Of a DNA stretch of 64,000 nucleotides, positions 1 through 64,000 are shown one piece after another. The notes beneath the pieces were generated by a model. The model did not search any database and had not been told where the DNA came from. It saw only the letters and a program-made list of their open reading frames with translations. Where the stretch lies: the NCBI RefSeq assembly GCF_003054705.1, contig NZ_QAYX01000021.1, positions 124,001-188,000 of the forward strand, in the 5' to 3' direction. The position numbers and the translations under genes were made by a program. Source of the DNA: Opitutus sp. ER46 (GTDB taxonomy: Bacteria; Verrucomicrobiota; Verrucomicrobiia; Opitutales; Opitutaceae). Position 1 is the first letter of the stretch. The number at the start of each line of letters is the position of its first letter.

Positions 1-1486
1 GCGCGAAGTGGAGCGCGATGCCGAGGGTGAAATCCACCGCGGCGAGGATGGCCCACACCCGACGGATCGGGCCCTCCAGCGCCGGCAACAGGGTGGCGAT
101 GCGGGCGAGGGCCAGGATGACGAGTGGTTGCAGGCAGATGTGCGTGAGACCCCATTGATCGCGTGGCGTGTGCACGAGAATGCCGCCAACGATGGCGAGG
201 GGAATCGCCGTGATGTAAAAGCGGCGCGAATCAGGCGCCGCGGCCCGGCGCCGCCCGCGCGCCGCGACGATGGCGAGCACGAACAAGCCGCTGGCGCCGA
301 CGGCGAGCGGGAGGTTCACCTGATAGACGTTGAAGGCGACATCGCGCGCGCGGCCGAGGCGGCTCGTTTGCACGATGAGGCGGTCTTGGGGTTCTCCGCG
401 CAGGGGAAAAGGCACCAGCGTGTCGCGCAGGTTTAGCAGGGGCACCAGGATGCGTTGGGCCGGCGACTGTTCGGACCACGCCCCGGCGGTGGTGGTGCTG
501 CCGACGGTAGTGCGGCTGCCGAAGTGGCCGATCGACCAGGCGAGCCACACGCTCGTCACAACCAGCAGCAGCGCGGCGGCGACGGTGACCTCGCGCCAGA
601 ACGCGAAGCGCCGCCAGGCGTTGACCCGCCCGCAAAGGTAACCGGCGCCGATGGCGATGATCCATGGGCCGGCGGAGTAGTGGCTCAGCAACCCGAATCC
701 CAGGCAGAGCCCAACCATGGGGCCGAGCGCGCTGGGTGCGGCGTCATCCAGGGCGGCGAGGGTGGCGGCAAAACCCGTCAGCACGAAGAAAGCGGTGGGC
801 AGCTTCGTCCAGGCGAACGTCAGGTTTTGCGCCACCATCGGGCTAAGCATGAGCAGCAGGAGAACCCACGCGCCGGTGGTGGCCGCCGGTCGCCAGCGTC
901 GGGCCAGCATGACCGCAGGGAGGAGCACGATCGAACTCCAGAGCGTGACGAACACCTGGTAGTCCGAGAAGGTACGGGCGGTCCCCTCGAGCCAGAGGGC
1001 GACGACGACATTCACCAGGGGCGGACGTGCCGTCAGCCCGTACAGGTAGCCAAAGACGGTGTCCAGCGGCCGGCGCTCGAGGAAAAACTGCGTGCGCTGC
1101 CAGTGTTCGAGCCAGTCGACCGCCCAGCCGCCGCCGGAGTAACTGACCACGAGGGCGAGCAGGCCCAGGCTCCAGGCGGCGAAGACGAGCCAGAGCAGGA
1201 GAAAGTGCCTCACCTCCGGAGTCGTCAGCAGCTCGAGGGCGGCGTGGCGGCGCGCCAGCCCGATGCCCGCGACCAGGACGACGGCGATTCCGCCGCCGAG
1301 CGGGTTGCTGCCGCCGGCGGCGAAAACGCCGAACGCGAGCAGGAACTGCAGCCCCAGGGAGCAGACGATGCCGAGGGCGAGCCGCAGGAGGGGCTCGCCC
1401 GCGTGGCGGGGGGCGAGCGCCGAACCGAGGCCAAACGTTGCGACGGCGAAGATTGCGAGGTCACGCAGCGTTTGGACGAGCAACAT
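1..1486 (-). CDS. Multi-span membrane protein, glycosyltransferase-like (3' end beyond window)
   Basis: The minus strand is open from ATG at 1486 to the left edge, so about 495 residues are visible and the C-terminus is missing. The translation begins MLLVQTLRDLAIFAVATFGL and is strongly hydrophobic, with about ten likely membrane segments separated by short loops. Its layout resembles PMT/ArnT-type integral membrane glycosyltransferases or polysaccharide-locus membrane proteins, including an early periplasmic loop rich in Trp, Asp and Glu around residues 125-165, but no catalytic signature was firmly identified. Codon use is normal for the window, and the overlapping plus-strand frames are charged and repetitive. 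It is the leftmost gene of the surface polysaccharide locus and is separated from the upstream glycosyltransferase by a 358-bp repeat-bearing gap. The membrane-protein call is firm; the enzymatic role is inferred from context and a similar-looking protein at 10180-11769. Confidence 0.8.
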   Translation of the reverse strand, partial: MLLVQTLRDLAIFAVATFGLGSALAPRHAGEPLLRLALGIVCSLGLQFLLAFGVFAAGGSNPLGGGIAVVLVAGIGLARRHAALELLTTPEVRHFLLLWLVFAAWSLGLLALVVSYSGGGWAVDWLEHWQRTQFFLERRPLDTVFGYLYGLTARPPLVNVVVALWLEGTARTFSDYQVFVTLWSSIVLLPAVMLARRWRPAATTGAWVLLLLMLSPMVAQNLTFAWTKLPTAFFVLTGFAATLAALDDAAPSALGPMVGLCLGFGLLSHYSAGPWIIAIGAGYLCGRVNAWRRFAFWREVTVAAALLLVVTSVWLAWSIGHFGSRTTVGSTTTAGAWSEQSPAQRILVPLLNLRDTLVPFPLRGEPQDRLIVQTSRLGRARDVAFNVYQVNLPLAVGASGLFVLAIVAARGRRRAAAPDSRRFYITAIPLAIVGGILVHTPRDQWGLTHICLQPLVILALARIATLLPALEGPIRRVWAILAAVDFTLGIALHFA

Positions 1487-1844
1487 GGCGCGGGAGTTCT
1501 AGCGCGATCCGGCCGGGAAACACGTGAATTCTCGTCCCGAGCCTATTTCGGGGCACAGGCCCCCGGCCGAGATAACACGCCAAATCTGGCGTGTTATCGC
1601 CGATAACTCGCCAGATTTGGCGTGTTATCTCGGTATGGCGCCCCGGGTCGCGGTCGAACGAACGGTGCGGCGAACGGAGGCCGCGCCAGGGCGGGCGGGG
1701 GGCGGAGCGAAGGCGCGGCCGGACGGAGGATAGGGCCGGGCGGAACGGCGCGGCGAGACGGCAACGCGTGGCCGAGTGGAAAGGGACGGCCAAATGGAAG
1801 GCGCGGCCGACCGGAGGATGCGGCCTAACGGAAGGACGCGGTCG
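1487..1844. other. Gene-free 358-bp spacer with a double palindrome and a degenerate 17-bp array
   Basis: This gap separates two minus-strand genes. Its left part holds the double palindrome at 1567-1633, and its right part holds a degenerate 17-18-bp tandem array that reaches the stop codon of the glycosyltransferase at 1845. The 80 bp next to the start codon at 1486 should hold the translation signal for the left gene, but no clear promoter was seen. Confidence 0.7.
1567..1633. repeat. Double-palindrome element, copy 1
   Basis: A perfect 23-bp inverted repeat (arms 1567-1589 and 1611-1633) encloses a 21-nt core. Each half is itself a near-perfect hairpin of 28 nt (1571-1598 and 1602-1629) with stem word AACACGCCA and a 4-nt AATC or GATT loop. 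A second copy lies at 44860-44922 with the same 21-nt core but the stem word changed to AACTAGCCA on both sides of the hairpin. Paired changes of this kind indicate selection on folding. It could be a REP/BIME-like element, an RNA hairpin or a DNA-binding site. Confidence 0.85.
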
Positions 1845-1847
1845 TTA
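1690..1847 (-). repeat. Degenerate 17-18-bp tandem array starting at a stop codon
   Basis: Read on the minus strand from the end of the glycosyltransferase gene, the sequence runs through about eight units of 17-20 bp with a rough consensus CGNYNGGCCGCGCCYTC. The last codons of the gene, including its TAA at 1845-1847, fit the start of the array. There is no open frame of protein-like composition here. The role is unknown. Confidence 0.6.
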
Positions 1848-2534
1848 CCGGAGGATGTTGTATTTGAAGATGGCCCACAGCGCGCGGAAGCCGTCGCGCC
1901 AGCCGATCTTCTTTCCCTCGGAATAGGTGCGGCCGTAGTAGCTGATGCCGACCTCGTAGATGGCGACGTTGAGCTTCGCCACCTTGGCGGTGATCTCGGG
2001 TTCGAAGCCGAAGCGGTCCTCCTCGATCGTGATCTGTTTCAGGACCTCCCGGCGGAAAGCCTTATAGCAGGTCTCCATGTCGGTGAGGTTGATGTTCGTG
2101 GCCATGTTGGAGCAGAGGGTCAGGAACTTGTTGCCGACCATGTGCCAGAAATAGACGACGCGATGGGGCTGGCCGCCCTGGAAGCGGGAGCCGAAGACCA
2201 CGTCGGCGCGGCCCTCGACGATGGGTTGGATGAGCCGGGAGTATTCCTGCGGGTCGTATTCGAGGTCGGCGTCCTGAACGAGGACGACATCGCCGGTGGC
2301 GGCGGCGAAGCCGGTGCGGAGGGCGGCGCCCTTGCCCTGGTTCACCTCGTGATAAATCACCTGGCTGACGAGCGGGGCGATTTGGGTGCGCAGGAGGTCG
2401 CGGGTGCCGTCGCGCGAGTAATCGTCGACGATGATGATCTCCATGTCCTTCACGGGGGCCTCGCGCACGCGATCCACGATGGTGCGGATCGTTTTCGCTT
2501 CGTTGTAGCAGGGAATGACGACGGAGAGTTTCAT
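1845..2534 (-). CDS. GT2 family polyprenyl-phosphate sugar transferase-like protein
   Basis: This 229-residue GT-A fold glycosyltransferase has the classic N-terminus with VIPCYNEA at residues 6-13, [12 protein letters not shown] near residue 35 and a QDADLEYDP segment near residue 90 that supplies the metal-binding DxD. Length and motifs match the soluble DPM1-like (dolichyl/polyprenyl-phosphate mannose or glucose synthase) branch of GT2, without the C-terminal membrane anchors of longer relatives. The known role of that branch is to move a hexose from a nucleotide sugar to a lipid phosphate at the inner face of the membrane, giving the donor for PMT-like membrane glycosyltransferases. The neighbouring multi-span proteins would be natural users. 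It starts 75 bp downstream of the asparagine-synthase-like gene and is probably in the same transcript. The sugar is unknown. Confidence 0.9.
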
Positions 2535-2609
2535 TGCGGACAGGCGGCTGAGACTGTGGAACGACGTGCCTTCAGGGAAAGCCTTTTCCCGGGGACGTTC
2601 GAGGGGCGA

Positions 2610-3971
2610 TCAGGCGGCGTTGCGCCGCCGGATCAGTGCTTCCAGGGGCTTGAGGGTTACGTATGCATTGAGCGCGTCCAGCAGTGGATCGCCTATTCGC
2701 AGCGTTGAGGCACAGCGGGCCACCGCCGGATATGATCGCAGCCGTGCCCAGCTCCGCGCGACGCCATGCCCTGCGAAGAGCAGGCGGTTAATGTGGGCGA
2801 CGTGATGCTCGTCCACGATTTCGCGCAGGAGTTGCAGGTCGAGTGGCATGGGCGGCGCGGTCTCGAATGCCGCAAGGTCGAGGTAGTTCTGTCCCGACCC
2901 GTCGACCTGACCCTCCACCGCGAGACCCATACGTGAGAAGAACTCACGTTGCCAGCGACGGCGCCGCCGCAGTTCCGCGGGGAGGGTGGTCATGGCCAGT
3001 GCGATCTCAGGGTCGAGGTAGGGGCTCCAAGGCGTGAAGCCGGCGTTGGCCGGCACGATGAGTGCGAAAGACAGAAGCAGCATCTTTTGCCGAATCACCT
3101 CCACGATTTGAAAAACAGGATCTCGGAATGCTTCTCGGTGGGTGGCCCAGTAGGCCTCGCGATATGCCCCCTCGCTTTTCAGGCGGCTCACCCGTCGGTT
3201 CGAGTGCACGCCGCGGGAAAGCCCCAGCAGTGGCAGATCAGCTGCGGATCGGGCGGGCAGCGGTGCGATGCTCCCGGCCCACGCGTCGCCGACGAGGCCA
3301 CTGGCGAGCGGGCCGGGGGTACCGACCCGCTCGCTCACCGCGGCGTAGAACTCCATGTGGTACATGCCATGGGCATGGACGGAGATCCCGAAGGTATCGT
3401 CCCATTCCGGCAATCGGTCGAAGAAGCGCCCGAGAGGCACCTGCGCCCAGGCGACGCCGAGGCGTTCGGCAATCCAACGCGCGCGCGCTACTTCACGCGA
3501 TTTCTCCTGGGTGCGCGAGACACCGTAGGTGAATGCGCGCACCCGCGACTTGTCTTGGAGCAGCGCCGCGATGAGTCGCGAGTCGTAGCCGCCGCTGAGC
3601 GGCAGCGTCAGCGTGCCTTGAACCGAGCTTTCCCAGCGGCAAACCTCCTGCCGCAGGCGATCGAGCACGTCGTCCACGCTGCTGGTACGCCCCTGCCACT
3701 GCTCGACTGGGTCCGGACGTGTGACCTCGTGGAATCGCCCCTGGTCATCACGGTGGAGTCCGTGGCAGGGGAGAACGAATCGTACGCCGCGAACCGGCGT
3801 GTGACCGAAGGCGCAGTATCCGAAGTCGAGGTAGTCGGCCAAGCCGTCGGCGTCGAAGGCGAGGGCGCGATAGTCGATGACCTCGTGAATGCACGCCGAA
3901 GCCCGGCCCGTGTGTTCGTTGTAGAAGTAGGGCTGGGTGCCCAGCCAGTCGGACTCGAAAACCAGCGCCAT
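2610..3971 (-). CDS. Asparagine-synthase-like amide-forming enzyme lacking the glutaminase cysteine
   Basis: This 453-residue protein carries the ATP pyrophosphatase P-loop SGGYDS at residues 126-131, typical of the asparagine synthase domain. Only a shortened N-terminal region precedes it. It keeps the LDFGYCAFGHTP segment (about 48-59) seen at the end of the class II glutamine amidotransferase domain, but the protein begins MALVFESDW, so the Cys2 nucleophile that must follow the initiator Met is absent. The ATG at 3971 was chosen because it lies 2 bp after the CapA stop codon; the open frame extends further upstream, but only by overlapping CapA. It is likely an ATP-dependent amide- or adenylate-forming enzyme that decorates a sugar, or that uses ammonia or another amine. 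It is the third gene of a tight flippase-CapA-asparagine-synthase operon. Confidence 0.85.
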   Translation of the reverse strand: MALVFESDWLGTQPYFYNEHTGRASACIHEVIDYRALAFDADGLADYLDFGYCAFGHTPVRGVRFVLPCHGLHRDDQGRFHEVTRPDPVEQWQGRTSSVDDVLDRLRQEVCRWESSVQGTLTLPLSGGYDSRLIAALLQDKSRVRAFTYGVSRTQEKSREVARARWIAERLGVAWAQVPLGRFFDRLPEWDDTFGISVHAHGMYHMEFYAAVSERVGTPGPLASGLVGDAWAGSIAPLPARSAADLPLLGLSRGVHSNRRVSRLKSEGAYREAYWATHREAFRDPVFQIVEVIRQKMLLLSFALIVPANAGFTPWSPYLDPEIALAMTTLPAELRRRRRWQREFFSRMGLAVEGQVDGSGQNYLDLAAFETAPPMPLDLQLLREIVDEHHVAHINRLLFAGHGVARSWARLRSYPAVARCASTLRIGDPLLDALNAYVTLKPLEALIRRRNAA

Positions 3972-3973
3972 GG

Positions 3974-5188
3974 TTAGTGGTGCAGAAGAGCGGGCGGCAA
4001 AGCGGCGTCCATTCGCGCGCGGCTCTGCGGCGTGCGGCGATCGGGCAGTTCGCCGCCCAGCAATCCGAGGGCAGTGGCGAGTTCCTCGGCGTGAGTGATC
4101 GAGGCGAAAAGATGGTAATGATACAGTTGCCGGGCTTGCCGCTGGGCTCGCCAACGACTCGGCCCGAGCAGGGCAAGCAGGGCATCGCGAGCGACGCGGG
4201 CGAGCAGGCGCGCGCCCCGCCTCGGCGTGTCACCGAGGCCGCTGCGATCAGCGTAGAACGACGCCCACAGACGCAATGCGTACTCCTGATGCAGTGCCTC
4301 CAACATTGTCGGCTCTGACAACGGATCGTTGCGCTCACGCGCTTCCGGGGCGTGGGCAGGGACCTCGCCCTCGGGTTGGAGTGTCGCGGAGCCACGAGCG
4401 CTCGTCTCGCATGTCCAGGCGGTGATCACGGGAGGCGCGTTGAGGTTGGCGAGATCGAGGTGCGCGCGCCAGGAACGACGGGTTGCCGGATGCGGCCACG
4501 CCGCGGGATTCACCAGGGTGTTGCCGAGCCCGTAGAAGATCCACCCTTGCTGAAACCGCTCCCAACCTTGTGGTACGTGCGGGTGGTGGGCGTGCACGAT
4601 GTCCGCGCCTGCGGCCACCATGCTGCGCAGCCAATCCTGCCAAGTGGGTGAGGGCCACGCACTGAGTTCGCTGCCGCCGTGCACCGTTACGATCAGGCGA
4701 TCGACCTTGGCTCGAAGCATGCGAATGCGCGCGATGCACGCCGGGGTGAGCGGGTTCGTGCCTGGACGGTCTGGCCGAGCGACGCCAAACCAGCGGTCGG
4801 CTAGCGCCAACACCGCCACGCGCAATCCCCCGAGGTCGGCAAACCACGGTTCGGCGGCGACGCCAGCGTCCTTTGCCGCACCCAGACAGGGAATGCCCGC
4901 AGCGCGCAATCTCAGCCACGTTTCCTCCAGGCCCGGCGCTCCCAGATCGGCCATATGGTTATTTGCGAGGGTGACGAGCAAGTTGGGCCAGGCGGCCTTC
5001 CAGGCTGGGAGCACTGCCGCCTCCCCGCGCAACACCGGACCGGCTTTGGGGCTGGAACCGAACTCGCGTGGTGCCAGCGGGGTCTCGAGGTTGGCGAGGA
5101 CCAGTCCGGCAGCGGTGGCTGCGTGGTCGAGCCGGCAATCGGCCAATTGCACGGGGGCCAGGTCGCCCAAGAGCACGAGATCGGTCAT
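3974..5188 (-). CDS. CapA family protein (poly-gamma-glutamate/capsule-associated, metallophosphatase-like)
   Basis: This 404-residue protein shows the CapA/PGA_cap signature in order: LGDLAP near the start, NLETPL around 34, LANNHMADLG around 78, VHGGSE near 165, HAHHPHVPQG around 192 and YGLGNTLVNP around 212. These His/Asn/Asp clusters correspond to the metal-binding positions of the calcineurin-like fold. The family is known from polyglutamate capsule synthesis, but many members sit in other polysaccharide loci with unclear reactions. The ATG at 5188 overlaps the flippase TGA (ATGA), and its stop is followed after 2 bp by the asparagine-synthase-like start, so all three are probably translated together. 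There is no signal peptide, so it is probably cytoplasmic, unlike membrane-anchored Bacillus CapA. Confidence 0.88.
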   Translation of the reverse strand: MTDLVLLGDLAPVQLADCRLDHAATAAGLVLANLETPLAPREFGSSPKAGPVLRGEAAVLPAWKAAWPNLLVTLANNHMADLGAPGLEETWLRLRAAGIPCLGAAKDAGVAAEPWFADLGGLRVAVLALADRWFGVARPDRPGTNPLTPACIARIRMLRAKVDRLIVTVHGGSELSAWPSPTWQDWLRSMVAAGADIVHAHHPHVPQGWERFQQGWIFYGLGNTLVNPAAWPHPATRRSWRAHLDLANLNAPPVITAWTCETSARGSATLQPEGEVPAHAPEARERNDPLSEPTMLEALHQEYALRLWASFYADRSGLGDTPRRGARLLARVARDALLALLGPSRWRAQRQARQLYHYHLFASITHAEELATALGLLGGELPDRRTPQSRARMDAALPPALLHH

Positions 5189-6561
5189 GGTGAGGAAGCA
5201 GCCGCGGTCCGGCGCCAGCCGACAAATAGAAACGATTGCAGCAGGAGCGCGACACTGGAGCGGGTGGGCGCAAAGAACAGCGGGGCGATGAAGACGATGA
5301 ACGCCTGCGTCGTCAGCGACGCGATGGCGGCTCCCGTCGCTCCGAAACCTGGGATCAGGAACGCATTCAGGGTGAGATTCAGCGCCGCCCCCATCCCAAC
5401 GTAGTACAGCCCGTAGCGCTGCAGGTCGTGCAGCACGAGCCATTGCGCACGCAACGCGCCGAGACCTGCGAACACGGCGTTCCATCCTGCGAGCGCGAGC
5501 ACGTTCGCCGTCGGAGCGTAGGCGGGGCCGTAGAGCGTGCGCACAATCAACGGGGCTCCGACGCTGAACACCAGCGCCGTGCCTACGCCCGCCCACGCCG
5601 CGACGACGAGCAGGCGTCGCAATAAATGGAGAAATGCGTCGTGGCACTCGTTGAACCGGCGGGCGAGCAGCGGAAAGAAGGTGTTCACGAGGATCATCGG
5701 CAGAATGTAGCCGAACTCGGTGAGGCGGACGGCCGCGGCGTAGATGCCGGTTTCATGCTCCCCGCGCCACCAGGACAACAACACGATATCGATCCGGGTA
5801 TAGACGAGAATGGCGATGTTGGTCAGGGCGAGCGGCCAGGCCCGGCCGATGAGATGCAGGGCTGCCGGCCAGTAAAAGCGCCACGCCGGCATGGGGGTAG
5901 TCGCATGGTAAAACCGCAGCAGGAGCAGGGCACTCAGCATGAGTTCCAGGCCGGCGACCCAGCCGAACCAGGCGAGCGGAGCGCCGAGCGCCGCCCCGAG
6001 CAGACGCAGGGCGGCTCCGGCAACGAGTCCTCCGGTTTGCGCGAGGACGGAGTATCTCGCCTGAGTCTGGGACTGAAACCAGCTATCGAGCGTGAGTACG
6101 ACTGGCATTGCCAGTGTGACGCCCACCCCGTACAGCAAGCCGGGGTTCGTGAGGCTCGCGGACTCGCGCGCGAGGAAGAGGGCATAGCCGGCCCAGGCGA
6201 GCGGCAGGAGCATCAGTCGCAGCCCCGCGGCCGTTGCGAGAATCACGCCCTGTTCGCCGGGTCGGTTGATGACCTCCACCCGAATGATCGCGTCGAGCCC
6301 GAGATCGCACAACCCGGCGAGGATCGCGGCGAGTGCGAGGGCGTTACCGAGCCGGCCCGCCTCGGCCGGGCCGAGATAACGCAACACTACGACGCTCGTC
6401 ACGAACACCAAACCGAAGCGGATGCCCCGTTCGAGGACGAGCCACCCGGCGTTCTGAATCAGGCCGGCGGTCGACGAGACATTGCCGGTGGCCGGCGGGA
6501 GAATCGTGCCCGCCGGTGCCACTCGGAGCAGGGATGCCAGCCGGCGGGGAAGGAAAACCAT
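5185..6561 (-). CDS. Wzx-like polysaccharide flippase (MATE/MOP superfamily)
   Basis: This 458-residue protein has about 12-14 predicted membrane helices and the loop composition of oligosaccharidyl-lipid flippases. The N-terminal portion (NAGWLVLERGIRFGLVF, then a helix ending RYLGPAEAG) matches the polysaccharide biosynthesis protein family, in which the first helix is followed by a Leu-Gly-Pro/Thr-x-x-x-Gly turn. Its expected job is to flip undecaprenyl-diphosphate-linked repeat units to the periplasm for assembly by the O-antigen ligase/polymerase-like protein at 14999-17137. It is the first gene of the flippase-CapA-asparagine-synthase operon. The divergent methyltransferase-like gene starts only 37 bp away, so a shared promoter region is likely. 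Confidence 0.9.
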   Translation of the reverse strand: MVFLPRRLASLLRVAPAGTILPPATGNVSSTAGLIQNAGWLVLERGIRFGLVFVTSVVVLRYLGPAEAGRLGNALALAAILAGLCDLGLDAIIRVEVINRPGEQGVILATAAGLRLMLLPLAWAGYALFLARESASLTNPGLLYGVGVTLAMPVVLTLDSWFQSQTQARYSVLAQTGGLVAGAALRLLGAALGAPLAWFGWVAGLELMLSALLLLRFYHATTPMPAWRFYWPAALHLIGRAWPLALTNIAILVYTRIDIVLLSWWRGEHETGIYAAAVRLTEFGYILPMILVNTFFPLLARRFNECHDAFLHLLRRLLVVAAWAGVGTALVFSVGAPLIVRTLYGPAYAPTANVLALAGWNAVFAGLGALRAQWLVLHDLQRYGLYYVGMGAALNLTLNAFLIPGFGATGAAIASLTTQAFIVFIAPLFFAPTRSSVALLLQSFLFVGWRRTAAASSP

Positions 6562-6597
6562 GGGAAAGTGCTCGCCGAAACGGGCCGAAGGAAAATC

Positions 6598-7314
6598 ATG
6601 GGCGCTCGAATGTCGATTTTAGAGTCGAAGGCCGCTTTCGGGCCGCGGCCAGCCGATGGCTGGCGCGAGGCGATCCGCAAGGGCGGTGCTTTCCTATGGC
6701 TGCTGATGCATCCACAGCTGGCGCGGAAACTCGGTACTCTGAGCACCCGCGGCTACCTTGCGGACACAGGTTGGATCCGCAGCACCTTGCGGCCCCGCGG
6801 TGCGCTCGATCTTGCCGATCCCATGCCGTGGGCAACGTATCCGTTCGTTTCATTCATAGGAGCGCGGCTGCATCCACGGCTGCGGGTATTTGAGTACGGC
6901 GCCGGCACCTCGACCCTTTACTATGCCGCGCGAACCGCTGCGGTGTTCGCGGTCGAACACGACGCAACCTTCCTGCGTCGATTGACGCCGCACCTGCCGG
7001 CCAATGCACGGGTCGAGTTTCAAGCTGAGGGCTCGGAGGCCTATGTTCATGCCGTCGACGGAGCCGCGCCCTTTGACCTCGTGATCGTGGACGGCCGGGA
7101 TCGGGTACGGTGTGCGACCGCGGCGCTGGCGGCACTGGCACCCGGCGGCGTGCTCGTGCTCGACGACGCTGAGCGACAGGAATACGCGCCGGCGCCGGCG
7201 CTGCTGTCGCAGGCGGGATTCCGCCGCCTGGACTTCAACGGGTTGGCTGCCGGCATCGTGCATGCGAAGACGACCGCCGTGTTTTATCGCCCCAACAATT
7301 GCCTCGGCCTCTAG
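6598..7314 (+). CDS. Class I SAM methyltransferase-like protein
   Basis: This 238-residue protein has a Rossmann-type methyltransferase core. Motif I is FEYGAGTSTLYYA around residues 98-110, an acidic residue follows in VFAVEHD near 120, and DLVIVDGRDR near 160 and GGVLVLDDAE near 185 mark strands 4 and 5. The first 90 residues are a specific extension with a hydrophobic stretch (FLWLLMHP). Acceptor residues cannot be predicted, but the setting suggests methylation of a sugar or another polysaccharide-locus metabolite. ATG at 6598 is used; ATG at 6610 is also possible. The divergent flippase is 37 bp upstream, and the next gene begins 9 bp after the stop, so this gene heads a four-gene plus-strand operon. 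Confidence 0.8.
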   Translation: MGARMSILESKAAFGPRPADGWREAIRKGGAFLWLLMHPQLARKLGTLSTRGYLADTGWIRSTLRPRGALDLADPMPWATYPFVSFIGARLHPRLRVFEYGAGTSTLYYAARTAAVFAVEHDATFLRRLTPHLPANARVEFQAEGSEAYVHAVDGAAPFDLVIVDGRDRVRCATAALAALAPGGVLVLDDAERQEYAPAPALLSQAGFRRLDFNGLAAGIVHAKTTAVFYRPNNCLGL

Positions 7315-7323
7315 CGCCTTCCG

Positions 7324-8220
7324 GTGGACGCGTCCTCCATTCCCGTCGTGCTGTTTGCTTACGCGCGCCCCGCGCATCTGGCGCGCGTGCTCGAGTGTCT
7401 CCGCGCCAACGAAGTTCCTGTGATCTACGCGTATGCGGATGGCGCCCGCAGCCACTTGGATGAGGCGGCGGTCGAGGAGGTGCGGGCGAAGTTGCGCGCA
7501 ATTGACTGGGCGGAAGTGCGGCTCACGGCCCGCACGGAGAATCTCGGGCTCGGACGCAATGTCCTGGCGGGCGTTTCCGAGGTGGCGGCGTGCCACGAGG
7601 CATTTGTCGTCTGGGAGGATGATCTCATCGCGGTGCCGGGCACGTATGCGTGGTTGGCTGCCGCGCTGCGGCACTATGCCAGCGATCCGCGGGTGATGAG
7701 CGTCACGGGCTGGACGCATCCCCGCGTGACGCCGCCGGGCGTGGGCGCCGCGCCGTATTTCGATGGGCGGGCGGAGTGCTGGGTCTGGGGCACCTGGGCG
7801 CGAAGCTGGCGCGGGATGGCCGACGAGACCGCGGAGATGAAAATGGCGGCCGCGGTCGCGCGCGGCGTGGCCTCGGGGGCCTACGGTGCCGACTTGCCGG
7901 AAATGGCGCGGGCGGAACGACGACGAAACCTCTGGGCGGTGCGCTGGCTGTATCATCACCTCCAGCAAGGCGGGCTCTGTGTCCGGCCACCCTGGAGCAT
8001 GGTGGAACACATTGGGACGGATGCAGGCGCGACCAACGTGATTGGCTCGGGGCCGTGGTCGGCTGATCCCCTGCGCGCGGCGCCTCCGCTCCCGGAAAGT
8101 TGGCCGGCGGCGCAGGAGGATTCCGCCTGCGCGGTGCTGTGGCGCGCGGTGAATCCACCTGCGCCGTGGCCTTGGCGGCTGGCCCGGCGGCTCCGGGAGA
8201 AACTCCGGTTTGGGCGATGA
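7324..8220 (+). CDS. GT2-like glycosyltransferase
   Basis: This 298-residue protein begins at a GTG codon 9 bp after the previous stop. The N-terminus VVLFAYARPAHLARVLECL is typical of a glycosyltransferase subgroup in which a Tyr/Asn-x-Arg-Pro motif opens the nucleotide-binding fold. NLGLGRNVLAGV near residue 78 and VWEDDLIAVPG near residue 98 provide the acidic metal-binding cluster. The AECWVWGTWARSWRGM segment around 145-160 is usual for this subgroup. It probably adds one residue to the lipid-linked repeat unit in the cytoplasm. It overlaps the next gene by ATGA at 8217-8220. Donor and linkage are unknown. Confidence 0.85.
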   Translation: MDASSIPVVLFAYARPAHLARVLECLRANEVPVIYAYADGARSHLDEAAVEEVRAKLRAIDWAEVRLTARTENLGLGRNVLAGVSEVAACHEAFVVWEDDLIAVPGTYAWLAAALRHYASDPRVMSVTGWTHPRVTPPGVGAAPYFDGRAECWVWGTWARSWRGMADETAEMKMAAAVARGVASGAYGADLPEMARAERRRNLWAVRWLYHHLQQGGLCVRPPWSMVEHIGTDAGATNVIGSGPWSADPLRAAPPLPESWPAAQEDSACAVLWRAVNPPAPWPWRLARRLREKLRFGR

Positions 8221-9065
8221 GCATGCGGCGAGTTGCGAAATACCTGCTCCCCAGCGGAATTCGCCGCTGGTTGCGCACGACCTTTGGCTGGCGCTGGCTG
8301 CGCGGCGAATACCCCGACTGGGCCACCGCCGCTCGAAAGGCCGGTGAGCTGGGCGGAGGCGCCCCGGTCGAGCGTGTCGTGCAGGCGGCGCGCGCGGTGC
8401 GCGCGGGCACCGGCGCATGGGATCGGGACGGGGAGGTGTTTACAGAGCCGGCGGTGCACGCGCCGCTGCTCGATGCGCTTGGTCGGATTGCGAGCGCTGG
8501 ACAAGGCCTGACGCTGGTGGACTTTGGCGGGGGCTTGGGCAGCACCTGGTGGCAGCACCGCCGAGAGCTCTCCGAGCTTGGACCGATTGACTGGCGAATC
8601 GTGGAGTTGCCGGCGCTCGTTGCGGCGGGGCGGCGGGAGTTCTCTGACGCGACGCTTTCGTTTCACGATTCGCTCGCCGCCGCCACCGCTCGCGGCCGCG
8701 TGAACGTGCTCCTCCTCTCGAGTGTGCTGCAATACCTGGAATCCCCGCAGGCGTTCCTGCGCGATCCTGCGCTCGACGGGTTCTCCGATATCATCCTCGA
8801 CCGAGTAGCCTTGGCGGCGGATGCTCGCACTCGGATCGTGGTGCAACACACGCCACCATCGCTCGGTGGGGGGGCGAGCCCCTGTTGGCTCTTTGGTCGT
8901 ACGGGATTTGAGGCGCTTCTGACGCCGACCTGGTCGATCGTCTCGCAGTGGCGCGTGGACTTCGACGAGCTCGACGGGACGGCGAGTTACGCTGGATGGT
9001 GGCTGCGCCGACGCGAAAGCCAGAAGGCAGACGCGCCGGCACGGAGCCTGACGCCACGACCGTGA
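8217..9065 (+). CDS. Putative methyltransferase, TIGR04325-like
   Basis: This 282-residue protein starts at ATG 8217, overlapping the previous TGA. It has VDFGGGLGSTWWQHR near residue 100, an aromatic-rich version of SAM motif I, followed by IVELPALV and a strand-4 region NVLLLSSVLQYLESP around 165-179, then a late DRVALAAD segment. This pattern fits the TIGR04325 group of putative methyltransferases found in surface polysaccharide loci. The substrate is unknown; methylation of a terminal sugar can cap chain growth, which would suit the presence of a polymerase in the locus. Its TGA overlaps the GTG start of the next glycosyltransferase. Confidence is good for the family and low for the substrate. 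Confidence 0.78.
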   Translation: MSMRRVAKYLLPSGIRRWLRTTFGWRWLRGEYPDWATAARKAGELGGGAPVERVVQAARAVRAGTGAWDRDGEVFTEPAVHAPLLDALGRIASAGQGLTLVDFGGGLGSTWWQHRRELSELGPIDWRIVELPALVAAGRREFSDATLSFHDSLAAATARGRVNVLLLSSVLQYLESPQAFLRDPALDGFSDIILDRVALAADARTRIVVQHTPPSLGGGASPCWLFGRTGFEALLTPTWSIVSQWRVDFDELDGTASYAGWWLRRRESQKADAPARSLTPRP

Positions 9066-10183
9066 ATCACTACTGCACGTATTTTGACCGCGGATTCCTG
9101 ATCCAGGGGCTGGCGCTCTGGCGGTCGCTGGCGCGGCACGATCCGGCGGCGGTGTTGTGGGTGCTGGCGCTCGATGACGCGACGAGCGTGGTCCTGCGGC
9201 GCCTGGGCGATGCCCGGTTGCGGGTCGTCACCCTCGCCGAGTTGGAGCGCGACGACCCGCCGCTGGCGGCGGCAAAGGCAAACCGCACCCGGGTGGAATA
9301 CTTCTTCACGCTTTCGCCGTGCTGGCCACGGTGGCTCCTGGCGCACCAACCCGAGATCGACCGTATCACCTATCTCGATGCGGACCTCTGCTTCTTTGCG
9401 CCGCCGGCCCCGGTGTTTTCCGCGATGGACGCCGCGGGCGCCAGCGTGCTGATCACGCCTCACCGGTTCTCGCCCTGGCTTTCGCACTACGAGCAACATG
9501 GCCGCTTCAATGTGGGCATCCTGGTGTTTCGCGGAGATGCCACGGGGCGCGCCTGCCTCGACGACTGGCGGGAACGCTGCCTCGCGTGGTGCCATGATCG
9601 GGTGGAGGACGGACGGTACGCCGACCAGGGCTATCTCGACGCCTGGCCGGAACGCTGGGGCCAAGCGCTGCTCGTGCTGGATCACCCCGGCGTGAACCTG
9701 GCCCCGTGGAACTGGATGCAGCACCGACTCCAGGCGGCAGCCGTCCCGCCGGGGCAGGATTCGCCCCCGTCCGAGCCGGGATCCGCGGGCCTGACCGTCG
9801 ATGGTTGCCCGGTGATCGTCTTTCACTTCGCGCGATTTCGGCCGCTGGACGCCGCGGCCCGGTGGTGGCAATCGGGTCAGCTCGACTACGGCATCATGCC
9901 GCCGCGGTGGCGCGAGGCGCTCTATTCGCCTTACCTCCGGGCGCTGCGCGCGGCGCGCACGGAACTGCGTGCGCTGGACCCCGCGATCGACTTCCCGCGG
10001 CGCGCCGGCCGCTTGGGGCGCGACTTCTGGCGGGCGCTTCCGCTTCGGCTCCTGTTCGGAGGCGACTGGCTGCGCGCAGGCGACCGCTTCTTCAATCTGC
10101 GTTTTGGACTCGGGCGCTGGTCGGGCCGCGCGTTGGCGATAGCGCGCAAGGCGTTCCGCCGCCGCATTGCTCCGGTCGCCTAA
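9062..10183 (+). CDS. GT8-like glycosyltransferase
   Basis: This 373-residue protein begins at GTG 9062, overlapping the previous TGA by 4 bp. The fold opens with CTYFDRGFLIQGLALWRSL and carries the RITYLDADLCFF segment near residue 100, where DAD is the metal-binding DxD of nucleotide-diphospho-sugar transferases. NVGILVFRGD near 150 and DQGYLDAWPERWG near 190 match the acceptor-side pattern of GT8-like enzymes. It is the last gene of the plus-strand four-gene operon and converges with the membrane protein at 10180, the two coding regions overlapping by 4 bp. It is probably cytoplasmic and acts on the lipid-linked repeat unit. Sugar specificity is not predictable. Confidence 0.85.
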   Translation: MNHYCTYFDRGFLIQGLALWRSLARHDPAAVLWVLALDDATSVVLRRLGDARLRVVTLAELERDDPPLAAAKANRTRVEYFFTLSPCWPRWLLAHQPEIDRITYLDADLCFFAPPAPVFSAMDAAGASVLITPHRFSPWLSHYEQHGRFNVGILVFRGDATGRACLDDWRERCLAWCHDRVEDGRYADQGYLDAWPERWGQALLVLDHPGVNLAPWNWMQHRLQAAAVPPGQDSPPSEPGSAGLTVDGCPVIVFHFARFRPLDAAARWWQSGQLDYGIMPPRWREALYSPYLRALRAARTELRALDPAIDFPRRAGRLGRDFWRALPLRLLFGGDWLRAGDRFFNLRFGLGRWSGRALAIARKAFRRRIAPVA

Positions 10184-11769
10184 GGATCGCTCCCAACGAT
10201 TTCGTGGACGACCTGGTCCGCCGTCCTTTGCACCACACGCAGGTGGGCGCCCGCGGGCTGCGGCGGGGTAACGCGGCCGGGAAGCTGCTCGATCGCGCCG
10301 TCGCCCACCAGCAGGATGCGAGCGCGGGGCGGAAGTGCGTCGCGGCGGGTTGGGCCCGAGAACAGGTCGTAGGTACCGGTGAAGCGGTTGAAGAAGACGC
10401 GGCCTGGATACAGCTCGGAAAGCATCGGACCGAACATCCCCCAGGCTGAACCGTTCCCGAAATACAGCGCGAACGTCGGCGATGAGCAGCGGTAGTACTC
10501 CACCCGCAGGGCGTCTCCCCGCGAGGGCACACCGGCGGCCGATGCGAGTTGGCGGTCGCGCGCAGCGCCCAGTTCATGCGCGAAGTCGGTGAGCCGCCAG
10601 GCGGCGAAGAGTCCGGTGACGAGCATCGCCGCGGCCCACGCCAAACGCGTGCTGGCTTGCCGTCCCGTCGGGCCAGTTCGCGGCATCAGCTCCAGCATCA
10701 GACCGATATTCAGTGCCGCCGCGACCATGGCGGGAAGGAGGTAGTGCGGGCGAGGGTGCTTCGCCACCATGAGCACGGCGAGAATCTCGACAACGGTCGT
10801 GATGAGGAGAAGACGGGCGAGCACGCGCGTGCCTGGCGGCACTTGGTTCGAGCGGACCAGGCGCAGGCCGACGGCCCCGCTAAGCACGATCACGACGAGC
10901 AGCACCGGATCAGCGACAATCAGCCGGGTGAGTTGGGGAAGGTACGTTGCGGCGTCGATCATGCCGGCGTCGCCGCTGCCATAGAACCCCGTATGGGTGC
11001 TCACGGCGAAGAGCCATCGCAGCATCCGTGGCACCTGCGTGGCAATCGGCAGGAGGAAGAGGATGACGCTGACGGCCATGGCTCCTCCCGTCCACAGGGA
11101 CTGCCGCCGCGAGCGCGTCGTCAGGAGAGGAAGCAGACACAGCGGGAGGAAATTGACCTTCGTGACCAAAGCGGCGCCGGCGACGAAGCCGAGTACGATG
11201 CTCAACAGTGTTGGCCGGGCGCTCGGCGGTGCTTCTGTCGGCAGGTCGCGAACCAGCGTCAAGGCCACGACGAGTAAGGTGAGCGGCAGAAGCAAGGCCT
11301 CGGGCGCGATGAAGAGCGTCGCTCTCCAGGGCTCGATCTGCAGCAGGGGAATCGCCTGGACCACGACCCCGCTGCTGACTCTGCCCGTGCGGGCGGCGAC
11401 GAGGAACCCGGCCAGCGTGAAGCTGAGCGCGGTTATGCCGACGAGCACGCGATGGATTGCAGCCAGCGCTCGTTCCGGATCACGCAGCGCCGCTGCCGAT
11501 TCGGCCAGCGTATCTTGCCCGGGAAGAACTTGCTGCAGCACCGCCGCTCCGAGCACCTGCAATGGCGTTCCCGGATGATCAACGTGACACGGTGTCTGGC
11601 CGTTGAGCAGGAGAAGGGAGCTGAAGAGATACTGGTAGCTCGGGTCACTGTTCTGGCCCAGCCACAGGGGCCCCCGCTGCCGCGCAAGTCCCAGCGCGAC
11701 GAGCACGAAGGCGATCGGGATCACCAGGAGGACCAGCTGGGTCCACCGCCTGCCGGCAAAGACTCTCAT
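10180..11769 (-). CDS. Multi-span membrane protein, glycosyltransferase-like
   Basis: This 529-residue protein starts at ATG 11769, overlapping the upstream glycosyltransferase stop by ATGA. It has about eleven hydrophobic segments and a soluble C-terminal stretch of about 130 residues. HVDHPGTPLQVLGAA near residue 62 and a first periplasmic loop with several acidic residues resemble PMT/GT39-like lipid-dependent membrane glycosyltransferases, though no family signature is certain. It is similar in layout to the partial gene at the left edge. The donor would be a polyprenyl-phosphate sugar like the one expected from the DPM1-like protein at 1845-2534. Its stop codon overlaps the end of the convergent plus-strand gene. 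Confidence 0.8.
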   Translation of the reverse strand: MRVFAGRRWTQLVLLVIPIAFVLVALGLARQRGPLWLGQNSDPSYQYLFSSLLLLNGQTPCHVDHPGTPLQVLGAAVLQQVLPGQDTLAESAAALRDPERALAAIHRVLVGITALSFTLAGFLVAARTGRVSSGVVVQAIPLLQIEPWRATLFIAPEALLLPLTLLVVALTLVRDLPTEAPPSARPTLLSIVLGFVAGAALVTKVNFLPLCLLPLLTTRSRRQSLWTGGAMAVSVILFLLPIATQVPRMLRWLFAVSTHTGFYGSGDAGMIDAATYLPQLTRLIVADPVLLVVIVLSGAVGLRLVRSNQVPPGTRVLARLLLITTVVEILAVLMVAKHPRPHYLLPAMVAAALNIGLMLELMPRTGPTGRQASTRLAWAAAMLVTGLFAAWRLTDFAHELGAARDRQLASAAGVPSRGDALRVEYYRCSSPTFALYFGNGSAWGMFGPMLSELYPGRVFFNRFTGTYDLFSGPTRRDALPPRARILLVGDGAIEQLPGRVTPPQPAGAHLRVVQRTADQVVHEIVGSDP

Positions 11770-12506
11770 GAGAAACGTGGTCGCCGTCGCAGCAGCTGCT
11801 TCCGCAGAAAGCGGACGACGGAGGCGGCGTCCCAGGGCCAGCAGCGCGGGGCGGGGAAGTAGCGGTGGCGGACGGCGATTTCCTCGCGGTAGACGCGCCA
11901 GCGGCCGCTGTCGCTGGCGCCGCGCGAGCCGCACGCGGCAATGCGCAGGGCCAAGGGCACGAAGCGCACGCCGGCCTGCCAGAGCCGGAGGTTGAACTCG
12001 TAGTCCGCGGCGATCGCCAGGGTACGATCGAAGCCGCCATGCTCCGCGAACAACTCCCGGCGGTAAAACGCGCCCTGGTGGTGGACGAAGTTGCGCGCGA
12101 GTGGGTTTGCCTTCGGCCGCAGACGATAGACGCGGCCGTCGTCGTAAACGGCTTCGCCGACCATCACGCCCGCGCCGGCCCGCTCGGCCAACGCCATGGC
12201 CTCGCCGAGCACGGTCTCGCCGAGCAGGCGATCGTCGGCGCCAAGGAAGAGCACCCACTCCCGCGTTGCCGCCGCGACGCCCTTGTTCATCGCCTCATAA
12301 ATGCCGCCGTCCGGCTCCGACATCAGGACCGAAATCCGGTCGCGATGCGCCCGCAGCCACGCGAGCGAGCCGTCCGTCGATCCACCGTCGATCACAATGA
12401 GCTCCACGGCGGGCTCGCGCTGCGCCCAAACGCTGGCGAGCGCCGCCTGCAGCCGAGGGCCCGGATTCAGGCAGGGCACGATGATGCTGAGGCGGCCGGC
12501 GGACAT
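11766..12506 (-). CDS. GT2 glycosyltransferase, WcaE/colanic-acid-like
   Basis: This 246-residue GT-A glycosyltransferase has LSIIVPCLNPGPRL at 6-19, LIVIDGGSTDGSL near 38, SEPDGGIYEAMNKGVAAA near 63 and LFLGADDRL near 87. The SEPDxGxYDAMNKG word is characteristic of the GT2 branch that includes WcaE and similar colanic acid or capsule transferases, and GADD supplies the metal site. It overlaps the downstream membrane protein by 4 bp, so the two form an operon. The divergent rhamnosyltransferase-like gene begins just 34 bp away, leaving room for only a very compact shared promoter. It is likely cytoplasmic and acts in repeat-unit assembly. Confidence 0.9.
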   Translation of the reverse strand: MSAGRLSIIVPCLNPGPRLQAALASVWAQREPAVELIVIDGGSTDGSLAWLRAHRDRISVLMSEPDGGIYEAMNKGVAAATREWVLFLGADDRLLGETVLGEAMALAERAGAGVMVGEAVYDDGRVYRLRPKANPLARNFVHHQGAFYRRELFAEHGGFDRTLAIAADYEFNLRLWQAGVRFVPLALRIAACGSRGASDSGRWRVYREEIAVRHRYFPAPRCWPWDAASVVRFLRKQLLRRRPRFS

Positions 12507-12540
12507 TGCGTTCGGCTAGAGCTTCTCGCAGCGTCCGGTC

Positions 12541-13446
12541 GTGTCCACGCCGGAGTTGCCACTGCTTTCGATCATCATCGTCGCGTACAAGTCCCGCGAT
12601 GAGATCGGCGGCTGTCTCGCGTCGCTGCCGCGAACGATGGCGGGTCGGCCCGTGGAGACGATCGTCGTGGACAACTCCCCGGGCGATGGCGCGGGTGATC
12701 TGGTGCGCGCACGCTTTCCGGAGGTCGTCTACCTGCCCGCGCCGGAGAACCTCGGCTTTGGCCGCGCCAACAACCGTGGGTACGCCTCCGCCCGGGGCGA
12801 ATACGTGCTGTTCCTGAACCCCGACACGATCGCTTCCGCGGACGCGCTCACCGCCTGTGTCGGCCGCCTGCAGGCCGACGCGGGCATCGGCCTGGTTTCA
12901 CCGCGACTGGTGCAAAGCGACGGGACGATGGACCTCGCCTGCCGCCGCTCGATTCCGACGCTCTGGGACGGCTGGTGTCGCGCGACGGGGCTCGCCGCGC
13001 GCTTCCCGCGTGTGCCGCTCTTTGCGGGCTACAACCTCACGCATCTCCCCGACGAGGGTACCTACGAGGTCGGAGCGATCAACGGGGCCTTCATGCTCGC
13101 CCCCCGCCGAGTGCTGGCGGCGCTCGCGCCGGACGGGGTGGTTTTCGACGAACGCTTCTTCATGTACGGCGACGACCTCGACCTCTGCATCCGCGTCGTC
13201 CGCGCGGGCTTTCGGATCGTGTATGACGGGCGCGTGACTGTCGTGCACCTGAAGGGGCTGAGTGTCGCGAAGGACTACGACGCGATGTCGCGGGCCATTT
13301 TCGATGCGAACCGCGACGTGTACATGAAGCACTTCGGCACGTCGGCGTGGGCGCGAACGAAGTATCGGATCGCCTTCGCGCTCTGGAAGTGGGTGGCACT
13401 CCTGCGCGCGCGGCTTCGGGGCCACCGCCGCGTCCGGCCGGTCTAG
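12541..13446 (+). CDS. GT2 glycosyltransferase, rhamnosyltransferase-like
   Basis: This 301-residue protein has a GTG start at 12541. Motifs are LLSIIIVAYKSRDEI at 8-22, TIVVDNSPGDG near 39, ENLGFGRANNRGYASA near 68, LFLNPDTI near 90 and FFMYGDDLDLCIRV near 205. The order of GFGxxxNxG, NPD and the late F-Y-x-E/D-D-x-D-L-x-x-R block is typical of WbbL/rhamnosyltransferase-like GT2 enzymes. The C-terminus is basic and hydrophobic (WKWVALLRARLRGHRR), suggesting membrane association. It is transcribed alone, divergent from 11766-12506 and convergent with the sugar-phosphate transferase. It probably adds a deoxyhexose or hexose to the growing lipid-linked unit. Confidence 0.9.
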   Translation: MSTPELPLLSIIIVAYKSRDEIGGCLASLPRTMAGRPVETIVVDNSPGDGAGDLVRARFPEVVYLPAPENLGFGRANNRGYASARGEYVLFLNPDTIASADALTACVGRLQADAGIGLVSPRLVQSDGTMDLACRRSIPTLWDGWCRATGLAARFPRVPLFAGYNLTHLPDEGTYEVGAINGAFMLAPRRVLAALAPDGVVFDERFFMYGDDLDLCIRVVRAGFRIVYDGRVTVVHLKGLSVAKDYDAMSRAIFDANRDVYMKHFGTSAWARTKYRIAFALWKWVALLRARLRGHRRVRPV

Positions 13447-13495
13447 TTCGGGGCGATGTGGGCGTGGGGCCGGGCGCAAGCACGCGCGAAGGGCA

Positions 13496-14992
13496 TCAGT
13501 ACGCCTGCGGGCTCCGCCAGCGGACGAAGGTGAGGAGCACGATCTGGAGATCCAGCCAGACGCTCCAGTTTTCGATGTAGTAGATGTCGTGCTGCACGCG
13601 CGCGGAGAGGTCGGTGTCGCCGCGCAGGCCGTTGATCTGCGCCCAGCCGGTCATGCCGGGCTTCACGATGTGCCGGGGCAGGTAGTGCGGGATCGCGCCG
13701 GCGAGCTGGTCGACGTGATAGGGGCGTTCGGGCCGGGGACCCACCAGGCTCATGTCGCCGCGCAGCACGTTCCAGAACTGGGGCAGCTCGTCGAGGTTCC
13801 ACGCGCGCATGAACGCGCCGATCCGCAGGAGACGCGGGTCGTGGCGCGCGGTGCTCTGGCGCTGGGCATCGGCGGCGGGCGCCTCGGGCACCATGCTGCG
13901 CAGTTTCCAGAGCGTAAACGGCCGATGGTTCGCGCCGACGCGGGTCTGCCGAAAAAACACCGGGCCGCCGGGCGACTCGCGTTTGATCAGGAGCGCCAGG
14001 ACGGCGATCACCGGCGTCGACAACAGCAGGCCGGCCGTCGCCCCCACCAGGTCGAAGCCGCGTTTGAGCATCCGGCTGAACAGGCGCTTGATCGCGAGCT
14101 CCTCGATGCCGAGGACCGGTACGCGGCCGATTGTCTGGAGCCGCAGGCCGCTGAGGAAGATGTCGAACGCCCCCGGCACGATCTTCCACTCCACGTAGTT
14201 GCGTTCACACGTTTCCACGACGTGGCGCATGTCGGCCTTGGGCAAGTCGAGCCGGGTGAGAATCAGGACGTCGACGTGCTCCCGCGCGAGGATCGCGTCG
14301 AGCTCGGCGAGCGGCCCCAGGTCGGCCAACGTCGACTCTCGGCGGGCGGACGGAAACGGGGGCGTCGTCTCCGGCGATGTCACCCGGCCGACGAGCACGA
14401 ACGGGTGGGCCGGGTCGCGACCGATCTCCTCCGCCAGCGCCGCCGCGTGCTCGTTCCAACCGAGGAGGGCGGCCCGCCGGCGCAGTCGCTCCAGGAGCCG
14501 CGTGCGCAGCGCGATGCGGTGGACGGTGATGCGCCAGGCGTAGAGCAGGCCGACCACGCAGACGAATGCCAGCACCACGAAGAGTCGGGAGATGGGCGGA
14601 TCGAATCTCAGGACGAGCGAGATGCCGAGGTAGGCCACGAGCCAGAACGCCGCGCCCTTCAGAATGGCGTTGAGACTCTGGTAGCGCCGGAGGAGCAGGC
14701 GCGCGTCGTAGAGCCCAAACTGGGCAAATGCGGCGATGAGCAGGGCGACGCCCAGCAGCAACAGCGGCAGGTAACGACCGAACGTGGCGTCGGGCACGTC
14801 GATGCCGAGCGCGCCAAGGCGCGACCGGTAGCGTAGCCACCAGGCGATCGCCACCCCGGCAAACGTCATGAGCGTGTCGCCCGCGAGGAGCAGCAGGGGC
14901 AGGACGGTCTGGCGCAGCCGCGGCGCATCGGTCCACGTCGACGGCGTGCTGCCGGGACGGGCGGAAGGCGACGGGGGCGTGGGGGCGCTCAT
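13496..14992 (-). CDS. Undecaprenyl-phosphate hexose-1-phosphate transferase (WcaJ/polyprenyl glycosylphosphotransferase family)
   Basis: This 498-residue protein starts polysaccharide assembly by transferring a sugar-1-phosphate to undecaprenyl phosphate. It shows four N-terminal membrane helices (about 28-130), a central Rossmann-like region (about 155-270) and the C-terminal bacterial sugar transferase domain (about 295-495). That domain opens with KRGFDLVGA and contains FRQTRVG, FTLWKLRSM, LDELPQFWNVLRGDMSLVGPRP and KPGMTGWAQINGLRGDT, all intact. The first sugar is commonly glucose or galactose in this family and cannot be fixed here. It lies 6 bp downstream of the O-antigen ligase-like gene stop, so the two are an operon. 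Confidence 0.95.
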   Translation of the reverse strand: MSAPTPPSPSARPGSTPSTWTDAPRLRQTVLPLLLLAGDTLMTFAGVAIAWWLRYRSRLGALGIDVPDATFGRYLPLLLLGVALLIAAFAQFGLYDARLLLRRYQSLNAILKGAAFWLVAYLGISLVLRFDPPISRLFVVLAFVCVVGLLYAWRITVHRIALRTRLLERLRRRAALLGWNEHAAALAEEIGRDPAHPFVLVGRVTSPETTPPFPSARRESTLADLGPLAELDAILAREHVDVLILTRLDLPKADMRHVVETCERNYVEWKIVPGAFDIFLSGLRLQTIGRVPVLGIEELAIKRLFSRMLKRGFDLVGATAGLLLSTPVIAVLALLIKRESPGGPVFFRQTRVGANHRPFTLWKLRSMVPEAPAADAQRQSTARHDPRLLRIGAFMRAWNLDELPQFWNVLRGDMSLVGPRPERPYHVDQLAGAIPHYLPRHIVKPGMTGWAQINGLRGDTDLSARVQHDIYYIENWSVWLDLQIVLLTFVRWRSPQAY

Positions 14993-14998
14993 GACGGG

Positions 14999-17137
14999 TT
15001 ACTTGCTGCCGGACTCCGCGCGGTCGAGCAACTCGATCAGCAAGGGCGAGGGCACCCAGCCCTTGTCGGGCCAGAGGAAGGCCAGTTCGGTCTCTCGGAC
15101 GCTGCTTTCGGTGACAACCCACAGGTCGAAGGGCGGCGGCAGATCAAGATTCCGCATCAGCACGGGGTAGCCCACGCGCTGGCGGCGCAGGCTGTGAGGC
15201 GGGATCCGGGTGACGGTTTCGCGACTCGGCGCACCGCGGAAGAACTCGCGCCGCGCCGCGGTGTTGGCGACGGCGGCGACCGCCGCCGCATCGGCCTCGC
15301 CCGCGAGCCACGCGCGCAGGCGCTGCAGGTAACGCAGCTCGCGGGCCGGCCAGGAATCGGGCCGGAGTCGCGCCGCCAACCGATCCTCGGTTTGCGCGAG
15401 CTGGCTGAGGACGGCGGGCCGGAGCGCGAGGAGGCGTTCGTTGCGCCACCAGGGTGAGAGTTGGAACACGGGGTCGTTCAGCCACTCGAGGGCAAACGCG
15501 GCGGCGGCATCAGCCCGGCCGGCGTTGAGACGGGCGAGGCCGAGTCCGAAGTACACGCCGCCCTTGTCGGGCACGAGATGGGCGGCGGCAGTGAAGTGGC
15601 GGGCGGCGCGCCCGGGATCGTCGACCACGAGCAGCCAGCCGAGGTTGAAGTGGGCGATCTCCTGGTCCGGGTTCAACGCCAACGACTGCTCGAGCAGCGC
15701 CCGGGCCCGCGCCGGTTCGCGCCGTCCGACCTCGTCGCTCAGCGCGGCCACGTTGAGCGCCGGAGCGCGGTCGGACCGGCCGAGCGTAACCAAGGCCAGC
15801 AGCCCGAGGAGGGCGAGGACGCCGGGGCCGCGCGCGAGCCTCCGGCCGGGCGCGCTCGCTGGCGGAGGACGCAGGAGGGCGGCACTGGCGGCCACCGCGA
15901 TTCCGAAGACCGGCACGTCGAGCTGGGCATCGAACAACGAGAACACCGCGTAGCCACCCAGCGCGACGGCGGCGGTTGGGTGGCGCCGCGCGCCGGCCAG
16001 GACGAGGACCGCGCCCAGGACGGCGAGGGCGAGGCCCACGCCGCCGAACTCGGCCCAGAGCTGGAGCGGCAGGGAGTGTAGTTGCAGGACGGATTCGGCG
16101 CCGCCCTCGAGTTGCGCCCGATACCGCGGGTAGACCAGGGGCGTGGTGCCCGGGCCCCAGCCGAGGATCGGCCGGTCCATGCCCATGCGCAGGCCGGCGT
16201 GGAGCATGGCCGCGCGCTGGACGTTGCTGATGTTGGGCGCCGCGTCGGCCGCGGACGGCGACAGCATGGCGCGGGTGCGTGGGTTGGCGGCGACGAAGAG
16301 CAGGCCGGCCAGCAGGCCCGCGGCCGCTACCCGCGCCTTCGCCCGGCGCGACCAGGGGGCGAGCCCGAGCGCGGCGACCGCCATGGCGCCGAGCGCGAGG
16401 ACGCCGGCCCGGCTGCCGCTCGACAACAGCATGACGAGCGCCATGACCGCGACCGTGAGACCCGCCCAGCGATCGCCTCGCGCGGGGCGCCGGGCGCCAT
16501 GCACGCCCCACGGCAGGAGCAGCAACGCAAGCCCGGCGGTGTAGTTGGAATGGCCCAGCGGATACGGATTTCGGGCGGCGACGATCTCGGCGAAACTCGT
16601 CCGCGCGCCAACCTCCACGAGCCAGGGCAGCAGGCTGGCAACCCCCAGGAGCAGCCCCATGCCCAGGAACACCCGCTCGGTCAGGGTCCGGCGGCGGGCT
16701 TCATCCCCGGGGGTCGCGTGCAGCCAGTCGAACAAGGCAAAAAAGGCAGCCGTCGCGGCGAACCACGGCGCGGCCCACAGCAGCGCGGGGCCGCGGTGAG
16801 GACTGGCGATGGCGGAGACGAGCACCGCTGCAGCGAACGCGAGTGCGACGCCGCCCAAGGCGCCGCGCGGTGACACCAGCGGATGGCGGGGGGCAAAGGC
16901 GCGGAGCAGCAGGATGCCGACGGGCGCGAGGAGGGTGACGGCGTAGGCGAGGCTCCACGGCCAGGAGAAGACACGCGTGGCGGCCGGCGGCACGATGCTG
17001 ATGACGGCAAGCCCGACGAGCGCGGCGACGGCCAGCCCCACGACGGGCAGGCGGGGGCCTTGCGCGCCCGCGTCGGGTGGCGGCCGACCCGGCTCTGGGG
17101 ACCGGGACGATGGGCCGAGGCCGTCGGCTGGGATCAT
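14999..17137 (-). CDS. O-antigen ligase/polymerase-like protein with TPR-like C-terminal region
   Basis: This 712-residue protein is a Wzy/WaaL-type membrane protein. Residues 30-430 hold about eleven membrane helices, with the family region between them ending in GWGPGTTPLVYPRYR around 320. Residues about 440-600 look like helical TPR repeats (ARALLEQSLALNPDQEIAHFNLGWLL is the clearest, here split by its hydrophilic turn), and the last 100 residues form a separate soluble region. ATG at 17137 is preferred over an earlier in-frame start at 17173 because the added residues are unlike a leader. It probably joins polysaccharide units in the periplasm, and the TPR tail may bind a partner or measure chain length. 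Confidence 0.85.
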   Translation of the reverse strand: MIPADGLGPSSRSPEPGRPPPDAGAQGPRLPVVGLAVAALVGLAVISIVPPAATRVFSWPWSLAYAVTLLAPVGILLLRAFAPRHPLVSPRGALGGVALAFAAAVLVSAIASPHRGPALLWAAPWFAATAAFFALFDWLHATPGDEARRRTLTERVFLGMGLLLGVASLLPWLVEVGARTSFAEIVAARNPYPLGHSNYTAGLALLLLPWGVHGARRPARGDRWAGLTVAVMALVMLLSSGSRAGVLALGAMAVAALGLAPWSRRAKARVAAAGLLAGLLFVAANPRTRAMLSPSAADAAPNISNVQRAAMLHAGLRMGMDRPILGWGPGTTPLVYPRYRAQLEGGAESVLQLHSLPLQLWAEFGGVGLALAVLGAVLVLAGARRHPTAAVALGGYAVFSLFDAQLDVPVFGIAVAASAALLRPPPASAPGRRLARGPGVLALLGLLALVTLGRSDRAPALNVAALSDEVGRREPARARALLEQSLALNPDQEIAHFNLGWLLVVDDPGRAARHFTAAAHLVPDKGGVYFGLGLARLNAGRADAAAAFALEWLNDPVFQLSPWWRNERLLALRPAVLSQLAQTEDRLAARLRPDSWPARELRYLQRLRAWLAGEADAAAVAAVANTAARREFFRGAPSRETVTRIPPHSLRRQRVGYPVLMRNLDLPPPFDLWVVTESSVRETELAFLWPDKGWVPSPLLIELLDRAESGSK

Positions 17138-17274
17138 GGCGGGATCTTTCAGGCAGCGCCGCGGGTGCGGCAAGCACCCATCCGTCGAACGCTTGTGAAA
17201 CCGGCGCGCCGGCGGTCCGTGTCTGGTCAGGCCGACACTTGACCGCAGTGCATCGGTCCCGGCAGGCTGCGGCG

Positions 17275-17973
17275 ATGTCGCAAAGCGTCCCTCCGAAGAA
17301 ACGTCTGCCCATTGTGCAACTGGCCATAGTCGGCGTGGTGGCGCTCGCGGCGGTGATCCTCGTCCTGCGCGGGGTGGACCTGCGCAGCCTGATGGACCAG
17401 GGCATCGTGATCATCCGCGATCTCGGCCCGGTGGTCTTCTTTGCGGTGATGGCGGTGCTGCCGGCGTTCGGGGCGCCGATGATGATCTTCACGATGACCG
17501 CGGGGCAGGCGTTTGAGCCCCAACTCGGGCTCGCGGGCGTCATTGCGATTTCCCTGGCGGTGGTCGGCCTCAACCTCGCGCTGGGTTACTGGGTGGCGCG
17601 GTATGCGCTCCGGCCCGTGCTCGTCGGGTTGATCAAGCGCTATGGCTACACGGTTCCGCGGGTGACCAAGGAGAACGCGCTCGCGGTGACGATGCTCGTG
17701 CGGCTGACCCCCGGGCCGCCGTACGCTTTCCAGGCGTGCATCCTCGGTCTCGCGGAGGTGCCGTTTCGGATGTACCTGATCGTTTCGTGGCTCGCCATGG
17801 TGCCCTGGACCGTCGGCGCCATCGTGCTCGGCAAGGGCATTTTCAGCGGCAAGTTCGGCATGGTCGTCTCCGGCATCGGCGTCCTCATCGTCGCCGTGGT
17901 TGCGGTGCAGTTGATCCGGCGGAAGCTCGCGCGGCGCCGGCAGGAACTCACGCCGGCGGAGGAGAAAGTCTGA
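17275..17973 (+). CDS. VTT-domain membrane protein (TVP38/TMEM64/DedA-like)
   Basis: This 232-residue inner membrane protein has four to five hydrophobic segments. The VTT signature region includes FGAPMMIFTMTAGQAFEP around 64-80, a conserved Gly-rich helix (GLNLALGYWVARYA), and VRLTPGPPYAFQACILGL around 142-160, where the R-x-x-P-x-x-P pattern of the re-entrant loops is seen. Related proteins have been linked to lipid scrambling or transport and to membrane homeostasis. It stands alone between the polysaccharide locus and xseA, with 46 bp to the next gene, so it may be co-transcribed with xseA by chance. The exact substrate is unknown. Confidence 0.85.
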   Translation: MSQSVPPKKRLPIVQLAIVGVVALAAVILVLRGVDLRSLMDQGIVIIRDLGPVVFFAVMAVLPAFGAPMMIFTMTAGQAFEPQLGLAGVIAISLAVVGLNLALGYWVARYALRPVLVGLIKRYGYTVPRVTKENALAVTMLVRLTPGPPYAFQACILGLAEVPFRMYLIVSWLAMVPWTVGAIVLGKGIFSGKFGMVVSGIGVLIVAVVAVQLIRRKLARRRQELTPAEEKV

Positions 17974-18019
17974 GCCGGCCGCGCGCGGCGAGTGGAACCA
18001 CCTGGCGGGAGGCAAGCCC

Positions 18020-19327
18020 ATGGCGCAGGCCGAGATCGAACTGACGGACAACGGGACGCGGGCGGAGAGCGTCACCGAGTTCACGCGCCGCGTGAAGCGG
18101 CTGCTCGAGGGCGGGATCCGCCCGGCGTGGGTGCGCGGCGAGGTTTCCAACGTCCGCGCGCAGGCGAGCGGCCACGTGTACTTTTCGCTCAAGGATGCCG
18201 GGGCGCAGCTCAGCGCGGTGCTGTTCCGGGGCGACGCGCTGCGCCAGACGGTGAAGCTGCGCGACGGCGCGCAGGTCGTGGTGTACGGCGAGATCAGCGT
18301 GTACGAGGCGCGCGGGCAGTATCAGCTCATCGTGCGCGCAGTGGTGGAGGACGGCGTGGGGCGGCTGCAGCGCGAATTTGAGGCGCTGAAGGCGCGGCTG
18401 GCGGCGGAGGGGCTGTTCGCTAAGGAGCGGAAGAAGCCGATCCCGACAATGCCGTTGACCGTTGGGTTCATCACGTCGCCGACGGGCGCGGCGGTGCAGG
18501 ATTTTGCGCGGATCATCACACGGCGCGGCTGGTGTGGGCGTGTGGTGGTTTTGCCGGCGAAGGTGCAGGGCGAGGGGGCGGCGCTCGAGATGGTTGCGAT
18601 GCTGAAGCTTGCGGCGCAGCTCGGGATCTTCGACCTGCTGGTGATTGGCCGCGGCGGCGGGAGCCTCGAGGATCTGTGGGCCTTCAACGAGGAGCCGCTG
18701 GTGCGGGCGGTGGCCGGTTGCCCGCTGCCAATCATCTCGGCGGTGGGGCACGAGATCGATTTTACGCTGTGCGATTTCGCGGCTGACCTGCGGGCGGAGA
18801 CGCCCAGCGCCGCCGCGGAATTGATCACGAGTCATTTTGTCGACTGCGCAGACCGGCTGCGGCAGGGCCGCGAGGGACTGGTTGCGCTCGTCGACGGTGC
18901 GGTGCAACGGGCGCGGGCGGAACTCGAACACGCGCGCTCCCGGCTGCGGCTGCTGTCGCCGGCGACGCAGGTGGAGCAGGGCTACCTGCGGCTGGACGAC
19001 ATCGCGAACCGCCTGGGTTCGGCGCTGCGGCACGCGGCCCAGGAGAAACGCCGGCAGGTGGCGGAGGTGCGGGGGCTGCTCGAGCGCCGGTCGCCCGAGC
19101 GCCGCGTCGAGCTGGAGTCGCACCGGCTGCTTTCGCTTTGGAAACGGCTACAGGCGGCGAGTCCGAAGTCGGTCCTCAACCGCGGCTTCGTGATCGTGCG
19201 CGATCAGGCCGGTCGGCCGATCACGCGGCGCGCCCCGCTCACGCCGGGCCAGCGGGTCTCCACCGAGTTTGCCGACGGCAAGGTGCAGGTTCGCGTCGAA
19301 GAACCGGGCGGCACCAAGTCCGCCTGA
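18020..19327 (+). CDS. xseA: Exodeoxyribonuclease VII large subunit
   Basis: This 435-residue protein matches the usual XseA length and order. The N-terminal OB-fold carries WVRGEVSNVRAQASGHVYFS around 38-57. The catalytic domain has VGFITSPTGAAVQDF around 150-164, LLVIGRGGGSLEDLWAFNEE around 210-229, and SAVGHEIDFTLCDFAADLRA followed by TPSAAAE around 240-265. A coiled region of about 100 residues and the C-terminal RGFVIVRD segment follow. The enzyme degrades single-stranded DNA into acid-insoluble, then acid-soluble, oligonucleotides with the small subunit XseB, which is not next to it here. The start at ATG 18020 is set by homology and follows a GGAGG-like site at about 18009. Confidence 0.96.
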   Translation: MAQAEIELTDNGTRAESVTEFTRRVKRLLEGGIRPAWVRGEVSNVRAQASGHVYFSLKDAGAQLSAVLFRGDALRQTVKLRDGAQVVVYGEISVYEARGQYQLIVRAVVEDGVGRLQREFEALKARLAAEGLFAKERKKPIPTMPLTVGFITSPTGAAVQDFARIITRRGWCGRVVVLPAKVQGEGAALEMVAMLKLAAQLGIFDLLVIGRGGGSLEDLWAFNEEPLVRAVAGCPLPIISAVGHEIDFTLCDFAADLRAETPSAAAELITSHFVDCADRLRQGREGLVALVDGAVQRARAELEHARSRLRLLSPATQVEQGYLRLDDIANRLGSALRHAAQEKRRQVAEVRGLLERRSPERRVELESHRLLSLWKRLQAASPKSVLNRGFVIVRDQAGRPITRRAPLTPGQRVSTEFADGKVQVRVEEPGGTKSA

Positions 19328-19545
19328 GCCGCTTGGGGGAACTTGCGCGCCGCGCGGCGGCTGGCCGTTTGGCCTATGTTGCCCGGTTCAGCGCCGGTTG
19401 CGCTTTGGCGGGAGATAGGCTTCTTGCGGCGTCGGTGCCTTGCGTTCGTCTCCGCTTCCGGGTCCGGCAGCCGCGGCGCAGGCGTCGTGGCCTCAGTCAG
19501 GAGGCGCCGATTCCCGCTGACGTTCTCCGCTCCCTTTTCCCCACC

Positions 19546-20016
19546 ATGAACAAACGTATCCTGCTGTTTCCGATCGTCCTTTCCTTCCTCGCGCTGCCGC
19601 TGGCGCGCGCGGAAGACCATGCCCATGGCGCTGCGGCCCATGAGAAGCACACCGAGCTCGGTGAGCACATGGAGAAGATGGGCGGCGCTTTCCGACGGCT
19701 GAGCCGGCAGATTTCCGACCCGACGAAGAACGAGGATTCGCTCAAGCTGGTGGCCACGCTGCGGGAGAATGCGGCGGCGGCATTGAAACTCGTGCCAGCG
19801 AAGGCCGCGGATGTTCCGGCGGAGCGGCGGGAGCAGTTCGTCACCGACTACCGCGCGAGCATGGAGCGGTTCGCGGGCGAGTTGGAGAAGCTCGAGGCGG
19901 CGCTGAAGGCGGGCAACAACGAGGCCGCGGCCGCGCAGTTCAAGGTGCTGAAGCAGGCCCAGGATCAGGGCCACAAGGAATTCCAGAAGAAGAAGCCGAA
20001 GAAGTCAGAGAAGTGA
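19546..20016 (+). CDS. Cytochrome b562-like periplasmic protein
   Basis: This 156-residue protein has a signal peptide (residues 1-22, cleavage near ARA-ED) followed by a four-helix bundle. The first helix holds ELGEHMEKMGGAFRRL, whose Met42 aligns with the axial Met7 of E. coli cytochrome b562, and the last helix holds AQDQGHKEFQ, whose His143 aligns with axial His102. Both haem ligands are therefore present, and there is no CXXCH, as expected for non-covalent b-type haem. A His-rich segment (DHAHGAAAHEKH) after the leader could bind metal. The family carries electrons in the periplasm, but its partner is unknown. Its stop codon is part of a GTGAAA repeat that starts at 20013. Confidence 0.75.
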   Translation: MNKRILLFPIVLSFLALPLARAEDHAHGAAAHEKHTELGEHMEKMGGAFRRLSRQISDPTKNEDSLKLVATLRENAAAALKLVPAKAADVPAERREQFVTDYRASMERFAGELEKLEAALKAGNNEAAAAQFKVLKQAQDQGHKEFQKKKPKKSEK

Positions 20017-20053
20017 AAGTGCAGGGAGTGAAAGTGAAAGTGAGAGTGAAAGT
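20013..20053. repeat. GTGAAA/GTGAGA short-period array, site 1
   Basis: Hexameric purine-rich units of GTGAAA and GTGAGA type run for about 40 bp. The first unit contains the TGA stop of the cytochrome b562-like gene. Related arrays occur at 47369-47395, 56186-56206 and 56371-56385. Confidence 0.75.
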
Positions 20054-20114
20054 GGGGCGGAGCGCGGGATGCGCTCCGCCGCGGTCACGGGCCTGAGCTT
20101 CGTGCCCGACTTTG

Positions 20115-22424
20115 CTAGTCGGTAGGCGCGAGGTCGGGACCGAGGCGGAGGGTGCCGGTGTTGGCCAACTGGACGTCGCGGCTGTGGCCGGCGCAGCGCA
20201 CGCGGCAGGCAGCGCCTGAGGTACCGCGGATTTCGGCGTGCGTGAGAACGCCGGCCTTCCACGCGAGATCGACCTCAAAGCCACCGCGCGCGCGGAGCCC
20301 CGTTACCGAGCCTTCGGGCCACGCCTTTGGCAGCGCCGGCAGGAAGTCGAGCTGGGGAACGCCGGCCACGTCGCCGGGTTCGGTGCGCGTGTGGCTCTGC
20401 AGAAGCATTTCGGCGATGCCGGCGGCGCCGCCGAAATTGCCGTCGATCTGGAAGGGGCCGCAGAGATCGAAAAGATTCGGCAGCGTCTTGCGGGCGAGCA
20501 TCTCGGCGAGTTGTCGAAACGCGAACTCGCCGTCGCCGACGCGGGCCCAGGCCGGGATTCGCCAGGCGTAGCTCCAGCCCGTGCTGCCGTCGCCACGCCA
20601 ATCGAGGAGCCGTTTGGCCGCGGTGAAAACCTTTGGGTCAGCCGGGGTGATGTCCGCGCCGGGGAACAGTGCCCAGAGCGGCGACAGATGCCGGTGGGCG
20701 TTGTACGGCTGGTCGATGTCCTCAAGCCACTCCTGCAACTGGCCACGGCGACCGATCAGCGGCGGCGGCAACTGGGCCTCGGTGCGCACGAGCTGGGCGG
20801 CAAAGTCGGCGTCGACGGCGAGGAGCTTGGCCGCCTCGCGCGTATGCACGAAGAGCGCGCGGATGAGCTGGATGTCCATGGTGGGGCCGACGGTCAGCGT
20901 GCCTTGCTCGGGGGAAAACGACGGCGAGGTGACGAGCCAGCCGGTCCGGGCGTCCTTGACCAAGGTGTGCAGGAAGAACTCGGCCGCACCCTTCATGGCG
21001 GGATAGGCGCGCTGGGCGAGAAACGCGCGGTCGCCGGTGAATAGGAAGTGTTCCCACAGGTGGTGGCAGAGCCAGGCGGCGCCGGTGGGCCACACGCCGT
21101 CGACGTTGTTGAGCGGGGCGGTGCCGCGCCAAAGGTCGGTGTTGTGGTGCACGACCCAGCCGGGCGCGTCGTACTGCCGGCGCGCGGTGCGACCGCCGCT
21201 GATGACGAGATCATCGATCAGGTCGAAGAGCGGCAGGTGGCACTCGGAGAGGTTGGTGACCTCGGCGGGCCAGTAATTCATCTCCACGTTGATGTTGGTG
21301 GTCCACTTGCCCTCCCACGGCGGGGTGAGGAGTTCGTTCCAGACGCCCTGCAGGTTTGCGGGCTGGCTGCCGGGGCGGCTGCTGGCGATGAGCAGGTAGC
21401 GACCGTAGTCGAAGTACAGCGCGGCGAGCCCGGGATCGGCGGCGAGACCCCCCCGCTTCAACCGCGCGACGCGGCGATCGGTGGGCAACGGCGCCCCGGT
21501 GTCGGTGCCGGTTGGCGCGAGGTGCAGGCTGACGCGGCGAAACAGCCGGCGGTGATCGGCGAGATGGGCGGCGACGAGGGCGTCATCGGTCTGCGCGGCG
21601 GCCCGGGCGAGGGTTTCGGCGCAGCGCGCCGCAGGATCGGCGGTGATGTCCTGGAAATTCCGGAAGCCGGTCGCGGCGACCAGGAGCAACGTGACCTCGT
21701 CCGCGGCGGTGACCTCGAGGCCGGCGGTGGTGGCGGCAACCTTGCCGCCGGTGGCGCGGGCGAGCAGGCGCGACTCGAAGCGAAGACCGCCGGCTTCAAC
21801 TTGGCCGGCAAGCGCGAGCGTCGCGGGATCGACGACCCGCGTGGTGCTGTCTGCGTGCGGGCTCGTCATCGCGACCGAGAACGTGAGCCGGCCGGGCTGG
21901 CTGGCGGTGAGGCGGATGACGATGACGTTGGCCGGGTAGCTGGCGAAGACCTCGCGGCGGAACGTGACGTCGCCCACGCGGTAGGTGACGCGGGCGGTGG
22001 CGGCGTCGAGGTCGAGTTCGCGGCGGTAGTCGGCGACCGGTCCGGTGGCGGCGCCAGGGAAGCGGAACTTCAGGTCGCCAAACGGCTGATACGGTTTTTG
22101 GCGGACAGGGTCGCCGAGGAAGTGGGCGCGGGCCAGTTGTTGGGCCGCCTCGACGTCGCCCTGGGCGAGGTGCTGGCGGATCGGCTCAAGGTAAGCGTGG
22201 GCGTCGGCCCGGACGTAGTCGTGCGGGTGACCCTTCCACAGGGTGTCCTCATTGAACTGGATCCGTTCTTCGGTCGTGCCGCCGAACACCATGGCGCCGA
22301 GGCGACCGTTGCCGACCGGGAGTGCGTCCGTCCACTGGGCGGCGGGCTGCGCGTACCAGAGCGGTTCAGCGGCCGGGGCGGTCGCGATGCAGAGCAGGAG
22401 GGCGAGGAGATGGGGCAGGCGCAT
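20115..22424 (-). CDS. Secreted GH95 family alpha-L-fucosidase-like glycoside hydrolase
   Basis: This 769-residue protein has a signal peptide ([19 protein letters not shown]). The domain order matches GH95: an N-terminal beta region starting at [21 protein letters not shown] (split here), a linker, an (alpha/alpha)6 barrel and a C-terminal beta region. Conserved barrel words are [22 protein letters not shown] near 375, HHNTDLWR near 425, PSFSPEQ near 497 and [12 protein letters not shown] near 660. These cover the Asn, Glu and Asp positions used by known 1,2-alpha-L-fucosidases, and some family members act on L-galactose. It lies 77 bp downstream of the pectate lyase gene and reads the same way, so it fits removal of fucose from pectic side chains in the periplasm. 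A paralogue lies at 41711-44266. Confidence 0.92.
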
Positions 22425-22501
22425 GGCGAACGGAGGAAGGGGAGACGAGACTCCCGCGGACGCAGCCCAATGGCCGCGCCGCGGGAAACAGACGCGCCGG
22501 G

Positions 22502-24217
22502 CTAGCGTTGGGCGGGCGTGTTGCGGGGATCGACGTTATTGCGCAGGTCGGTCCAGTCGTGCTTCGGGGCGCGCGGGTCGAGGCCGTTGATGAAGTCCTC
22601 GATGTTGGTGTAGCCGTCGCCGTTCAGGTCGCCGGCGGCATCGGCTGGGTCACGCGGATTGAGGCCGTGGCTGGTTTCCCACTCGTCCGGCATGCCGTCG
22701 TGGTCGGTATCCTGATACGGCGTGCCGGTGTACTTGGGGTAGCCGCCCACCTCGGCGGGGTCGGTGATGAAGCCGACGGGCACGAGCTGCTCAAGCTCGT
22801 CAATGTACTCCTGCTTGTACTGGGCGTCGGCGGCGCGGCGCTTGGACGACGCGAGCATCTTGGCGGGGGTGACCTTGCCCGAGCGCACCATGCCGATGAC
22901 GCGCTCGTCGACGGCGTCGCGCCGGGGCAGGGTGGCGCCGGCGTTGGCGAGGACGTAATCGTAGGCAACGCGCGCGGGGAGGATGTCGAGCGGCGCGTGT
23001 GGGAAGGGCTGGTCGACGCGGATCTGCTCGAGGGCGGCCGCGAGCGATTCGCGCCGTACGCCGGGCTGCACGCCGCCGGCCCAGTTGTCGGCGGTGACGC
23101 GCTCGTGGCCCTCGACCACGTTGCCGTGGACGTAGGCCTTCCCGAAATTGTCGACGACGGTCTTGCTGCGTTCGGATTCGGGCTTGAGGAGGCGGAAGGC
23201 GATCTCGGTATCGGGCGTGCCGGGGCCGGGCTTGAAGTAGTTGTTGATGATGTTGAACAGGCTGCGGTGGTCGCCGCCGTCGACGGTGCGGTGGCGGTAG
23301 TTGAACAGCACGTTGTTTACGAAGGTGAAGTCGCCATACATGCCCACGCTCGGGTTCCGGCCGGTGTTACACGCCCAGAGGTTGTGGTGAAACGTGCTGT
23401 TGAGCCCGCCGATGGTGGAGCCGAAGGCGTGGTGAAACGTGTTCAGGCCCTCGCTGAAGATGGAGTTCTGGATCGTGACGTTGACCGTGGGCAGCTTGAG
23501 CTCCTTGCCGCCCTCGGGCGGCTGATACATGTGGCGGTACATCGACATGTTCTCATCGAGGCCCCAGGAGGCGGAGACGTGGTCGATGATGAGGTTGCCG
23601 ACAGGGTTGCCGCCGATGGAGTCGTCGCGGAAGGCGGGATCCATGTCGCCGCGGCGGAAGCGCAGGTGGCGTATGACGACATCGTGGGTGTCGACCTCGA
23701 CGGTGCGCCCGCGGATGCACACGCCGTCGCCGGGCGCGGTGTTGCCGGCGATGGTGATATACGGCGCGCGGATCCGGAGGTGGTCCTTGAGCTCGATGAT
23801 GCCGGCGACGTTGAAGACGACGATGCGCGGGCCGCCGGCCTCACAGGCCTCGCGGAAGCTACCGGGGCCACTGTCGTTCAGGTTGGTGACCACGTACACC
23901 TTGCCGCCGCGTCCCCCGAACGAGTACATGCCGCCGCCCTGGGCGCCGGGGAACGCGGGGATCTTCGCCTGCGGGAGGTCATCGGGTTTGGCGGCGGACG
24001 GAATGTAGGGTTTGCCCTTGGCGGCCCACGCCTGGATTTCCGGCTGGGCGCGGGCGAAGGCGGCGTCGGAGCGGGCGTCGGCCGCCTGCTTGCTGGCGTT
24101 GGCGGCGGCCTGGACCGGGCCGGGAACCTTCGGGTAACCCTGGGCGAAGAGGGCCGGCTCGCTGAGCACGACGGTGGCGGCGAGGACGGCGAGCGGGAGC
24201 TTGCGAGGAGACATCAT
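22502..24217 (-). CDS. Secreted pectate lyase-like beta-helix protein with C-terminal calcium-binding repeats
   Basis: This 571-residue protein has a signal peptide ending near LFAQG. The catalytic part (about 88-430) starts [18 protein letters not shown] and has [13 protein letters not shown], the right-handed helix word [17 protein letters not shown] and [16 protein letters not shown], a set typical of PL1-like pectate lyases. The last 120 residues include [20 protein letters not shown] and [13 protein letters not shown], calcium-binding thrombospondin-type-3 or dockerin-like loops. It should cleave polygalacturonan by beta-elimination outside the cytoplasm with calcium. It has the DUF3826 gene 36 bp upstream and the GH95 gene downstream, as a small operon. 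A related lyase lies at 37026-38354. Confidence 0.92.
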
Positions 24218-24253
24218 GGCGAGAGGGAGAGGGAACGGAGAGGGCGCGACGGG

Positions 24254-24916
24254 TTATTTCTGGACGGGCCGGCGGGCGGAGAACTCCTTCTCGGCCTGCT
24301 TCATGTTGATGCCGGCCTTGGCGAGGTAGTTGTTGATCCGGCCCTTGTACTTGCCGAAGAACCCGTGCTTTTCGTCGGAGGTGAAACCGGCGATGGCGAG
24401 GTCGCGCGCCTCGAGGAGCCAGGCCTGGATCTGCGCCTTCTGCTCGGCGGTGAGATTGGGCAGCATCTCCTGATAAACGCGGAAGGTGAGCGGAGCGACG
24501 CCGTAGGTGAGGCCGTCCTTCACCTGATCGACCTGCGCGGGCGTGAGGTCGGCGGCGAGTTGCGAGAGGAATGCCTGGCGCAGCGCGGCGCGCGCGGGCT
24601 CGACGGAGTCGCGCGCGGCCTTGACGGTGGAGTCACGTTCTGCCGCCGAAAGGGTCGCGTTGGCTTTCGCGGCGCTGACGGCCGCGTCGCGCCGCTGCTG
24701 CAGCGCGTTCAAGTCGCGGTAGAATTGCGCGATGGTGTCGCGGACGCGTGTGGCGACGGCGGTGTCGGTGAGCGCGAGCTTGGCGACGATCTTGTCCGCG
24801 CGCTCGCTGGTGGTGCGCGCGTACGCCGCGGCAGAGTCATCCGCAGCACGGATGAAAGGAGTGACGGCGAGCGCGGCGGCGCAGGCGGCGAGTTGCAGGA
24901 AACGGACGGACGTCAT
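24254..24916 (-). CDS. DUF3826 family secreted protein
   Basis: This 220-residue protein has a signal peptide with cleavage near FIRAAD (ATG at 24916; an upstream in-frame ATG at 24955 would delay the leader and is less likely). The mature part is helical and includes KDGLTYGVAPLTFRVYQEMLPNLT (given here only as a block near residues 130-150) followed by QKAQIQAWLLEARDLA and an ending on GINMKQAEKEF. These match the DUF3826 family as remembered from pectin-degradation loci of Bacteroidota and Verrucomicrobiota. No catalytic residues are known. Its position as first gene of an operon with a pectate lyase and GH95 enzyme suggests an accessory role in pectin breakdown. Confidence 0.8.
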   Translation of the reverse strand: MTSVRFLQLAACAAALAVTPFIRAADDSAAAYARTTSERADKIVAKLALTDTAVATRVRDTIAQFYRDLNALQQRRDAAVSAAKANATLSAAERDSTVKAARDSVEPARAALRQAFLSQLAADLTPAQVDQVKDGLTYGVAPLTFRVYQEMLPNLTAEQKAQIQAWLLEARDLAIAGFTSDEKHGFFGKYKGRINNYLAKAGINMKQAEKEFSARRPVQK

Positions 24917-25130
24917 GGGCGAAAAATGGGAGCGATTGTCTGGCGCGTTGATCATCAGCTTCGCAAGCGCCCCCCCGGGGCGTCGAAGCGGTGGTCGAGT
25001 GGCTGGCGCGCGGCGCCGGGAGAGCAATGGCGGGAACGGAAACGATCGTGAGGCAGGCAGCTGCTGGATTGGGCGCGCGGGACAGCAGGTATGTCGGATG
25101 GGGCGGGAATAGGTTTCAGGCGCGGACAAA

Positions 25131-25162
25131 ACAAAGCCCGGTTTCGGGCGAAACCGGGCTTT
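25131..25162 (-). terminator. Rho-independent terminator of the TonB-dependent receptor gene
   Basis: A perfect 12-bp stem (AAAGCCCGGTTT at 25133-25144 and its complement at 25151-25162) with a 6-nt loop lies 23 bp beyond the receptor stop. Read on the minus strand it is followed by a T-rich TTTGTTTTGT run, as expected for intrinsic termination. Confidence 0.9.
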
Positions 25163-25184
25163 GGAAGGAGTGAGCGGGTGAGAA

Positions 25185-28100
25185 TCAGAACTGGGCCTGG
25201 ATGCCGACGTTCCAGTTCACACCGAATTCACGACGGTCGACGTGCTTCGCGTACGCCGGCAGGATGCCGGTCTTGTCGTAGCGGAGCACGTCCATCGACT
25301 GGTTGAGGACGTTACGCGCATTGGCGAACAGACTCAGCTTCTCGGTGAGCTGGTAGCTCATGTTGAGGTCCAGGCTCAGCTGCGCGGGCTCATACTTGGC
25401 GGTGATGTACTGGGTGCCCGCAACGGTGTAGGTCTTTTCCTCACCGGCATACTTCTCCTCGAGCAAGAGACCGCGGAGCAGGATGCGAACGCGCTTGTTC
25501 GAGAACGAGATGCCGGCGCTCGCGGTGTCCTTGGACATCGGCTTGGCCGACATCTTGGTGGTGTTCTTCTGCTTCACGTACGAGTGCGAGTAGCTGCCGA
25601 ACACGTAGAAGTACCGGCCCCAGCCGCCGATAGCCTTGAGGTCTTGCGTGGCTTCTACCTCGTAGCCGAGGGTCTTCGATGTGCCCTGACCGTTGATGAC
25701 CGTGGTGAGCGCGTAGTCATCGTACTCATTCGGGTCGAGGCCGAGGTCGAGCAGCGTCGCGGCCCAGTCGGGGTCGCTCTCGTAGATGGTGATGGTTTCC
25801 TGGAAGTTCTTCGTCTCCTTGTAATACGGTGAGACGGAGATCTTGCCGCCGGCCGGCGTGTAATACGCGAGCTGAAGATCCCACGCGTCAGCGGTCCACG
25901 GCTTCAGATTCGGATTGGTCTGTTTAATCGTGCCGCGCGGGCTCTTTGTCGGATCAGACTCTTCAGTGATGCCATAGGTGACGCCGCTCTGCACCAGCAC
26001 GCCGTCTTCGAAATCCGGCCGCGCCTGCGAGCGATTCCACGACAGGCGGGCCGTGAGGTTCTCGGTGAGTTCGTACGCACCTGAGGCGGTGAACGTCGGC
26101 TTGCCGGTCACCTTGCCGTCCATGTTCGAGAAGGGCAGCAGGTTTAGCACCTTCATCGCGTAGGAGTTATTGGCGATGGCAGCCGTCGGATAGGAGATGC
26201 CGGCGGCATCGAGAGCGGAACGGAGCGCGGTACCGGCCGACGTCTGGGCGAACAACGGACTGGACGCGCTATCAAGCTTCACGCCGTTGGGATTGGCCGT
26301 GTCGCGATAGATCTCGCCGTTCTTCGTCTTCACGTAGTTCCACGTGCTGTTCGTCTTGGTCGCGTAGCCCTTGCGGGTGGCGATGGCCTCACGGGCGCCG
26401 AAGAGCCAGTGGAACTTATTCCGGAACGCCTTGCCCTCGAACATCAGGTAGAACTCGTCCGTGGTCTCCGTGATCGATTTCTGCTGGTTGGCCCAGTTGG
26501 TGTAGTTGTTGGCTTTGTCGCTGTCGCTGTCGGCGTTGAAGTAGGTCGGGTTGTCCTGCCAGAGCTTGAACATCCGGTACGTGCTCAGCCACTCCTGCGC
26601 GGGCAGGTTGAAGCCGGGGCTGACGCCGACGTACTGGTCGTCCATGTAGTCGGTGAGCGTCAGGGCCGGTCCATAGTAGGTCATGCGGTAACCGCTGCCG
26701 AGGCCCCACTTCTTCTGGCGCTGCTGGAGGCGATAGTAGCCGGTCTTGGCAGTGGCGGTGAGATCGCCGATGTTGATGAAGTCGAGTTCGCGCGAAAGGT
26801 CGGCGCGAATGTTGACCGTCTGGTCCATTGCCTCGGTGTTGCCGGACTTGGCCTGGATGGTGGGCGCTGACCAGTTGGCAATCTTGGACCAGTCGAGCGG
26901 ACTGCCGGTCTTGTCGAAGAACTGAATCTGGCCGGGGATGCCCTCGTTGATCCCGGTGAACTTGATCTGGCCGCCGGTGAGCTGGGTCTCCATCGCCGAG
27001 AAGTGGCCGTTGTCGAAATCCTTGTAGCTGCCGCGGGAGCGCGACGCATTGGCCATGACCTTGGCGAGCCACGGACCACGGCGGTACTCGTATTGGATGT
27101 AGCCGGTGTGGGTGGTTCCCTCGCGGTCGCGCGTGGTGACTTCCTGGGCGACAGTGGCCTTCGGATTGAAGTCGGAGCCCAACGCCGTGCCATTAACGAC
27201 CGTCCCCTTCGGGATGAACTTGTACGAGGTCATGTAATCCGCGCCCCAATCCATGTAGTACGACTTGTCGGCGTAGAACTGCAGGCGGCGCTGCGCATCG
27301 ACGGTGCTGAAGAGGCCCAACGTGTAGGCGATCGTGAGCTTCTGATTCGGCGTCGGGCGCCAGTCCCAGCGAATGGAGCCGGAGGTGCGCTCCGCGGTAT
27401 TCGGCGTATCGGTCGCCTGGAGGCGATAAAGGACCGGATTCGAGAGGTTCAGCTCGGAGCCATTGGCCTCCTGGAAGGACGTGGCGGTGCCGCCGCCGGC
27501 GACCTTGACCCACGGGCCACCGCCCGGGCGCAGGTCGACCGCGTAGCTGGCGCTGCCGTTGATGTCCTTGGTATCGTAAAGGTAGTCCGACTGGCCGCGG
27601 TGATTGACGTTGAACGTCTTCGACCAGCCGCCGGTGAAGGTCAGGCCCATGTTCTTCCGGAAGGGAATCACATAGGTGAAGTCGACTGATGGAAGCGTCT
27701 TGTAGGTCTTCTTGTTGGCGGGGCCGGGCGATTTCTTGAACAGCTCGTCGGTCAGCTCCGAGTTGAAGTTAGCGCCGACGCGCATCGTCAGCGACGGGCG
27801 CGCATATTCGAACGCGGACTTGGAAATCAGGTTGATCGCGCCGCCGGGAGAGTTGGACGGCATGTCGGGCGTGGCGACCTTGATGACCTCAACGCGGGAC
27901 GCGTTGTTAATGGTCATCATGTCGAGGCCGATCGCACGGGTGAGGCTCGCGGGCGACGCGTTGGTCAGCGGCACGCCATCGATCGTGATGCTGGTCATTT
28001 CGGGACCGAAGCTGCGGACCGAGATGCTGGTCGCATTCGAGTCCGAGGCATTCATGCCGGTGCCGCCGTAACCGTAGCCGATCTGCACGCCGGGGATGTA

Positions 28101-28655
28101 TTTCACGAACTCGCCGATGTTGCCGTCGGGGATGTCGCCGAAGGCGCCCGCGGAAACGACGTTCTTGAGGGTGGGCGAGTAGCGCTCCTCGTTGATCGCG
28201 ATCTCGGCGGCGGTCTTGAACCGCTCCGAGTTCACGACGAACTCGTTCAACTTGACCACCGTGCCTTCACCGGAGGTCTCGGTCGCCTGCTCGCGATTGA
28301 ACATGAAGTCCTGGTTCGCGACGGCGCCGGACGTCACGTTGACGTCGGCCTGCAGCGGGTTCTGGCCGATGTAGGTCACGCGCAGCGAGACCTTGCCGGC
28401 GGGCACGTTCTCGATGGCGTAGTTACCGAATTGATCGGTGTACGTCTGTTGGTTCGTGCCCTGGACGGTGACGACAGCCTTGCTGACGAACAGACCGCTC
28501 GCGGCGTTCACCACACGGCCTTGGATCGTGCCGGTGGCGGCGTCAGCCGCGAACGCGCTCGCGCAGCAGGCACCTAGGGCCACCAGGAGGAACTGAAAAA
28601 GCGCGGATAGGTACGAACGCCGCGCGGTCGGGGGATAGCTGGACTTCATAGGCAT
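25185..28655 (-). CDS. TonB-dependent receptor with N-terminal carboxypeptidase-regulatory-like domain
   Basis: This 1156-residue outer membrane protein has a signal peptide (to about residue 37, ASAFAAD). A CarboxypepD_reg-like domain follows (about 42-125, with TIQGRVVNAASG, DQFGNYAIENVPAG and LRVTYIGQ), then a TonB box-like linker (VVKLNEFVV), a plug (about 165-310, with FGDIPDGNIGEFVKYIPGV and VRSFGPEMTSITIDGVPL) and a 22-strand-type barrel ending FGVNWNVGIQAQF with the expected terminal Phe. This is the large receptor type that Opitutaceae carry in many copies. No SusD-like lipoprotein gene is nearby, which is usual in this phylum. Context suggests uptake of pectin oligosaccharides. A long AT-rich region lies upstream, and a terminator follows. 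Confidence 0.95.
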   Translation of the reverse strand: MPMKSSYPPTARRSYLSALFQFLLVALGACCASAFAADAATGTIQGRVVNAASGLFVSKAVVTVQGTNQQTYTDQFGNYAIENVPAGKVSLRVTYIGQNPLQADVNVTSGAVANQDFMFNREQATETSGEGTVVKLNEFVVNSERFKTAAEIAINEERYSPTLKNVVSAGAFGDIPDGNIGEFVKYIPGVQIGYGYGGTGMNASDSNATSISVRSFGPEMTSITIDGVPLTNASPASLTRAIGLDMMTINNASRVEVIKVATPDMPSNSPGGAINLISKSAFEYARPSLTMRVGANFNSELTDELFKKSPGPANKKTYKTLPSVDFTYVIPFRKNMGLTFTGGWSKTFNVNHRGQSDYLYDTKDINGSASYAVDLRPGGGPWVKVAGGGTATSFQEANGSELNLSNPVLYRLQATDTPNTAERTSGSIRWDWRPTPNQKLTIAYTLGLFSTVDAQRRLQFYADKSYYMDWGADYMTSYKFIPKGTVVNGTALGSDFNPKATVAQEVTTRDREGTTHTGYIQYEYRRGPWLAKVMANASRSRGSYKDFDNGHFSAMETQLTGGQIKFTGINEGIPGQIQFFDKTGSPLDWSKIANWSAPTIQAKSGNTEAMDQTVNIRADLSRELDFINIGDLTATAKTGYYRLQQRQKKWGLGSGYRMTYYGPALTLTDYMDDQYVGVSPGFNLPAQEWLSTYRMFKLWQDNPTYFNADSDSDKANNYTNWANQQKSITETTDEFYLMFEGKAFRNKFHWLFGAREAIATRKGYATKTNSTWNYVKTKNGEIYRDTANPNGVKLDSASSPLFAQTSAGTALRSALDAAGISYPTAAIANNSYAMKVLNLLPFSNMDGKVTGKPTFTASGAYELTENLTARLSWNRSQARPDFEDGVLVQSGVTYGITEESDPTKSPRGTIKQTNPNLKPWTADAWDLQLAYYTPAGGKISVSPYYKETKNFQETITIYESDPDWAATLLDLGLDPNEYDDYALTTVINGQGTSKTLGYEVEATQDLKAIGGWGRYFYVFGSYSHSYVKQKNTTKMSAKPMSKDTASAGISFSNKRVRILLRGLLLEEKYAGEEKTYTVAGTQYITAKYEPAQLSLDLNMSYQLTEKLSLFANARNVLNQSMDVLRYDKTGILPAYAKHVDRREFGVNWNVGIQAQF

Positions 28656-29093
28656 GGTCGGTGTTGGGTGACTAGAAAGCCAAAAGCTCCGGGCGTAGGG
28701 ACGGCCGGGCCAGAGGGGCTAAGAAGCAAGGTCACTGTGCTACCATAAGATTGTCGGAGGTGCTTCCCGTATTTTTCCCGTTATTTCCCGGATCGTAAGG
28801 CGACCAACCTCTGGGGATATTTACTCTATATCCTAATCATCAAATCTTTGTGGTATGAATGGGGTGTTCTCCTGTAGGGCAACAGAATCGTCGTTAGCTA
28901 AAACGATGTTGCACCATTCTCCGGTGGGGGCCGTCAGGATGAGGGTGGTCCTGGCCATGCCTGTGCTTTTATGTCCGATTATCCGCCCGATGCGATCGGG
29001 AATTTACCCGACTCTGCGAGGTGGCGGGAGCCGACGGTTCCTGCTGACGACGCCAGCGCGGGTGGGCACGCTGCAACGCTTCGCTTCTCCGGT
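28656..29093. promoter_or_regulatory. Divergent 438-bp control region between the receptor and the beta-helix protein
   Basis: The 28741-28860 part is the most AT-rich stretch of the pectin region and contains several TATA-like words plus a small palindrome GGATAT-N7-ATATCC at 28815-28833 that could be an operator. No known regulator site was recognised. Short frames here (for example 28855-29097) have no protein-like features. The promoters for both divergent genes are expected here. Confidence 0.5.
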
Positions 29094-32000
29094 ATGAACC
29101 CCCGAACTCTGTCCCGCTTCGCTCACCGCTTGGGTGCCGCCCTCGTCGGTACGATTATGACTCTCGCCGGCGCTCAGGCGTCGCAGGTGCGCACGCCGTT
29201 CGTGCGCGCGGGCGCCTCCGGTCTCAGCTACACGGCAGACGCGCGCGGCAACCGGGTGCCGGATCTTTCCGGCGCGGGCTACGCCGGCGGCGGGGTCCCT
29301 CTGCCCTTGGTTCCGGCACGCGTGCGCGTCACTCCGGCGGACGGCGATGACGGCGCCCGCATCCAGGCGGCGCTCGATTTTGTGGCGACGCTGCCGGCGG
29401 ACGCCGAGGGCCGGCGCGGGGCCGTGGTCCTGGCGCGGGGCCGGTATGAAATCGCGCAACACCTGCGGGTGCCGGCCAGTGGCGTGGTGCTGCGGGGTGA
29501 GGGCGCGGGCGAAGACGGCACGGTGCTCGTCGCAACTGGCACCGACCGACGAACCTTGATTCAGGTGCACGGCGCCGAGGACGCGCGCCGCGACGGGCCG
29601 GCGCGCCGCGTGACCGACGTCTACGTGCCGGTCGGCGCAGTGACGCTGACCGTGGACAACGTCGATGGCCTGCGAGTGGGCGACCGGGTGCTGGTCGAAC
29701 GTCCCTGTACCGCGGAGTGGATCGCGGCGGTGGGCATGGACGACGCACCGGGACGGGAACCCTTCTCCTGGAAGAAGGGCATGGTGCCGCTCCGCTGGGA
29801 ACGCACGCTCGTCGCGATCGACGGCGCACGGCTCAAACTCGACGCCCCGCTCACGACCGCGCTCGACCCGACGTTCGGCGGAGGGACCGTGACGCGCTTC
29901 CGCTGGCCGGGACGCCTGCGTGAAGTCGGCGTCGAAAACCTGCGGCTCGAGTCAGCCTACGATGCCGCCAATCCGAAGGACGAAGCGCACGCCTGGATGG
30001 CGGTGGCGCTCGACGCCGTGGAGAACGCGTGGGTGAGCAACGTCACGGCCGTCCACTTCGCGAGCAGTGTCGTGCAACTCGGCGCCGGTGTGCGCGCGGT
30101 GACCGTGCAGGACTGCGCGAGCCTCGCGCCCGTGTCGGAGCTGGGCGGCTACCGGCGCCACTCCTTTCATACGAGCGGCCAGCAGACGCTTTTTCTTCGC
30201 TGCCGGGCGGTCGACGGCCTGCGTGATTTCACGGCGGGCTACGGCGCGTCGGGCCCCAATGTCTTTCTCGAGTGCCGGGCCGACTCCGCCCGCGGCCCGA
30301 GTGGTTCGATCGGCAGCTGGGCTTCAGGCCTCTTGTTCGACAACGTCCACATCGACGGTGCCGGCCTGCAGCTCGACAACCTCGAGACCTGGAATCAGGG
30401 CGTGGGCTGGTCGGCGGCGAATTCCGTGCTCTGGCAGAGCTCGGCCGCCGAGATCACGGTCCGGCGTCCACCCACCGCCGATAACTGGGCAATCGGCGTC
30501 TGGGGCGAGTTCCGCGGCGACGGCTGGTGGGATCAGGTGAACGAATTCATCCAGCCCCAGAGCCTGTACCGTGCGCAGTTGGCCGCGCGGGCGGGGGAGC
30601 GCGTCCTCGCCGTCCTCGAGCCGCGCACGTTTCTCGCCATCGGCGCCGACGTACCGTCGCTTGAATCCGCGCTGCCCGACCTGGCGCGGCGGCTCGCGCC
30701 GCGACCGCCGCCGCCGGGTCATCCGCTTGCGTTGCAGCGGGGCTGGCTGGTCTCCGGCGACGCGCTGCTGATCGGCCGCCAGCTTGGTGAGATGCAGTGG
30801 TGGCGCGGCAGCCTCGCGCCGACGCGCGCCGCCGAGTACGGGCCGAACCTCACGCGCTTCGTGCCGGGACAAACGGGGCTCGGCTGGACCGATGACCTTA
30901 CTGCCCTCGCCGATGGGATGGTCGCCGCCAATCAGGTCGCGGTCCGCCATCACTACGGCCTCTGGTACGATCGTCGGCGGATGGACCACCAACGCGTCCG
31001 GCGCGCGACGCCGGACGTGTGGCCGCCGTTTTTCGAGCAGCCCTTTGCGCGCAGCGGACAGGGCGAGGCGTGGGACCGGCTGAGCAAGTATGACCTGACC
31101 AAGTACAACCCGTGGTACTTCGGCCGACTGCATGAGTTTGCCGAGCTCAGCCGCCAGCGCGGCCTGGTGCTGATCAACGAAATGTATTTCCAGCACAACA
31201 TCCTCGAGGCCGGGGCGCACTGGGCGGACTTCCCGTGGCGCCCGGCGAACTGCCTCCAGGAAACGGGCTTTCCGGAGCCGCCGCCGTACACCGACAACGA
31301 AGGCGAGTTCCAGGGGCCGCCCGAGCAGGGCAAGCGCATCTTCATGGCCGCGCAGTTTTACGACGTGAACCATCCGGTCCGTCGGGGCCTGCACCGCGCG
31401 TTTATCCGGCAATGCCTGGCCAACCTGGCCGACCAACCCAACGTGATCCACACGCTGACCGCCGAGAACAGCGGGCCGCTGCCCTTCCTGCAGTTCTGGC
31501 TCGACGTGGTGGCGGAGTGGGAGGCCGAGACCGGCCGCCACCCGTTGATCGCGCTCAGCGCGCCGAAGGACGTGCAGGACGCGATCCTCGCTGACGCCAA
31601 ACGCGCGGCCGTCGTCGATGTGATCGATCTCTCGTATTGGTGGCGGTTGGACGACGGTCGCCTCTACGCGCCCGCCGGCGGCACGCAACTGGCGCCGCGC
31701 CAGCACGAACGTCTTTGGCGCGAAGGCCGGCCGAGCGCGACGGCGCTCGCCGCGATGGTCGCCGAGTATCGCGGCCGTTTCCCCGGCAAAGCCGTCATCT
31801 CGAGCCTCGAGCAGGGTGACGGCTGGTGCTTTGCCGCCGCGGGCGGCTCGCTCGCGCGGTTACCCGCGGCGACGGATGCCCGCCTGAAGGCGGCGATCGT
31901 GCGCATGCAGCCGGTCGCCGGCGTGGAGCAGTCGAAGCGCACCTGGGCGCTTGGGGAAGCCGGCGGGGCGCAGTACTTCGTCTGCCGCGCCGACTCCGGT

Positions 32001-32177
32001 CCGGCGGTCCTTGTGCTGCCCAACGCCGCGGGTCGTTACCGCATCCAGCTGGTGGATGCGGGGAGCGGCCAGCTGCAACCGGGCGGGTTCGTCACCCTCG
32101 AGCCGGGCCGGAAGCTGACGCTCGCCCGGGGCGAGGGCCCGCGCGGACTCTGGTGGCTCGAGCGGGTGACGGAATGA
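29094..32177 (+). CDS. Large secreted beta-helix plus barrel-like protein, possibly DUF6298 family
   Basis: This 1027-residue protein starts at ATG 29094 with a signal peptide (MNPRTLSRFAHRLGAALVG, cleavage near AQAS). Residues about 70-520 look like a right-handed beta-helix of the pectate lyase superfamily: repeated short strands, PADGDDGARIQAALDFVA at the start, and RGRYEIAQHLRVPASGVVLRG as a stacked turn (split). Residues about 600-950 look like a barrel typical of glycoside hydrolases, with HHYGLWYDRRR, LVLINEMYFQHNIL, HTLTAENSGPLPF and VIDLSYWWRLDD, each at strand ends and rich in acidic and aromatic residues. The final part is a small beta-domain. The DUF6298 label is from memory. It is divergent from the TonB-dependent receptor and likely acts on the same pectic substrate. 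Confidence 0.8.
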   Translation: MNPRTLSRFAHRLGAALVGTIMTLAGAQASQVRTPFVRAGASGLSYTADARGNRVPDLSGAGYAGGGVPLPLVPARVRVTPADGDDGARIQAALDFVATLPADAEGRRGAVVLARGRYEIAQHLRVPASGVVLRGEGAGEDGTVLVATGTDRRTLIQVHGAEDARRDGPARRVTDVYVPVGAVTLTVDNVDGLRVGDRVLVERPCTAEWIAAVGMDDAPGREPFSWKKGMVPLRWERTLVAIDGARLKLDAPLTTALDPTFGGGTVTRFRWPGRLREVGVENLRLESAYDAANPKDEAHAWMAVALDAVENAWVSNVTAVHFASSVVQLGAGVRAVTVQDCASLAPVSELGGYRRHSFHTSGQQTLFLRCRAVDGLRDFTAGYGASGPNVFLECRADSARGPSGSIGSWASGLLFDNVHIDGAGLQLDNLETWNQGVGWSAANSVLWQSSAAEITVRRPPTADNWAIGVWGEFRGDGWWDQVNEFIQPQSLYRAQLAARAGERVLAVLEPRTFLAIGADVPSLESALPDLARRLAPRPPPPGHPLALQRGWLVSGDALLIGRQLGEMQWWRGSLAPTRAAEYGPNLTRFVPGQTGLGWTDDLTALADGMVAANQVAVRHHYGLWYDRRRMDHQRVRRATPDVWPPFFEQPFARSGQGEAWDRLSKYDLTKYNPWYFGRLHEFAELSRQRGLVLINEMYFQHNILEAGAHWADFPWRPANCLQETGFPEPPPYTDNEGEFQGPPEQGKRIFMAAQFYDVNHPVRRGLHRAFIRQCLANLADQPNVIHTLTAENSGPLPFLQFWLDVVAEWEAETGRHPLIALSAPKDVQDAILADAKRAAVVDVIDLSYWWRLDDGRLYAPAGGTQLAPRQHERLWREGRPSATALAAMVAEYRGRFPGKAVISSLEQGDGWCFAAAGGSLARLPAATDARLKAAIVRMQPVAGVEQSKRTWALGEAGGAQYFVCRADSGPAVLVLPNAAGRYRIQLVDAGSGQLQPGGFVTLEPGRKLTLARGEGPRGLWWLERVTE

Positions 32178-32214
32178 GGCGCACGCGGTCGGGTTGGCCG
32201 CGGGCGCAGCGCGC

Positions 32215-32562
32215 TCACTGCGTGCGGAGCTGCTTCGTGTTCTTTGCCTTCGCCTTCCCCTTGGTGTCGGAGCGGGTCTGGACGGCGGCCTCGCTCGGGT
32301 CCTGGACCTTCGTGTGGCTGCGGAGCGGCGTCGCGGGTTCGCCCCCGTAGGGGCGCGAGGGCGTGCCCGTGACGGGGCGCGCCTCGGCTTCGGCTTGCAG
32401 CTGGCTTTCGGCCTCGAGCCAGATCGCCTCGTCGCTGCCGGCCGGGCAGTTGCGGTCGCGCCAGAGCTTTTCAGCGCGGGCGGCGATCTGTTCGTGCGGG
32501 ATCTGCTGGCGCGGCTGTTCCGTGGGAACGTTCTCCGCGTGGACGGTTTTCTCAGGATTCAT
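32215..32562 (-). CDS. DUF2934 domain small protein
   Basis: This 115-residue soluble protein starts at ATG 32562. The core IAARAEKLWRDRNCPAGS followed by EAIWLEAESQL near residues 25-55 matches DUF2934, a short helical domain with an invariant Trp and a Trp-x-x-Ala-Glu ending. The second half is low complexity and rich in Lys, Thr and Pro. There is no signal peptide or membrane segment. DUF2934 proteins are frequent in Verrucomicrobiota, Acidobacteriota and Proteobacteria with no defined role. It converges with the large secreted protein at 29094-32177. Confidence 0.75.
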   Translation of the reverse strand: MNPEKTVHAENVPTEQPRQQIPHEQIAARAEKLWRDRNCPAGSDEAIWLEAESQLQAEAEARPVTGTPSRPYGGEPATPLRSHTKVQDPSEAAVQTRSDTKGKAKAKNTKQLRTQ

Positions 32563-32783
32563 CGAAGCGCCTATTGTAGGCGGAAAACGGGGCGGAGACC
32601 GGTGGGCAATGACCCCAGTCACTCCGATCCGCAGCAGGGCGTCCCGCGGTCGTCGGCCGCCGGAGCCGGTTGATGCGGCGAAAGAGCTCCGGTGAAATCA
32701 CTTGGCCGGCGCGGGGCGGCTCCGTTGCCAACCCCATTGGCGCTGCGCCCCGCCCTGTGCTTTGCTGAGAGCCGCCCGCGCCC

Positions 32784-33233
32784 ATGGAGCCCGATCCTTC
32801 GCTGCCCAGCGTCTTCATTGTCGATGATGATGACTCCGACCGGCTTCTCGCCGAACGGGCGCTGCGGCGCGTCGGGGTGCGCAACCCGGTGCAGGCGTTC
32901 GCCGCCGGCACCGAATTCATCTCGTTTGTCGGCTCGGCGATCGAGGACTCCGGCGAGAGCCGGCTGTTGGCGTGCCTCGCGCTGCTGGATTTGCGCATGC
33001 CGCGGCCGGACGGCTTTGAACTGCTGCAGTGGATCCGGACCCGGCCCGAACTGAGCCACGTCCAGGTCGTGGTGCTCACCGGGTCGGTGGACCCAAAGGA
33101 CATGCGGCGGGCGGCGGAACTGCGGGCCGACCTCTATCTGCCGAAGTTTCCGTCGGACCGGACGCTCGAGCGCGTCGTGACGAAAGCGACGCACGCGGCG
33201 TTGCAGGCGCTGCGGGTGGCCAACCTGCGATAG
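32784..33233 (+). CDS. Single-domain response regulator (CheY/Rcp1-like), orphan 1
   Basis: This 149-residue protein is a receiver domain alone. The acidic pocket DDDD spans residues 14-17, the phospho-acceptor is Asp69 in LLDLRMP, the switch Thr is residue 99 in VVVLTGS and the conserved Lys is residue 121 in LPKFP. All key positions are present. The pattern with a longer loop before Asp69 and a Pro-Lys-Phe-Pro ending resembles the Rcp1 group, which pairs with bacteriophytochrome-type and PAS-type histidine kinases. No kinase is adjacent; the nearest is at 59059-60606. A close relative lies at 39275-39748, and neither carries an output domain. Confidence 0.93.
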   Translation: MEPDPSLPSVFIVDDDDSDRLLAERALRRVGVRNPVQAFAAGTEFISFVGSAIEDSGESRLLACLALLDLRMPRPDGFELLQWIRTRPELSHVQVVVLTGSVDPKDMRRAAELRADLYLPKFPSDRTLERVVTKATHAALQALRVANLR

Positions 33234-33251
33234 GCCGGCCGCTCGGGTCGG

Positions 33252-34079
33252 TCACGCGCCCGAGCGACGCTTCAATTCCTCGCGGGCGGCGTCGAGCTTT
33301 GCCCGCTCCTTGGCGGTGAGACTGCCGATGCCGGACTGGGCGATCTTGTCGAGCAGCGCGTCGACCTCGGCCATCGAGGCGCGCGTGGCGCGCGGCGTCG
33401 GCGTGGCGGGGGGGGAAGGCAGGTCCGGCAGCACGCGGAGCTTGGGCCTGCGGCGGAGCCTGGGCAGACGCGGCAGGCTGAAGTGTCCCTGCTCGTGCCG
33501 GATGAACGCGTACGCGAAGCCGGTGGTCGACCACAGGAGCAGCAGTTGCTCCCAACTGCGGTCGGCGAAGGCGACGAGGGTGTAGATGCCGACCAGGATC
33601 AGCGCGACCCATTTGGCCAGCAGGGTGAAGAACATCGGCGCGTTCGGGTGCAGCGTCGCGAAGGCGATGAAGAGCGCGAACGAGCCCGATTCACCGGCGA
33701 GCGCCATTGGCAGCCAGGGGCCGACGGCGGTGAACAGGAGCGGCGGCAGCACGTAGATGCACCCGTAGAGGGCCAGGAACTTCCAGCGCCCGAGGGACCG
33801 CTCCACCTCCCGGCCAAACCAGAAGAGCATGAGCATCTTGATCGCGAACCAGAGACTGGGCGGGTTCCACAGCCCGTAGCTGAACACCCGCCACACCTGG
33901 CCGTGCAGCACCTGGTCGCTGGTGAAGATCATCGCCTCCGGGATACTCGGCGTCTGCGAGAACACGGTCGCGAACAGCATCGACACCGTGAACACCGCCA
34001 CGACGAGGTGCGTGGCGTAAACGGGGTAGCCGCGCATCCAGGTGATCGGCTCGTGTTCTTCGGATCCGAAATAACTCAT
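33252..34079 (-). CDS. Rhomboid-like membrane protein lacking the catalytic histidine, with DUF6576-like tail
   Basis: This 275-residue protein has six likely membrane helices (about 20-185) in rhomboid layout. The Gly-x-Ser-Gly motif is present as GESG at 129-132. The helix-2 region WNPPSLWFAIKML (71-83) has Trp and Lys where active rhomboids have His and Asn. The helix-6 region LWSTTGFAYAF (182-192) has Ser/Thr where the catalytic His should be, so proteolysis is doubtful. The C-terminal 35 residues (VDALLDKIAQSGIGSLTAKE is the start) match the short helical DUF6576-like domain often fused to such proteins. It is probably a pseudoprotease with a binding or chaperoning role. Confidence 0.82.
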   Translation of the reverse strand: MSYFGSEEHEPITWMRGYPVYATHLVVAVFTVSMLFATVFSQTPSIPEAMIFTSDQVLHGQVWRVFSYGLWNPPSLWFAIKMLMLFWFGREVERSLGRWKFLALYGCIYVLPPLLFTAVGPWLPMALAGESGSFALFIAFATLHPNAPMFFTLLAKWVALILVGIYTLVAFADRSWEQLLLLWSTTGFAYAFIRHEQGHFSLPRLPRLRRRPKLRVLPDLPSPPATPTPRATRASMAEVDALLDKIAQSGIGSLTAKERAKLDAAREELKRRSGA

Positions 34080-34192
34080 GGCTCAGGCCGCCAACTTTGC
34101 CGCGACCGCCGACGTGCGCAAGCGGCGGCGCGAACGTTCGCAGGCTGTAGACAGGGGAGTTGAAGGTGGAAAAGTTGCAGGTTGCAGGTTCC

Positions 34193-34282
34193 GAACCGCA
34201 GAAGGACGAATCACGGAGGGAGGAACCACGGAAGGACGAGCTGCGGAGGGAGGAACCACGGAAGGACGAGCTGCGGAGGGAG
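34193..34282. repeat. 30-bp tandem repeat, three copies
   Basis: Units lie at 34193-34222, 34223-34252 and 34253-34282. The second and third are identical; the first differs at several positions. Each 30-bp unit has a weaker 15-bp substructure (GAACCACGGAAGGAC then GAGCTGCGGAGGGAG). The array leads into a different word family (CGCGAA) at 34283. Confidence 0.9.
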
Positions 34283-34313
34283 GAACCGCGAAAGACGCGA
34301 ATGGGCGCGAAAA
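34283..34313. repeat. CGCGAA-word segment, site 1
   Basis: The words AACCGCGAAAG, CGCGAATGG and CGCGAAAAC follow each other. A very similar segment is present at 47409-47441, and an inverted, looser relative lies at 47503-47538. No function is known. Confidence 0.65.
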
Positions 34314-34357
34314 CGGAATGTGGAGCGTTGCCAGTTGCGGCAACTGACGTTGGGCGC

Positions 34358-34406
34358 CTTCAGCTTATCGCCTTCAGCCTATCGCTTATAGCTTACCGCT
34401 TATCGC
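34358..34406 (-). repeat. Seven-unit 7-bp array starting inside a gene's stop codon
   Basis: On the minus strand seven contiguous heptamers read GCGATAA, GCGGTAA, GCTATAA, GCGATAG, GCTGAAG, GCGATAA, GCTGAAG. The first one contains the last codon and TAA stop of the flavoprotein gene. The periodicity is strict over 49 bp. Confidence 0.85.
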
Positions 34407-35590
34407 CTCCTGGGTCGCAGCAGCCGGAGGTAGTGGCCGGGGTGGCGCACGGCGTCGCGGTAGGTGGTCTCGCCCGTGACGACACGCACCATCAGTTCGC
34501 TCAGGCCGGTGCCGTGGCGGCTGAGCAGGAAGGCAAACCAGCGCGGGCGCTCGTAGAGCAGCCAACCGAGCCAGCGGGCCACCCGCAAATCGGCGAGCAG
34601 CTCCGCATGCAGCGTGTCGCGGTAGCGCCGCCGCACCGCCGCGTCATCGAAGGCGCCATCGAGGATCGCGCGGGCGGCGAGCTGGCCACTGATGATGCCC
34701 GCCGAGATACCCTCCGCCGTGACGGGATCGGCGAGCCCGGCGGCATCGCCGGTGAGGAGCACGCGGGGCGTGGCGAAGAGCCGCGCGCGCGGCCGGCATG
34801 GAATGACGTAGCCGTGGCGCGACTCGGTCAGCGGCTCGTCCAAGCCCAGCGCGGCCGCGTACCGGCGGCAGGTCTCCGGGAGGTTGGGCCCGCTGCGGCG
34901 CGTCGAGCCCACGCCGATCGAGAGGTGATTGCCTTTCGGAAACACCCAGCCGTAGCCCGCGGGCACGAAACCAAAATCGAACCGCGCGGTGGTGTGACGC
35001 GCGAACACCTCGGCCGGGAACGTCGACTCCCACTCGACCGCGGGTACGACGTCCTGCAGCGCCGGCAGCGCCAGTTGGCGCGCCACGGTGCTGTTGGCGC
35101 CGTCGGCCGCGATCACGAACCGGGCGATGAACGTCCCTCGCGTCGTCACGAGGCGTACGCCCGCCGGCTCGAGCGTCACCTGTCGCACCGCCGTGCCGGC
35201 GTGCAGCTGCACGTCGCCCGCCTTCTGGCGCGCGGTGTCCACCAGCAGCGCGTCGAAGCGGTCGCGCATGACCATCGAGACAATCGCGTAGTCGCGCTGA
35301 CACGTGAACCGCAGGTTCGGCTGGTGGTGCACCAGCTCAGCCACGTGGCACTCGCGTTCGATGACCGAGCGGAAGTCGAGCGGCACGCGCCGCAACGCGC
35401 GGGCCAGCACGCCGCCGCCGCACGTCTTGTAGCGCGGCGGCACCGCCTGCTCGATCACGGCCACGTGCAGGCCGCGACCGGCGAACTCCAGCGCGGCCGC
35501 GCCCCCGGCGGGCCCTGCGCCCACGATCGCCACGTCGAGCGCGATCGGCTCGGTGGGGGTGGTGGCGGCAGCGGGGCTCTCAGGCGTCAT
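34400..35590 (-). CDS. FAD-dependent oxidoreductase, geranylgeranyl-reductase-like
   Basis: This 396-residue flavoprotein starts at ATG 35590. The N-terminal Rossmann motif is VAIVGAGPAGGAAALEFAGRG around 19-39 (one residue over a full dinucleotide fold). A GD motif LLTGDAAGLADPVTAEGISAG around 283-303 binds the FAD ribityl chain. A Cys in YKTCGGG near 55 is typical of the geranylgeranyl reductase family. These enzymes reduce isoprenoid double bonds in lipid or quinone side chains. An HPGHYLRLL C-terminus follows. It stands alone, with the heptamer array beginning at its stop codon. Substrate is unknown; menaquinone or hopanoid-type lipids are possible. Confidence 0.85.
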   Translation of the reverse strand: MTPESPAAATTPTEPIALDVAIVGAGPAGGAAALEFAGRGLHVAVIEQAVPPRYKTCGGGVLARALRRVPLDFRSVIERECHVAELVHHQPNLRFTCQRDYAIVSMVMRDRFDALLVDTARQKAGDVQLHAGTAVRQVTLEPAGVRLVTTRGTFIARFVIAADGANSTVARQLALPALQDVVPAVEWESTFPAEVFARHTTARFDFGFVPAGYGWVFPKGNHLSIGVGSTRRSGPNLPETCRRYAAALGLDEPLTESRHGYVIPCRPRARLFATPRVLLTGDAAGLADPVTAEGISAGIISGQLAARAILDGAFDDAAVRRRYRDTLHAELLADLRVARWLGWLLYERPRWFAFLLSRHGTGLSELMVRVVTGETTYRDAVRHPGHYLRLLRPRRR

Positions 35591-35698
35591 GCCGCGAGCA
35601 TTCGCAGCGGCGTTCCCGAGTCCAGTCGGCAGCCGCGACGGTGCGGCCTGGATGGGGCGACGTCGGGGCGGGCACACGCCGGCCTTGCCAGCTGCCGC

Positions 35699-36805
35699 TC
35701 AGGGCAGGACCACGTTTTCGGCGCGGAACGGCAACATGAGCACGGCACCTTCGGCGGCCACGAAGATCACGAGCTGGGCGTCCTCAGGGATAGGCTTCTG
35801 GTACTCGAGTCGGCGCGTGCTCTCGTAGTTCCAGGTGGAGCGCGCCGGGATGAGGTGTCCCTCTGCGTCCTGCCACTCCACGGTGATCAGCTTTCGATTT
35901 GGGTCGGCGAACTGGAAGCTGAACGAGTCGCGTTTGGCGGGGGATGCCGGCGTCGGCTGGGTGGCGGCGGCGGTTCCTTGGGCGTCCGCCTTTGCCGGTT
36001 CGGGTTTCTCCGGGGCGGGTGCAGGGGTGGCGGCGCGCTTCTGGGCCCGCGCCTCACGGCCCAGTTCGGGCACGGCCGATTCCCGCAGCATTCTTCTCCG
36101 CGCGACTTCGTCGGAGACGGCCTGCAGCCGCGCCGCCTCGTCCGCGGTCGGGCTGCCCAAGCCGAGGTCGCTCGACATGCGGCCCAAGAGGCCGCGAGCC
36201 GTGGCTTTCTCCCGTGTGACGGGGGTGAGCTCGATTCCGAGCTTCACGAGCAAGGGGTGTTCGAGCCGCACGCCTTCCTTCACTTCGGCCGCGGGAAGAC
36301 GGACGATTCCGGCCGGGCCCCGATCGGGCAGGAAAAACTCCGCGGTGCCCTCGACGAGCTTGATCGCGGCGGCGCGGCGGGACGCGCTCCGAAGCTCCAG
36401 TTCCGCCCGCGGCGCGGTGTCCAGGCGCCGGAGAATCGGCGGCCGCGATTGGGCGTCCGGCTGAGGCTCGGGCACGAGGTTTCGATTCTGGTCATCGATC
36501 GCCTTCAGGACAGTCGTGCGCCAGATGAGGGCGCCCTCGGGCAGGTCGTCGGACAAGAACTGCACCTGCAGGCGGCAGCCCGAGCGGCCGCTCGTGGTGC
36601 GGGTTTCGGTCACCGACTCAACGTGCATGCGGACGGGCTGGATCGTGGCCGCGGAGCCAGTCTCGGCGGGAGCCGCCGTAGGTGTGGCTGCCGCCGGAAC
36701 GGTGGAACCGACGGCAGGCAGTGGGTCAGCAGCCGGGGTTGCGGCGGCGGTTGCCGAGAGCAGAGCGAGCGTGACGCAGGCACGAGACAGAGACGGGCGG
36801 TTCAT
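35699..36805 (-). CDS. Secreted protein of unknown function
   Basis: This 368-residue protein begins with a signal peptide (MNRPSLSRACVTLALLSATA, cleavage near ATPAAD). An Ala/Pro/Thr-rich linker occupies about 24-55. A first beta-rich region (about 56-185) contains HVESVTETRTTSGRSGCRLQ and QFLSDDLPEGALIWRTTVL as distinct strands (each here shortened). A charged, helical centre (about 215-290) carries a Pro/Ala-rich stretch. The C-terminus (about 295-368) is again beta-rich with FQFADPNRKLITVEWQDAEG. No known domain was recognised. It might be a periplasmic surface or structural protein. It lies between the flavoprotein and a pectate lyase with no clear operon link. Confidence 0.75.
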   Translation of the reverse strand: MNRPSLSRACVTLALLSATAAATPAADPLPAVGSTVPAAATPTAAPAETGSAATIQPVRMHVESVTETRTTSGRSGCRLQVQFLSDDLPEGALIWRTTVLKAIDDQNRNLVPEPQPDAQSRPPILRRLDTAPRAELELRSASRRAAAIKLVEGTAEFFLPDRGPAGIVRLPAAEVKEGVRLEHPLLVKLGIELTPVTREKATARGLLGRMSSDLGLGSPTADEAARLQAVSDEVARRRMLRESAVPELGREARAQKRAATPAPAPEKPEPAKADAQGTAAATQPTPASPAKRDSFSFQFADPNRKLITVEWQDAEGHLIPARSTWNYESTRRLEYQKPIPEDAQLVIFVAAEGAVLMLPFRAENVVLP

Positions 36806-37025
36806 GGGGCGAGGGGTGAGCCGTTCGTTTACGGCGCCGGCCGAGGTCGGGCCAGCGGATAAGCGAACGGATTCAGGGGATAACCGCGATCGGCGCGAAG
36901 CGTTACGCGCCAAGGTGGCACGAACGTCCGGCTGCTCCGCAGGCAGATGGTCGCGTGGCGACCAAGCGAAGATCTGGTCGGTGGCTTGCCACGGCCGGGC
37001 TCGCCCCGGGCGATGCAGCGGCTGC

Positions 37026-38354
37026 TCAGAGCGCCCGGTCGGCGCGCTCGTGCAGGTAGCGCTCGAGATGCGTGTAACCGGAGCGCGTCACGATCGCGGC
37101 GTCGGTGGGGTCGCGAGGGTTCAGCCCCTGACCCGCCTCCCACGCGTCGGGCAGGCCGTCGCGGTCGGTGTCCTTCGCCGCGGTGGCGCGGGGCAGTTCC
37201 GGCTGGCCGCCGACGAGAGCTTCGCCGCGCTCGTCCTTATGCGGCACGGTGGCGCCGCGCCGGCCGAGCGATTGCAGTTCGTCGATGAGCCGCCGGTCGA
37301 CGGCGTCGCGGGGCCGGGAGCAGCCGGCTTCCGCCACGATGGTGGCGTAGGCCTCCGCGGCGGTGGTCACGCGCACCGGGATCGCGGGGCGCAGGGCCGG
37401 CTCCGAGACGAAGGTGGGCAACGTGTACTTCGTGTCGGCGGGATCGTGGAAGTCCGCGCGTTGGGCGACGCGGCCGTTGAGCGTGCCGTCACGGTCAAGG
37501 TCGATGTAATTGCCTTCCTGGTACACGTGGTCGGACGCGAGGAACTGGCCGGCCCAGCGGTCGTTGGAGGAGGGGCCCTTGATGAAGGTGTTGCCGATCA
37601 CGTCGAGCGAACGGGCCTGGGCCGAGTGGCCGCCGCAGAGCCCCGTGATGCCCCAGTTGTAGACGACGTTGTTGAGGTACTGGATCGTGCCTTTGGCCTT
37701 CGGGTTGCGGCTCTCGTTGCTCATCCAGAGGTTTCGCACGAGCGTCACGCGCTCCACGTTGTCGATGAGCGCGCCGAAGCTCTGCGGGTGGATGGCTTCC
37801 GCGAGCAGGCAGTGTTGGATCGTGATGTCGTGGCTGCCCACGGTGATGCCGAGGTCGTCCCACCGGCCCCAGCTGATGGTGCAGTGGTCGACGATGATGT
37901 TGGCGGCGCGGTCGAGCCCGAGGGACTTCTTGCCGCGGTCGCCGCTGATGCCCTGACGGAAGCGCACGTAGCGCACGATGATGTTCTGCTGGCCGCCGAA
38001 GGAGACGCTCTGGCCGTAGAGGCAGATGCCCTCGCCCGGCGCGGTTTCGCCGGCGATCGTGAGCCGGCTGGCAACCTGGACCGTGGAGGCGAGCCGGATG
38101 ACACCGCCCACGTCGAACACGACGGTGCGGCCGGGCCTGCTCACCGCGTCGCGAAACGATCCCGGGCCGGCGTCGGCCAGCGTCGTGACGTGGTACACCT
38201 CCCCGCCGCGCCCCCCGGTGGCGAGCGCGCCAAAGCCCTCGGCGCCGGGAAAGGCGGCGAGCGGCGTGGCCGGGGTTTCGGGCGCGGCGGGCATGACCGC
38301 GGGCAGCAGCACGAGGCAGGACAGGAGGAGCGGACGGACGAAGGAAATGGGCAT
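37026..38354 (-). CDS. Secreted pectate lyase-like beta-helix protein, second copy
   Basis: This 442-residue protein has a signal peptide (MPISFVRPLLLSCLVLLPAV). The catalytic region begins AFPGAEGFGALATGGRGG and continues with TLADAGPGSFRDAV, LTIAGETAPGEGICLYG and IIVDHCTISWGRWDDLG, the same block order as the lyase at 22502-24217. A C-terminal DTDRDGLPDAWE and GLNPRDPTD give calcium-binding loops but only one repeat set. It likely cleaves homogalacturonan or a related pectin in the periplasm or at the surface. Unlike its paralogue it has no adjacent carbohydrate genes, so it may belong to a dispersed regulon. ATG 38354 gives a normal leader; the frame extends upstream without a leader-like sequence. 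Confidence 0.9.
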   Translation of the reverse strand: MPISFVRPLLLSCLVLLPAVMPAAPETPATPLAAFPGAEGFGALATGGRGGEVYHVTTLADAGPGSFRDAVSRPGRTVVFDVGGVIRLASTVQVASRLTIAGETAPGEGICLYGQSVSFGGQQNIIVRYVRFRQGISGDRGKKSLGLDRAANIIVDHCTISWGRWDDLGITVGSHDITIQHCLLAEAIHPQSFGALIDNVERVTLVRNLWMSNESRNPKAKGTIQYLNNVVYNWGITGLCGGHSAQARSLDVIGNTFIKGPSSNDRWAGQFLASDHVYQEGNYIDLDRDGTLNGRVAQRADFHDPADTKYTLPTFVSEPALRPAIPVRVTTAAEAYATIVAEAGCSRPRDAVDRRLIDELQSLGRRGATVPHKDERGEALVGGQPELPRATAAKDTDRDGLPDAWEAGQGLNPRDPTDAAIVTRSGYTHLERYLHERADRAL

Positions 38355-38484
38355 GGCGGACGCGTGGGCCGACGGTAGGTCGGCCGAAACGTTGCGGGGA
38401 CAAAATTCGGACCGTTCAACGCCGGGGGAGCAGAGCCGGGGTTTCTCCCATTTCGCGACAGGTCGAAGTCGGCGAACGTGGAGG

Positions 38485-39081
38485 ATGAATACGCAATCAC
38501 TCGCACGCGGACTGGCCTTCTTCAGCATCGGACTCGGCTTGGCGGAACTCCTGGCGCCGCGCCGCCTCGCGCGAGTGATTGGCGTCGACGAGGACAACGC
38601 CACGTTGTTGCGGCTTTTCGGCCTGCGGGAGATCGGCACCGGGATGGGCATCCTGCAGGGCAGTTCGGCGGGCTTCGTCTGGGGCCGGGTCGCGGGCGAC
38701 GTGGTGGATCTCAGTTGCCTCGGGCTGGCGATGCGGCAGCGCGGCACGGATCAGAAGCGCGCCGCCGGAGCCATGGCGGTGGTGGCGGGCGTGACGGTGC
38801 TCGACGTGATTGGGGCGATGTTGCTGACGCGCAACCCGAGCCGCGCGGAGTGGCGGGTGTCGCGGATGGATCCAGCGGCGCCGAACTCGATTCCCTGGCG
38901 TGACCCGATCGCACTGCGGCGCTATGCGGACGACACGATGACCGAGCACGCGTCAGGTCACTTGCACGAAGTCCCGGAGTGGAGGCGGCAGGCCAAGCAG
39001 GGAGCGTCGTCGCAGGAAGAGGGCCGGCAGATGCGCGACCGGGAGGACGCCGCGATCCAGCAGTTTGAACCCGGGGATTGA
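38485..39081 (+). CDS. Small membrane protein (cyclase/dehydrase-linked DUF4267-like)
   Basis: This 198-residue protein has four short membrane segments within residues 1-115: SLARGLAFFSIGLGLAELL, a second around 40-60, and AAGAMAVVAGVTVLDVIGAM around 95-115. The remaining part is soluble, basic and acidic in alternation and ends in QQFEPGD. The membrane part resembles proteins annotated as cyclase dehydrase or DUF4267, but I cannot fix a function. It lies divergent from the pectate lyase and is followed by a short heptamer array and a long hairpin. The start at ATG 38485 is preceded by GGAGG at about 38480. Confidence 0.7.
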   Translation: MNTQSLARGLAFFSIGLGLAELLAPRRLARVIGVDEDNATLLRLFGLREIGTGMGILQGSSAGFVWGRVAGDVVDLSCLGLAMRQRGTDQKRAAGAMAVVAGVTVLDVIGAMLLTRNPSRAEWRVSRMDPAAPNSIPWRDPIALRRYADDTMTEHASGHLHEVPEWRRQAKQGASSQEEGRQMRDREDAAIQQFEPGD

Positions 39082-39089
39082 GGGCAAAT

Positions 39090-39117
39090 GCAGAATTATG
39101 AATGGAGAATGTAGAAT
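39090..39117. repeat. Four-unit 7-bp array (NNNGAAT)
   Basis: Contiguous heptamers GCAGAAT, TATGAAT, GGAGAAT and GTAGAAT begin 8 bp after the stop codon at 39081. All four share the GAAT end while the first three bases vary. The units contain TGA or TAG in two cases, giving stops in more than one frame. Confidence 0.65.
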
Positions 39118-39186
39118 TCTCCGGGGCGGGAGCCGAAGGGACGGATGCTGAACATTGATGCCGTGACCCGATCGGGGGCCGCTTCT

Positions 39187-39247
39187 GTGACGCGGTGACG
39201 CCCTGACCCCGTCGCAGGCAAACGGGGTCAGGGCGTCACCGCGTCAC
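39187..39247. repeat. 26-bp perfect inverted repeat hairpin
   Basis: Arms at 39187-39212 and 39222-39247 are perfect reverse complements around a 9-nt loop. A third related copy at 39256-39279 overlaps the stop codon of the response regulator gene that ends at 39275. It could terminate transcription from both sides, because the flanking genes converge, but there is no T run. Confidence 0.85.
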
Positions 39248-39274
39248 ATTTTCGGGGGTCAGGGCGTCACGGCG

Positions 39275-39748
39275 TCACGTGGCCGCGTGATTACTCGGGG
39301 CGGACGGGTTGACGGCGAGGGTCGCGGCTGGCTCGACGGGGAGGTGGACGGCGATGACTTTCTTCAGCTTCATCGGGTCGGGAAACTTGGTGAGGTAGCC
39401 GTCGGCACCAAGCTTGGCGGCGATCTTGGAGTCCCACGGTTCGGTGGCGCCCGACAACATGATGATTTTCATGCCGCGCAGGGCGGGCTGGAGCCGCGCC
39501 CAGGCGAGAACGTCGAAGCCGCTCAGGTTGGGCATGTTGACGTCGAGGAACATCAGGCACGGGCGGGATTCGGGGGGCTTTTCGCCGACGCAGAACTGCT
39601 TCAGGAACATGAACGCATCCCCGCCGTTGCGGAAATGGAGCAGGGGGTTGGGCACGCCCGCGTCCTTGAGCCGGCGGGCGAAGATCACGGCGTCGTCCTG
39701 ATCGTCGTCGACCATCATCAACGGCGGCAACGCTCGGTCTGTTTTCAT
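39275..39748 (-). CDS. Single-domain response regulator (CheY/Rcp1-like), orphan 2
   Basis: This 157-residue receiver starts at ATG 39748. Its acid pocket is DDD at 14-16, the phospho-acceptor is Asp69 in MFLDVNMP, the switch position has Ser99 in IIMLSGA (Thr in orphan 1) and Lys121 is in LTKFP. There is no output domain. Numbering of the key residues is identical to orphan 1 (32784-33233), so the two are clear paralogues. The N-terminus is only 10 residues before the first strand, so the longer in-frame extension upstream is not needed. A degenerate array begins 35 bp upstream of its start. Confidence 0.93.
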   Translation of the reverse strand: MKTDRALPPLMMVDDDQDDAVIFARRLKDAGVPNPLLHFRNGGDAFMFLKQFCVGEKPPESRPCLMFLDVNMPNLSGFDVLAWARLQPALRGMKIIMLSGATEPWDSKIAAKLGADGYLTKFPDPMKLKKVIAVHLPVEPAATLAVNPSAPSNHAAT

Positions 39749-39784
39749 GCGACATGGACCAGCAAGGCGTGCGCCGGTTCGGTA

Positions 39785-39905
39785 AGGCGAAGGCTGAATG
39801 CTGAAGGTCTGAACGCTGAAGAGAACCAAGGCTGAAGAGAATGAAGGCTGAAAGAACGAAGGCGGAAAGCTGAAGCCGGAGGCCGAAGCCGGCAGCAGAG
39901 GCCCG
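39785..39905. repeat. Array A: GCTGAA words grading into RGANGCC words
   Basis: Mostly 7-bp units, with a few 6- and 8-bp slips, read like AGGCTGA, ATGCTGA, ACGCTGA and, further right, TGAAGCC, GGAGGCC, AGAGGCC. The same words occur inverted at 40315-40445, so array A and array B could pair as a very long imperfect hairpin. Confidence 0.7.
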
Positions 39906-40241
39906 GACATTCTATCCTAACGCGGCCGGTAGGTCGCGGGGCGGGAGCCTCGGCAGCCGGGCTAAACTGGCCTTCGGAGTCTATCGGAATTACATAACCT
40001 ACTGAAATAATGTATTTTAAGAGGAACTGGTGGGACGGCGAAAGCACTCCGCAGATTACGGCGGCGCGGGCGCGAAGATGCTGTCGGCGGCGGTGAGCGA
40101 GTGAGGCCACGGAGGCCGGTAGGCGACTCGAGGAGGCGGGCTGCGGATGACGGCGCGGGGAGAGTCATCAGCCGGGCGCGGCGCCGGTGCTGCGGCCGGC
40201 TGGCACCGGATACGGGAAATGCGCCGCCGCCGAGCGACGAT

Positions 40242-40295
40242 CGATGATCAGACGGATCCGACGGATCAGACCGATCGGTCGGATCTGCCGATCGC
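40242..40295. repeat. Nonamer GATC-word array, site 1
   Basis: At least five contiguous 9-bp units occupy 40251-40295: GACGGATCC, GACGGATCA, GACCGATCG, GTCGGATCT and GCCGATCGC. A weaker sixth unit precedes them. Compare the eight-unit array at 60656-60727. Confidence 0.8.
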
Positions 40296-40314
40296 TTCCG
40301 GTTTCCCGCCCGCC

Positions 40315-40445
40315 GGCCTCCGGCTTCAGGCGTCCGGCCTCTGGCTGCAGGCTTCCGGCCCCGCTTCAGCGTTCAGCTTTCGTTCCTTCAGCCTTTGGCG
40401 CAGCAGCCGTCGTTCCTTCAGCCTTCTCTTCCCTCAGCCTTTCGG
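40315..40445 (-). repeat. Array B: RGANGCC heptamers and GCTGAA words after a stop codon
   Basis: On the minus strand GCTGAA-type words begin at the TGA of the gene ending at 40434, then nine exact heptamers fill 40315-40377 (GCTGAAC, GCTGAAG, CGGGGCC, GGAAGCC, TGCAGCC, AGAGGCC, GGACGCC, TGAAGCC, GGAGGCC). These words match the 19-unit array at 58498-58630. Confidence 0.8.
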
Positions 40446-41510
40446 ACGTGTCTTGGTGCGAACTCCGCCTTTGCGAAGGAGCTGGTTGAGCTTCTGCTGG
40501 GCCTGCTGCTCCTGCTGGAGCTGCGTGAGGGCGGCAAGTTGCTGGCTGCTGAGGAAGCTCTGCGCGGTGTTGATCGCCTTGTCGGTTACGGCGGCGCTGC
40601 TGGTCGAGTTGAGTCCCAGGTTGCTGAGCGAATTCGGGAGCGTCTGCACGCGGTTGTTGGTGCGATTGCCGTTCTTGGCGACGGTGGCGTTGCCGTTCGC
40701 GCCGTTTGCCGCGCTACCAGCGGCGGCGGTCTGCGGTGTGCGCGTCGCCTGGGCCATGGCGCGAACGAGCTGTTCCTGCTGCGCGCTGGTCAATGGGTCG
40801 CCGGTGTAGCTGAGTCGGGAGGCCAGCTGGTTCACGGTTTCCCGCTGCGGCAGCGTGCGATCATAGAATTGGTACTGCTTGTAGCCCTGTTCGCCGAGGA
40901 GGCTCTTCATCGTCTCGTTGATCTCCTTCTCGGTGGCGCGGGCGACCTTGGCGGCGGTGGCGCGGGCCTCCTTGCCCGTGAGGCCCTGGTCGTGCGCGGC
41001 GAGCATGGCTTCGGCGTAGGCGCTTTGTTTGTCGGCCAGGAGCTTCTCGAACTTCTGCTGCTGCTCGGGCGAGAGATTCAGTTTCTTGAACAGTGCGGCG
41101 TATTTGGAGCTGATGGCGCCACGCTGCTGCAGGCTGAGCAGACGCTGGAATTCCGGGGTGTCGGCCAGGGAGGCAAGCAACTCGAGGTCGCCTTCGCGCC
41201 CCCCGCCGCCATTGCCACCACGTTCAACGAGCTCCTGCGCCAGCGCAGCCGTGGCCTTGGCCTCCGCGTCAGCGTCGGCGGCGTCGCCGCCCTCGGCGGA
41301 CTTGGTGCCATTGGCCGCGGCGAGCTTGGCCTCAAGTTCGCGCAGCCGGCGCTGATACGCAGTGAGCCGCTCCTCGAGGGCGGCGCGGTCCGCTTCGCTC
41401 GTGAGTTGGGCGCGCAGGGTGACCAGTTCGCGGTGCTGGTTCCAGGCGAGGGCGGAAATGCCGGCAAGCCCCAGGATGGCGAGGGAGGGAAGAATCGTGG
41501 TCAAGCGCAA
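40434..41510 (-). CDS. Membrane-anchored coiled-coil protein of unknown function
   Basis: This 358-residue protein begins at a TTG codon (41510) with one N-terminal hydrophobic anchor (LTTILPSLAILGLAGISALA), then a coiled coil (about 28-70, ELVTLRAQLTSEADRAALEE) and a long helical, Gln/Ala-rich body with a low-complexity Asn/Gly stretch near 275-300. LNLSPEQQQKFEKLLADKQSA near 140-160 and the repeated Glu/Gln/Leu pattern resemble LTXXQ/Spy-type helices that respond to envelope stress, but identity is unsure. It ends basic (KGGVRTKTRPKG). The stop lies inside a repeat word. It is divergent from the GH95 gene at 41711. Confidence 0.65.
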   Translation of the reverse strand: MRLTTILPSLAILGLAGISALAWNQHRELVTLRAQLTSEADRAALEERLTAYQRRLRELEAKLAAANGTKSAEGGDAADADAEAKATAALAQELVERGGNGGGGREGDLELLASLADTPEFQRLLSLQQRGAISSKYAALFKKLNLSPEQQQKFEKLLADKQSAYAEAMLAAHDQGLTGKEARATAAKVARATEKEINETMKSLLGEQGYKQYQFYDRTLPQRETVNQLASRLSYTGDPLTSAQQEQLVRAMAQATRTPQTAAAGSAANGANGNATVAKNGNRTNNRVQTLPNSLSNLGLNSTSSAAVTDKAINTAQSFLSSQQLAALTQLQQEQQAQQKLNQLLRKGGVRTKTRPKG

Positions 41511-41710
41511 GGTAGAGCCAATGACGGCGGCGGCACCCTTGCGGTTGCACGTGACAGGGCGGGAAGGCGCGGCGAACGACGGATCCGCAGAGGGGAGAAT
41601 GAGAAAGAGGAAGAGCTGGGGCGGTGCGGACGGGATGAAAAAATCATCACATTTCGGGAATGACGCGCGCAGCGGAGGCGGCTTCGCTGGCAGGCAGTTA
41701 CTCCCTGCCT

Positions 41711-44266
41711 ATGCACCTGTCGTTTCGCCCCCTCGGTTTCCTGGGTGTCGTTCTCTCGCTCTCGTTGGCCGGCCCGTTGCGCGCGGCTTCGGACGCCCCG
41801 GCGCCATCGGCCACGTCCACGGTGGCGCCGGCGGACGCCGGACTGCGGCTCTGGTACACGCGGCCGGCGCAGGAGTGGGTGGAAGCGCTGCCGGTCGGCA
41901 ATGGCCGGCTGGGTGTAATGGTGTTCGGCGGCGCCGCCGAGGATCGCCTCGCGTTGAATGAAGACACGGTCTGGGCGGGAGGGCCGCATCACAACAACCG
42001 CGAGTCGGCGCGCGCCGCGCTACCGGAGATCCGCCGGTTGTTGCTGGCCGGCGAGTACGCCAAGGCGGAGCAGCTGGCCAACGCGGAGATGATGGCGGGG
42101 GCGGTGAAGCCCAACGGGATGTCGTACCAGCCCGTGGGTGACTTGGTGTTGAGGTTCGCCGGACACGAACGCCTCGAAGATTACCGTCGCGAGCTGAGCC
42201 TGGACGACGCCACCGCGCGCACGCGCTACGCCATCGCCGGGGTCGAGTACACACGCGAGGTCTTCGCCTCGCTGGCGAATAACGTGATCGTGGTGCGACT
42301 GCGGACGGCGAAGCCTGCCGGACTCACATTCACGGCGGAGTGGGCGAGCCCGCAGTTGCACGAAGTGCGCCGCGCGGCCGACGGCATGCCGGTGCTGGCC
42401 GGCGTGACGCCGGCCCAGGAGAAGATTCCCGGCCAGGTGCGTTTCCAGGCGCAGATCAAGGTGCTGGCGAGTGATGGCGACGTTGCGACGGTCGGCGGGA
42501 CGGTGGCGGTGAAGCGCGCCTCCGAGGTGGTTCTGCTCGTGGCGATCGGCACCAATGTCGTCAACTATCACGACATCTCGGCCGACCCGGCGGCGCGTTG
42601 CGCCGAGGCGCTGGCGGCCGCGGCGAAGAAGGACTTTGCGGCGCTGCATCGCGATCACGTGGCGAAGTACCGCGAGCAGTTCGGGCGCGTGAGCCTCGAT
42701 CTGGGCACGACCGAGGCGGCGGCGTTGCCGACGGACGAGCGGTTGCGGCGCAACCAGCAGCAGCCTGATCCGGCGCTCGCGGCGCTGTATTTCCAGTTTG
42801 GCCGCTACCTCCTGATCAGCTCGTCGCAGCCCGGCACGCAGCCGGCGAACCTGCAGGGCATCTGGAACCCGCTCGTGCAGCCGCCGTGGGATTCGAAGTA
42901 CACGACCAACATCAATGCGGAGATGAACTACTGGCCGGCGGAGTCGGCCGCGCTGCCCGAGCTGGCCGAGCCGTTCTTTGCGATGATCCGGGACCTGACG
43001 GTCACCGGAGCCGAGACGGCGCGCACGTTGTACGGCGCGCGCGGCTGGGTGCTGCACCACAACACCGACCTCTGGCGCATCGCGGGGCCGGTGGACCGGG
43101 CGCAGTCCGGGTTGTGGCCCACGGGCGGGGCTTGGTTCTGCCAGCACCTGTTCAATCACTACCTCTACAGCGGCGACGAGGCCTTCCTGCGCTCGGCGTA
43201 TCCGGCAATGCGGGACGCCGCCCGGTTCTTCGTCGACACGCTGGTCGAGGAGCCGACGCGGCGCTGGCTGGTCGTGGCGCCGTCGGTTTCGCCGGAGAAC
43301 CTGCACCCGATCCCGGGCACGAAGGAGAAGATCGCGATCGCGGCGGGCACGGCGATGGACACGCAGCTGGTGAGCGAGCTCTTCACCAACACCATCCGCG
43401 CGGCGGAAATCCTGGGGGTGGACGAGGAATTGCGCGCGCAGTTGCAGGCCCTGCGGCGCCGGCTGCCGCCGGCGCAGATCGGGCGGCACGGGCAGCTGCA
43501 GGAGTGGCTGCAGGACTGGGATGACCCGCAGGACAAGCACCGGCACATCTCGCACCTGTACGCGCTGTATCCGGGCAATGCGATTTCGCCGCGGCGCAGC
43601 CCGGCGGTGTTCGCGGCGGCGCGGCAGTCGCTCGAGTACCGCGGCGATCCGGCGACCGGTTGGTCGATGGGCTGGAAAGTCGCGTGCTGGGCGCGGTTCC
43701 TGGACGGCAATCGCGCGGCGAAGCTCCTCCACGACCAGTTGCGCCCGGTGTTCACCTCGGAAAACAGCGTCAAGGGCGGCGGCACCTACGCGAACCTCTT
43801 CGACGCGCACCCGCCCTTCCAGATCGACGGCAACTTCGGTTGTGCCGCGGGACTGGCCGAGCTGTTCCTGCAGAGCCACGACGGTGCGGTGGACCTGCTG
43901 CCGGCACTGCCCGACCAATGGCCGCAGGGGCGCGTGACGGGGCTGCGGGCGCGCGGGGGCTTCGTGCTGACCGCGCTCGAGTGGCGAGGCGGGCGACTCG
44001 CGTCGGCCGAGCTGCGGTCGACGCTCGGCGGCGTGCTGCGCGTGCGTTCGCGCGTGCCGCTGGCGCGGCGAGCCGACGCGGGCGCGCCGGTGGCGCTGAC
44101 GCCGGCCAAGGGCCCGAATCTGAATCCGCTCTTCTTCACGCCGCTGGCGCCCGTGGTGGAGGTTTCGCCAGAGGCGAAGCCGAGCGATTACGCGCCGCCG
44201 ACGGAGTACGCGTACGACATTCCGACGGCCGCGGGGGAGACCGTGACGCTGGTCGCGGCGCAGTGA
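41711..44266 (+). CDS. Secreted GH95 family alpha-L-fucosidase-like glycoside hydrolase, second copy
   Basis: This 851-residue protein starts at ATG 41711 (signal peptide [20 protein letters not shown]; an in-frame ATG at 41660 is upstream of a poorer leader). It has the same domain order as 20115-22424: [18 protein letters not shown], then [22 protein letters not shown] near 398, HHNTDLWR near 449, PSVSPEN near 525 and [12 protein letters not shown] near 702. All catalytic-region words are intact. It differs from the first copy in a longer interdomain part and a C-terminal extension of about 60 residues. It is alone, outside the main pectin cluster, and is followed by a purine/pyrimidine inverted repeat. 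Confidence 0.92.
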
Positions 44267-44285
44267 GGGTGGGCTGGGCTTGGAA

Positions 44286-44442
44286 TCTTTCTCTTCCTCT
44301 TACTCTTCCTCTTTCTCTCTTCCGGTATCCGTCAGGCGCTCGGGGTTTCCCCATCGCCGTCAATGAAGTCGCGTTGGCCATCATCGGTCGCGCGGAGCGA
44401 CCGATCGGTGAGAAAGAGAAAGAGGAAGAGTAAGAGAAAGAC
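44286..44442. repeat. Purine/pyrimidine inverted arms, locus 1
   Basis: A pyrimidine tract (44286-44321, hexamer words TCTTTC, TCTTCC, TCTTAC) and a purine tract (44410-44442) contain a perfect 22-bp inverted repeat at 44297-44318 and 44415-44436, 96 nt apart. The 20-bp word TCTTACTCTTCCTCTTTCTC at 44298-44317 recurs exactly at 62356-62375. Confidence 0.85.
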
Positions 44443-44498
44443 CGTTCTCAACCCCAGGCTGGCGTTCGGGGAGCGGGGCGCGTGAGGATTTGGGCGCG

Positions 44499-44744
44499 AT
44501 GCGTTTTCAGTCCCTCCTTGGCCTTGGCTGCTTTTTGTTCGCCGCGTGGCGGGCGTGGCGGGTGCGACGCGACATGGAGAAGGGCGAGACGCAGTGGGAG
44601 CGGGCGCTGTTTGGACGGAGGCGACCGATCTACTACGGCGAGACGCCCGTGAAGTTCTGGTGCGCGATCGCCGTGAACACCGTGATCGTCATGTTGATGG
44701 CACTTGTCGGCGCGGCGGTGATGCGCGCGTTCAGCGGCTTCTAG
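44499..44744 (+). CDS. Small membrane protein of unknown function
   Basis: This 81-residue protein starts at ATG 44499; a TTG 9 bp upstream is an alternative. It has an N-terminal hydrophobic segment (SLLGLGCFLFAAWRAWRV) and a second at the C-terminus (IAVNTVIVMLMALVGAAVM), with a charged loop between (MEKGETQWERALFGRRRP). No family was recognised. It is followed by the second double-palindrome element and then by another small membrane protein, but the 233-bp gap speaks against tight co-translation. Confidence 0.65.
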   Translation: MRFQSLLGLGCFLFAAWRAWRVRRDMEKGETQWERALFGRRRPIYYGETPVKFWCAIAVNTVIVMLMALVGAAVMRAFSGF

Positions 44745-44859
44745 CTCGGATTTTCGCGGCGCGAGAATCCGAGAAGAACGGGGCTTGGCGCCGGGCGCGT
44801 GGACGCGCGCCGGCGAGCGACGCGAGGTGGATTTACCGGCGAACGGAGGGGACGGCAGC

Positions 44860-44922
44860 GAGATAACTAGCCAAATCTGGCTAGTTATCGCGGCTAACTA
44901 GCCAGATTTGGCTAGTTATCTC
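44860..44922. repeat. Double-palindrome element, copy 2
   Basis: A perfect 21-bp inverted repeat (44860-44880 and 44902-44922) encloses a 21-nt core (44881-44901). The two inner hairpins carry stem word AACTAGCCA in place of AACACGCCA in copy 1 at 1567-1633, with matching changes in the partner strands. The loop bases AATC and GATT and the outer GAGATAAC are unchanged. Confidence 0.85.
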
Positions 44923-44977
44923 AGACGCGGCGGCGCTCTTCTTGCCCCGGGGCGGGAGAAGCGGCATTTACGGGGCT

Positions 44978-45478
44978 GTGCCTGACGACGCTGATCCGCC
45001 GCGCAAGTACTACGACTTCAAGCCCACGGAGTTCTCGCGGGAGAATCCGCCGGCGGAGCCGTCGGGAGCCACGGCCACGCCGCACCCGCCAGCCGGCGCA
45101 CCTGCGCCGGGCGGCGCGCTCGATCCCTCGCGCCCGGTGGACGTGCGGGAGCTGTTTCGGCAGGCGGAGACGCCGGGGCCAATTCTGAACGCGGGGCGCG
45201 CATCCGCGCCGAACGAGGTGCACGGCATTCTGGCGGACAGCGTGGCGCGCGAGCAGGCCGCGGGTTTGCACACGGTGCCGGAGAAGCCGCGGCGGCCCTC
45301 GAGGCGGAAGCGCGATTACTGGGTGCTGATGATCGGCGGCAACGCGCTGTTTAGTTTCCTCGCGTGGCACGGGCTCCGGTCGGGCAATGTCGTCCTCTTC
45401 GTGTCGTCGATGGCTGCGATCGGGCTGATTTCCGCCAGCCTGACCTGGGTGATGTGGTTCGTGATGGACGACTACTGA
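44978..45478 (+). CDS. Proline-rich membrane protein of unknown function
   Basis: This 166-residue protein is assigned a GTG start at 44978; a TTG at 44942 would add 12 residues. The N-terminal half is hydrophilic and Pro/Ala-rich (RKYYDFKPTEFSRENPP, then a low-complexity ATPHPPAGAPAPGG stretch). The C-terminal 55 residues hold two membrane helices (YWVLMIGGNALFSFLAWHG and the following VVLFVSSMAAIGLISASLT). It probably faces the cytoplasm with its Pro-rich part. No domain is recognised. A hairpin separates it from the convergent SpoU methyltransferase gene. Confidence 0.65.
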   Translation: MPDDADPPRKYYDFKPTEFSRENPPAEPSGATATPHPPAGAPAPGGALDPSRPVDVRELFRQAETPGPILNAGRASAPNEVHGILADSVAREQAAGLHTVPEKPRRPSRRKRDYWVLMIGGNALFSFLAWHGLRSGNVVLFVSSMAAIGLISASLTWVMWFVMDDY

Positions 45479-45504
45479 GCCGCTTTCGCGATGCGAAAAC
45501 GGCT
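45478..45504. terminator. Hairpin between convergent genes
   Basis: Arms at 45478-45489 and 45493-45504 pair with a single C-A mismatch around a 3-nt loop (stem words AGCCG and TTTCGC). It lies exactly between two convergent stop codons. There is no long T run, so termination is likely but not certain. Confidence 0.55.
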
Positions 45505-46247
45505 TAACTGCGGCGGCCGAAGAACTCCCAGAGCAGCACTGCGGCGGCGGTGGAGACGTTGAGCGACTCGATGGCGCCGCTGCCCGGGATCGTGACGAGC
45601 CGGGAGCAGGCGGCGCTCATCTCGGGAGAGAGGCCGTGTTCCTCGTTGCCGAGGACGAGCGCGACGGGCTTCGCGGAGGAACGGGAGGCGGCTTCGGGCC
45701 GGCCGCCGCGCGTGGCGGCGCCGACGACGTCGAAGCCGGCGGTGGCGAGCGAACGGGCAAAGGTCGCTAGGTCCTTCACGCGGTGGACGGTGACCGCCTC
45801 CATGCCGCCTTCGGCGACGCGGTACGCGGCCTCGCTGGGCAGCGCGGCCTGCGGGTGCTCGGGGATCACGATGTGACTCACGCCAAAGAAGCCGGCGGAG
45901 CGCGCGATGGCGCCGAGGTTGTGGGCGTTGCCGATGCGATCGAGGAGGAGAACGGGCGTGCGCTTGGCGGCCCAGTTCTTCAGGTCGGCGGCGCCGGGCG
46001 CCTCGAGCTTCGGGGCGGCGACGACCGCAACGATGCCGCCGTGATGGACGGTGCCGGCGATCTTCTCGAGCTCGGCGGGCTCCACACAGCGGTAGACCTT
46101 GCGGGCGGAGGCGAGCGCCTTGCACATGAGGCCGACCTTGCGGCCGGTGGCGTAGTCGAAGAAGAGCCGCTGGATCGAACCGGCGTCGCGGGCGAAGCGC
46201 GCGCGCACGGTCGCGAGTCCGCAGAGCTTCAGTTCATCGTTTTTCAT
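45504..46247 (-). CDS. TrmH/SpoU family RNA 2'-O-ribose methyltransferase
   Basis: This 247-residue protein has an N-terminal L30e/eL8-like substrate-binding region (about 1-90: GLATVRARFARDAGSIQRLF) and a C-terminal SPOUT domain. The SPOUT motifs are LLLDRIGNAHNLGAIARSAGFFG around 98-120, LVLGNEEHGLSPEM around 195-208 and IPGSGAIESLNVSTAAAVLL around 218-237, with the catalytic Arg (in NLGAIARSA) and the deep-knot residues intact. It should methylate a ribose in rRNA or tRNA using SAM. It follows the RlmM/FtsJ-like gene by 26 bp in the same direction, so an RNA modification operon is likely. Confidence 0.93.
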   Translation of the reverse strand: MKNDELKLCGLATVRARFARDAGSIQRLFFDYATGRKVGLMCKALASARKVYRCVEPAELEKIAGTVHHGGIVAVVAAPKLEAPGAADLKNWAAKRTPVLLLDRIGNAHNLGAIARSAGFFGVSHIVIPEHPQAALPSEAAYRVAEGGMEAVTVHRVKDLATFARSLATAGFDVVGAATRGGRPEAASRSSAKPVALVLGNEEHGLSPEMSAACSRLVTIPGSGAIESLNVSTAAAVLLWEFFGRRS

Positions 46248-46273
46248 GAGGCGAAAGGGGGCGGCGGGCGCGC

Positions 46274-47302
46274 TCAGCGCGGTCCGGGGGCGGGAGCCTG
46301 GCCGACGAGCGTGAACTCCTCGCGGTCGTGATACAGGTGGTGGATGCGCAGCCCGGTGTCGGCCTGGGCGGCGCGGAGTTCGCGGAGCAGGCCGATGGGA
46401 TCGACGCGACCGAACTTCAGGTTGACGACGAATTGCCGGCACCAGCCGCGGGCGAGCCAGGGTTGCAGGATGTTCTGCCGGACATGGTGGGGGTCCTCGA
46501 CCAGGTCGCAGAACAGCCAGTCGAAGGGCTGGCCGGCGGGCGGCGCGAAATGAAACGCGTCCTCGCGGCGATGCTCGATCAGCGGGTGGTCGAGGGCGCC
46601 GCCCTTGAGCGGGCCGTTGTCGACGGCGACGACGCGCGCGCCGCGCTTGGCGGCGCTGTAGCTCCAGCCGCCGGGAGCGGCGCCGAGGTCGCAGACGGAC
46701 TCGCCGGTGGTGGGCTCGCGACCGAGGACGACGTACGCCTCCTCGACCTTGAGGTAGGAGCGCGACGGCGCGAGCGGGTCGTCGGCCATGCGGCGCGGGC
46801 CGTGTACGTAGGCGGCGCGGGCCACGAAGACGCGGCCGAAATCGACAAAATGGACGAAGAGTCCGCGGACGGGGCCGACCCGCCGGGGCAGATCGGGACT
46901 GGCGAGCTTGGCCACGCGGGCGAGGCGTTTCTTCAGTTGCTCAATGAAGGTGGATTCGACGGCGCTGATGCGGCGACCGAGCCCGACGAGCTCGTGCGGG
47001 CCGAACCACACGCTGGGCCACGCGGCCTCGATGCGTTCGCCGCGGAGGGTTTCGAGAAAGTGGCCGGAGATCTGGCTGGCGAGCGCGTTGACGGACTCGC
47101 CGCGAAACTCGACGGGGGAGACCAGACTGAGGTGGGCGAATGCGAGCGAAGGCAGCAGTGGCGCGTCGATCGCGGTCGGAGCGCCGGCGGGTTCGGCGAG
47201 CCGGATCCAGCCCGGGCCGTTCTCGGTCACGGTGCGGCCATGGAGCTCCGTCAACTCGCGGGCGAGCAGCGCTTCAAAACCGGCCTGGCAGGTGAGCAAC
47301 AC
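46274..47302 (-). CDS. RlmM/FtsJ-like RNA methyltransferase
   Basis: This 342-residue protein has an N-terminal THUMP-like region (LLTCQAGFEALLARELTELHG) and a C-terminal Rossmann methyltransferase of the FtsJ/RrmJ type (about 185-320): VCDLGAAPGGWSYSAAKRGA for motif I, VVAVDNGPL for motif II, DWLFCDLVEDP for motif IV and FVVNLKFG for the catalytic-Lys strand. This order matches RlmM, the 23S rRNA C2498 methyltransferase. The start is uncertain: GTG 47302 is chosen because it puts the protein at the THUMP edge, but the frame opens further upstream at 47425, so a longer N-terminus cannot be excluded. It is followed by the SpoU gene. Confidence 0.85.
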   Translation of the reverse strand: MLLTCQAGFEALLARELTELHGRTVTENGPGWIRLAEPAGAPTAIDAPLLPSLAFAHLSLVSPVEFRGESVNALASQISGHFLETLRGERIEAAWPSVWFGPHELVGLGRRISAVESTFIEQLKKRLARVAKLASPDLPRRVGPVRGLFVHFVDFGRVFVARAAYVHGPRRMADDPLAPSRSYLKVEEAYVVLGREPTTGESVCDLGAAPGGWSYSAAKRGARVVAVDNGPLKGGALDHPLIEHRREDAFHFAPPAGQPFDWLFCDLVEDPHHVRQNILQPWLARGWCRQFVVNLKFGRVDPIGLLRELRAAQADTGLRIHHLYHDREEFTLVGQAPAPGPR

Positions 47303-47340
47303 GTCCGCGAACGTGGCGCACAGCGCGGAAGCGGCGAGCT

Positions 47341-47368
47341 GAAAAACCGAGGGCCTGAGAGCCCTCGG
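47341..47368 (-). terminator. Rho-independent-like terminator upstream of the RlmM-like gene
   Basis: Arms CCGAGGGC (47347-47354) and GCCCTCGG (47361-47368) with a 6-nt loop are followed on the minus strand by GGTTTTTC. It probably ends transcripts of the DUF2059 gene, whose stop is 240 bp upstream. Because it sits only 40 bp before the RlmM-like start, it could also act as an attenuator if the promoter lies upstream. Confidence 0.7.
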
Positions 47369-47395
47369 AGTGAAAGTGAGAGTGAGAGTGAAAGG
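47369..47395. repeat. GTGAAA/GTGAGA short-period array, site 2
   Basis: Four to five hexamers (GTGAAA, GTGAGA) lie directly next to the hairpin at 47347-47368. Compare sites 20013, 56186 and 56371. Confidence 0.7.
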
Positions 47396-47408
47396 GGCGA
47401 TACGTGCG

Positions 47409-47441
47409 GCTTTCAAAGTGGGCAACCGCGAAAGGCGCGAA
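47409..47441. repeat. CGCGAA-word segment, site 2
   Basis: The words AACCGCGAAAGG, CGCGAAGGGG and ACGCGAAAACC follow each other and match 34283-34313 in order. An inverted, looser version is at 47503-47538, so this locus could fold as a hairpin of about 130 nt. Confidence 0.7.
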
Positions 47442-47610
47442 GGGGACGCGAAAACCTGCGGTGGGCGACGTGGGGGCCGTCGTTGGGTCTCAGTGGCCGG
47501 ATCCGAGCCTTTCGCGTGAGTTCGCGTCGTTCGCGGCTTTTTCGACCGGTGATCGGCTCATCCGGTAAACCGTCAATCCCAGGCGGTGGTTAACCACGAA
47601 GTCTTGCGCC

Positions 47611-48366
47611 TCACTTGGCGCTCGCTCGTTCCCGGACGTAGTCGGTGGCGAGTTTTTGGGCGGCGGGCATGCCCTGCATGACGCGCGGCATGAGGACCTG
47701 CATGAGTCGCTGCTGCACTTCGGGCTGTTTGCGGTTCCATGCCTCGCCGGCGGCGGTGGCGTGGAAGGCGGCCACGCCGGCGAGTTCGTCCTTGGTGTAA
47801 ACCTCGGCGTAGATCCGCGCGAAGTCCTGGCGCATGGCGTCGGATTGCAGGTCGGCGACGAGCAGGTCGCCCATCCGCCCAAGCAGCGTATCGATTTCCT
47901 CGGGACGCAGGCCGGCGCGCTTGAAGTCCGCGGCGGTCTGCTGGCGGAGTGCGGTGACCATGCCCTTCTTTTGCTCGACGACGATGGCATCCCACATGGC
48001 GTCGAACTGCATCTGGCCGAGGAGGGCGTCGGCTTCGGCGACCGTGGCCTTGGCGGTGGCGGAGGCCGTCTCGCCCTCGGCGGTCGTGGCAGTGCGCAGG
48101 GCGACGATGGCGCGCTGGCTGGATTGGCTCAGCACGAGGGAGTCGGTGCCGGCGCGGAACTCCTCGAGTTTCCAGCCGGCAAAGGTGTCGCCGAGGCTGC
48201 ACCAGCGGGACTGGTCGCCGCCGGGGGTGACGAGGGCGAAGCGGTGGGCTTTGCCGGTGGCGAGAATGCCGCGGAGTTCAGGCAGGAGAGTGGTCTCGGC
48301 GGCGTAGGTGGCGGTGGCGAGGAGCGCGAGCAAGGTGGTGAGGGCGAGGCGGAGGGATGTGATCAT
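47611..48366 (-). CDS. Secreted DUF2059-like protein
   Basis: This 251-residue protein has a signal peptide (MITSLRLALTTLLALLATAT, cleavage near TYAAE). Residues about 120-240 form a helical region containing QMQFDAMWDAIVVEQ, DLQSDAMRQDFARIYAEV and FHATAAGEAWNRKQPEVQQ, the usual pattern of DUF2059, with a conserved Ala-x-x-Tyr-x-x-x-Phe-Thr-like segment (here AEVYTKDELAGV). The N-terminal 110 residues are a separate beta-rich part. The family is found in the periplasm with unknown role. It lies alone in its direction, 101 bp after the sigma factor gene, so it may follow it as a target or partner. Confidence 0.78.
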   Translation of the reverse strand: MITSLRLALTTLLALLATATYAAETTLLPELRGILATGKAHRFALVTPGGDQSRWCSLGDTFAGWKLEEFRAGTDSLVLSQSSQRAIVALRTATTAEGETASATAKATVAEADALLGQMQFDAMWDAIVVEQKKGMVTALRQQTAADFKRAGLRPEEIDTLLGRMGDLLVADLQSDAMRQDFARIYAEVYTKDELAGVAAFHATAAGEAWNRKQPEVQQRLMQVLMPRVMQGMPAAQKLATDYVRERASAK

Positions 48367-48467
48367 GAGGTTAGGGGGAAAAGGAGGCGTGGAGCGCCGG
48401 GAGGTGGACAGGCAGTGGCCCAGGCCCGCAGAGGCGGAGACAGGCGCGGGGAGAGCGATGGTGGGGA

Positions 48468-49943
48468 CTACGCCTTGGCGCGCGGGCGCGTGAGGCGTAC
48501 CAGCACGGCAGCCCAGGCGATGGCGATGGCGGAAAGCCCGTGCAGCAGCATGGGCGGCAACAGCCGGTTCATGGTGGCGAGATCGACCCGGTAGACGGGC
48601 GCGAGCCACACGTTGAGCCGCCAGTTGATCAGGCCGAGGAAGAGCAGGGCGCAGATCACGATGAACCAGCCTCCCAGCCGGTCGCCATCCGCCGGTGCGG
48701 GGTGGCGGCGACCCCACCAGGCGGCCCAGCCGAGAAGCCCTAGCATGAGTCCGACGACAGCCCAGGCCACGGCGTGGTCGCCGGTTCTCCAGGCGACGAA
48801 GATGGGGGTCCAGAAGAGGGCGATGAGGACGGCGGCCGTCAGGATCAATTCGCTGCCTGGCGACGGCGGAACTCTCGGGGCGGAGGGACTACCTGCGGCG
48901 GCGAGTTCACGGCGCAGGGTGGCCTTGCCCCGGATGAGGAAGGTGACGATGGCGATGTCGATCATCGCGATGCCGAACCAGACAGCGACGACGGGGGCGG
49001 TGGCGAGCCAGTCCTGGCGCTCGTGGAGCCCGGCGCGGAAGGCGAGGCGGCCGGCGGCCGGGAGGGCGAGGACGAAGCCCAGCGTCGCTAGCCAAAGCAG
49101 CAGCAGCCAGCGCCCGAGGAAGCGCCGTTCGCGCGGCGTGGGGGCTTGGACGAGAATCGTCCAGGAGATGCCGATGGCGGCGAAGAGGCCGATGAGCGGG
49201 GCGGCCCAGGTGAGGAGCGTGCCCAGGAAGCCGCCCTTGGCGGCGCCGCCGCCGTGCGCGACTGTGGTGGCCGTGCTGATGGCCGGACCGGTGCCGATGA
49301 GGAGCGGAAGCGCGTGCTCGACCTGGAGCGTGAACTGGGGCCCCGGGTTGGTGCGCTCGAGTGTGGACTCGATGAACGCGAGCATGCGCTCGTGCAGCAG
49401 GCGGCGGCCGCGCGTGAGCCGCTGCATGGTGGCCTCGGGGGTAAGGTCGAGTGCCGCGGCGACGGCTTCGACGGAGCGATGTTCGCGGTAAAAGAGAATG
49501 AGCGGTTCGCGGTAGGTGGCCGGGAGCCGGCCCACCTCGCGCCAGAGCAGCGCCATCTCCTCGTTGCTCACAACCTCGCTGGTGGGCTGGGCGTCGTCGG
49601 CGGGCACGTCGCTGGCGGAATCGAGCGGGGCGGCGGCGTGGGCGGGCTGCCGGCCGAGGCGGCGGAGCGTGTTGGCGATCGTGCGGCGAGCGATGCCGCA
49701 AAGCCAGGGTCGCAGGCGGCTGGGTTCCTGGAGGTCGCGGAGACCGCGCCACGCGGCGACGAACGTTTCCTGGGCCAGATCCTCGCTGTGGGCGCGGCTC
49801 CCGGTGGCGCTGTAGGCGAGGGCGCAGACGAGCGACTGGTAACGCCCCACAATCTGGCCGAACGCCTGGCGATCGCCGGCGAGGCTCTGCGCCACGAGGT
49901 CGGCATCGGCGGGGAGGGTGGGAGAGAGCGGGGTCGAGGTCAT
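48468..49943 (-). CDS. ECF sigma factor fused to a C-terminal multi-span membrane domain
   Basis: This 491-residue protein starts at ATG 49943. Residues about 15-90 are sigma region 2 (FGQIVGRYQSLVCALAYS, then SEDLAQETFVAAWRGL), and about 125-185 are region 4 (VGRLPATYREPLILFYREHR and EAVAAALDLTPEATMQRLTRGRR as the DNA-binding helix-turn-helix). About 215-490 carry six to seven hydrophobic segments separated by basic loops (APTPRERRFLGRW and others). The factor may thus be held at the membrane by its own tail and act without a separate anti-sigma factor; none is next to it. The longer upstream frame (to 50216) lacks protein-like composition. Target genes are unknown. Confidence 0.88.
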   Translation of the reverse strand: MTSTPLSPTLPADADLVAQSLAGDRQAFGQIVGRYQSLVCALAYSATGSRAHSEDLAQETFVAAWRGLRDLQEPSRLRPWLCGIARRTIANTLRRLGRQPAHAAAPLDSASDVPADDAQPTSEVVSNEEMALLWREVGRLPATYREPLILFYREHRSVEAVAAALDLTPEATMQRLTRGRRLLHERMLAFIESTLERTNPGPQFTLQVEHALPLLIGTGPAISTATTVAHGGGAAKGGFLGTLLTWAAPLIGLFAAIGISWTILVQAPTPRERRFLGRWLLLLWLATLGFVLALPAAGRLAFRAGLHERQDWLATAPVVAVWFGIAMIDIAIVTFLIRGKATLRRELAAAGSPSAPRVPPSPGSELILTAAVLIALFWTPIFVAWRTGDHAVAWAVVGLMLGLLGWAAWWGRRHPAPADGDRLGGWFIVICALLFLGLINWRLNVWLAPVYRVDLATMNRLLPPMLLHGLSAIAIAWAAVLVRLTRPRAKA

Positions 49944-50038
49944 GGCGTCACCCCATAAGTGGTCGGAGGCGGGCTCGACCTGACAGGAAATCGGAGGGGC
50001 GGGGTGGACGCGAGCCGTGTGTCGCCGCGGGGAAAACA

Positions 50039-50066
50039 GAAGCCGCTCCCGGGGAGGAGCGGCTTC
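50039..50066 (-). terminator. Terminator of the ribonucleotide reductase gene
   Basis: A perfect 11-bp stem (50039-50049 and 50056-50066, 6-nt loop) lies 33 bp beyond the reductase stop codon. The minus strand continues into TGTTTTCC, a modest T run. Confidence 0.85.
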
Positions 50067-50098
50067 CGTGTTGGGCGACGACCTGTCGCGGGTCGGCG

Positions 50099-52615
50099 TT
50101 AGCGAATGATTTCGCAGGCGCCGCCGGCGCAGGCGACGGTTTCCTTGAGCTCGGTCTCGTCGGACGCCTCGCGCATCTGCGTGTAGTCGACGCGGGCGGG
50201 GCGGAGCGAATTCCACTTCCCGATATCGGCCTCGGTCATGACCTCTTCGCGGGGGGCCTGGGCGTAGGCCTTGTCACCGGCGTCCTGGAGCAGGGAGATG
50301 CCGGTGAAGAAGCGGCGGTTGGCCCAGATGAAGTTGGCAACTTCCTCCCACTCCTCGGGGCGGACGGTGCAGGTGTTGGACACGTTGTGGTGCAGGTCGG
50401 GCGAGCGGGACGTCATGTCGCCGCCCGGGATGACCCAGTACTGCTGAACCAGCTTCACGAGCTCGAGGAACTGCACGGCGTTGATGTCCTTGCGGAGGAT
50501 AGCGCCCTTGGGGGCCTCGGTCGGGAAGGTGATGACGTCGTCGGTCTCCGGGTTGTACACGGAGGCTTCGGTCATCTGCGGGTTGGCCTGCTTGAAGAAG
50601 GCGTAGATCGGCTCCTTGCGGTTGGCCTGCACGCGGCGGAAGTAGGCGCGCGAGTGGTGCGGGTGGATGCCGGAGGCGGCGTTGAGCAGGAGGGAGGCGG
50701 TGCCCTCGGGCTTGGTCGTGGTGATCTTGGCGGCGGGGCGGATGCCGAGGAGCTCGGCCATGATCAGGTTGGTGGCGCGGCAGAGCTTGGCGCCCTTGGT
50801 GAGGATCTCCGGGTCGAAGAGGACCGACGGGTTGTCCATGAACCCGCAGATGGAAACGCCGAGGAGGGCGTCATGCTCGTTGAGCAGCCGGGTGACCGGG
50901 CTCAGGTACGGCATGTCGGTGTAGGCGGCCTGCATGGTGCCGATCGCGGTGGCGGTGATGCAGGCGCGCATGAAGGCGGCCTCGGAGGTGGCGGCCTGGC
51001 CGTTGATCGTGGTCAGGTTGCAGTGCTGGAAGCCGGAAAGGCGGGTGGTGCCGGGCAGGTCGCCCTTGTAGCCCCAGCGGTAGAGGTTGCTCAGCTCCTC
51101 GGAGGAGAGGTCCCAGTTGACGACGGGGAGCAGGGCGATTTCGGCGCAGGGGTTGCAGCCCGCGTCGGGGTGATCGCAGAAATAGAAGCCGGGCTCGCCG
51201 AATTCCTTCTGGGCCTTGAAGAGCTTGCGGAAGTGTTCGGCGTTGCGGTCGGTGCGGGCGAGGACGGCGGAGTTGTTCGAGGCGGACCGCTGCGGGTGCT
51301 TGTCGAACCAGTTGCCGGTCTTCGCGTTCATCATCTCCTCATCATCGGGGGAGAAGAGGCAGATGGTGGCCGAGCGGCGGATGCCGCCGGCGAGCACCGC
51401 CTTGGCGATGAACATGTTAATGTCGTACACCTCGATCGGGCGCAGCGCGCGACCGGCGGCGTGGTCGAGGACCTCTTCGACGCGGTTGAGGGCCTTCTTC
51501 AGCGGGAGATGGCCGGGGGCCTTGCCGCCGGAGGTTTTGAGCGAGGCGCCGCGGGGGCGGATGGACGAGTAGTCGAACTCGATCTTCTTGCCGCTGTAGA
51601 AGGAGGTGAACAGCGCATCGAGGGCATTGGACCAGCCTTCGATCGTGTCCTCGATGTGGTAGTGCCAGACCGGCAGATCGTTCTCGGCGGAACGGGCCGG
51701 GAGGGCAGGCAGCATCGCCACGTGGTGCTTCTGGACGGAGAAGCCGACGCCGCAGCCGCTGAGGAGGAGGAAGAAGTACTCGCGGAAGAAATCGAGCCGG
51801 TCGACGTTCGAGAAGCTGCAGTTGAACATCCGGCTGTGGTTCTTGAGAATCGCTTCGCCGCCGAACTGCATCGAGCGCATGCTCGGAAGCACCTTCTTGG
51901 CCGAGACCTGGGCGAACGCCTCGTTGATGATCGTATCGAGGGTCTTCTCCCCCAGCATCTGGGCGAGCAGCTCCGCATGGCTGCCGGCGAGGAGGTTCAC
52001 CTCGGGGGACAGGCTGCCACCCATCCGGCGGCTGAGCTTGTCCTTGAAATGGGTGAGATGCATGTCGCGCACGCGCTCCACGCCCTCGGCAAAGATCTCG
52101 CGGCGACCGAGCTCGGGGCGGTACCGGGCGTACTTCGCCATGGCGATGTAGTCGGCGAGGCCGTTGTCGGCGTAGTGGGCCAGGCGGCGCTCCGACTGGC
52201 GGGCGCGGTAGAGCACGAACGCGCGGGCAACGTCCCAGTGGCCCGCGGCGGCGATGGCCTTTTCGGCCGCGTCCTGCACCTGCTCGATGGTCGGGTGTTT
52301 GCCGTCCCGGTAGTACAGCTCGAGCATCTGCGAGACTGCGGCGGCGATCCGCGTCACCTGAATGAACGCCTCACTGTCGAGGCCAAAGCACGCGAGGATG
52401 TCGTCGCGGTACGGGTTCGGAGCGTTGTCCGTGCGGACTTCGTGAAAGGCGAGGGCGATGGCGCGGGTGACCTTGTTGAGGTCGAAGCGGACCTTGGAGC
52501 CGTCGCGCTTCACGACCATCCGGGCATCGCCGGCAATGGCACGGTTCAGGAGTTGGGCTCCGTGGAGCCGGGTGGACGCCCGGGGGGAGCTGGAGGACGT
52601 AAAACTAGAATTCAT
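50099..52615 (-). CDS. nrdJ: Adenosylcobalamin-dependent (class II) ribonucleotide reductase
   Basis: This 838-residue protein starts at ATG 52615. Residues about 30-110 form an ATP-cone (VVKRDGSKVRFDLNKVTRAI), so it may be allosterically controlled by dATP. The reductase body carries FNCSFSNVDRLDFF, LLLSGCGVGFSVQ, NPCAEIALLPVVN with the active-site Cys and Glu, and TTTKPEGTASLLLNAASG; the C-terminus ends CAGGACEIIR, with the redox Cys pair that is reduced by thioredoxin. Class II enzymes make dNTPs with or without oxygen using vitamin B12. There is no neighbouring class I or III gene. The promoter region 350 bp upstream contains two palindromes spaced like NrdR sites. I prefer nrdJ as a family symbol. 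Confidence 0.95.
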   Translation of the reverse strand: MNSSFTSSSSPRASTRLHGAQLLNRAIAGDARMVVKRDGSKVRFDLNKVTRAIALAFHEVRTDNAPNPYRDDILACFGLDSEAFIQVTRIAAAVSQMLELYYRDGKHPTIEQVQDAAEKAIAAAGHWDVARAFVLYRARQSERRLAHYADNGLADYIAMAKYARYRPELGRREIFAEGVERVRDMHLTHFKDKLSRRMGGSLSPEVNLLAGSHAELLAQMLGEKTLDTIINEAFAQVSAKKVLPSMRSMQFGGEAILKNHSRMFNCSFSNVDRLDFFREYFFLLLSGCGVGFSVQKHHVAMLPALPARSAENDLPVWHYHIEDTIEGWSNALDALFTSFYSGKKIEFDYSSIRPRGASLKTSGGKAPGHLPLKKALNRVEEVLDHAAGRALRPIEVYDINMFIAKAVLAGGIRRSATICLFSPDDEEMMNAKTGNWFDKHPQRSASNNSAVLARTDRNAEHFRKLFKAQKEFGEPGFYFCDHPDAGCNPCAEIALLPVVNWDLSSEELSNLYRWGYKGDLPGTTRLSGFQHCNLTTINGQAATSEAAFMRACITATAIGTMQAAYTDMPYLSPVTRLLNEHDALLGVSICGFMDNPSVLFDPEILTKGAKLCRATNLIMAELLGIRPAAKITTTKPEGTASLLLNAASGIHPHHSRAYFRRVQANRKEPIYAFFKQANPQMTEASVYNPETDDVITFPTEAPKGAILRKDINAVQFLELVKLVQQYWVIPGGDMTSRSPDLHHNVSNTCTVRPEEWEEVANFIWANRRFFTGISLLQDAGDKAYAQAPREEVMTEADIGKWNSLRPARVDYTQMREASDETELKETVACAGGACEIIR

Positions 52616-52965
52616 GAGATCGAATTGGGAGGGTGTGTGGTGGGAGCGAGTGGGAACGGAACGGCGAAAATCAGGGGACGCGACCATGCGAACGCGTCGG
52701 CGAATTTCCCGCCGAATCCGACAGGACCGTCATGCAATGCGCGGCGTCGAATTCGGAGGGGTAAAGGCCGGGGGCGGGGCGGCCCGGAACGGCAGGGGTT
52801 TTTGACCATGCAAGCCACGCTCCCCCGACCCCGTCGTGGCGCCCAAAAACGGGTCCGCCAGCGGCGAGAAAAGAGAGGCGTGATGCAGACAGGAAAACAT
52901 GGTCGGAGAAAAGCAGGCGGGGCCCTGCCCAGGAGTGTCAGGTCTCGGTCAGTTCCGCCGGGTCG

Positions 52966-52981
52966 CCACTACTGATAGTGT
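52966..52981 (-). promoter_or_regulatory. NrdR-like box 1
   Basis: The 16-bp word CCACTACTGATAGTGT contains inverted arms CACTA and TAGTG, matching the general NrdR-box layout (ACACTATAT-like). Its centre is 32 bp from the centre of box 2, the spacing expected for a tandem NrdR operator. Confidence 0.65.
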
Positions 52982-52997
52982 TGGGCCGGTGGTCAAT

Positions 52998-53013
52998 CCA
53001 CAACCCGTTGTGG
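52998..53013 (-). promoter_or_regulatory. NrdR-like box 2
   Basis: The 16-bp perfect palindrome CCACAACCCGTTGTGG is in register with box 1 at three helical turns. It sits about 385 bp upstream of nrdJ and about 290 bp upstream of the divergent gene, next to an AT-rich stretch. Confidence 0.6.
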
Positions 53014-53302
53014 TGTGTAAAATATAACGCAAATTCATGCTTACGCCTGCGGTCGTCCTCCTGTGAGGCCCGAGGGGCATCCCCGGGCCACTCGAATTGC
53101 GCCGAATTTTCCGTATCGGCAAGATATGCGCAACCCGCGGCGATGAGGTGCCGGATGCCCCCGGCCGGCGCAGCAAAAAAATCCGTCGCGAGGCGTACTT
53201 TTTTCGACCTCGAAGCGCCGCGTTGGCACGGGATCGAAAACTGCCTCGCAACCCGCTTGGGAAGCCGTTTTTGGGCTTGGGATTCCACCAGATCCTGGCG
53301 CC

Positions 53303-54016
53303 ATGGTGGGCATGCGTCGACGCCTCGACCAGATTCTCGCCAGCCTGGGATACGGTAGCCGAAGGGAGGTCCACGGACTTGTGGACGAAGGCCGCGTGAC
53401 CGTCGGCGGTACGCGGGCGGACGACGCGGCGGCCAAGGTCGAACCCGGGCAGGTGCGCATCGACGGCGAGCCGCTCGACCATCCCGACGGCCTGCTCCTG
53501 CTGCTGCACAAGCCGGCGGGCGTCGTCTGCTCCCACGAGGAGCGCGAGGGCCCGAGTGTGTACGGGCTGCTGCCGCCGCGCTGGCGGCGGCGCAATCCCG
53601 CGGTCACCAGCATCGGTCGCCTCGACAAGGACACGACGGGGCTGCTGCTGCTGACGGACCAGACCGAGCTGGTCCATCGGCTGACCTCGCCCAAGCACAA
53701 GGTGCCCAAGCTCTACCGCGCCACCGTCGACGCCGACCTCGCTCCTGACCTGCCGGCGCGTTTCGCCAGCGGCACGCTTCTGCTCACGGGCGAGGACAAG
53801 CCCTGCGCGCCGGCGGAGGTGCGCCTGCTTGGGCCGCGGGAAGCGGAAGTTACGCTCACCGAGGGACGTTACCATCAGGTGCGGCGGATGTTCTCCGCGT
53901 GCGGGGCGACGGTGCTGACGCTCGAACGCCGGCGGTTCGGCCACCTGGAGCTGGGCGACCTTCCCGCGGGTGAATGGCGCGAGCTGCCACTCACGACGTT
54001 TGGCGCGGCGGAGTAG
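53303..54016 (+). CDS. RsuA/RluB/E/F family rRNA pseudouridine synthase
   Basis: This 237-residue protein has an N-terminal S4 RNA-binding domain (RRLDQILASLGYGSRREVHG and VDEGRVTVGG) and a catalytic domain with the essential Asp in TSIGRLDKDTTGLLLLTD around 103-120. KYRATVD-like (LYRATVD) and the final EGRYHQVRRMFSACGATVL block around 185-203 complete the family pattern. It isomerises one uridine in rRNA; which position (16S 516 or 23S 2457/2605) cannot be decided. The ATG used gives MVGMRRRLDQ; the in-frame ATG three codons later is equally possible. It starts a plus-strand group with the YhbY-like and RDD genes, spaced 50-70 bp. Confidence 0.92.
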   Translation: MVGMRRRLDQILASLGYGSRREVHGLVDEGRVTVGGTRADDAAAKVEPGQVRIDGEPLDHPDGLLLLLHKPAGVVCSHEEREGPSVYGLLPPRWRRRNPAVTSIGRLDKDTTGLLLLTDQTELVHRLTSPKHKVPKLYRATVDADLAPDLPARFASGTLLLTGEDKPCAPAEVRLLGPREAEVTLTEGRYHQVRRMFSACGATVLTLERRRFGHLELGDLPAGEWRELPLTTFGAAE

Positions 54017-54066
54017 CTGCCTTCTGCCTTCCCTTCATCCCGCCCGGCCCCACACTCGCCGGTTTC

Positions 54067-54378
54067 ATGGCTGAATCCTCCCTTACCGGTGCACAACGCA
54101 CGTTCCTGCGCGGCCGCGGGCAACGGCTCGATGCCGCGTTGAAGATTGGGCGCGACGGCGTTACCCCAGCGCTGAACGCCGAACTCGACCGGCTGCTGCG
54201 GGCGCAGGAGCTGGTCAAGGTGCGGTTCGTCAATGCGGACCGCGACGAGCGGGCGGCCTTGTGCGAACGGCTGGCGGCCGAAGTCGCCTGCGAGTGCGTG
54301 GGCGCCGTGGGCCACACGGCGCTGTTCTTCCGGCAGAACCCGAACCCGGCCGACCGGCAGTACTCGTTCGAGGCGTAA
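54067..54378 (+). CDS. YhbY/CRM-domain RNA-binding protein
   Basis: This 103-residue protein starts at ATG 54067. It is a single CRM domain: LTGAQRTFLRGRGQRLDAAL at the N-terminus, KIGRDGVTPALNAELDRLL as the GxxG-containing helix region, KVRFVNADRDERAALCERLA, and the C-terminal strand ALFFRQNPN. In most family members the GxxG loop is Gly-x-x-Gly, and here it is IGRDG. YhbY associates with pre-50S ribosomal subunits. Location downstream of a pseudouridine synthase gene agrees with a ribosome maturation role. Confidence 0.9.
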   Translation: MAESSLTGAQRTFLRGRGQRLDAALKIGRDGVTPALNAELDRLLRAQELVKVRFVNADRDERAALCERLAAEVACECVGAVGHTALFFRQNPNPADRQYSFEA

Positions 54379-54446
54379 GGGATCGGTGGCAGGCGGTTTG
54401 CCCCGGAGCGTTGACGCTCGCTGGAGCCGATGCTTCCGTGCGCCAC

Positions 54447-55154
54447 ATGTTCACGATCATTGGCGGCGATGGCAGAGAATACGGGCCCGTGGCGGTGGCG
54501 CAGATCCGGGCCTGGATGGCGGCCGGTCGCGCGAACCTGGACACCAAGGCCAAGGCGGTCGGCACCGACGAGTGGCGTCGCCTGGGTGATTTTGCCGAGT
54601 TCGGCACGCCGGAGGGCGTACCGCCAACGATCGAAGCCAGCGTCGTGGACACGGAGGGGGACGCGGCGACGGACGCCGAGCCGGCAGAACGCCTGACCCG
54701 CCTGGCGGCGTGGTTTCTCGATAACGTGATCGCGTTCACCGTGTGCCTGCCCGGTTTTATGCTCATCGGGTTCTCGGTGATCATGGCCCTGCTGCGCGGC
54801 GGCACAGAGGTGGGCGATCTCACCGCGGGCCGCACGCTGCTAGGCTGGATGCTCCTGCTTGCGGGGGGGCTGATCCTGCTCGTGATCCAGGTTTACCTGC
54901 TGACCACCCGGGGCCAGACGCTCGGCAAATGGGCGCTCGGCATTCGCATCGTGCGCGTGGTGGACGGCGGCAATCCCGGGTTCATCTCGGCTGTCCTGCT
55001 GCGCCTGATCGTCCCCGGCATCATCGGCATGATCCCGCTGCTTGGCCTGGGGTTCCTGTTCTCGCTGGTCGACGTGTGCTTCATTTTCCGGGCCGATCGT
55101 CGCTGCATCCACGACTTGATGGCAGGCACGCGGGTGGTGAAGGTCGCTCCGTAA
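54447..55154 (+). CDS. RDD family membrane protein with N-terminal GYF_2-like domain
   Basis: This 235-residue protein begins at ATG 54447. The first 55 residues (MFTIIGGDGREYGPVAVAQ and IRAWMAAGRANLDTKAKAVG) match the GYF_2 fold, a small protein- or peptide-binding domain common in Verrucomicrobiota and Planctomycetota. The rest is an RDD domain: RLAAWFLDNVIAFTV with the Arg-Asp/Asn pattern at about 87-101, then TTRGQTLGKWALGIRIVRV near 155 and RCIHDLMAGTRVV at the C-terminus, with three to four membrane helices. RDD proteins have been proposed as transporters or scaffolds. It follows the YhbY gene by 68 bp. Confidence 0.87.
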   Translation: MFTIIGGDGREYGPVAVAQIRAWMAAGRANLDTKAKAVGTDEWRRLGDFAEFGTPEGVPPTIEASVVDTEGDAATDAEPAERLTRLAAWFLDNVIAFTVCLPGFMLIGFSVIMALLRGGTEVGDLTAGRTLLGWMLLLAGGLILLVIQVYLLTTRGQTLGKWALGIRIVRVVDGGNPGFISAVLLRLIVPGIIGMIPLLGLGFLFSLVDVCFIFRADRRCIHDLMAGTRVVKVAP

Positions 55155-55203
55155 CCGGCCAAACGCGGCGCCGACGGGGCGGAGAACCGTCTCGCTCCGC
55201 CGC

Positions 55204-56175
55204 CTAGACGACGCGGTCGATCATGGGCTCGCCGCGGCTGAATGCGGCGAGGTTGCGCAGGAAGTGCTCGACGATCGCCGTGTCCTGATCGGCCCGTCCG
55301 CCGGCGGTGTGCGGCGTGATGTAGCAGTTGGGCGTGGTCCAGAGCGGATCCTCCGGCGGCAGCGGCTCCACCTCGAACACGTCGAGGTACGCCTCCGCGA
55401 TCCGGCCGGAACGCAGCGCCTCGGCCAGCGCGCGCTGGTCGACGGTGGTGCCGCGGCCCACGTTGTAGAAGCGGGCGCCGGGCTTGCAGCACGCCAGCCG
55501 GCGCGCGTTCACGTAGTTGCGGGTGCTCTCGTTGTCGGGGAGCAGGTTCACGACGTGGTCCGCCTGGCTGAGCGCCGTGCTCACCGCCTCCTCGGGCAGG
55601 ATGCGCACGCCGCGCTCGCTGCGGACCTGCCGACGCACGGCCTGTACGTTGAGATGGAAGGGCGCCAGCAATTCCGCCAGCCGGCGGCCGATCGCCCCAT
55701 AGCCGAGCAGCAGCACGTTCTGCCCGGTGAGCCGGCGCGACTGGTAGCGCCGCTCCGCGTAGTGCCAGCCGTGGTCCGTGAGCTGGTCGCGGTGCGAGTC
55801 GAGCAGACGCCGGCCCAGTGCGAGCATCATCGCCAGCACGTGCTGCGCGCACGAATCGGCAAACACCGCCGACATGTTCGTGAACGCGCGGCCGCGCGAC
55901 CGGAACTCCTCCTTGAACTCCGGCGTGTCGTACCGCGTGTAGCCCGCCGTCGTCACCTCGACCCAGCGCAGCCGCCGCGCCGTGACGCACTGCGCGGGAT
56001 CCGGCTGGCCAAGGGCGACGTCGGCCTCCTCCAGGGCCGGATCCGCCCGGCCGGCGGAGAGGACGTTCGCCGAGGCGAAGTCGGAAAAGACCAGACGATG
56101 GCCGCGCGTGCCCTCGACGAGGAGGCGGGTGTCGGCGTCGGAGAACTTGGCGTTGCACCAGATCGTGAGGGGCAT
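55204..56175 (-). CDS. D-2-hydroxyacid dehydrogenase family protein
   Basis: This 323-residue protein starts at ATG 56175. The NAD-binding domain has VLLLGYGAIGRRLAELLAPF around 150-169 (Gly-x-Gly-x-x-Gly), DHVVNLLPDNESTRNYVNAR around 208-227, FYNVGRGTTVDQRALAEALRSG with the catalytic Arg, a Glu in EAYLDVFEVEPLP and His in YITPHTAGG. These three catalytic residues (Arg, Glu, His) are all present. The N-terminal substrate-binding half is diverged. It should interconvert a 2-oxo acid and its D-hydroxy acid with NAD(P)H. A GTGAAA array lies just upstream of its start; the following gene in the same direction is the sugar isomerase-like one, 221 bp away. Confidence 0.92.
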   Translation of the reverse strand: MPLTIWCNAKFSDADTRLLVEGTRGHRLVFSDFASANVLSAGRADPALEEADVALGQPDPAQCVTARRLRWVEVTTAGYTRYDTPEFKEEFRSRGRAFTNMSAVFADSCAQHVLAMMLALGRRLLDSHRDQLTDHGWHYAERRYQSRRLTGQNVLLLGYGAIGRRLAELLAPFHLNVQAVRRQVRSERGVRILPEEAVSTALSQADHVVNLLPDNESTRNYVNARRLACCKPGARFYNVGRGTTVDQRALAEALRSGRIAEAYLDVFEVEPLPPEDPLWTTPNCYITPHTAGGRADQDTAIVEHFLRNLAAFSRGEPMIDRVV

Positions 56176-56185
56176 GCGGAAAGGG

Positions 56186-56206
56186 AGAGTGAAAGTGAGA
56201 GTGAAG
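56186..56206. repeat. GTGAAA/GTGAGA short-period array, site 3
   Basis: The words GAGTGAAAGTGAGAGTGAAG begin 10 bp from the D-hydroxyacid dehydrogenase start codon. Unlike sites 1 and 2 it is on the 5' side of a gene. A small relative (GAGTGAAAGTGCGAG) lies at 56371-56385. Confidence 0.65.
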
Positions 56207-56261
56207 GTTAGCGAGCCAGTGAGTGGCATGGCCCTGTCGATCCCTCCGGGCAGGACACGGA

Positions 56262-56356
56262 GGTCACGGAGGTCGGAGGAGGGGCACGGAGCGAAGCCCG
56301 GCCGGTTTTCCTCCGTGTGCTCCTCCGGCCTCCGTGCGCCCTGTGCCGGGACCGAG
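56262..56356. repeat. CACGGAGG-word imperfect inverted repeat
   Basis: The left arm (56262-56301) is built from CACGGAGGT and GGAGGAGG words and the right arm (56318-56356) from their complements CCTCCGTG and CTCCTCCGG, with a 16-nt centre. The best stretch pairs CACGGAGGTCGGAGGAG-like words with one mismatch. It lies in the 221-bp gap between two minus-strand genes. Confidence 0.75.
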
Positions 56357-56396
56357 AACGTCCCTCCGAGTGAAAGTGCGAGTTGGGGGCTCGGCG

Positions 56397-57194
56397 TCAC
56401 CACCAGTGGTGTTCCTGGGCGGCGCGCAGCGCGGTCTCGAGCGACGGCAGGTCGGGGTGCCAGAGCTTTTCCCACTCGAGGCTCTGTGTCCCGGCGAAGC
56501 CGTCGGCCTGCATCGCGGCACGGACGGCCGCCATGGGAAACTCGCCCGTGCCGGGCAGCACGAATTTGTACGGGTGGGTCTTGGTCGGCACCGAGATGCT
56601 GTCCTTCAGGTGCACGTGCACGATATGCCGGTGCACGCCGCGCCAGGTCGTGACGGGATCCTCGTGGCCCATCTTCCAGGTGTTGTGCGCGTCCCACAGG
56701 AGCGCCGTGCCCGGGGCGACGGCGAGGAAGCGCTGGAGGGTCGGCACGCTGAAGAACCGGTTGTGCGTCTCCACCATGATGTCGGCCTGGTAGCCGTTCG
56801 CGGCGCGGACGTCGCGCCACCAGGCGACGGTCTCGGCGGCGGCCGCCAGGGCGCCCCGCTCGGAGAGCTTGGCCCCGCCGTCGAACACCCGCAGCCAGCG
56901 GACGCCGGCCGCCTCGGCCCAGGGCAGGAACGCGAGGAACTGCTCGCGCTCGGCCGCCTTCGCCTCCGCCAGGTGCAGCGAGGTGTCGAGGGAGATGATC
57001 TTGATCCGGAACTGTCCGGCCGCTTCGGCGAACGCCTCCGGCGATCCGTACTCGGATGCCAGATAGGCGGGGAGGTTGATGGTTTCGCCGAGCGCGCGCA
57101 GTTCAATGGCGTCCAGGCCAAACCGCTCGGCCAGAGCCACCGCATTGCGGAGATCGGCGTCGGGGCATCCCAGGGTGGAGAACGCGCGGACCAT
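56397..57194 (-). CDS. Sugar phosphate isomerase/epimerase-like TIM-barrel protein
   Basis: This 265-residue protein belongs to the AP endonuclease 2 (xylose isomerase-like) barrel family. It begins MVRAFSTLGCPDADLRNAVA and has FGLDAIELRALGE near 25, IISLDTSLHL near 72, ETHNRFFSVPTLQRFL near 142, ALLWDAHNTWKMG near 165, HIVHVHLKDS near 188 and LEWEKLWHP near 240. The His, Asp and Glu ligands of the metal site are present. Members isomerise or epimerise sugars or inositol derivatives. No operon partner identifies the substrate; the upstream MFS transporter is divergent, 89 bp away, and may serve the same sugar. Confidence 0.88.
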   Translation of the reverse strand: MVRAFSTLGCPDADLRNAVALAERFGLDAIELRALGETINLPAYLASEYGSPEAFAEAAGQFRIKIISLDTSLHLAEAKAAEREQFLAFLPWAEAAGVRWLRVFDGGAKLSERGALAAAAETVAWWRDVRAANGYQADIMVETHNRFFSVPTLQRFLAVAPGTALLWDAHNTWKMGHEDPVTTWRGVHRHIVHVHLKDSISVPTKTHPYKFVLPGTGEFPMAAVRAAMQADGFAGTQSLEWEKLWHPDLPSLETALRAAQEHHWW

Positions 57195-57283
57195 GGGACG
57201 GGAGCTTGGGGGAAAAGCGCGGCGGGACCAAGGCGCAAGTTGCCGGTTGCGCGGCCGGGGCGGGTTTGCTGTGTTGGGACCTT

Positions 57284-58495
57284 ATGTCCGTCTGGCTTGG
57301 ACGCGTGCGCGTGATCTTCGCTCAACCCGGGTTTCCCGGGGTGATGGCGTCCGCGTTCGCGCTGGGACTCGGCTACTCGTTCGTCGGCCCGTTCCTGTCG
57401 CTCTGGGGCACGCAGGAGGTGGGAATGCGGCCGTCGTACTTCGGCCTGTTCATGACCCTTACCTCCCTGAGTGCGATCCTGGTGATCACGCTTCTCGCGC
57501 GGTGGTCGGACACCCACGTGCCGCGCAAGGTAATGCTCCTCCTGGGCGGCACCGGGGGGGTGATCGGCTATTCAGTGTACGCATTCGTGCGGGAACCGTG
57601 GATCCTGCTGACGGTGGGATGTTCGGTGCTCGCGTTCGCGGCGCTCTGTTTCTCCCAGCTCTTCGCGTTCACGCGCGAGCGCTACTATCACGCCGAGATC
57701 CCGGGGCTCGGACCCGGCTTCCTGATGAGCATTGTCCGGGTGGGCTTTTCCGTCGCGTGGACGGCCGGCCCGTCGATCGGCGCGTGGATGATGGTGACCT
57801 ACGGCTTCCGGGGCTCGTTCCTGGGCGCGGCGCTGCTGTACTTCGTCTTCCTCGTCGGCGTGGTCTGGTTCGTACCCTACGAACGCCGCCCGGCCCATGT
57901 GCGCGCGGCGGTGCACGAACCCGTGTGGCGGGTGCTCACGCGCGGGGAGATCGCGGCGATGTTCGTGGCGTTCCTGTGCGTGTATGCCTCGCACACGATG
58001 AACGCGATGAACCTGCCGCTGATGCTGACGCAGGATCTCGGGGCGACGGGCCGCGACGTAGGTATCGCCTTTGGCGTGGGCCCGGCGGTGGAGATTCCGC
58101 TGATGCTCTGGTTCGGCCTGCTGGCGGGGCGCGGGTACTCGCTGCGGCTGCTGCGTATCGGCGGCGTGGTGACAGCGCTTTACTTCGTGCTGCTGAACCA
58201 GGTGCAGGCGCCCTGGCATGTGTTCATCGTGCAAGCGCTGCACGGCATGTCGTTTGCGATCATCTCCAACGTCGGGATCATGTTCTTCCAGAACCTCGTG
58301 CCCGGCCAGCCGGGCCTGGCCACGGCGGTGTACGCCAACGCGGCGAACGTCGGGAACCTGGTTGGCTTCTTCACCTTCGGCAACCTGGTCGGACCCCTCG
58401 GCCATCGGCGGCTCTTCCTTTGTTCCGCCGTTCTCGCCGGCGCCATGGCCGTCATCATGTTCCTGTACCGCGGCCGCGCCCGCACGGTCGCATAG
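57284..58495 (+). CDS. MFS transporter, sugar efflux/uptake type (SetA-like)
   Basis: This 403-residue protein has twelve membrane helices. The N-terminus is MSVWLGRVRVIFAQPGFPG, and the loop between helices 2 and 3 carries LARWSDTHVPRKVMLLLGG near 67-85, the variant of the MFS signature G-x-x-x-D-R/K-x-G-R-K-x seen in sugar efflux proteins (SetA/SotB). RERYYHAEIPGLGPGF near 139 and NLVGPLGHRRLFL near the C-terminus follow. ATG 57284 was chosen because the upstream 26 codons are not leader-like. A remarkable 19-unit heptamer array starts 2 bp after its TAG. Direction of transport and substrate are not predictable. Confidence 0.9.
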   Translation: MSVWLGRVRVIFAQPGFPGVMASAFALGLGYSFVGPFLSLWGTQEVGMRPSYFGLFMTLTSLSAILVITLLARWSDTHVPRKVMLLLGGTGGVIGYSVYAFVREPWILLTVGCSVLAFAALCFSQLFAFTRERYYHAEIPGLGPGFLMSIVRVGFSVAWTAGPSIGAWMMVTYGFRGSFLGAALLYFVFLVGVVWFVPYERRPAHVRAAVHEPVWRVLTRGEIAAMFVAFLCVYASHTMNAMNLPLMLTQDLGATGRDVGIAFGVGPAVEIPLMLWFGLLAGRGYSLRLLRIGGVVTALYFVLLNQVQAPWHVFIVQALHGMSFAIISNVGIMFFQNLVPGQPGLATAVYANAANVGNLVGFFTFGNLVGPLGHRRLFLCSAVLAGAMAVIMFLYRGRARTVA

Positions 58496-58497
58496 GC

Positions 58498-58630
58498 GGA
58501 GAGCGGAGGCGAGAGGCCGGAAGCCAGAGGCCAGAAGCCGGAAGCCGGACGCCGGATGTCGGATGTCAGATGTCGGATGTCGGAAGTCGGAGGCCAGAGG
58601 CCGGACGCCGGAAGCCGGAAGGCGGATGTC
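58498..58630 (+). repeat. Nineteen-unit heptamer array (consensus RGANGYC)
   Basis: Nineteen contiguous 7-bp units fill exactly 133 bp starting 2 bp after the MFS stop codon. Examples are GGAAGCC, AGAGGCC, GGACGCC, GGATGTC and AGATGTC. Positions 2, 3 and 5 are invariant or nearly so, and variation is confined to positions 1 (A/G), 4 (any) and 6 (C/T), with two exceptions near the ends. It is not a CRISPR array, because there are no spacers. The related words occur at 40315-40377 on the other strand. Confidence 0.9.
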
Positions 58631-58993
58631 CTTGGCACGGGGAAAGTGTCTGGGGTGGGGAGGGGGAAATGGGCCGGGTGTAGACCGGCGGTTGACGGAA
58701 AGTTCGACCCGAGGCGATGCGGTGCGAGGCGTCGGATGATCTCGGACCTTCCCGGCAAAGGGGGCGCGCGGTGCGGCGGGAGCACGCTGCGCCGCGACGG
58801 CGGGCAGCGGTGCGCGCATTACGCTCAGGGCTCGCAGTGTGGGCTGGGCTGGCCATGCCCTGCGCCCGTCGGGTCACGCACGGGCGCGGAGCCCCGCCTT
58901 GATCGGCGTTGACTCGCGCGGGGGGCGCGGCAGCCGTTGCTGATTCCTGCTTGCGTCCGCGGCACCGCCGGACGGCCCACCTTTCCCGCTGTC
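58631..58993. other. Gene-free region between the heptamer array and the kinase leader
   Basis: GC-rich sequence without a protein-like frame, repeat or obvious promoter was seen here. It would have to contain the histidine kinase promoter. A TTGACG word lies at 58692 but no matching -10 box was found. Confidence 0.5.
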
Positions 58994-59062
58994 ATGATTT
59001 CCGGATCCGACTCCCGCCTGCTCCCTCGCGCGGAAAACGCCCCGGAGGATCTGTCCTCATGA
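58994..59062 (+). CDS. Possible 22-residue leader peptide overlapping the kinase start
   Basis: A mini-frame starts ATG 58994, encodes MISGSDSRLLPRAENAPEDL plus two Ser, and ends TGA 59060-59062, overlapping the kinase ATG 59059 as ATGA. Such overlap could couple translation of the kinase to the mini-frame. There is no homology support, and it may be accidental. Confidence 0.3.
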   Translation: MISGSDSRLLPRAENAPEDLSS

Positions 59063-60606
59063 GCCCGTCCCCGGCCGAACTGCCCGCGGCGAACGTCTCG
59101 CGCCCGCTGCCCGACGACCAGGCGCGGCTGTTCATCGACAACCTGCCCCAGCTGGCGTGGATGGCGCGCGCCGACGGCTTCATCACCTGGTGCAACCGCC
59201 GGTGGCATGAGTACACGGGCACCACGCCGGAGCAGATCGAGGGCTGGGGCTGGCAGCGGGTGCACGATCCCAAGGCGCTCCCCGGCGTCCTCGACCGGTG
59301 GCGGCAAAGCATCGCGACCGGCGAGCCGTTCGAGATGGAGTTTCCCTTGCGGGGGGCGGACGGCGTGTTCCGGCCCTTCCTGACCCGCGGCACGCCGGTG
59401 CGTGATGCCTCGGGCGCGGTCACCCACTGGGTGGGCACCAACACTGACATCTCCGCGCAGAAGCAGACCGATCTCGCGCTGCGCCTCGCGCTGGAGGCGG
59501 CGTACATCGTGGCGTTCACCTGGGACATCCCCGCGAACCAGGTTTTCCGCTACCATAACGCCGAGAAGATGCTGCGGCCGACCGACGTGGAGCCCGATAC
59601 CTTCGAGGCCGTGCGCCACATGGTCCACCCCGACGACCGGGAGGCCTTCGAGCGCAACGTCCAGGCCGCGCTGCGCGATCCCAAGGGCGCGTACACGTCG
59701 GAGTTTCGCCTCATCGGCGTCGATGGGCAGACGCACTGGGTGCAGGAACGCGGGCGCGTGGAGTTCGATGTGACCGGCCGGCCATTACGGCTGCTCGGGC
59801 TGTCGCTGGATATCACCGAGCGGAAGCAGGTCGAGCTGCGCCTGCTGGAGGCCCAGCAGGAACTGCAGCGCCATGCGGTGCGGCTCGAGTCTGCGGTGGC
59901 GGAGCGGACGGCCCGACTGCAGGAGCTCGTGAACGAGCTCGGCACGTTTTCCTACAGCATCTCGCACGACCTGCGGGCGCCGCTGCGCTCGATCCAGGGC
60001 TTTGCCGAACTGCTCCGGGAGGAGCTGGGCGAATCGCTCGCGGAGCCGGCGCGGGGCTACCTCGACCGGGTGATCCGCGCGGCCCAGCGGATGGACGCGC
60101 TGATCCGCGACGTGCTCGAGTACAGCCGCATCACGCGCGCGGAGCTGACGCTCGAGGATATCGACACGGCAGAACTCGTGCGGGAGGCGCTGGAGACGCA
60201 TCAGGCGTTTCGCGGCGCGGGCGCGCAGATCGACGTGCTCGAGCCGATGCCGCAGGTGCGCGCGAGCCGGCCGGCGCTGCTCCAGACCGTCTCCAACCTC
60301 CTCGTGAACGCGGTGAAGTTCGTGGCGCCGGGCGTGGCACCACGCGTCCGCGTGCGGGCGGAATCCACGGGCAAGACGGTGCGGCTCTGGGTGGAGGACA
60401 ATGGCATCGGCATTGCCCCGAAGGATCAGGAGAAGGTCTGGGGCATGCTCGAGCGCCTCAATCCGGGCTACGAGGGCACCGGCGTCGGCCTCTCGATCGT
60501 GCGCAAGGCCGTCGAGCGGATGGGCGGCCGGGTGGGGGTGATCTCCGCCCTCGGCGAGGGCAGCCGTTTCTGGATCGAGCTGCCGGCGGCGGAAAGAAAG
60601 GGCTGA
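59059..60606 (+). CDS. Cytoplasmic PAS-PAS histidine kinase
   Basis: This 515-residue kinase has two PAS/PAC units (about 25-140, with NLPQLAWMARADGFITWCNR, and about 155-265, with VHPDDREAFERNVQAAL and DITERKQVELR). A coiled linker leads to a HisKA dimerisation domain with the phospho-accepting His303 in SYSISHDLRAPL. HATPase follows with NLLVNAVKF (N box near 415), VEDNGIGIAPKDQEK (G1) and GTGVGLSIVRKAVERMGG (G2). No membrane helices are present, so it senses an internal signal; the HisKA type with LRAPLRSIQGFAE resembles phytochrome-like kinases, which pair with single-domain Rcp1-like regulators such as those at 32784 and 39275. Its stop codon lies inside a GCTGAA repeat word. Confidence 0.95.
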   Translation: MSPSPAELPAANVSRPLPDDQARLFIDNLPQLAWMARADGFITWCNRRWHEYTGTTPEQIEGWGWQRVHDPKALPGVLDRWRQSIATGEPFEMEFPLRGADGVFRPFLTRGTPVRDASGAVTHWVGTNTDISAQKQTDLALRLALEAAYIVAFTWDIPANQVFRYHNAEKMLRPTDVEPDTFEAVRHMVHPDDREAFERNVQAALRDPKGAYTSEFRLIGVDGQTHWVQERGRVEFDVTGRPLRLLGLSLDITERKQVELRLLEAQQELQRHAVRLESAVAERTARLQELVNELGTFSYSISHDLRAPLRSIQGFAELLREELGESLAEPARGYLDRVIRAAQRMDALIRDVLEYSRITRAELTLEDIDTAELVREALETHQAFRGAGAQIDVLEPMPQVRASRPALLQTVSNLLVNAVKFVAPGVAPRVRVRAESTGKTVRLWVEDNGIGIAPKDQEKVWGMLERLNPGYEGTGVGLSIVRKAVERMGGRVGVISALGEGSRFWIELPAAERKG

Positions 60607-60655
60607 ATGAAGCGAAGGCTGAAGGGCTGAAGCGCTGAAAACCGAAGACGGAGGG
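60604..60655 (+). repeat. GCTGAA words after the kinase stop codon
   Basis: The TGA stop of the kinase lies in the word GGCTGA, and GCTGAAGGGCTGAAGCGCTG-like words continue for about 50 bp. The arrangement resembles array B at 40315-40445, in which GCTGAA words also begin at a stop codon. Confidence 0.7.
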
Positions 60656-60727
60656 CTGATCCGATCGAACCGATCGATCCGACTGATCGGTCGGATCACG
60701 CGGATCGGTCCGATCGGTCGGACTCGC
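60656..60727. repeat. Nonamer GATC-word array, site 2
   Basis: Eight contiguous 9-bp units occupy 72 bp: CTGATCCGA, TCGAACCGA, TCGATCCGA, CTGATCGGT, CGGATCACG, CGGATCGGT, CCGATCGGT and CGGACTCGC. The 9-bp period is strict. It lies between the convergent kinase and oxidoreductase genes. Confidence 0.85.
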
Positions 60728-60784
60728 AATGGCAGTCCGCGGCAAGCGTGGCGCCGTCGCGCGCCGGCCGGGCCAGAGTCGCGC

Positions 60785-62278
60785 CTAGGTGCGCGCGGGC
60801 GGGTTGGCGCGGGGCATGGGGAGCGGGTCGACGCGGTTGGGCATCGGCGCGTACTCCGGCTTCTCCAGCCCGGTGACGAGGTCCTGGATGCGCACCGGGA
60901 GGTTGGTCTTGAAACACTGGTTGGCGGCGATGCCCACGAGGCAGGACATCGCGCCCGCGCGTTCGTCGGAAGCGCGGCGGTATTTGTCGGCCGGCACGTC
61001 GGGCAGGAAGATCTCATCGAGCATGACCTTGTCGCCGCCGCCATGGCCTCCCGTGCCCGTCCAGGGCTTGATGATCTCGGGCGCGCCGCGCAACGGGATG
61101 ACGCGGGTCGAGACGCCATTCTCCGCGATGCCGCCCTGCACGGTGTCAGTGCCGTTGACGTAGATCTGCTCGACGATCGAGTGCTCAAGTCGGCCGAGGG
61201 TGCCGTTGAAGACGACGTGGTAGCCCTCCCACGCGTTGAACGCGTTGAGCGAGTAGGCGAGCGTCGCGTTGGTGTCGTAGTTCACCAGCACGTTCATCGT
61301 ATCCTCGATGTCGATGCGCGGATTCCACACGCATTGGTCGCGGAAGTAGCCGTCGTACTTCTCCTGGTCGAGGTACATCGCCTTCAGGTTCCGGTTGGCG
61401 GCGAGGTCGAAGAAGAAGCCGCACTTGTCCTTTTCCGGGCAGGTGTGGCAGCGCTGGTGCGCGCCCTTGAGCCCGAAGCGCCTGGCCGTCTGCTCCGTGT
61501 AGAACTCGCGCTTGCCGGTGGCGAAGACCTGCACGGGCGACGCCCCGAGCCACCAGTTCACGAGGTCGAAGTGGTGGCTGGCCTTGTGAATCATGAGTCC
61601 GCCCGAGTTCTTCTTCTCGCCGTGCCAGCGGCGGAAGTAGTCGGCGCCGTGGTGCGTGTTCAGCATCCAGTGAAAGTCGACGGACAGGATGTTGCCGATC
61701 GCGCCGCTCATGAGGAGGTCCTTCACCTGCGTGCGGGGCGGGGAGTAACGGTAGTTGAACGTGACCCGCAGGTGGCGGCCGGTGCGCTTGGTGGCATCGA
61801 TGATTCGCTGGCACTTCGCGGCGTCGGTCGTCATCGGCTTCTCGGAGATGGCGTCACAGCCCAGCTCCATCGCGCGGACAATGTAGCCGTCGTGCGTGGC
61901 GTCGACGGTCGTGACGATCACGAACTCGGGCTTCATTTCGGCGATCATCCGTTCGAAGTCGGCGGCGGCGTAGGCGGGCGGCGGCGGGGCGCCATTGGCC
62001 TGCGAGCGGATGCGGGCGAGTTCGAGGCGGCCCGGATTCAGGTCGCAGATACCGACAAGTTCCGCGTGCGCCGCGTAGGTCTTCTCAATCGCATCCTGGT
62101 ACATCGTGTGGCGGCCGCCGACGCCGACGATGGCGTAGCGTTTGCGCCGCGGGCCCGTGACGCTGGCGACGGATTCGGTGGCGAAGCTGGTGCCCAGGGC
62201 GGCGAGCCCGAGCCCGGTGGCGGAGACGGATTTCACGAACGTGCGGCGGTCGATAGGGGTGGAGATTGGGGATGACAT
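60785..62278 (-). CDS. Tat-exported Gfo/Idh/MocA family oxidoreductase
   Basis: This 497-residue protein starts at ATG 62278. It has a twin-arginine leader (DRRTFVK at 10-16 followed by a hydrophobic stretch). The N-terminal Rossmann fold follows ([16 protein letters not shown] near 48, [18 protein letters not shown] near 73 and ISEKPMTTD near 147). The substrate domain has [18 protein letters not shown] and [16 protein letters not shown] around 205-245. An internal Cys cluster [14 protein letters not shown] near 289 is unusual for this family and could bind a metal. Such periplasmic, Tat-dependent members are abundant in Verrucomicrobiota and act on sugars or glycosides. Together with the adjacent GH28 gene it may act on galacturonate-containing oligosaccharides. 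Confidence 0.93.
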
Positions 62279-62347
62279 GCTCCCCCGCAAGACGCGCGGG
62301 CCGGGGTGGGAGATTCGCGGGGCGGCGGGGGGGCGGTAACCCCGCCG

Positions 62348-62375
62348 CCTCTTTCTCTTACTCTTCCTCTTTCTC
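62348..62375. repeat. Pyrimidine arm, locus 2 (pairs with 62539-62566)
   Basis: The 28-bp tract of CTCTTT/CTCTTA/CTCTTC words is the reverse complement of 62539-62566 at 26 of 28 positions. The difference is one swapped pair of neighbouring hexamers (GGAAGAG and GTAAGAG order). The 20-bp word shared with locus 1 begins at 62356. Confidence 0.8.
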
Positions 62376-62400
62376 ATACTCCTCCGGCCTCGATCCAGAC

Positions 62401-62484
<84 letters not shown>

Positions 62485-62524
62485 GGCGCCGGCTACGAAA
62501 AGGCCGGCGCAGCCTCAATCCCTC

Positions 62525-62566
62525 GAGAGAAAGAGTAAGAGAAAGAGTAAGAGGAAGAGAAAGAGG
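62525..62566. repeat. Purine arm, locus 2
   Basis: GAGAAAGAG/TAAGAG hexamer words run toward the GH28-like stop codon. Positions 62531-62547 pair perfectly with part of 62348-62375; 62539-62566 pair at 26 of 28 positions. Confidence 0.75.
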
Positions 62567-62581
62567 GGGGCGGGGGGGCGC

Positions 62582-64000
62582 TCAGTCGGCGATGCGGACG
62601 GCGTCGGCGGCGACGCCATCGGCCAAGGTGTAAGGCTTCTTGGCGAGGCGAAGATCGCTCTCCTCGATGCGGATGCCGCGGGAGTCGACGCCGGCCACGG
62701 TCATGAAGACATCGGTCGCGGGGGAGGTGATGCCGTGAAGGATGATGTCCTGCGCGTGATTCAGCGCGTACACCGGGCCTTTCGTCGGCGTGATGGCGAC
62801 GTGTTCGAAGGCGACCTGCTTGACGTAATTGGCGACGACGCCGGCGGTCGAGTTCACCTCGATCGAGGAGAAGCTGAGGTTCTCGAGATAGGAGTCCGCC
62901 GAACCTTGAAGCCGGATTGCGGTGGGGGCGCCGGAGCCGGTGACGCGCCGGACATGGATGTTGCGAAAGCGCGGGGCCTTCGCGCCGACGGGCTGGTTAC
63001 GGTCCGCGCCGTAGTCCATGTTTATGATCACGACCTCGTACTTCAGGTCCTTTACGCGGAGGTTCTCCGCCCAGACGTTCTCGACGATCCCGCCCCGGTC
63101 CTGGCGCGATTTGATGCGCACCGCGCGGTCGGTCCCTTCGAATTCGCAGTTGTGCAGGTAGACGTTGCGCACGTCGCCTGACATCTCGCTGCCGATGACC
63201 AGGCCGCCGTGGCCGCGCTTCGAGGAGCACCAGCGCATGACGACGTTCTCGGTCGGGCGGCCGACGCGCCAACCGTCCTCGTTGTAGCCGGACTTGAGGA
63301 CGACGCAGTCGTCGCCGGTGTCGAACACGCAGTGCTCGATGAGGACGTTGCGGCAGGAGTCGGGATCGATGCCGTCGTTGTTGGGGCCGTCGGTGAGGAC
63401 GTGCACGCGTCGGATGATGATGTTCTCCGAATAGATCGGGTGGATTGTCCAGTTGGGCCCGCCGCCGATCGTAAAACCCTCCATCAGCACGTTGCGGCAC
63501 CCGTGGAAGACCACGAAGCTCGGGCGCATGGCCGCCTCGACGGTGCCGAAGATGCGTTGCGCAACAGGCACGCCTTTCGCGCCGGCCTCGAAATGCTTCC
63601 GGGTCTCCTTCTTCGCCCAGGCCCACCAAGCCTTGGCGTTGCCGTTGAGCCGGCCCGGGCCGGTGATGCCGACGTTGGTGCAGCCGCGCGCGTAAATGAG
63701 CGGCGAGTAGTTGTACACGTCGATGCCGCCCACGCGGACGAGCACGACGGGCAGGTAGTCCTCGAACACATCGCTGAACACCACCTCGGCATCTTGTGCG
63801 AGATGCAGTTCGATATTGCTGCGGAGATGGATCGGCCCGGTGAGCCAGCGTCCGGCCGGCACGAGCACGCGGCCGCCGCCAGCCTCCGCGCACGCGGCGA
63901 TGGCCTTGGCGAACGCGGCGGTGTTCTTGATTTCGCCGCCCGGCACCGCTCCGAAGTCGACGATGTTCATCACGCGGTCGCCAAAGGCAGGGCGCTCCAG
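62582..64000 (-). CDS. GH28 polygalacturonase-family glycoside hydrolase (5' end beyond window)
   Basis: At least 472 residues are visible. The frame stays open to the right edge: a GTG at 63973 and ATG at 63970 exist, but the codons before them (ending LERPAFGDRV) match the usual GH28 lead-in, so the true start is outside. Motifs in order are FGAVPGGEIKNTAAFAKAIA, GAGxxP-like GGGRVLVPAGRW, PNNDGIDPDSCRN (NTDG block), FDTGDDCVVLKSG (two catalytic Asp), RGHGGLVIGSEMSG and RAVRIKSRQ. These are the complete GH28 catalytic set. It should hydrolyse galacturonan or rhamnogalacturonan linkages. It is followed 303 bp later by the Tat oxidoreductase, with repeat arms between. Confidence 0.93.
   Translation of the reverse strand: MERPAFGDRVMNIVDFGAVPGGEIKNTAAFAKAIAACAEAGGGRVLVPAGRWLTGPIHLRSNIELHLAQDAEVVFSDVFEDYLPVVLVRVGGIDVYNYSPLIYARGCTNVGITGPGRLNGNAKAWWAWAKKETRKHFEAGAKGVPVAQRIFGTVEAAMRPSFVVFHGCRNVLMEGFTIGGGPNWTIHPIYSENIIIRRVHVLTDGPNNDGIDPDSCRNVLIEHCVFDTGDDCVVLKSGYNEDGWRVGRPTENVVMRWCSSKRGHGGLVIGSEMSGDVRNVYLHNCEFEGTDRAVRIKSRQDRGGIVENVWAENLRVKDLKYEVVIINMDYGADRNQPVGAKAPRFRNIHVRRVTGSGAPTAIRLQGSADSYLENLSFSSIEVNSTAGVVANYVKQVAFEHVAITPTKGPVYALNHAQDIILHGITSPATDVFMTVAGVDSRGIRIEESDLRLAKKPYTLADGVAADAVRIAD

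Follow-up and report, generated by a model that had tools for sequence, protein, structure and literature searches.

The window analysed here, a stretch of 64,000 nucleotides from Opitutus sp. ER46, carries at two distant places a short double palindrome whose copies differ mainly within their stems. The question raised by this locus is whether such a structure is a mobile repeat, a binding site or a part of a transcript, and, if it is a repeat, what has spread it. A first-pass annotation, made from the letters of the window, had read the differences between the copies as the mark of selection on structure, in a REP/BIME-like element or a structured RNA. We followed the structure through the genome, through related and unrelated genomes and through the REP-like systems described to date.

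Results

Two hairpin doublets in the window

Both sites share one layout, GAGATAAC-NN-GCCA-loop-TGGC-NN-GTTATC followed by a short linker and the mirrored hairpin (Table 1). The pattern AACNNGCCAAATCTGGCNNGTT, taken with up to three mismatches, has eight matches in the window, which are the four hairpins read on both strands and all lie at these two sites; shuffled versions of the window lead one to expect 0.01. The common architecture reported at 1567-1633 and 44860-44922 is thus confirmed. The larger inverted repeat that was said to enclose the hairpins is perfect in copy 2, where arms of 28 nt stand 7 nt apart, but not in copy 1 (1569-1631, GAGATAACACGCCAAATCTGGCGTGTTATC-gcc-GATAACTCGCCAGATTTGGCGTGTTATCTC), where arms of 42 nt are 88% complementary. 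Likewise, the stem differences do fall on both sides of each hairpin, as claimed, except in the second hairpin of copy 1, in which TC faces GT and one T-T mismatch results. The energy minimum of both copies is a single long hairpin; the predicted folding energies of the two are -59.4 kcal/mol (z -11.9) and -50.4 kcal/mol (z -9.3).

Table 1. Parts of the two hairpin doublets, in window coordinates
Feature	Position	Strand	Description
Hairpin doublet, copy 1	1569..1631	.	left hairpin of AC/GT type; from pattern and repeat scans
Copy 1 with CCGA...TCGG edges	1567..1633		edges widen the doublet
Copy 1, left hairpin	1571..1598	+	GATAAC-AC-GCCA-AATC-TGGC-GT-GTTATC
Copy 1, linker	1599..1601	.	3 nt, differs among family copies
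Copy 1, right hairpin	1602..1629	-	inverted, loop GATT, one T-T mismatch in NN
Hairpin doublet, copy 2	44860..44922	.	TA/TA type
Copy 2, left hairpin	44862..44889	+	GATAAC-TA-GCCA-AATC-TGGC-TA-GTTATC
Copy 2, linker	44890..44892	.	3 nt
Copy 2, right hairpin	44893..44920	-	inverted, loop GATT

A repeat family within one genome

Across the 5.71 Mb of the genome (25 contigs), the single-hairpin pattern with up to three mismatches is matched 72 times on the forward and 66 times on the reverse strand, and the reversed pattern, used as a control over the same sequence, never. A covariance model (R1) was built from an alignment of 22 doublets (A1); it gives copy 1, which is among its building sequences, 92.9 bits. 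On the genome it returned 86 strand-wise matches with E <=10 among the 150 of 1007 first-look candidates that were scored, a share at which weak copies may be missed. Reading the DNA around the model matches gave 43 elements, namely 38 doublets and 5 single hairpins, which together hold 81 hairpins of 28 nt. The annotation had named absence of the pattern from the rest of the genome as the result that would make the likeness of its two copies a coincidence, and these elements were found instead. The core is 59 nt long in 37 doublets, one of them with an indel in the second hairpin, and 60 nt long in the remaining one.

The flanks of the copies are unrelated to each other, save those of the elements at C21:4371 and C21:6957 (contig and position), which have a common right flank and look like a duplicated segment. 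The stretch that these two doublets span (L098, 4371-7015), about 2.6 kb, holds the remnant of a Y1 element end. Genome-wide, 77 of 77 exact GAGATAACNNGCCA half-sites fall within the listed elements, a count on which we rejected the possibility that the hairpins are the ends of a larger transposon; a half-site pattern without GATAAC finds one lone half-site, at C22:456578.

Conserved blocks and covariation

Conservation was measured in the 36 gapless doublets (alignment A2), that is, in all elements but the 5 single hairpins and two doublets with indels. Changes from the consensus are missing from the outer TAAC blocks (0/288) and almost missing from the GCCA/TGGC blocks (1/576), and number 10/288 in the inner TAAC blocks. 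The outer edges are changed at 3 of 144 positions against 52 of 144 for the inner edges, the linker at 51 of 108 and the loops at 45 of 288. The bases of the loops, which had been thought to stay fixed, include AATC, GATT, GATC, ATTC, AATT and AAAC across the family. At the NN positions 130 of 288 bases depart from the consensus, and 30 of 288 when each is compared with the nearer of two main arm types. The stem therefore consists of two read-out blocks parted by two positions whose sequence is free, with outer ends that are kept and inner ends that are not. If the doublet, rather than the hairpin, is what is copied, this inequality of outer and inner ends would be expected, as in the REPINs of Bertels and Rainey (2011, PMC3116915). 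The copies were found through patterns and a model based on the core, which exaggerates the conservation of the core; it offers no explanation for the difference between outer and inner halves.

The arms of 74 hairpins could be typed, and 48 belong exactly to the two main types (TA/TA 25, AC/GT 23); the other compensated types are TC/GA (2) and GC/GC (1), and 25 of 148 NN pairs are not Watson-Crick. When the 36 copies are scored as two hairpins, 8 pairs and 58 cells are changed on both sides (score 0.138), and among 500 shuffles the pair count was reached 18 times and the cell count never. Scored as one long hairpin (0.123), the copies also exceed all shuffles in cell count and score, and 435 of 500 shuffles reached the count of doubly changed pairs. 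G-U pairs occur at a few positions of the doublets. Nine of 37 doublets are discordant, and seven of these, one with an indel, fit two hairpins better. Mixed doublets such as C13:40680 and C25:210643 combine one TA/TA and one AC/GT hairpin, each keeping its own pairing; for C23:337756 and C22:164931 the long hairpin is the better fit. The copies thus weakly favour the two-hairpin fold over one long hairpin. The covariation from which the annotation had argued for selection on structure is real and beats shuffled alignments, but it is modest: it consists mostly of two arm types, the non-Watson-Crick pairs run against it, and most of the double changes in the hairpin arms may trace to one split. 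Selection on structure is supported, less strongly than the two copies implied.

Placement and polarity

Genes were called with a caller of our own that tolerates overlaps of 20 nt. None of the 43 elements lies inside a called gene, though 75% of the sequence examined is called coding, and one overlaps a gene end by 5 nt. Forty elements have a neighbour on both sides, 19 in tandem, 16 in convergent and 5 in divergent gaps. Convergent gaps are over-used (16 of 40 elements against 16 of 124 other gaps, Fisher p 0.0004), with a background that is approximate, as it assumes one gap per element and the pair C21:4371 and C21:6957 violates this. REPs are likewise reported to prefer convergent and unidirectional gaps (Di Nocera 2013, PMC3733652). 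A common gene neighbourhood was rejected: among the 81 neighbouring proteins (those above 600 aa cut to 400 aa), each Pfam family is present in at most three.

The elements appear to have a direction. The dinucleotide AA at positions -8..-5 stands on one side only in 27 of 43 elements, on both in one and on neither in 15 (permutation p 0.009, for a window picked after the flanks had been viewed), and its frequency per flank is 0.337 compared with a mean of 0.105 in shifted windows. For AAA at the same positions the figures are 17, 0 and 26, a result short of significance (p 0.14). Among the five single hairpins, C18:126897 and C24:62210 are flanked by AAAC at one end and by TCGGA at the other, a combination missing from the other three, and at least these two look like doublets that have lost their centre; a similar product arises when an inverted REP dimer undergoes central deletion (Quentin 2018, PMC6006769). 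The symmetric boundaries of the 43 elements, compared over lengths of 3-9 nt, reveal no consistent duplication of the target, and the few duplication matches above shuffled pairing are single elements. A MITE of the kind that duplicates its target was rejected on this ground.

Occurrence in other genomes

The annotation had proposed a search of the complete genome and of related Opitutaceae, and the outcome is divided: the family abounds at home and was not found among relatives. With the R/Y-loop pattern and up to three mismatches, the hairpin was found in none of 26 congeners, 16 of which reach 90% completeness with no more than 5% contamination (10 of the 27 genomes of the genus, its own included, fail this pair of limits). 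Model R1 had no match in 249 other genomes of the family, at 20 candidates per genome and with stricter filters that may likewise pass over weak copies, in a set of 250 of which 85 fail the same limits. The sole other match in a draw of 150 family genomes was one lone hairpin with three mismatches. The strict exact pattern had no match among 84,980 species genomes, a set from which the own genome may be left out; a looser pattern had four lone matches there in unrelated organisms, which we read as chance and rejected as family members. Plasmids, phages and viral contigs gave no match.

A scan for double hairpins of any sequence, which recovers both known sites of the window, was run on 400 kb of the approximately 6.4 Mb of one congener (G161) and found five sites, none alike by eye; a doublet family of other sequence in that congener was rejected accordingly. 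An empty site could not be shown in the one region tried, around C17:130878: the gene to the right has alignments in 24 of 26 congeners (73-82% identity), whereas the left side and the place of the element have none. Open-licence papers, searched by 12-mers and for palindromic repeats of Opitutus and Opitutaceae, yielded no description of the hairpin repeat.

Y1 transposases and other repeats

The annotation had also suggested a check for a RAYT-type transposase gene. The Pfam family PF01797 has 13 matches in the genome, 12 of them above the cut-off; twelve of the open frames are 322-336 aa long and the thirteenth 82 aa. The usual RAYT gene is short, and none of these matches is a short gene of that size. 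Candidate Y1 genes thus exist, but none is directly flanked by the hairpin: it is missing from the flanks, at most 1.5 kb each, that were examined around the 13 matches, and a REPtron, a RAYT gene flanked by its cognate repeat, was not found among them. The closest element lies 961 bp from a Y1 frame (C25:3599), followed by elements at 2.5 kb (C22:36121), 2.7 to 4.7 kb (C20:10707, three Y1 matches) and 2.9 kb (C21:4371); the remaining Y1 matches with an element on the same contig are at least 39 kb away, and contig C11 is without an element. Taken by region, 4 of 11 Y1 regions (six Y1 matches) are within 5 kb of an element where 0.9 would be expected (p about 0.01). This nearness supports a Y1 enzyme as the mover. 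Three of the four near regions lie close to contig ends, where mobile DNA gathers, and the nearness may reflect only contig ends and other regions rich in mobile DNA. Twelve Y1 loci (L042 left out) end in GGGGACAG, GGGGTCAG or GGGGTCAT, which by eye are unrelated to the hairpin. Y1 matches occur in 23 of 27 genomes of the genus including the own one, and in 22 of 26 congeners, all of which are without the hairpin. An IS110 partner was rejected: the one PF02371 match (C24:142945) is about 36 kb from the nearest listed element.

Several other repeats were seen in passing. A Y1 element of about 1.28 kb is present in multiple copies (L034-L040 and L042, on C22, C23, C19 and C20) that are about 90-96% identical and end in GGGGACAGACA and TGTCCGTCCCC, several with repeated 3' ends. 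The window itself holds at 39186-39248 a hairpin whose stem measures 27 bp, TGTGACGCGGTGACGCCCTGACCCC...; it has a similar counterpart at C16:83606, and a relative of it lies at C22:490760 near a Y1 transposase gene. It has the look of a terminal-repeat hairpin from a Y1 element of the TIR type. Another hairpin that recurs, CAGTTTTCGC...GCGAAAACTG, was met at C13:40743, C18:380248, C21:9092 and C20:11967 (L083, L091, L098 and L105), and at the C13 site it directly adjoins a doublet. Degenerate tracts of short units resembling GGCCTCCGGCTTC and GAGAAAGAGTAAG lie at 40313-40395, 58504-58626, 44286-44441 and 62348-62566 of the window and recur in several of the other loci examined.

Discussion

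The reading that we prefer, at a probability of roughly 0.6, is that the hairpin doublet is REPIN-like mobile DNA, specific to this lineage and non-autonomous, and that an enzyme acting in trans, most plausibly an HUH (Y1) transposase, moves it. We infer mobility, a single-stranded intermediate and the class of the enzyme, the last of these from a hairpin substrate, the lack of target duplication, polar ends and the Y1 genes nearby. The spreading unit would be the 63-nt doublet, acting as one polar unit and most likely moving as single-stranded DNA folded into hairpins. A transposase of the HUH type (Y1, IS200/RAYT-like) would handle it in trans, reading the two outer ends (GAGATAAC.../...GTTATCTC) together with both blocks, TAAC and GCCA, in each stem; for the two base pairs that part these blocks, pairing would be the main requirement, and the linker and inner ends would be free. 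Insertion would take place between genes without target duplication, with the AA(A)C motif marking either one end or a target preference, and the doublet would spread within one lineage and accumulate where it does least harm. Several findings weigh against this reading: no partner transposase was found, the local Y1 loci have other ends, most congeners carry Y1 matches and not the hairpin, the GTAG and CGTC tags are missing, an empty site could not be shown in the one region tried, and the polarity is significant for AA and not for AAA. A related view, which we hold to be doubtful though worth keeping in sight, is that a tag-less polar doublet confined to a single species is served by a non-RAYT enzyme that reads the TAAC and GCCA blocks across a paired but otherwise free two-base spacer, and so represents a further REP-like system.

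Near-invariant blocks on either side of a free two-base spacer also resemble the read-out of a protein, and the intergenic, often convergent placement would suit a double palindrome of 63 nt that serves a nucleoid, gyrase-like or regulatory protein as binding site and is selected by the host site by site. Sites with a host function would be expected in relatives, though, and the doublets were found neither in the 26 congeners nor in the family sample; the lack of a recurrent protein family among the neighbours and the unequal conservation of the outer and the inner half within single hairpins also speak against such sites, which we regard as improbable. Convergent placement is equally what one would look for in transcribed hairpins at the 3' ends of genes, serving as terminators or as barriers to RNase, and the great predicted stability of the window copies and the G-U pairs at a few positions of the family agree with this. 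By eye, however, no run of T follows the elements in the listed flanks, tandem placements with clear polarity are even in orientation (7 against 6), and 5 of the 40 placed elements lie between divergent genes. The structured RNA considered by the annotation finds little specific support either, being confined to one genome and variable in its loop; at the gathering score Rfam has no match in the window, and only one tRNA in six further loci. An RNA element accordingly seems to us more improbable still. Least probable is a MITE of a DDE-type insertion sequence: the elements are short and intergenic and have terminal inverted repeats, as such a MITE would, yet they show no consistent target duplication, no larger element has these ends, and each of the two halves folds by itself into a hairpin, its stem 12 bp and its loop 4 nt long.

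Where the mover of REP-like repeats is known, the repeats bear GTAG tags and are paired with RAYTs. A clean family that has neither GTAG tag nor RAYT, and often with other-ended Y1 genes in its vicinity, makes it testable whether the mover of an untagged hairpin is a general HUH enzyme or another one, and which bases the moving enzyme reads.

The annotation's comparison with REP/BIME elements holds as to kind, since this is a real repeat family, but the REP tags are missing and no Y1 gene is flanked by the hairpin. Under a broad definition of REPs (palindromes of 20-40 bp, in many copies, mainly extragenic) the family is included, and the inverted doublet with conserved outer ends, which marks a REPIN, prevails by plain count, in 38 of 43 elements. 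As described by Bertels and Rainey (2011, PMC3116915), REPINs are alike in that inverted doublets exceed singlets, lie outside genes, carry compensatory changes and conserve their outer ends more than their middle. Unlike REPINs, the present family is without GTAG tag and linked RAYT, each half is a 12-bp hairpin, and the linker is 3 nt long, whereas in a GI doublet 71 bp separate the starts of the two 16-mers (PMC3116915). None of the 86 outer edges carries GTAG itself, whichever way it is read; the set GTAG/GTGG/GCAG is at 5 of 86 against 7.3% in the control, and CGTC/TGTC/CCTC at 8 of 86 against 7.6% in random flanks. By these tests the family, REP- and REPIN-like in behaviour, is outside the GTAG and CGTC superfamilies and outside REPtrons.

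Di Nocera (2013, PMC3733652) places O. terrae among the Verrucomicrobia and describes it as abounding in GTAG repeats (GTAG-17, -19 and -20), from which the hairpin family is set apart by tag and stem length. Dimers of GTAG-17 and GTAG-19 similarly have only 1-2 bp between the partners; most GTAG families have stems of 6-9 bp in contrast to the 12 bp here, and GTAG-24 has 12-13 (PMC3733652). CGTC REPs also are palindromes mostly in dimers, with loops of 4-5 nt and no associated transposase gene, but have stems of 8-9 bp and a tag that is here at background (PMC3733652). The ends GGGGACAG or GGGGTCAG of the local Y1 transposases of about 330 aa fit the GGGGWSAS of TIRtrons (TIRYT) in that source, and one local Y1 type has GGGGTCAT ends; by eye these TIRtron-like ends and the doublet have nothing in common. 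Unlike subclass 2.6 of TnpA-Y1, no Y1 gene here is directly flanked by the hairpin, yet that subclass (Quentin 2018, PMC6006769) provides a precedent for untagged (atypical) hairpins beside Y1 genes and makes the present family slightly less new.
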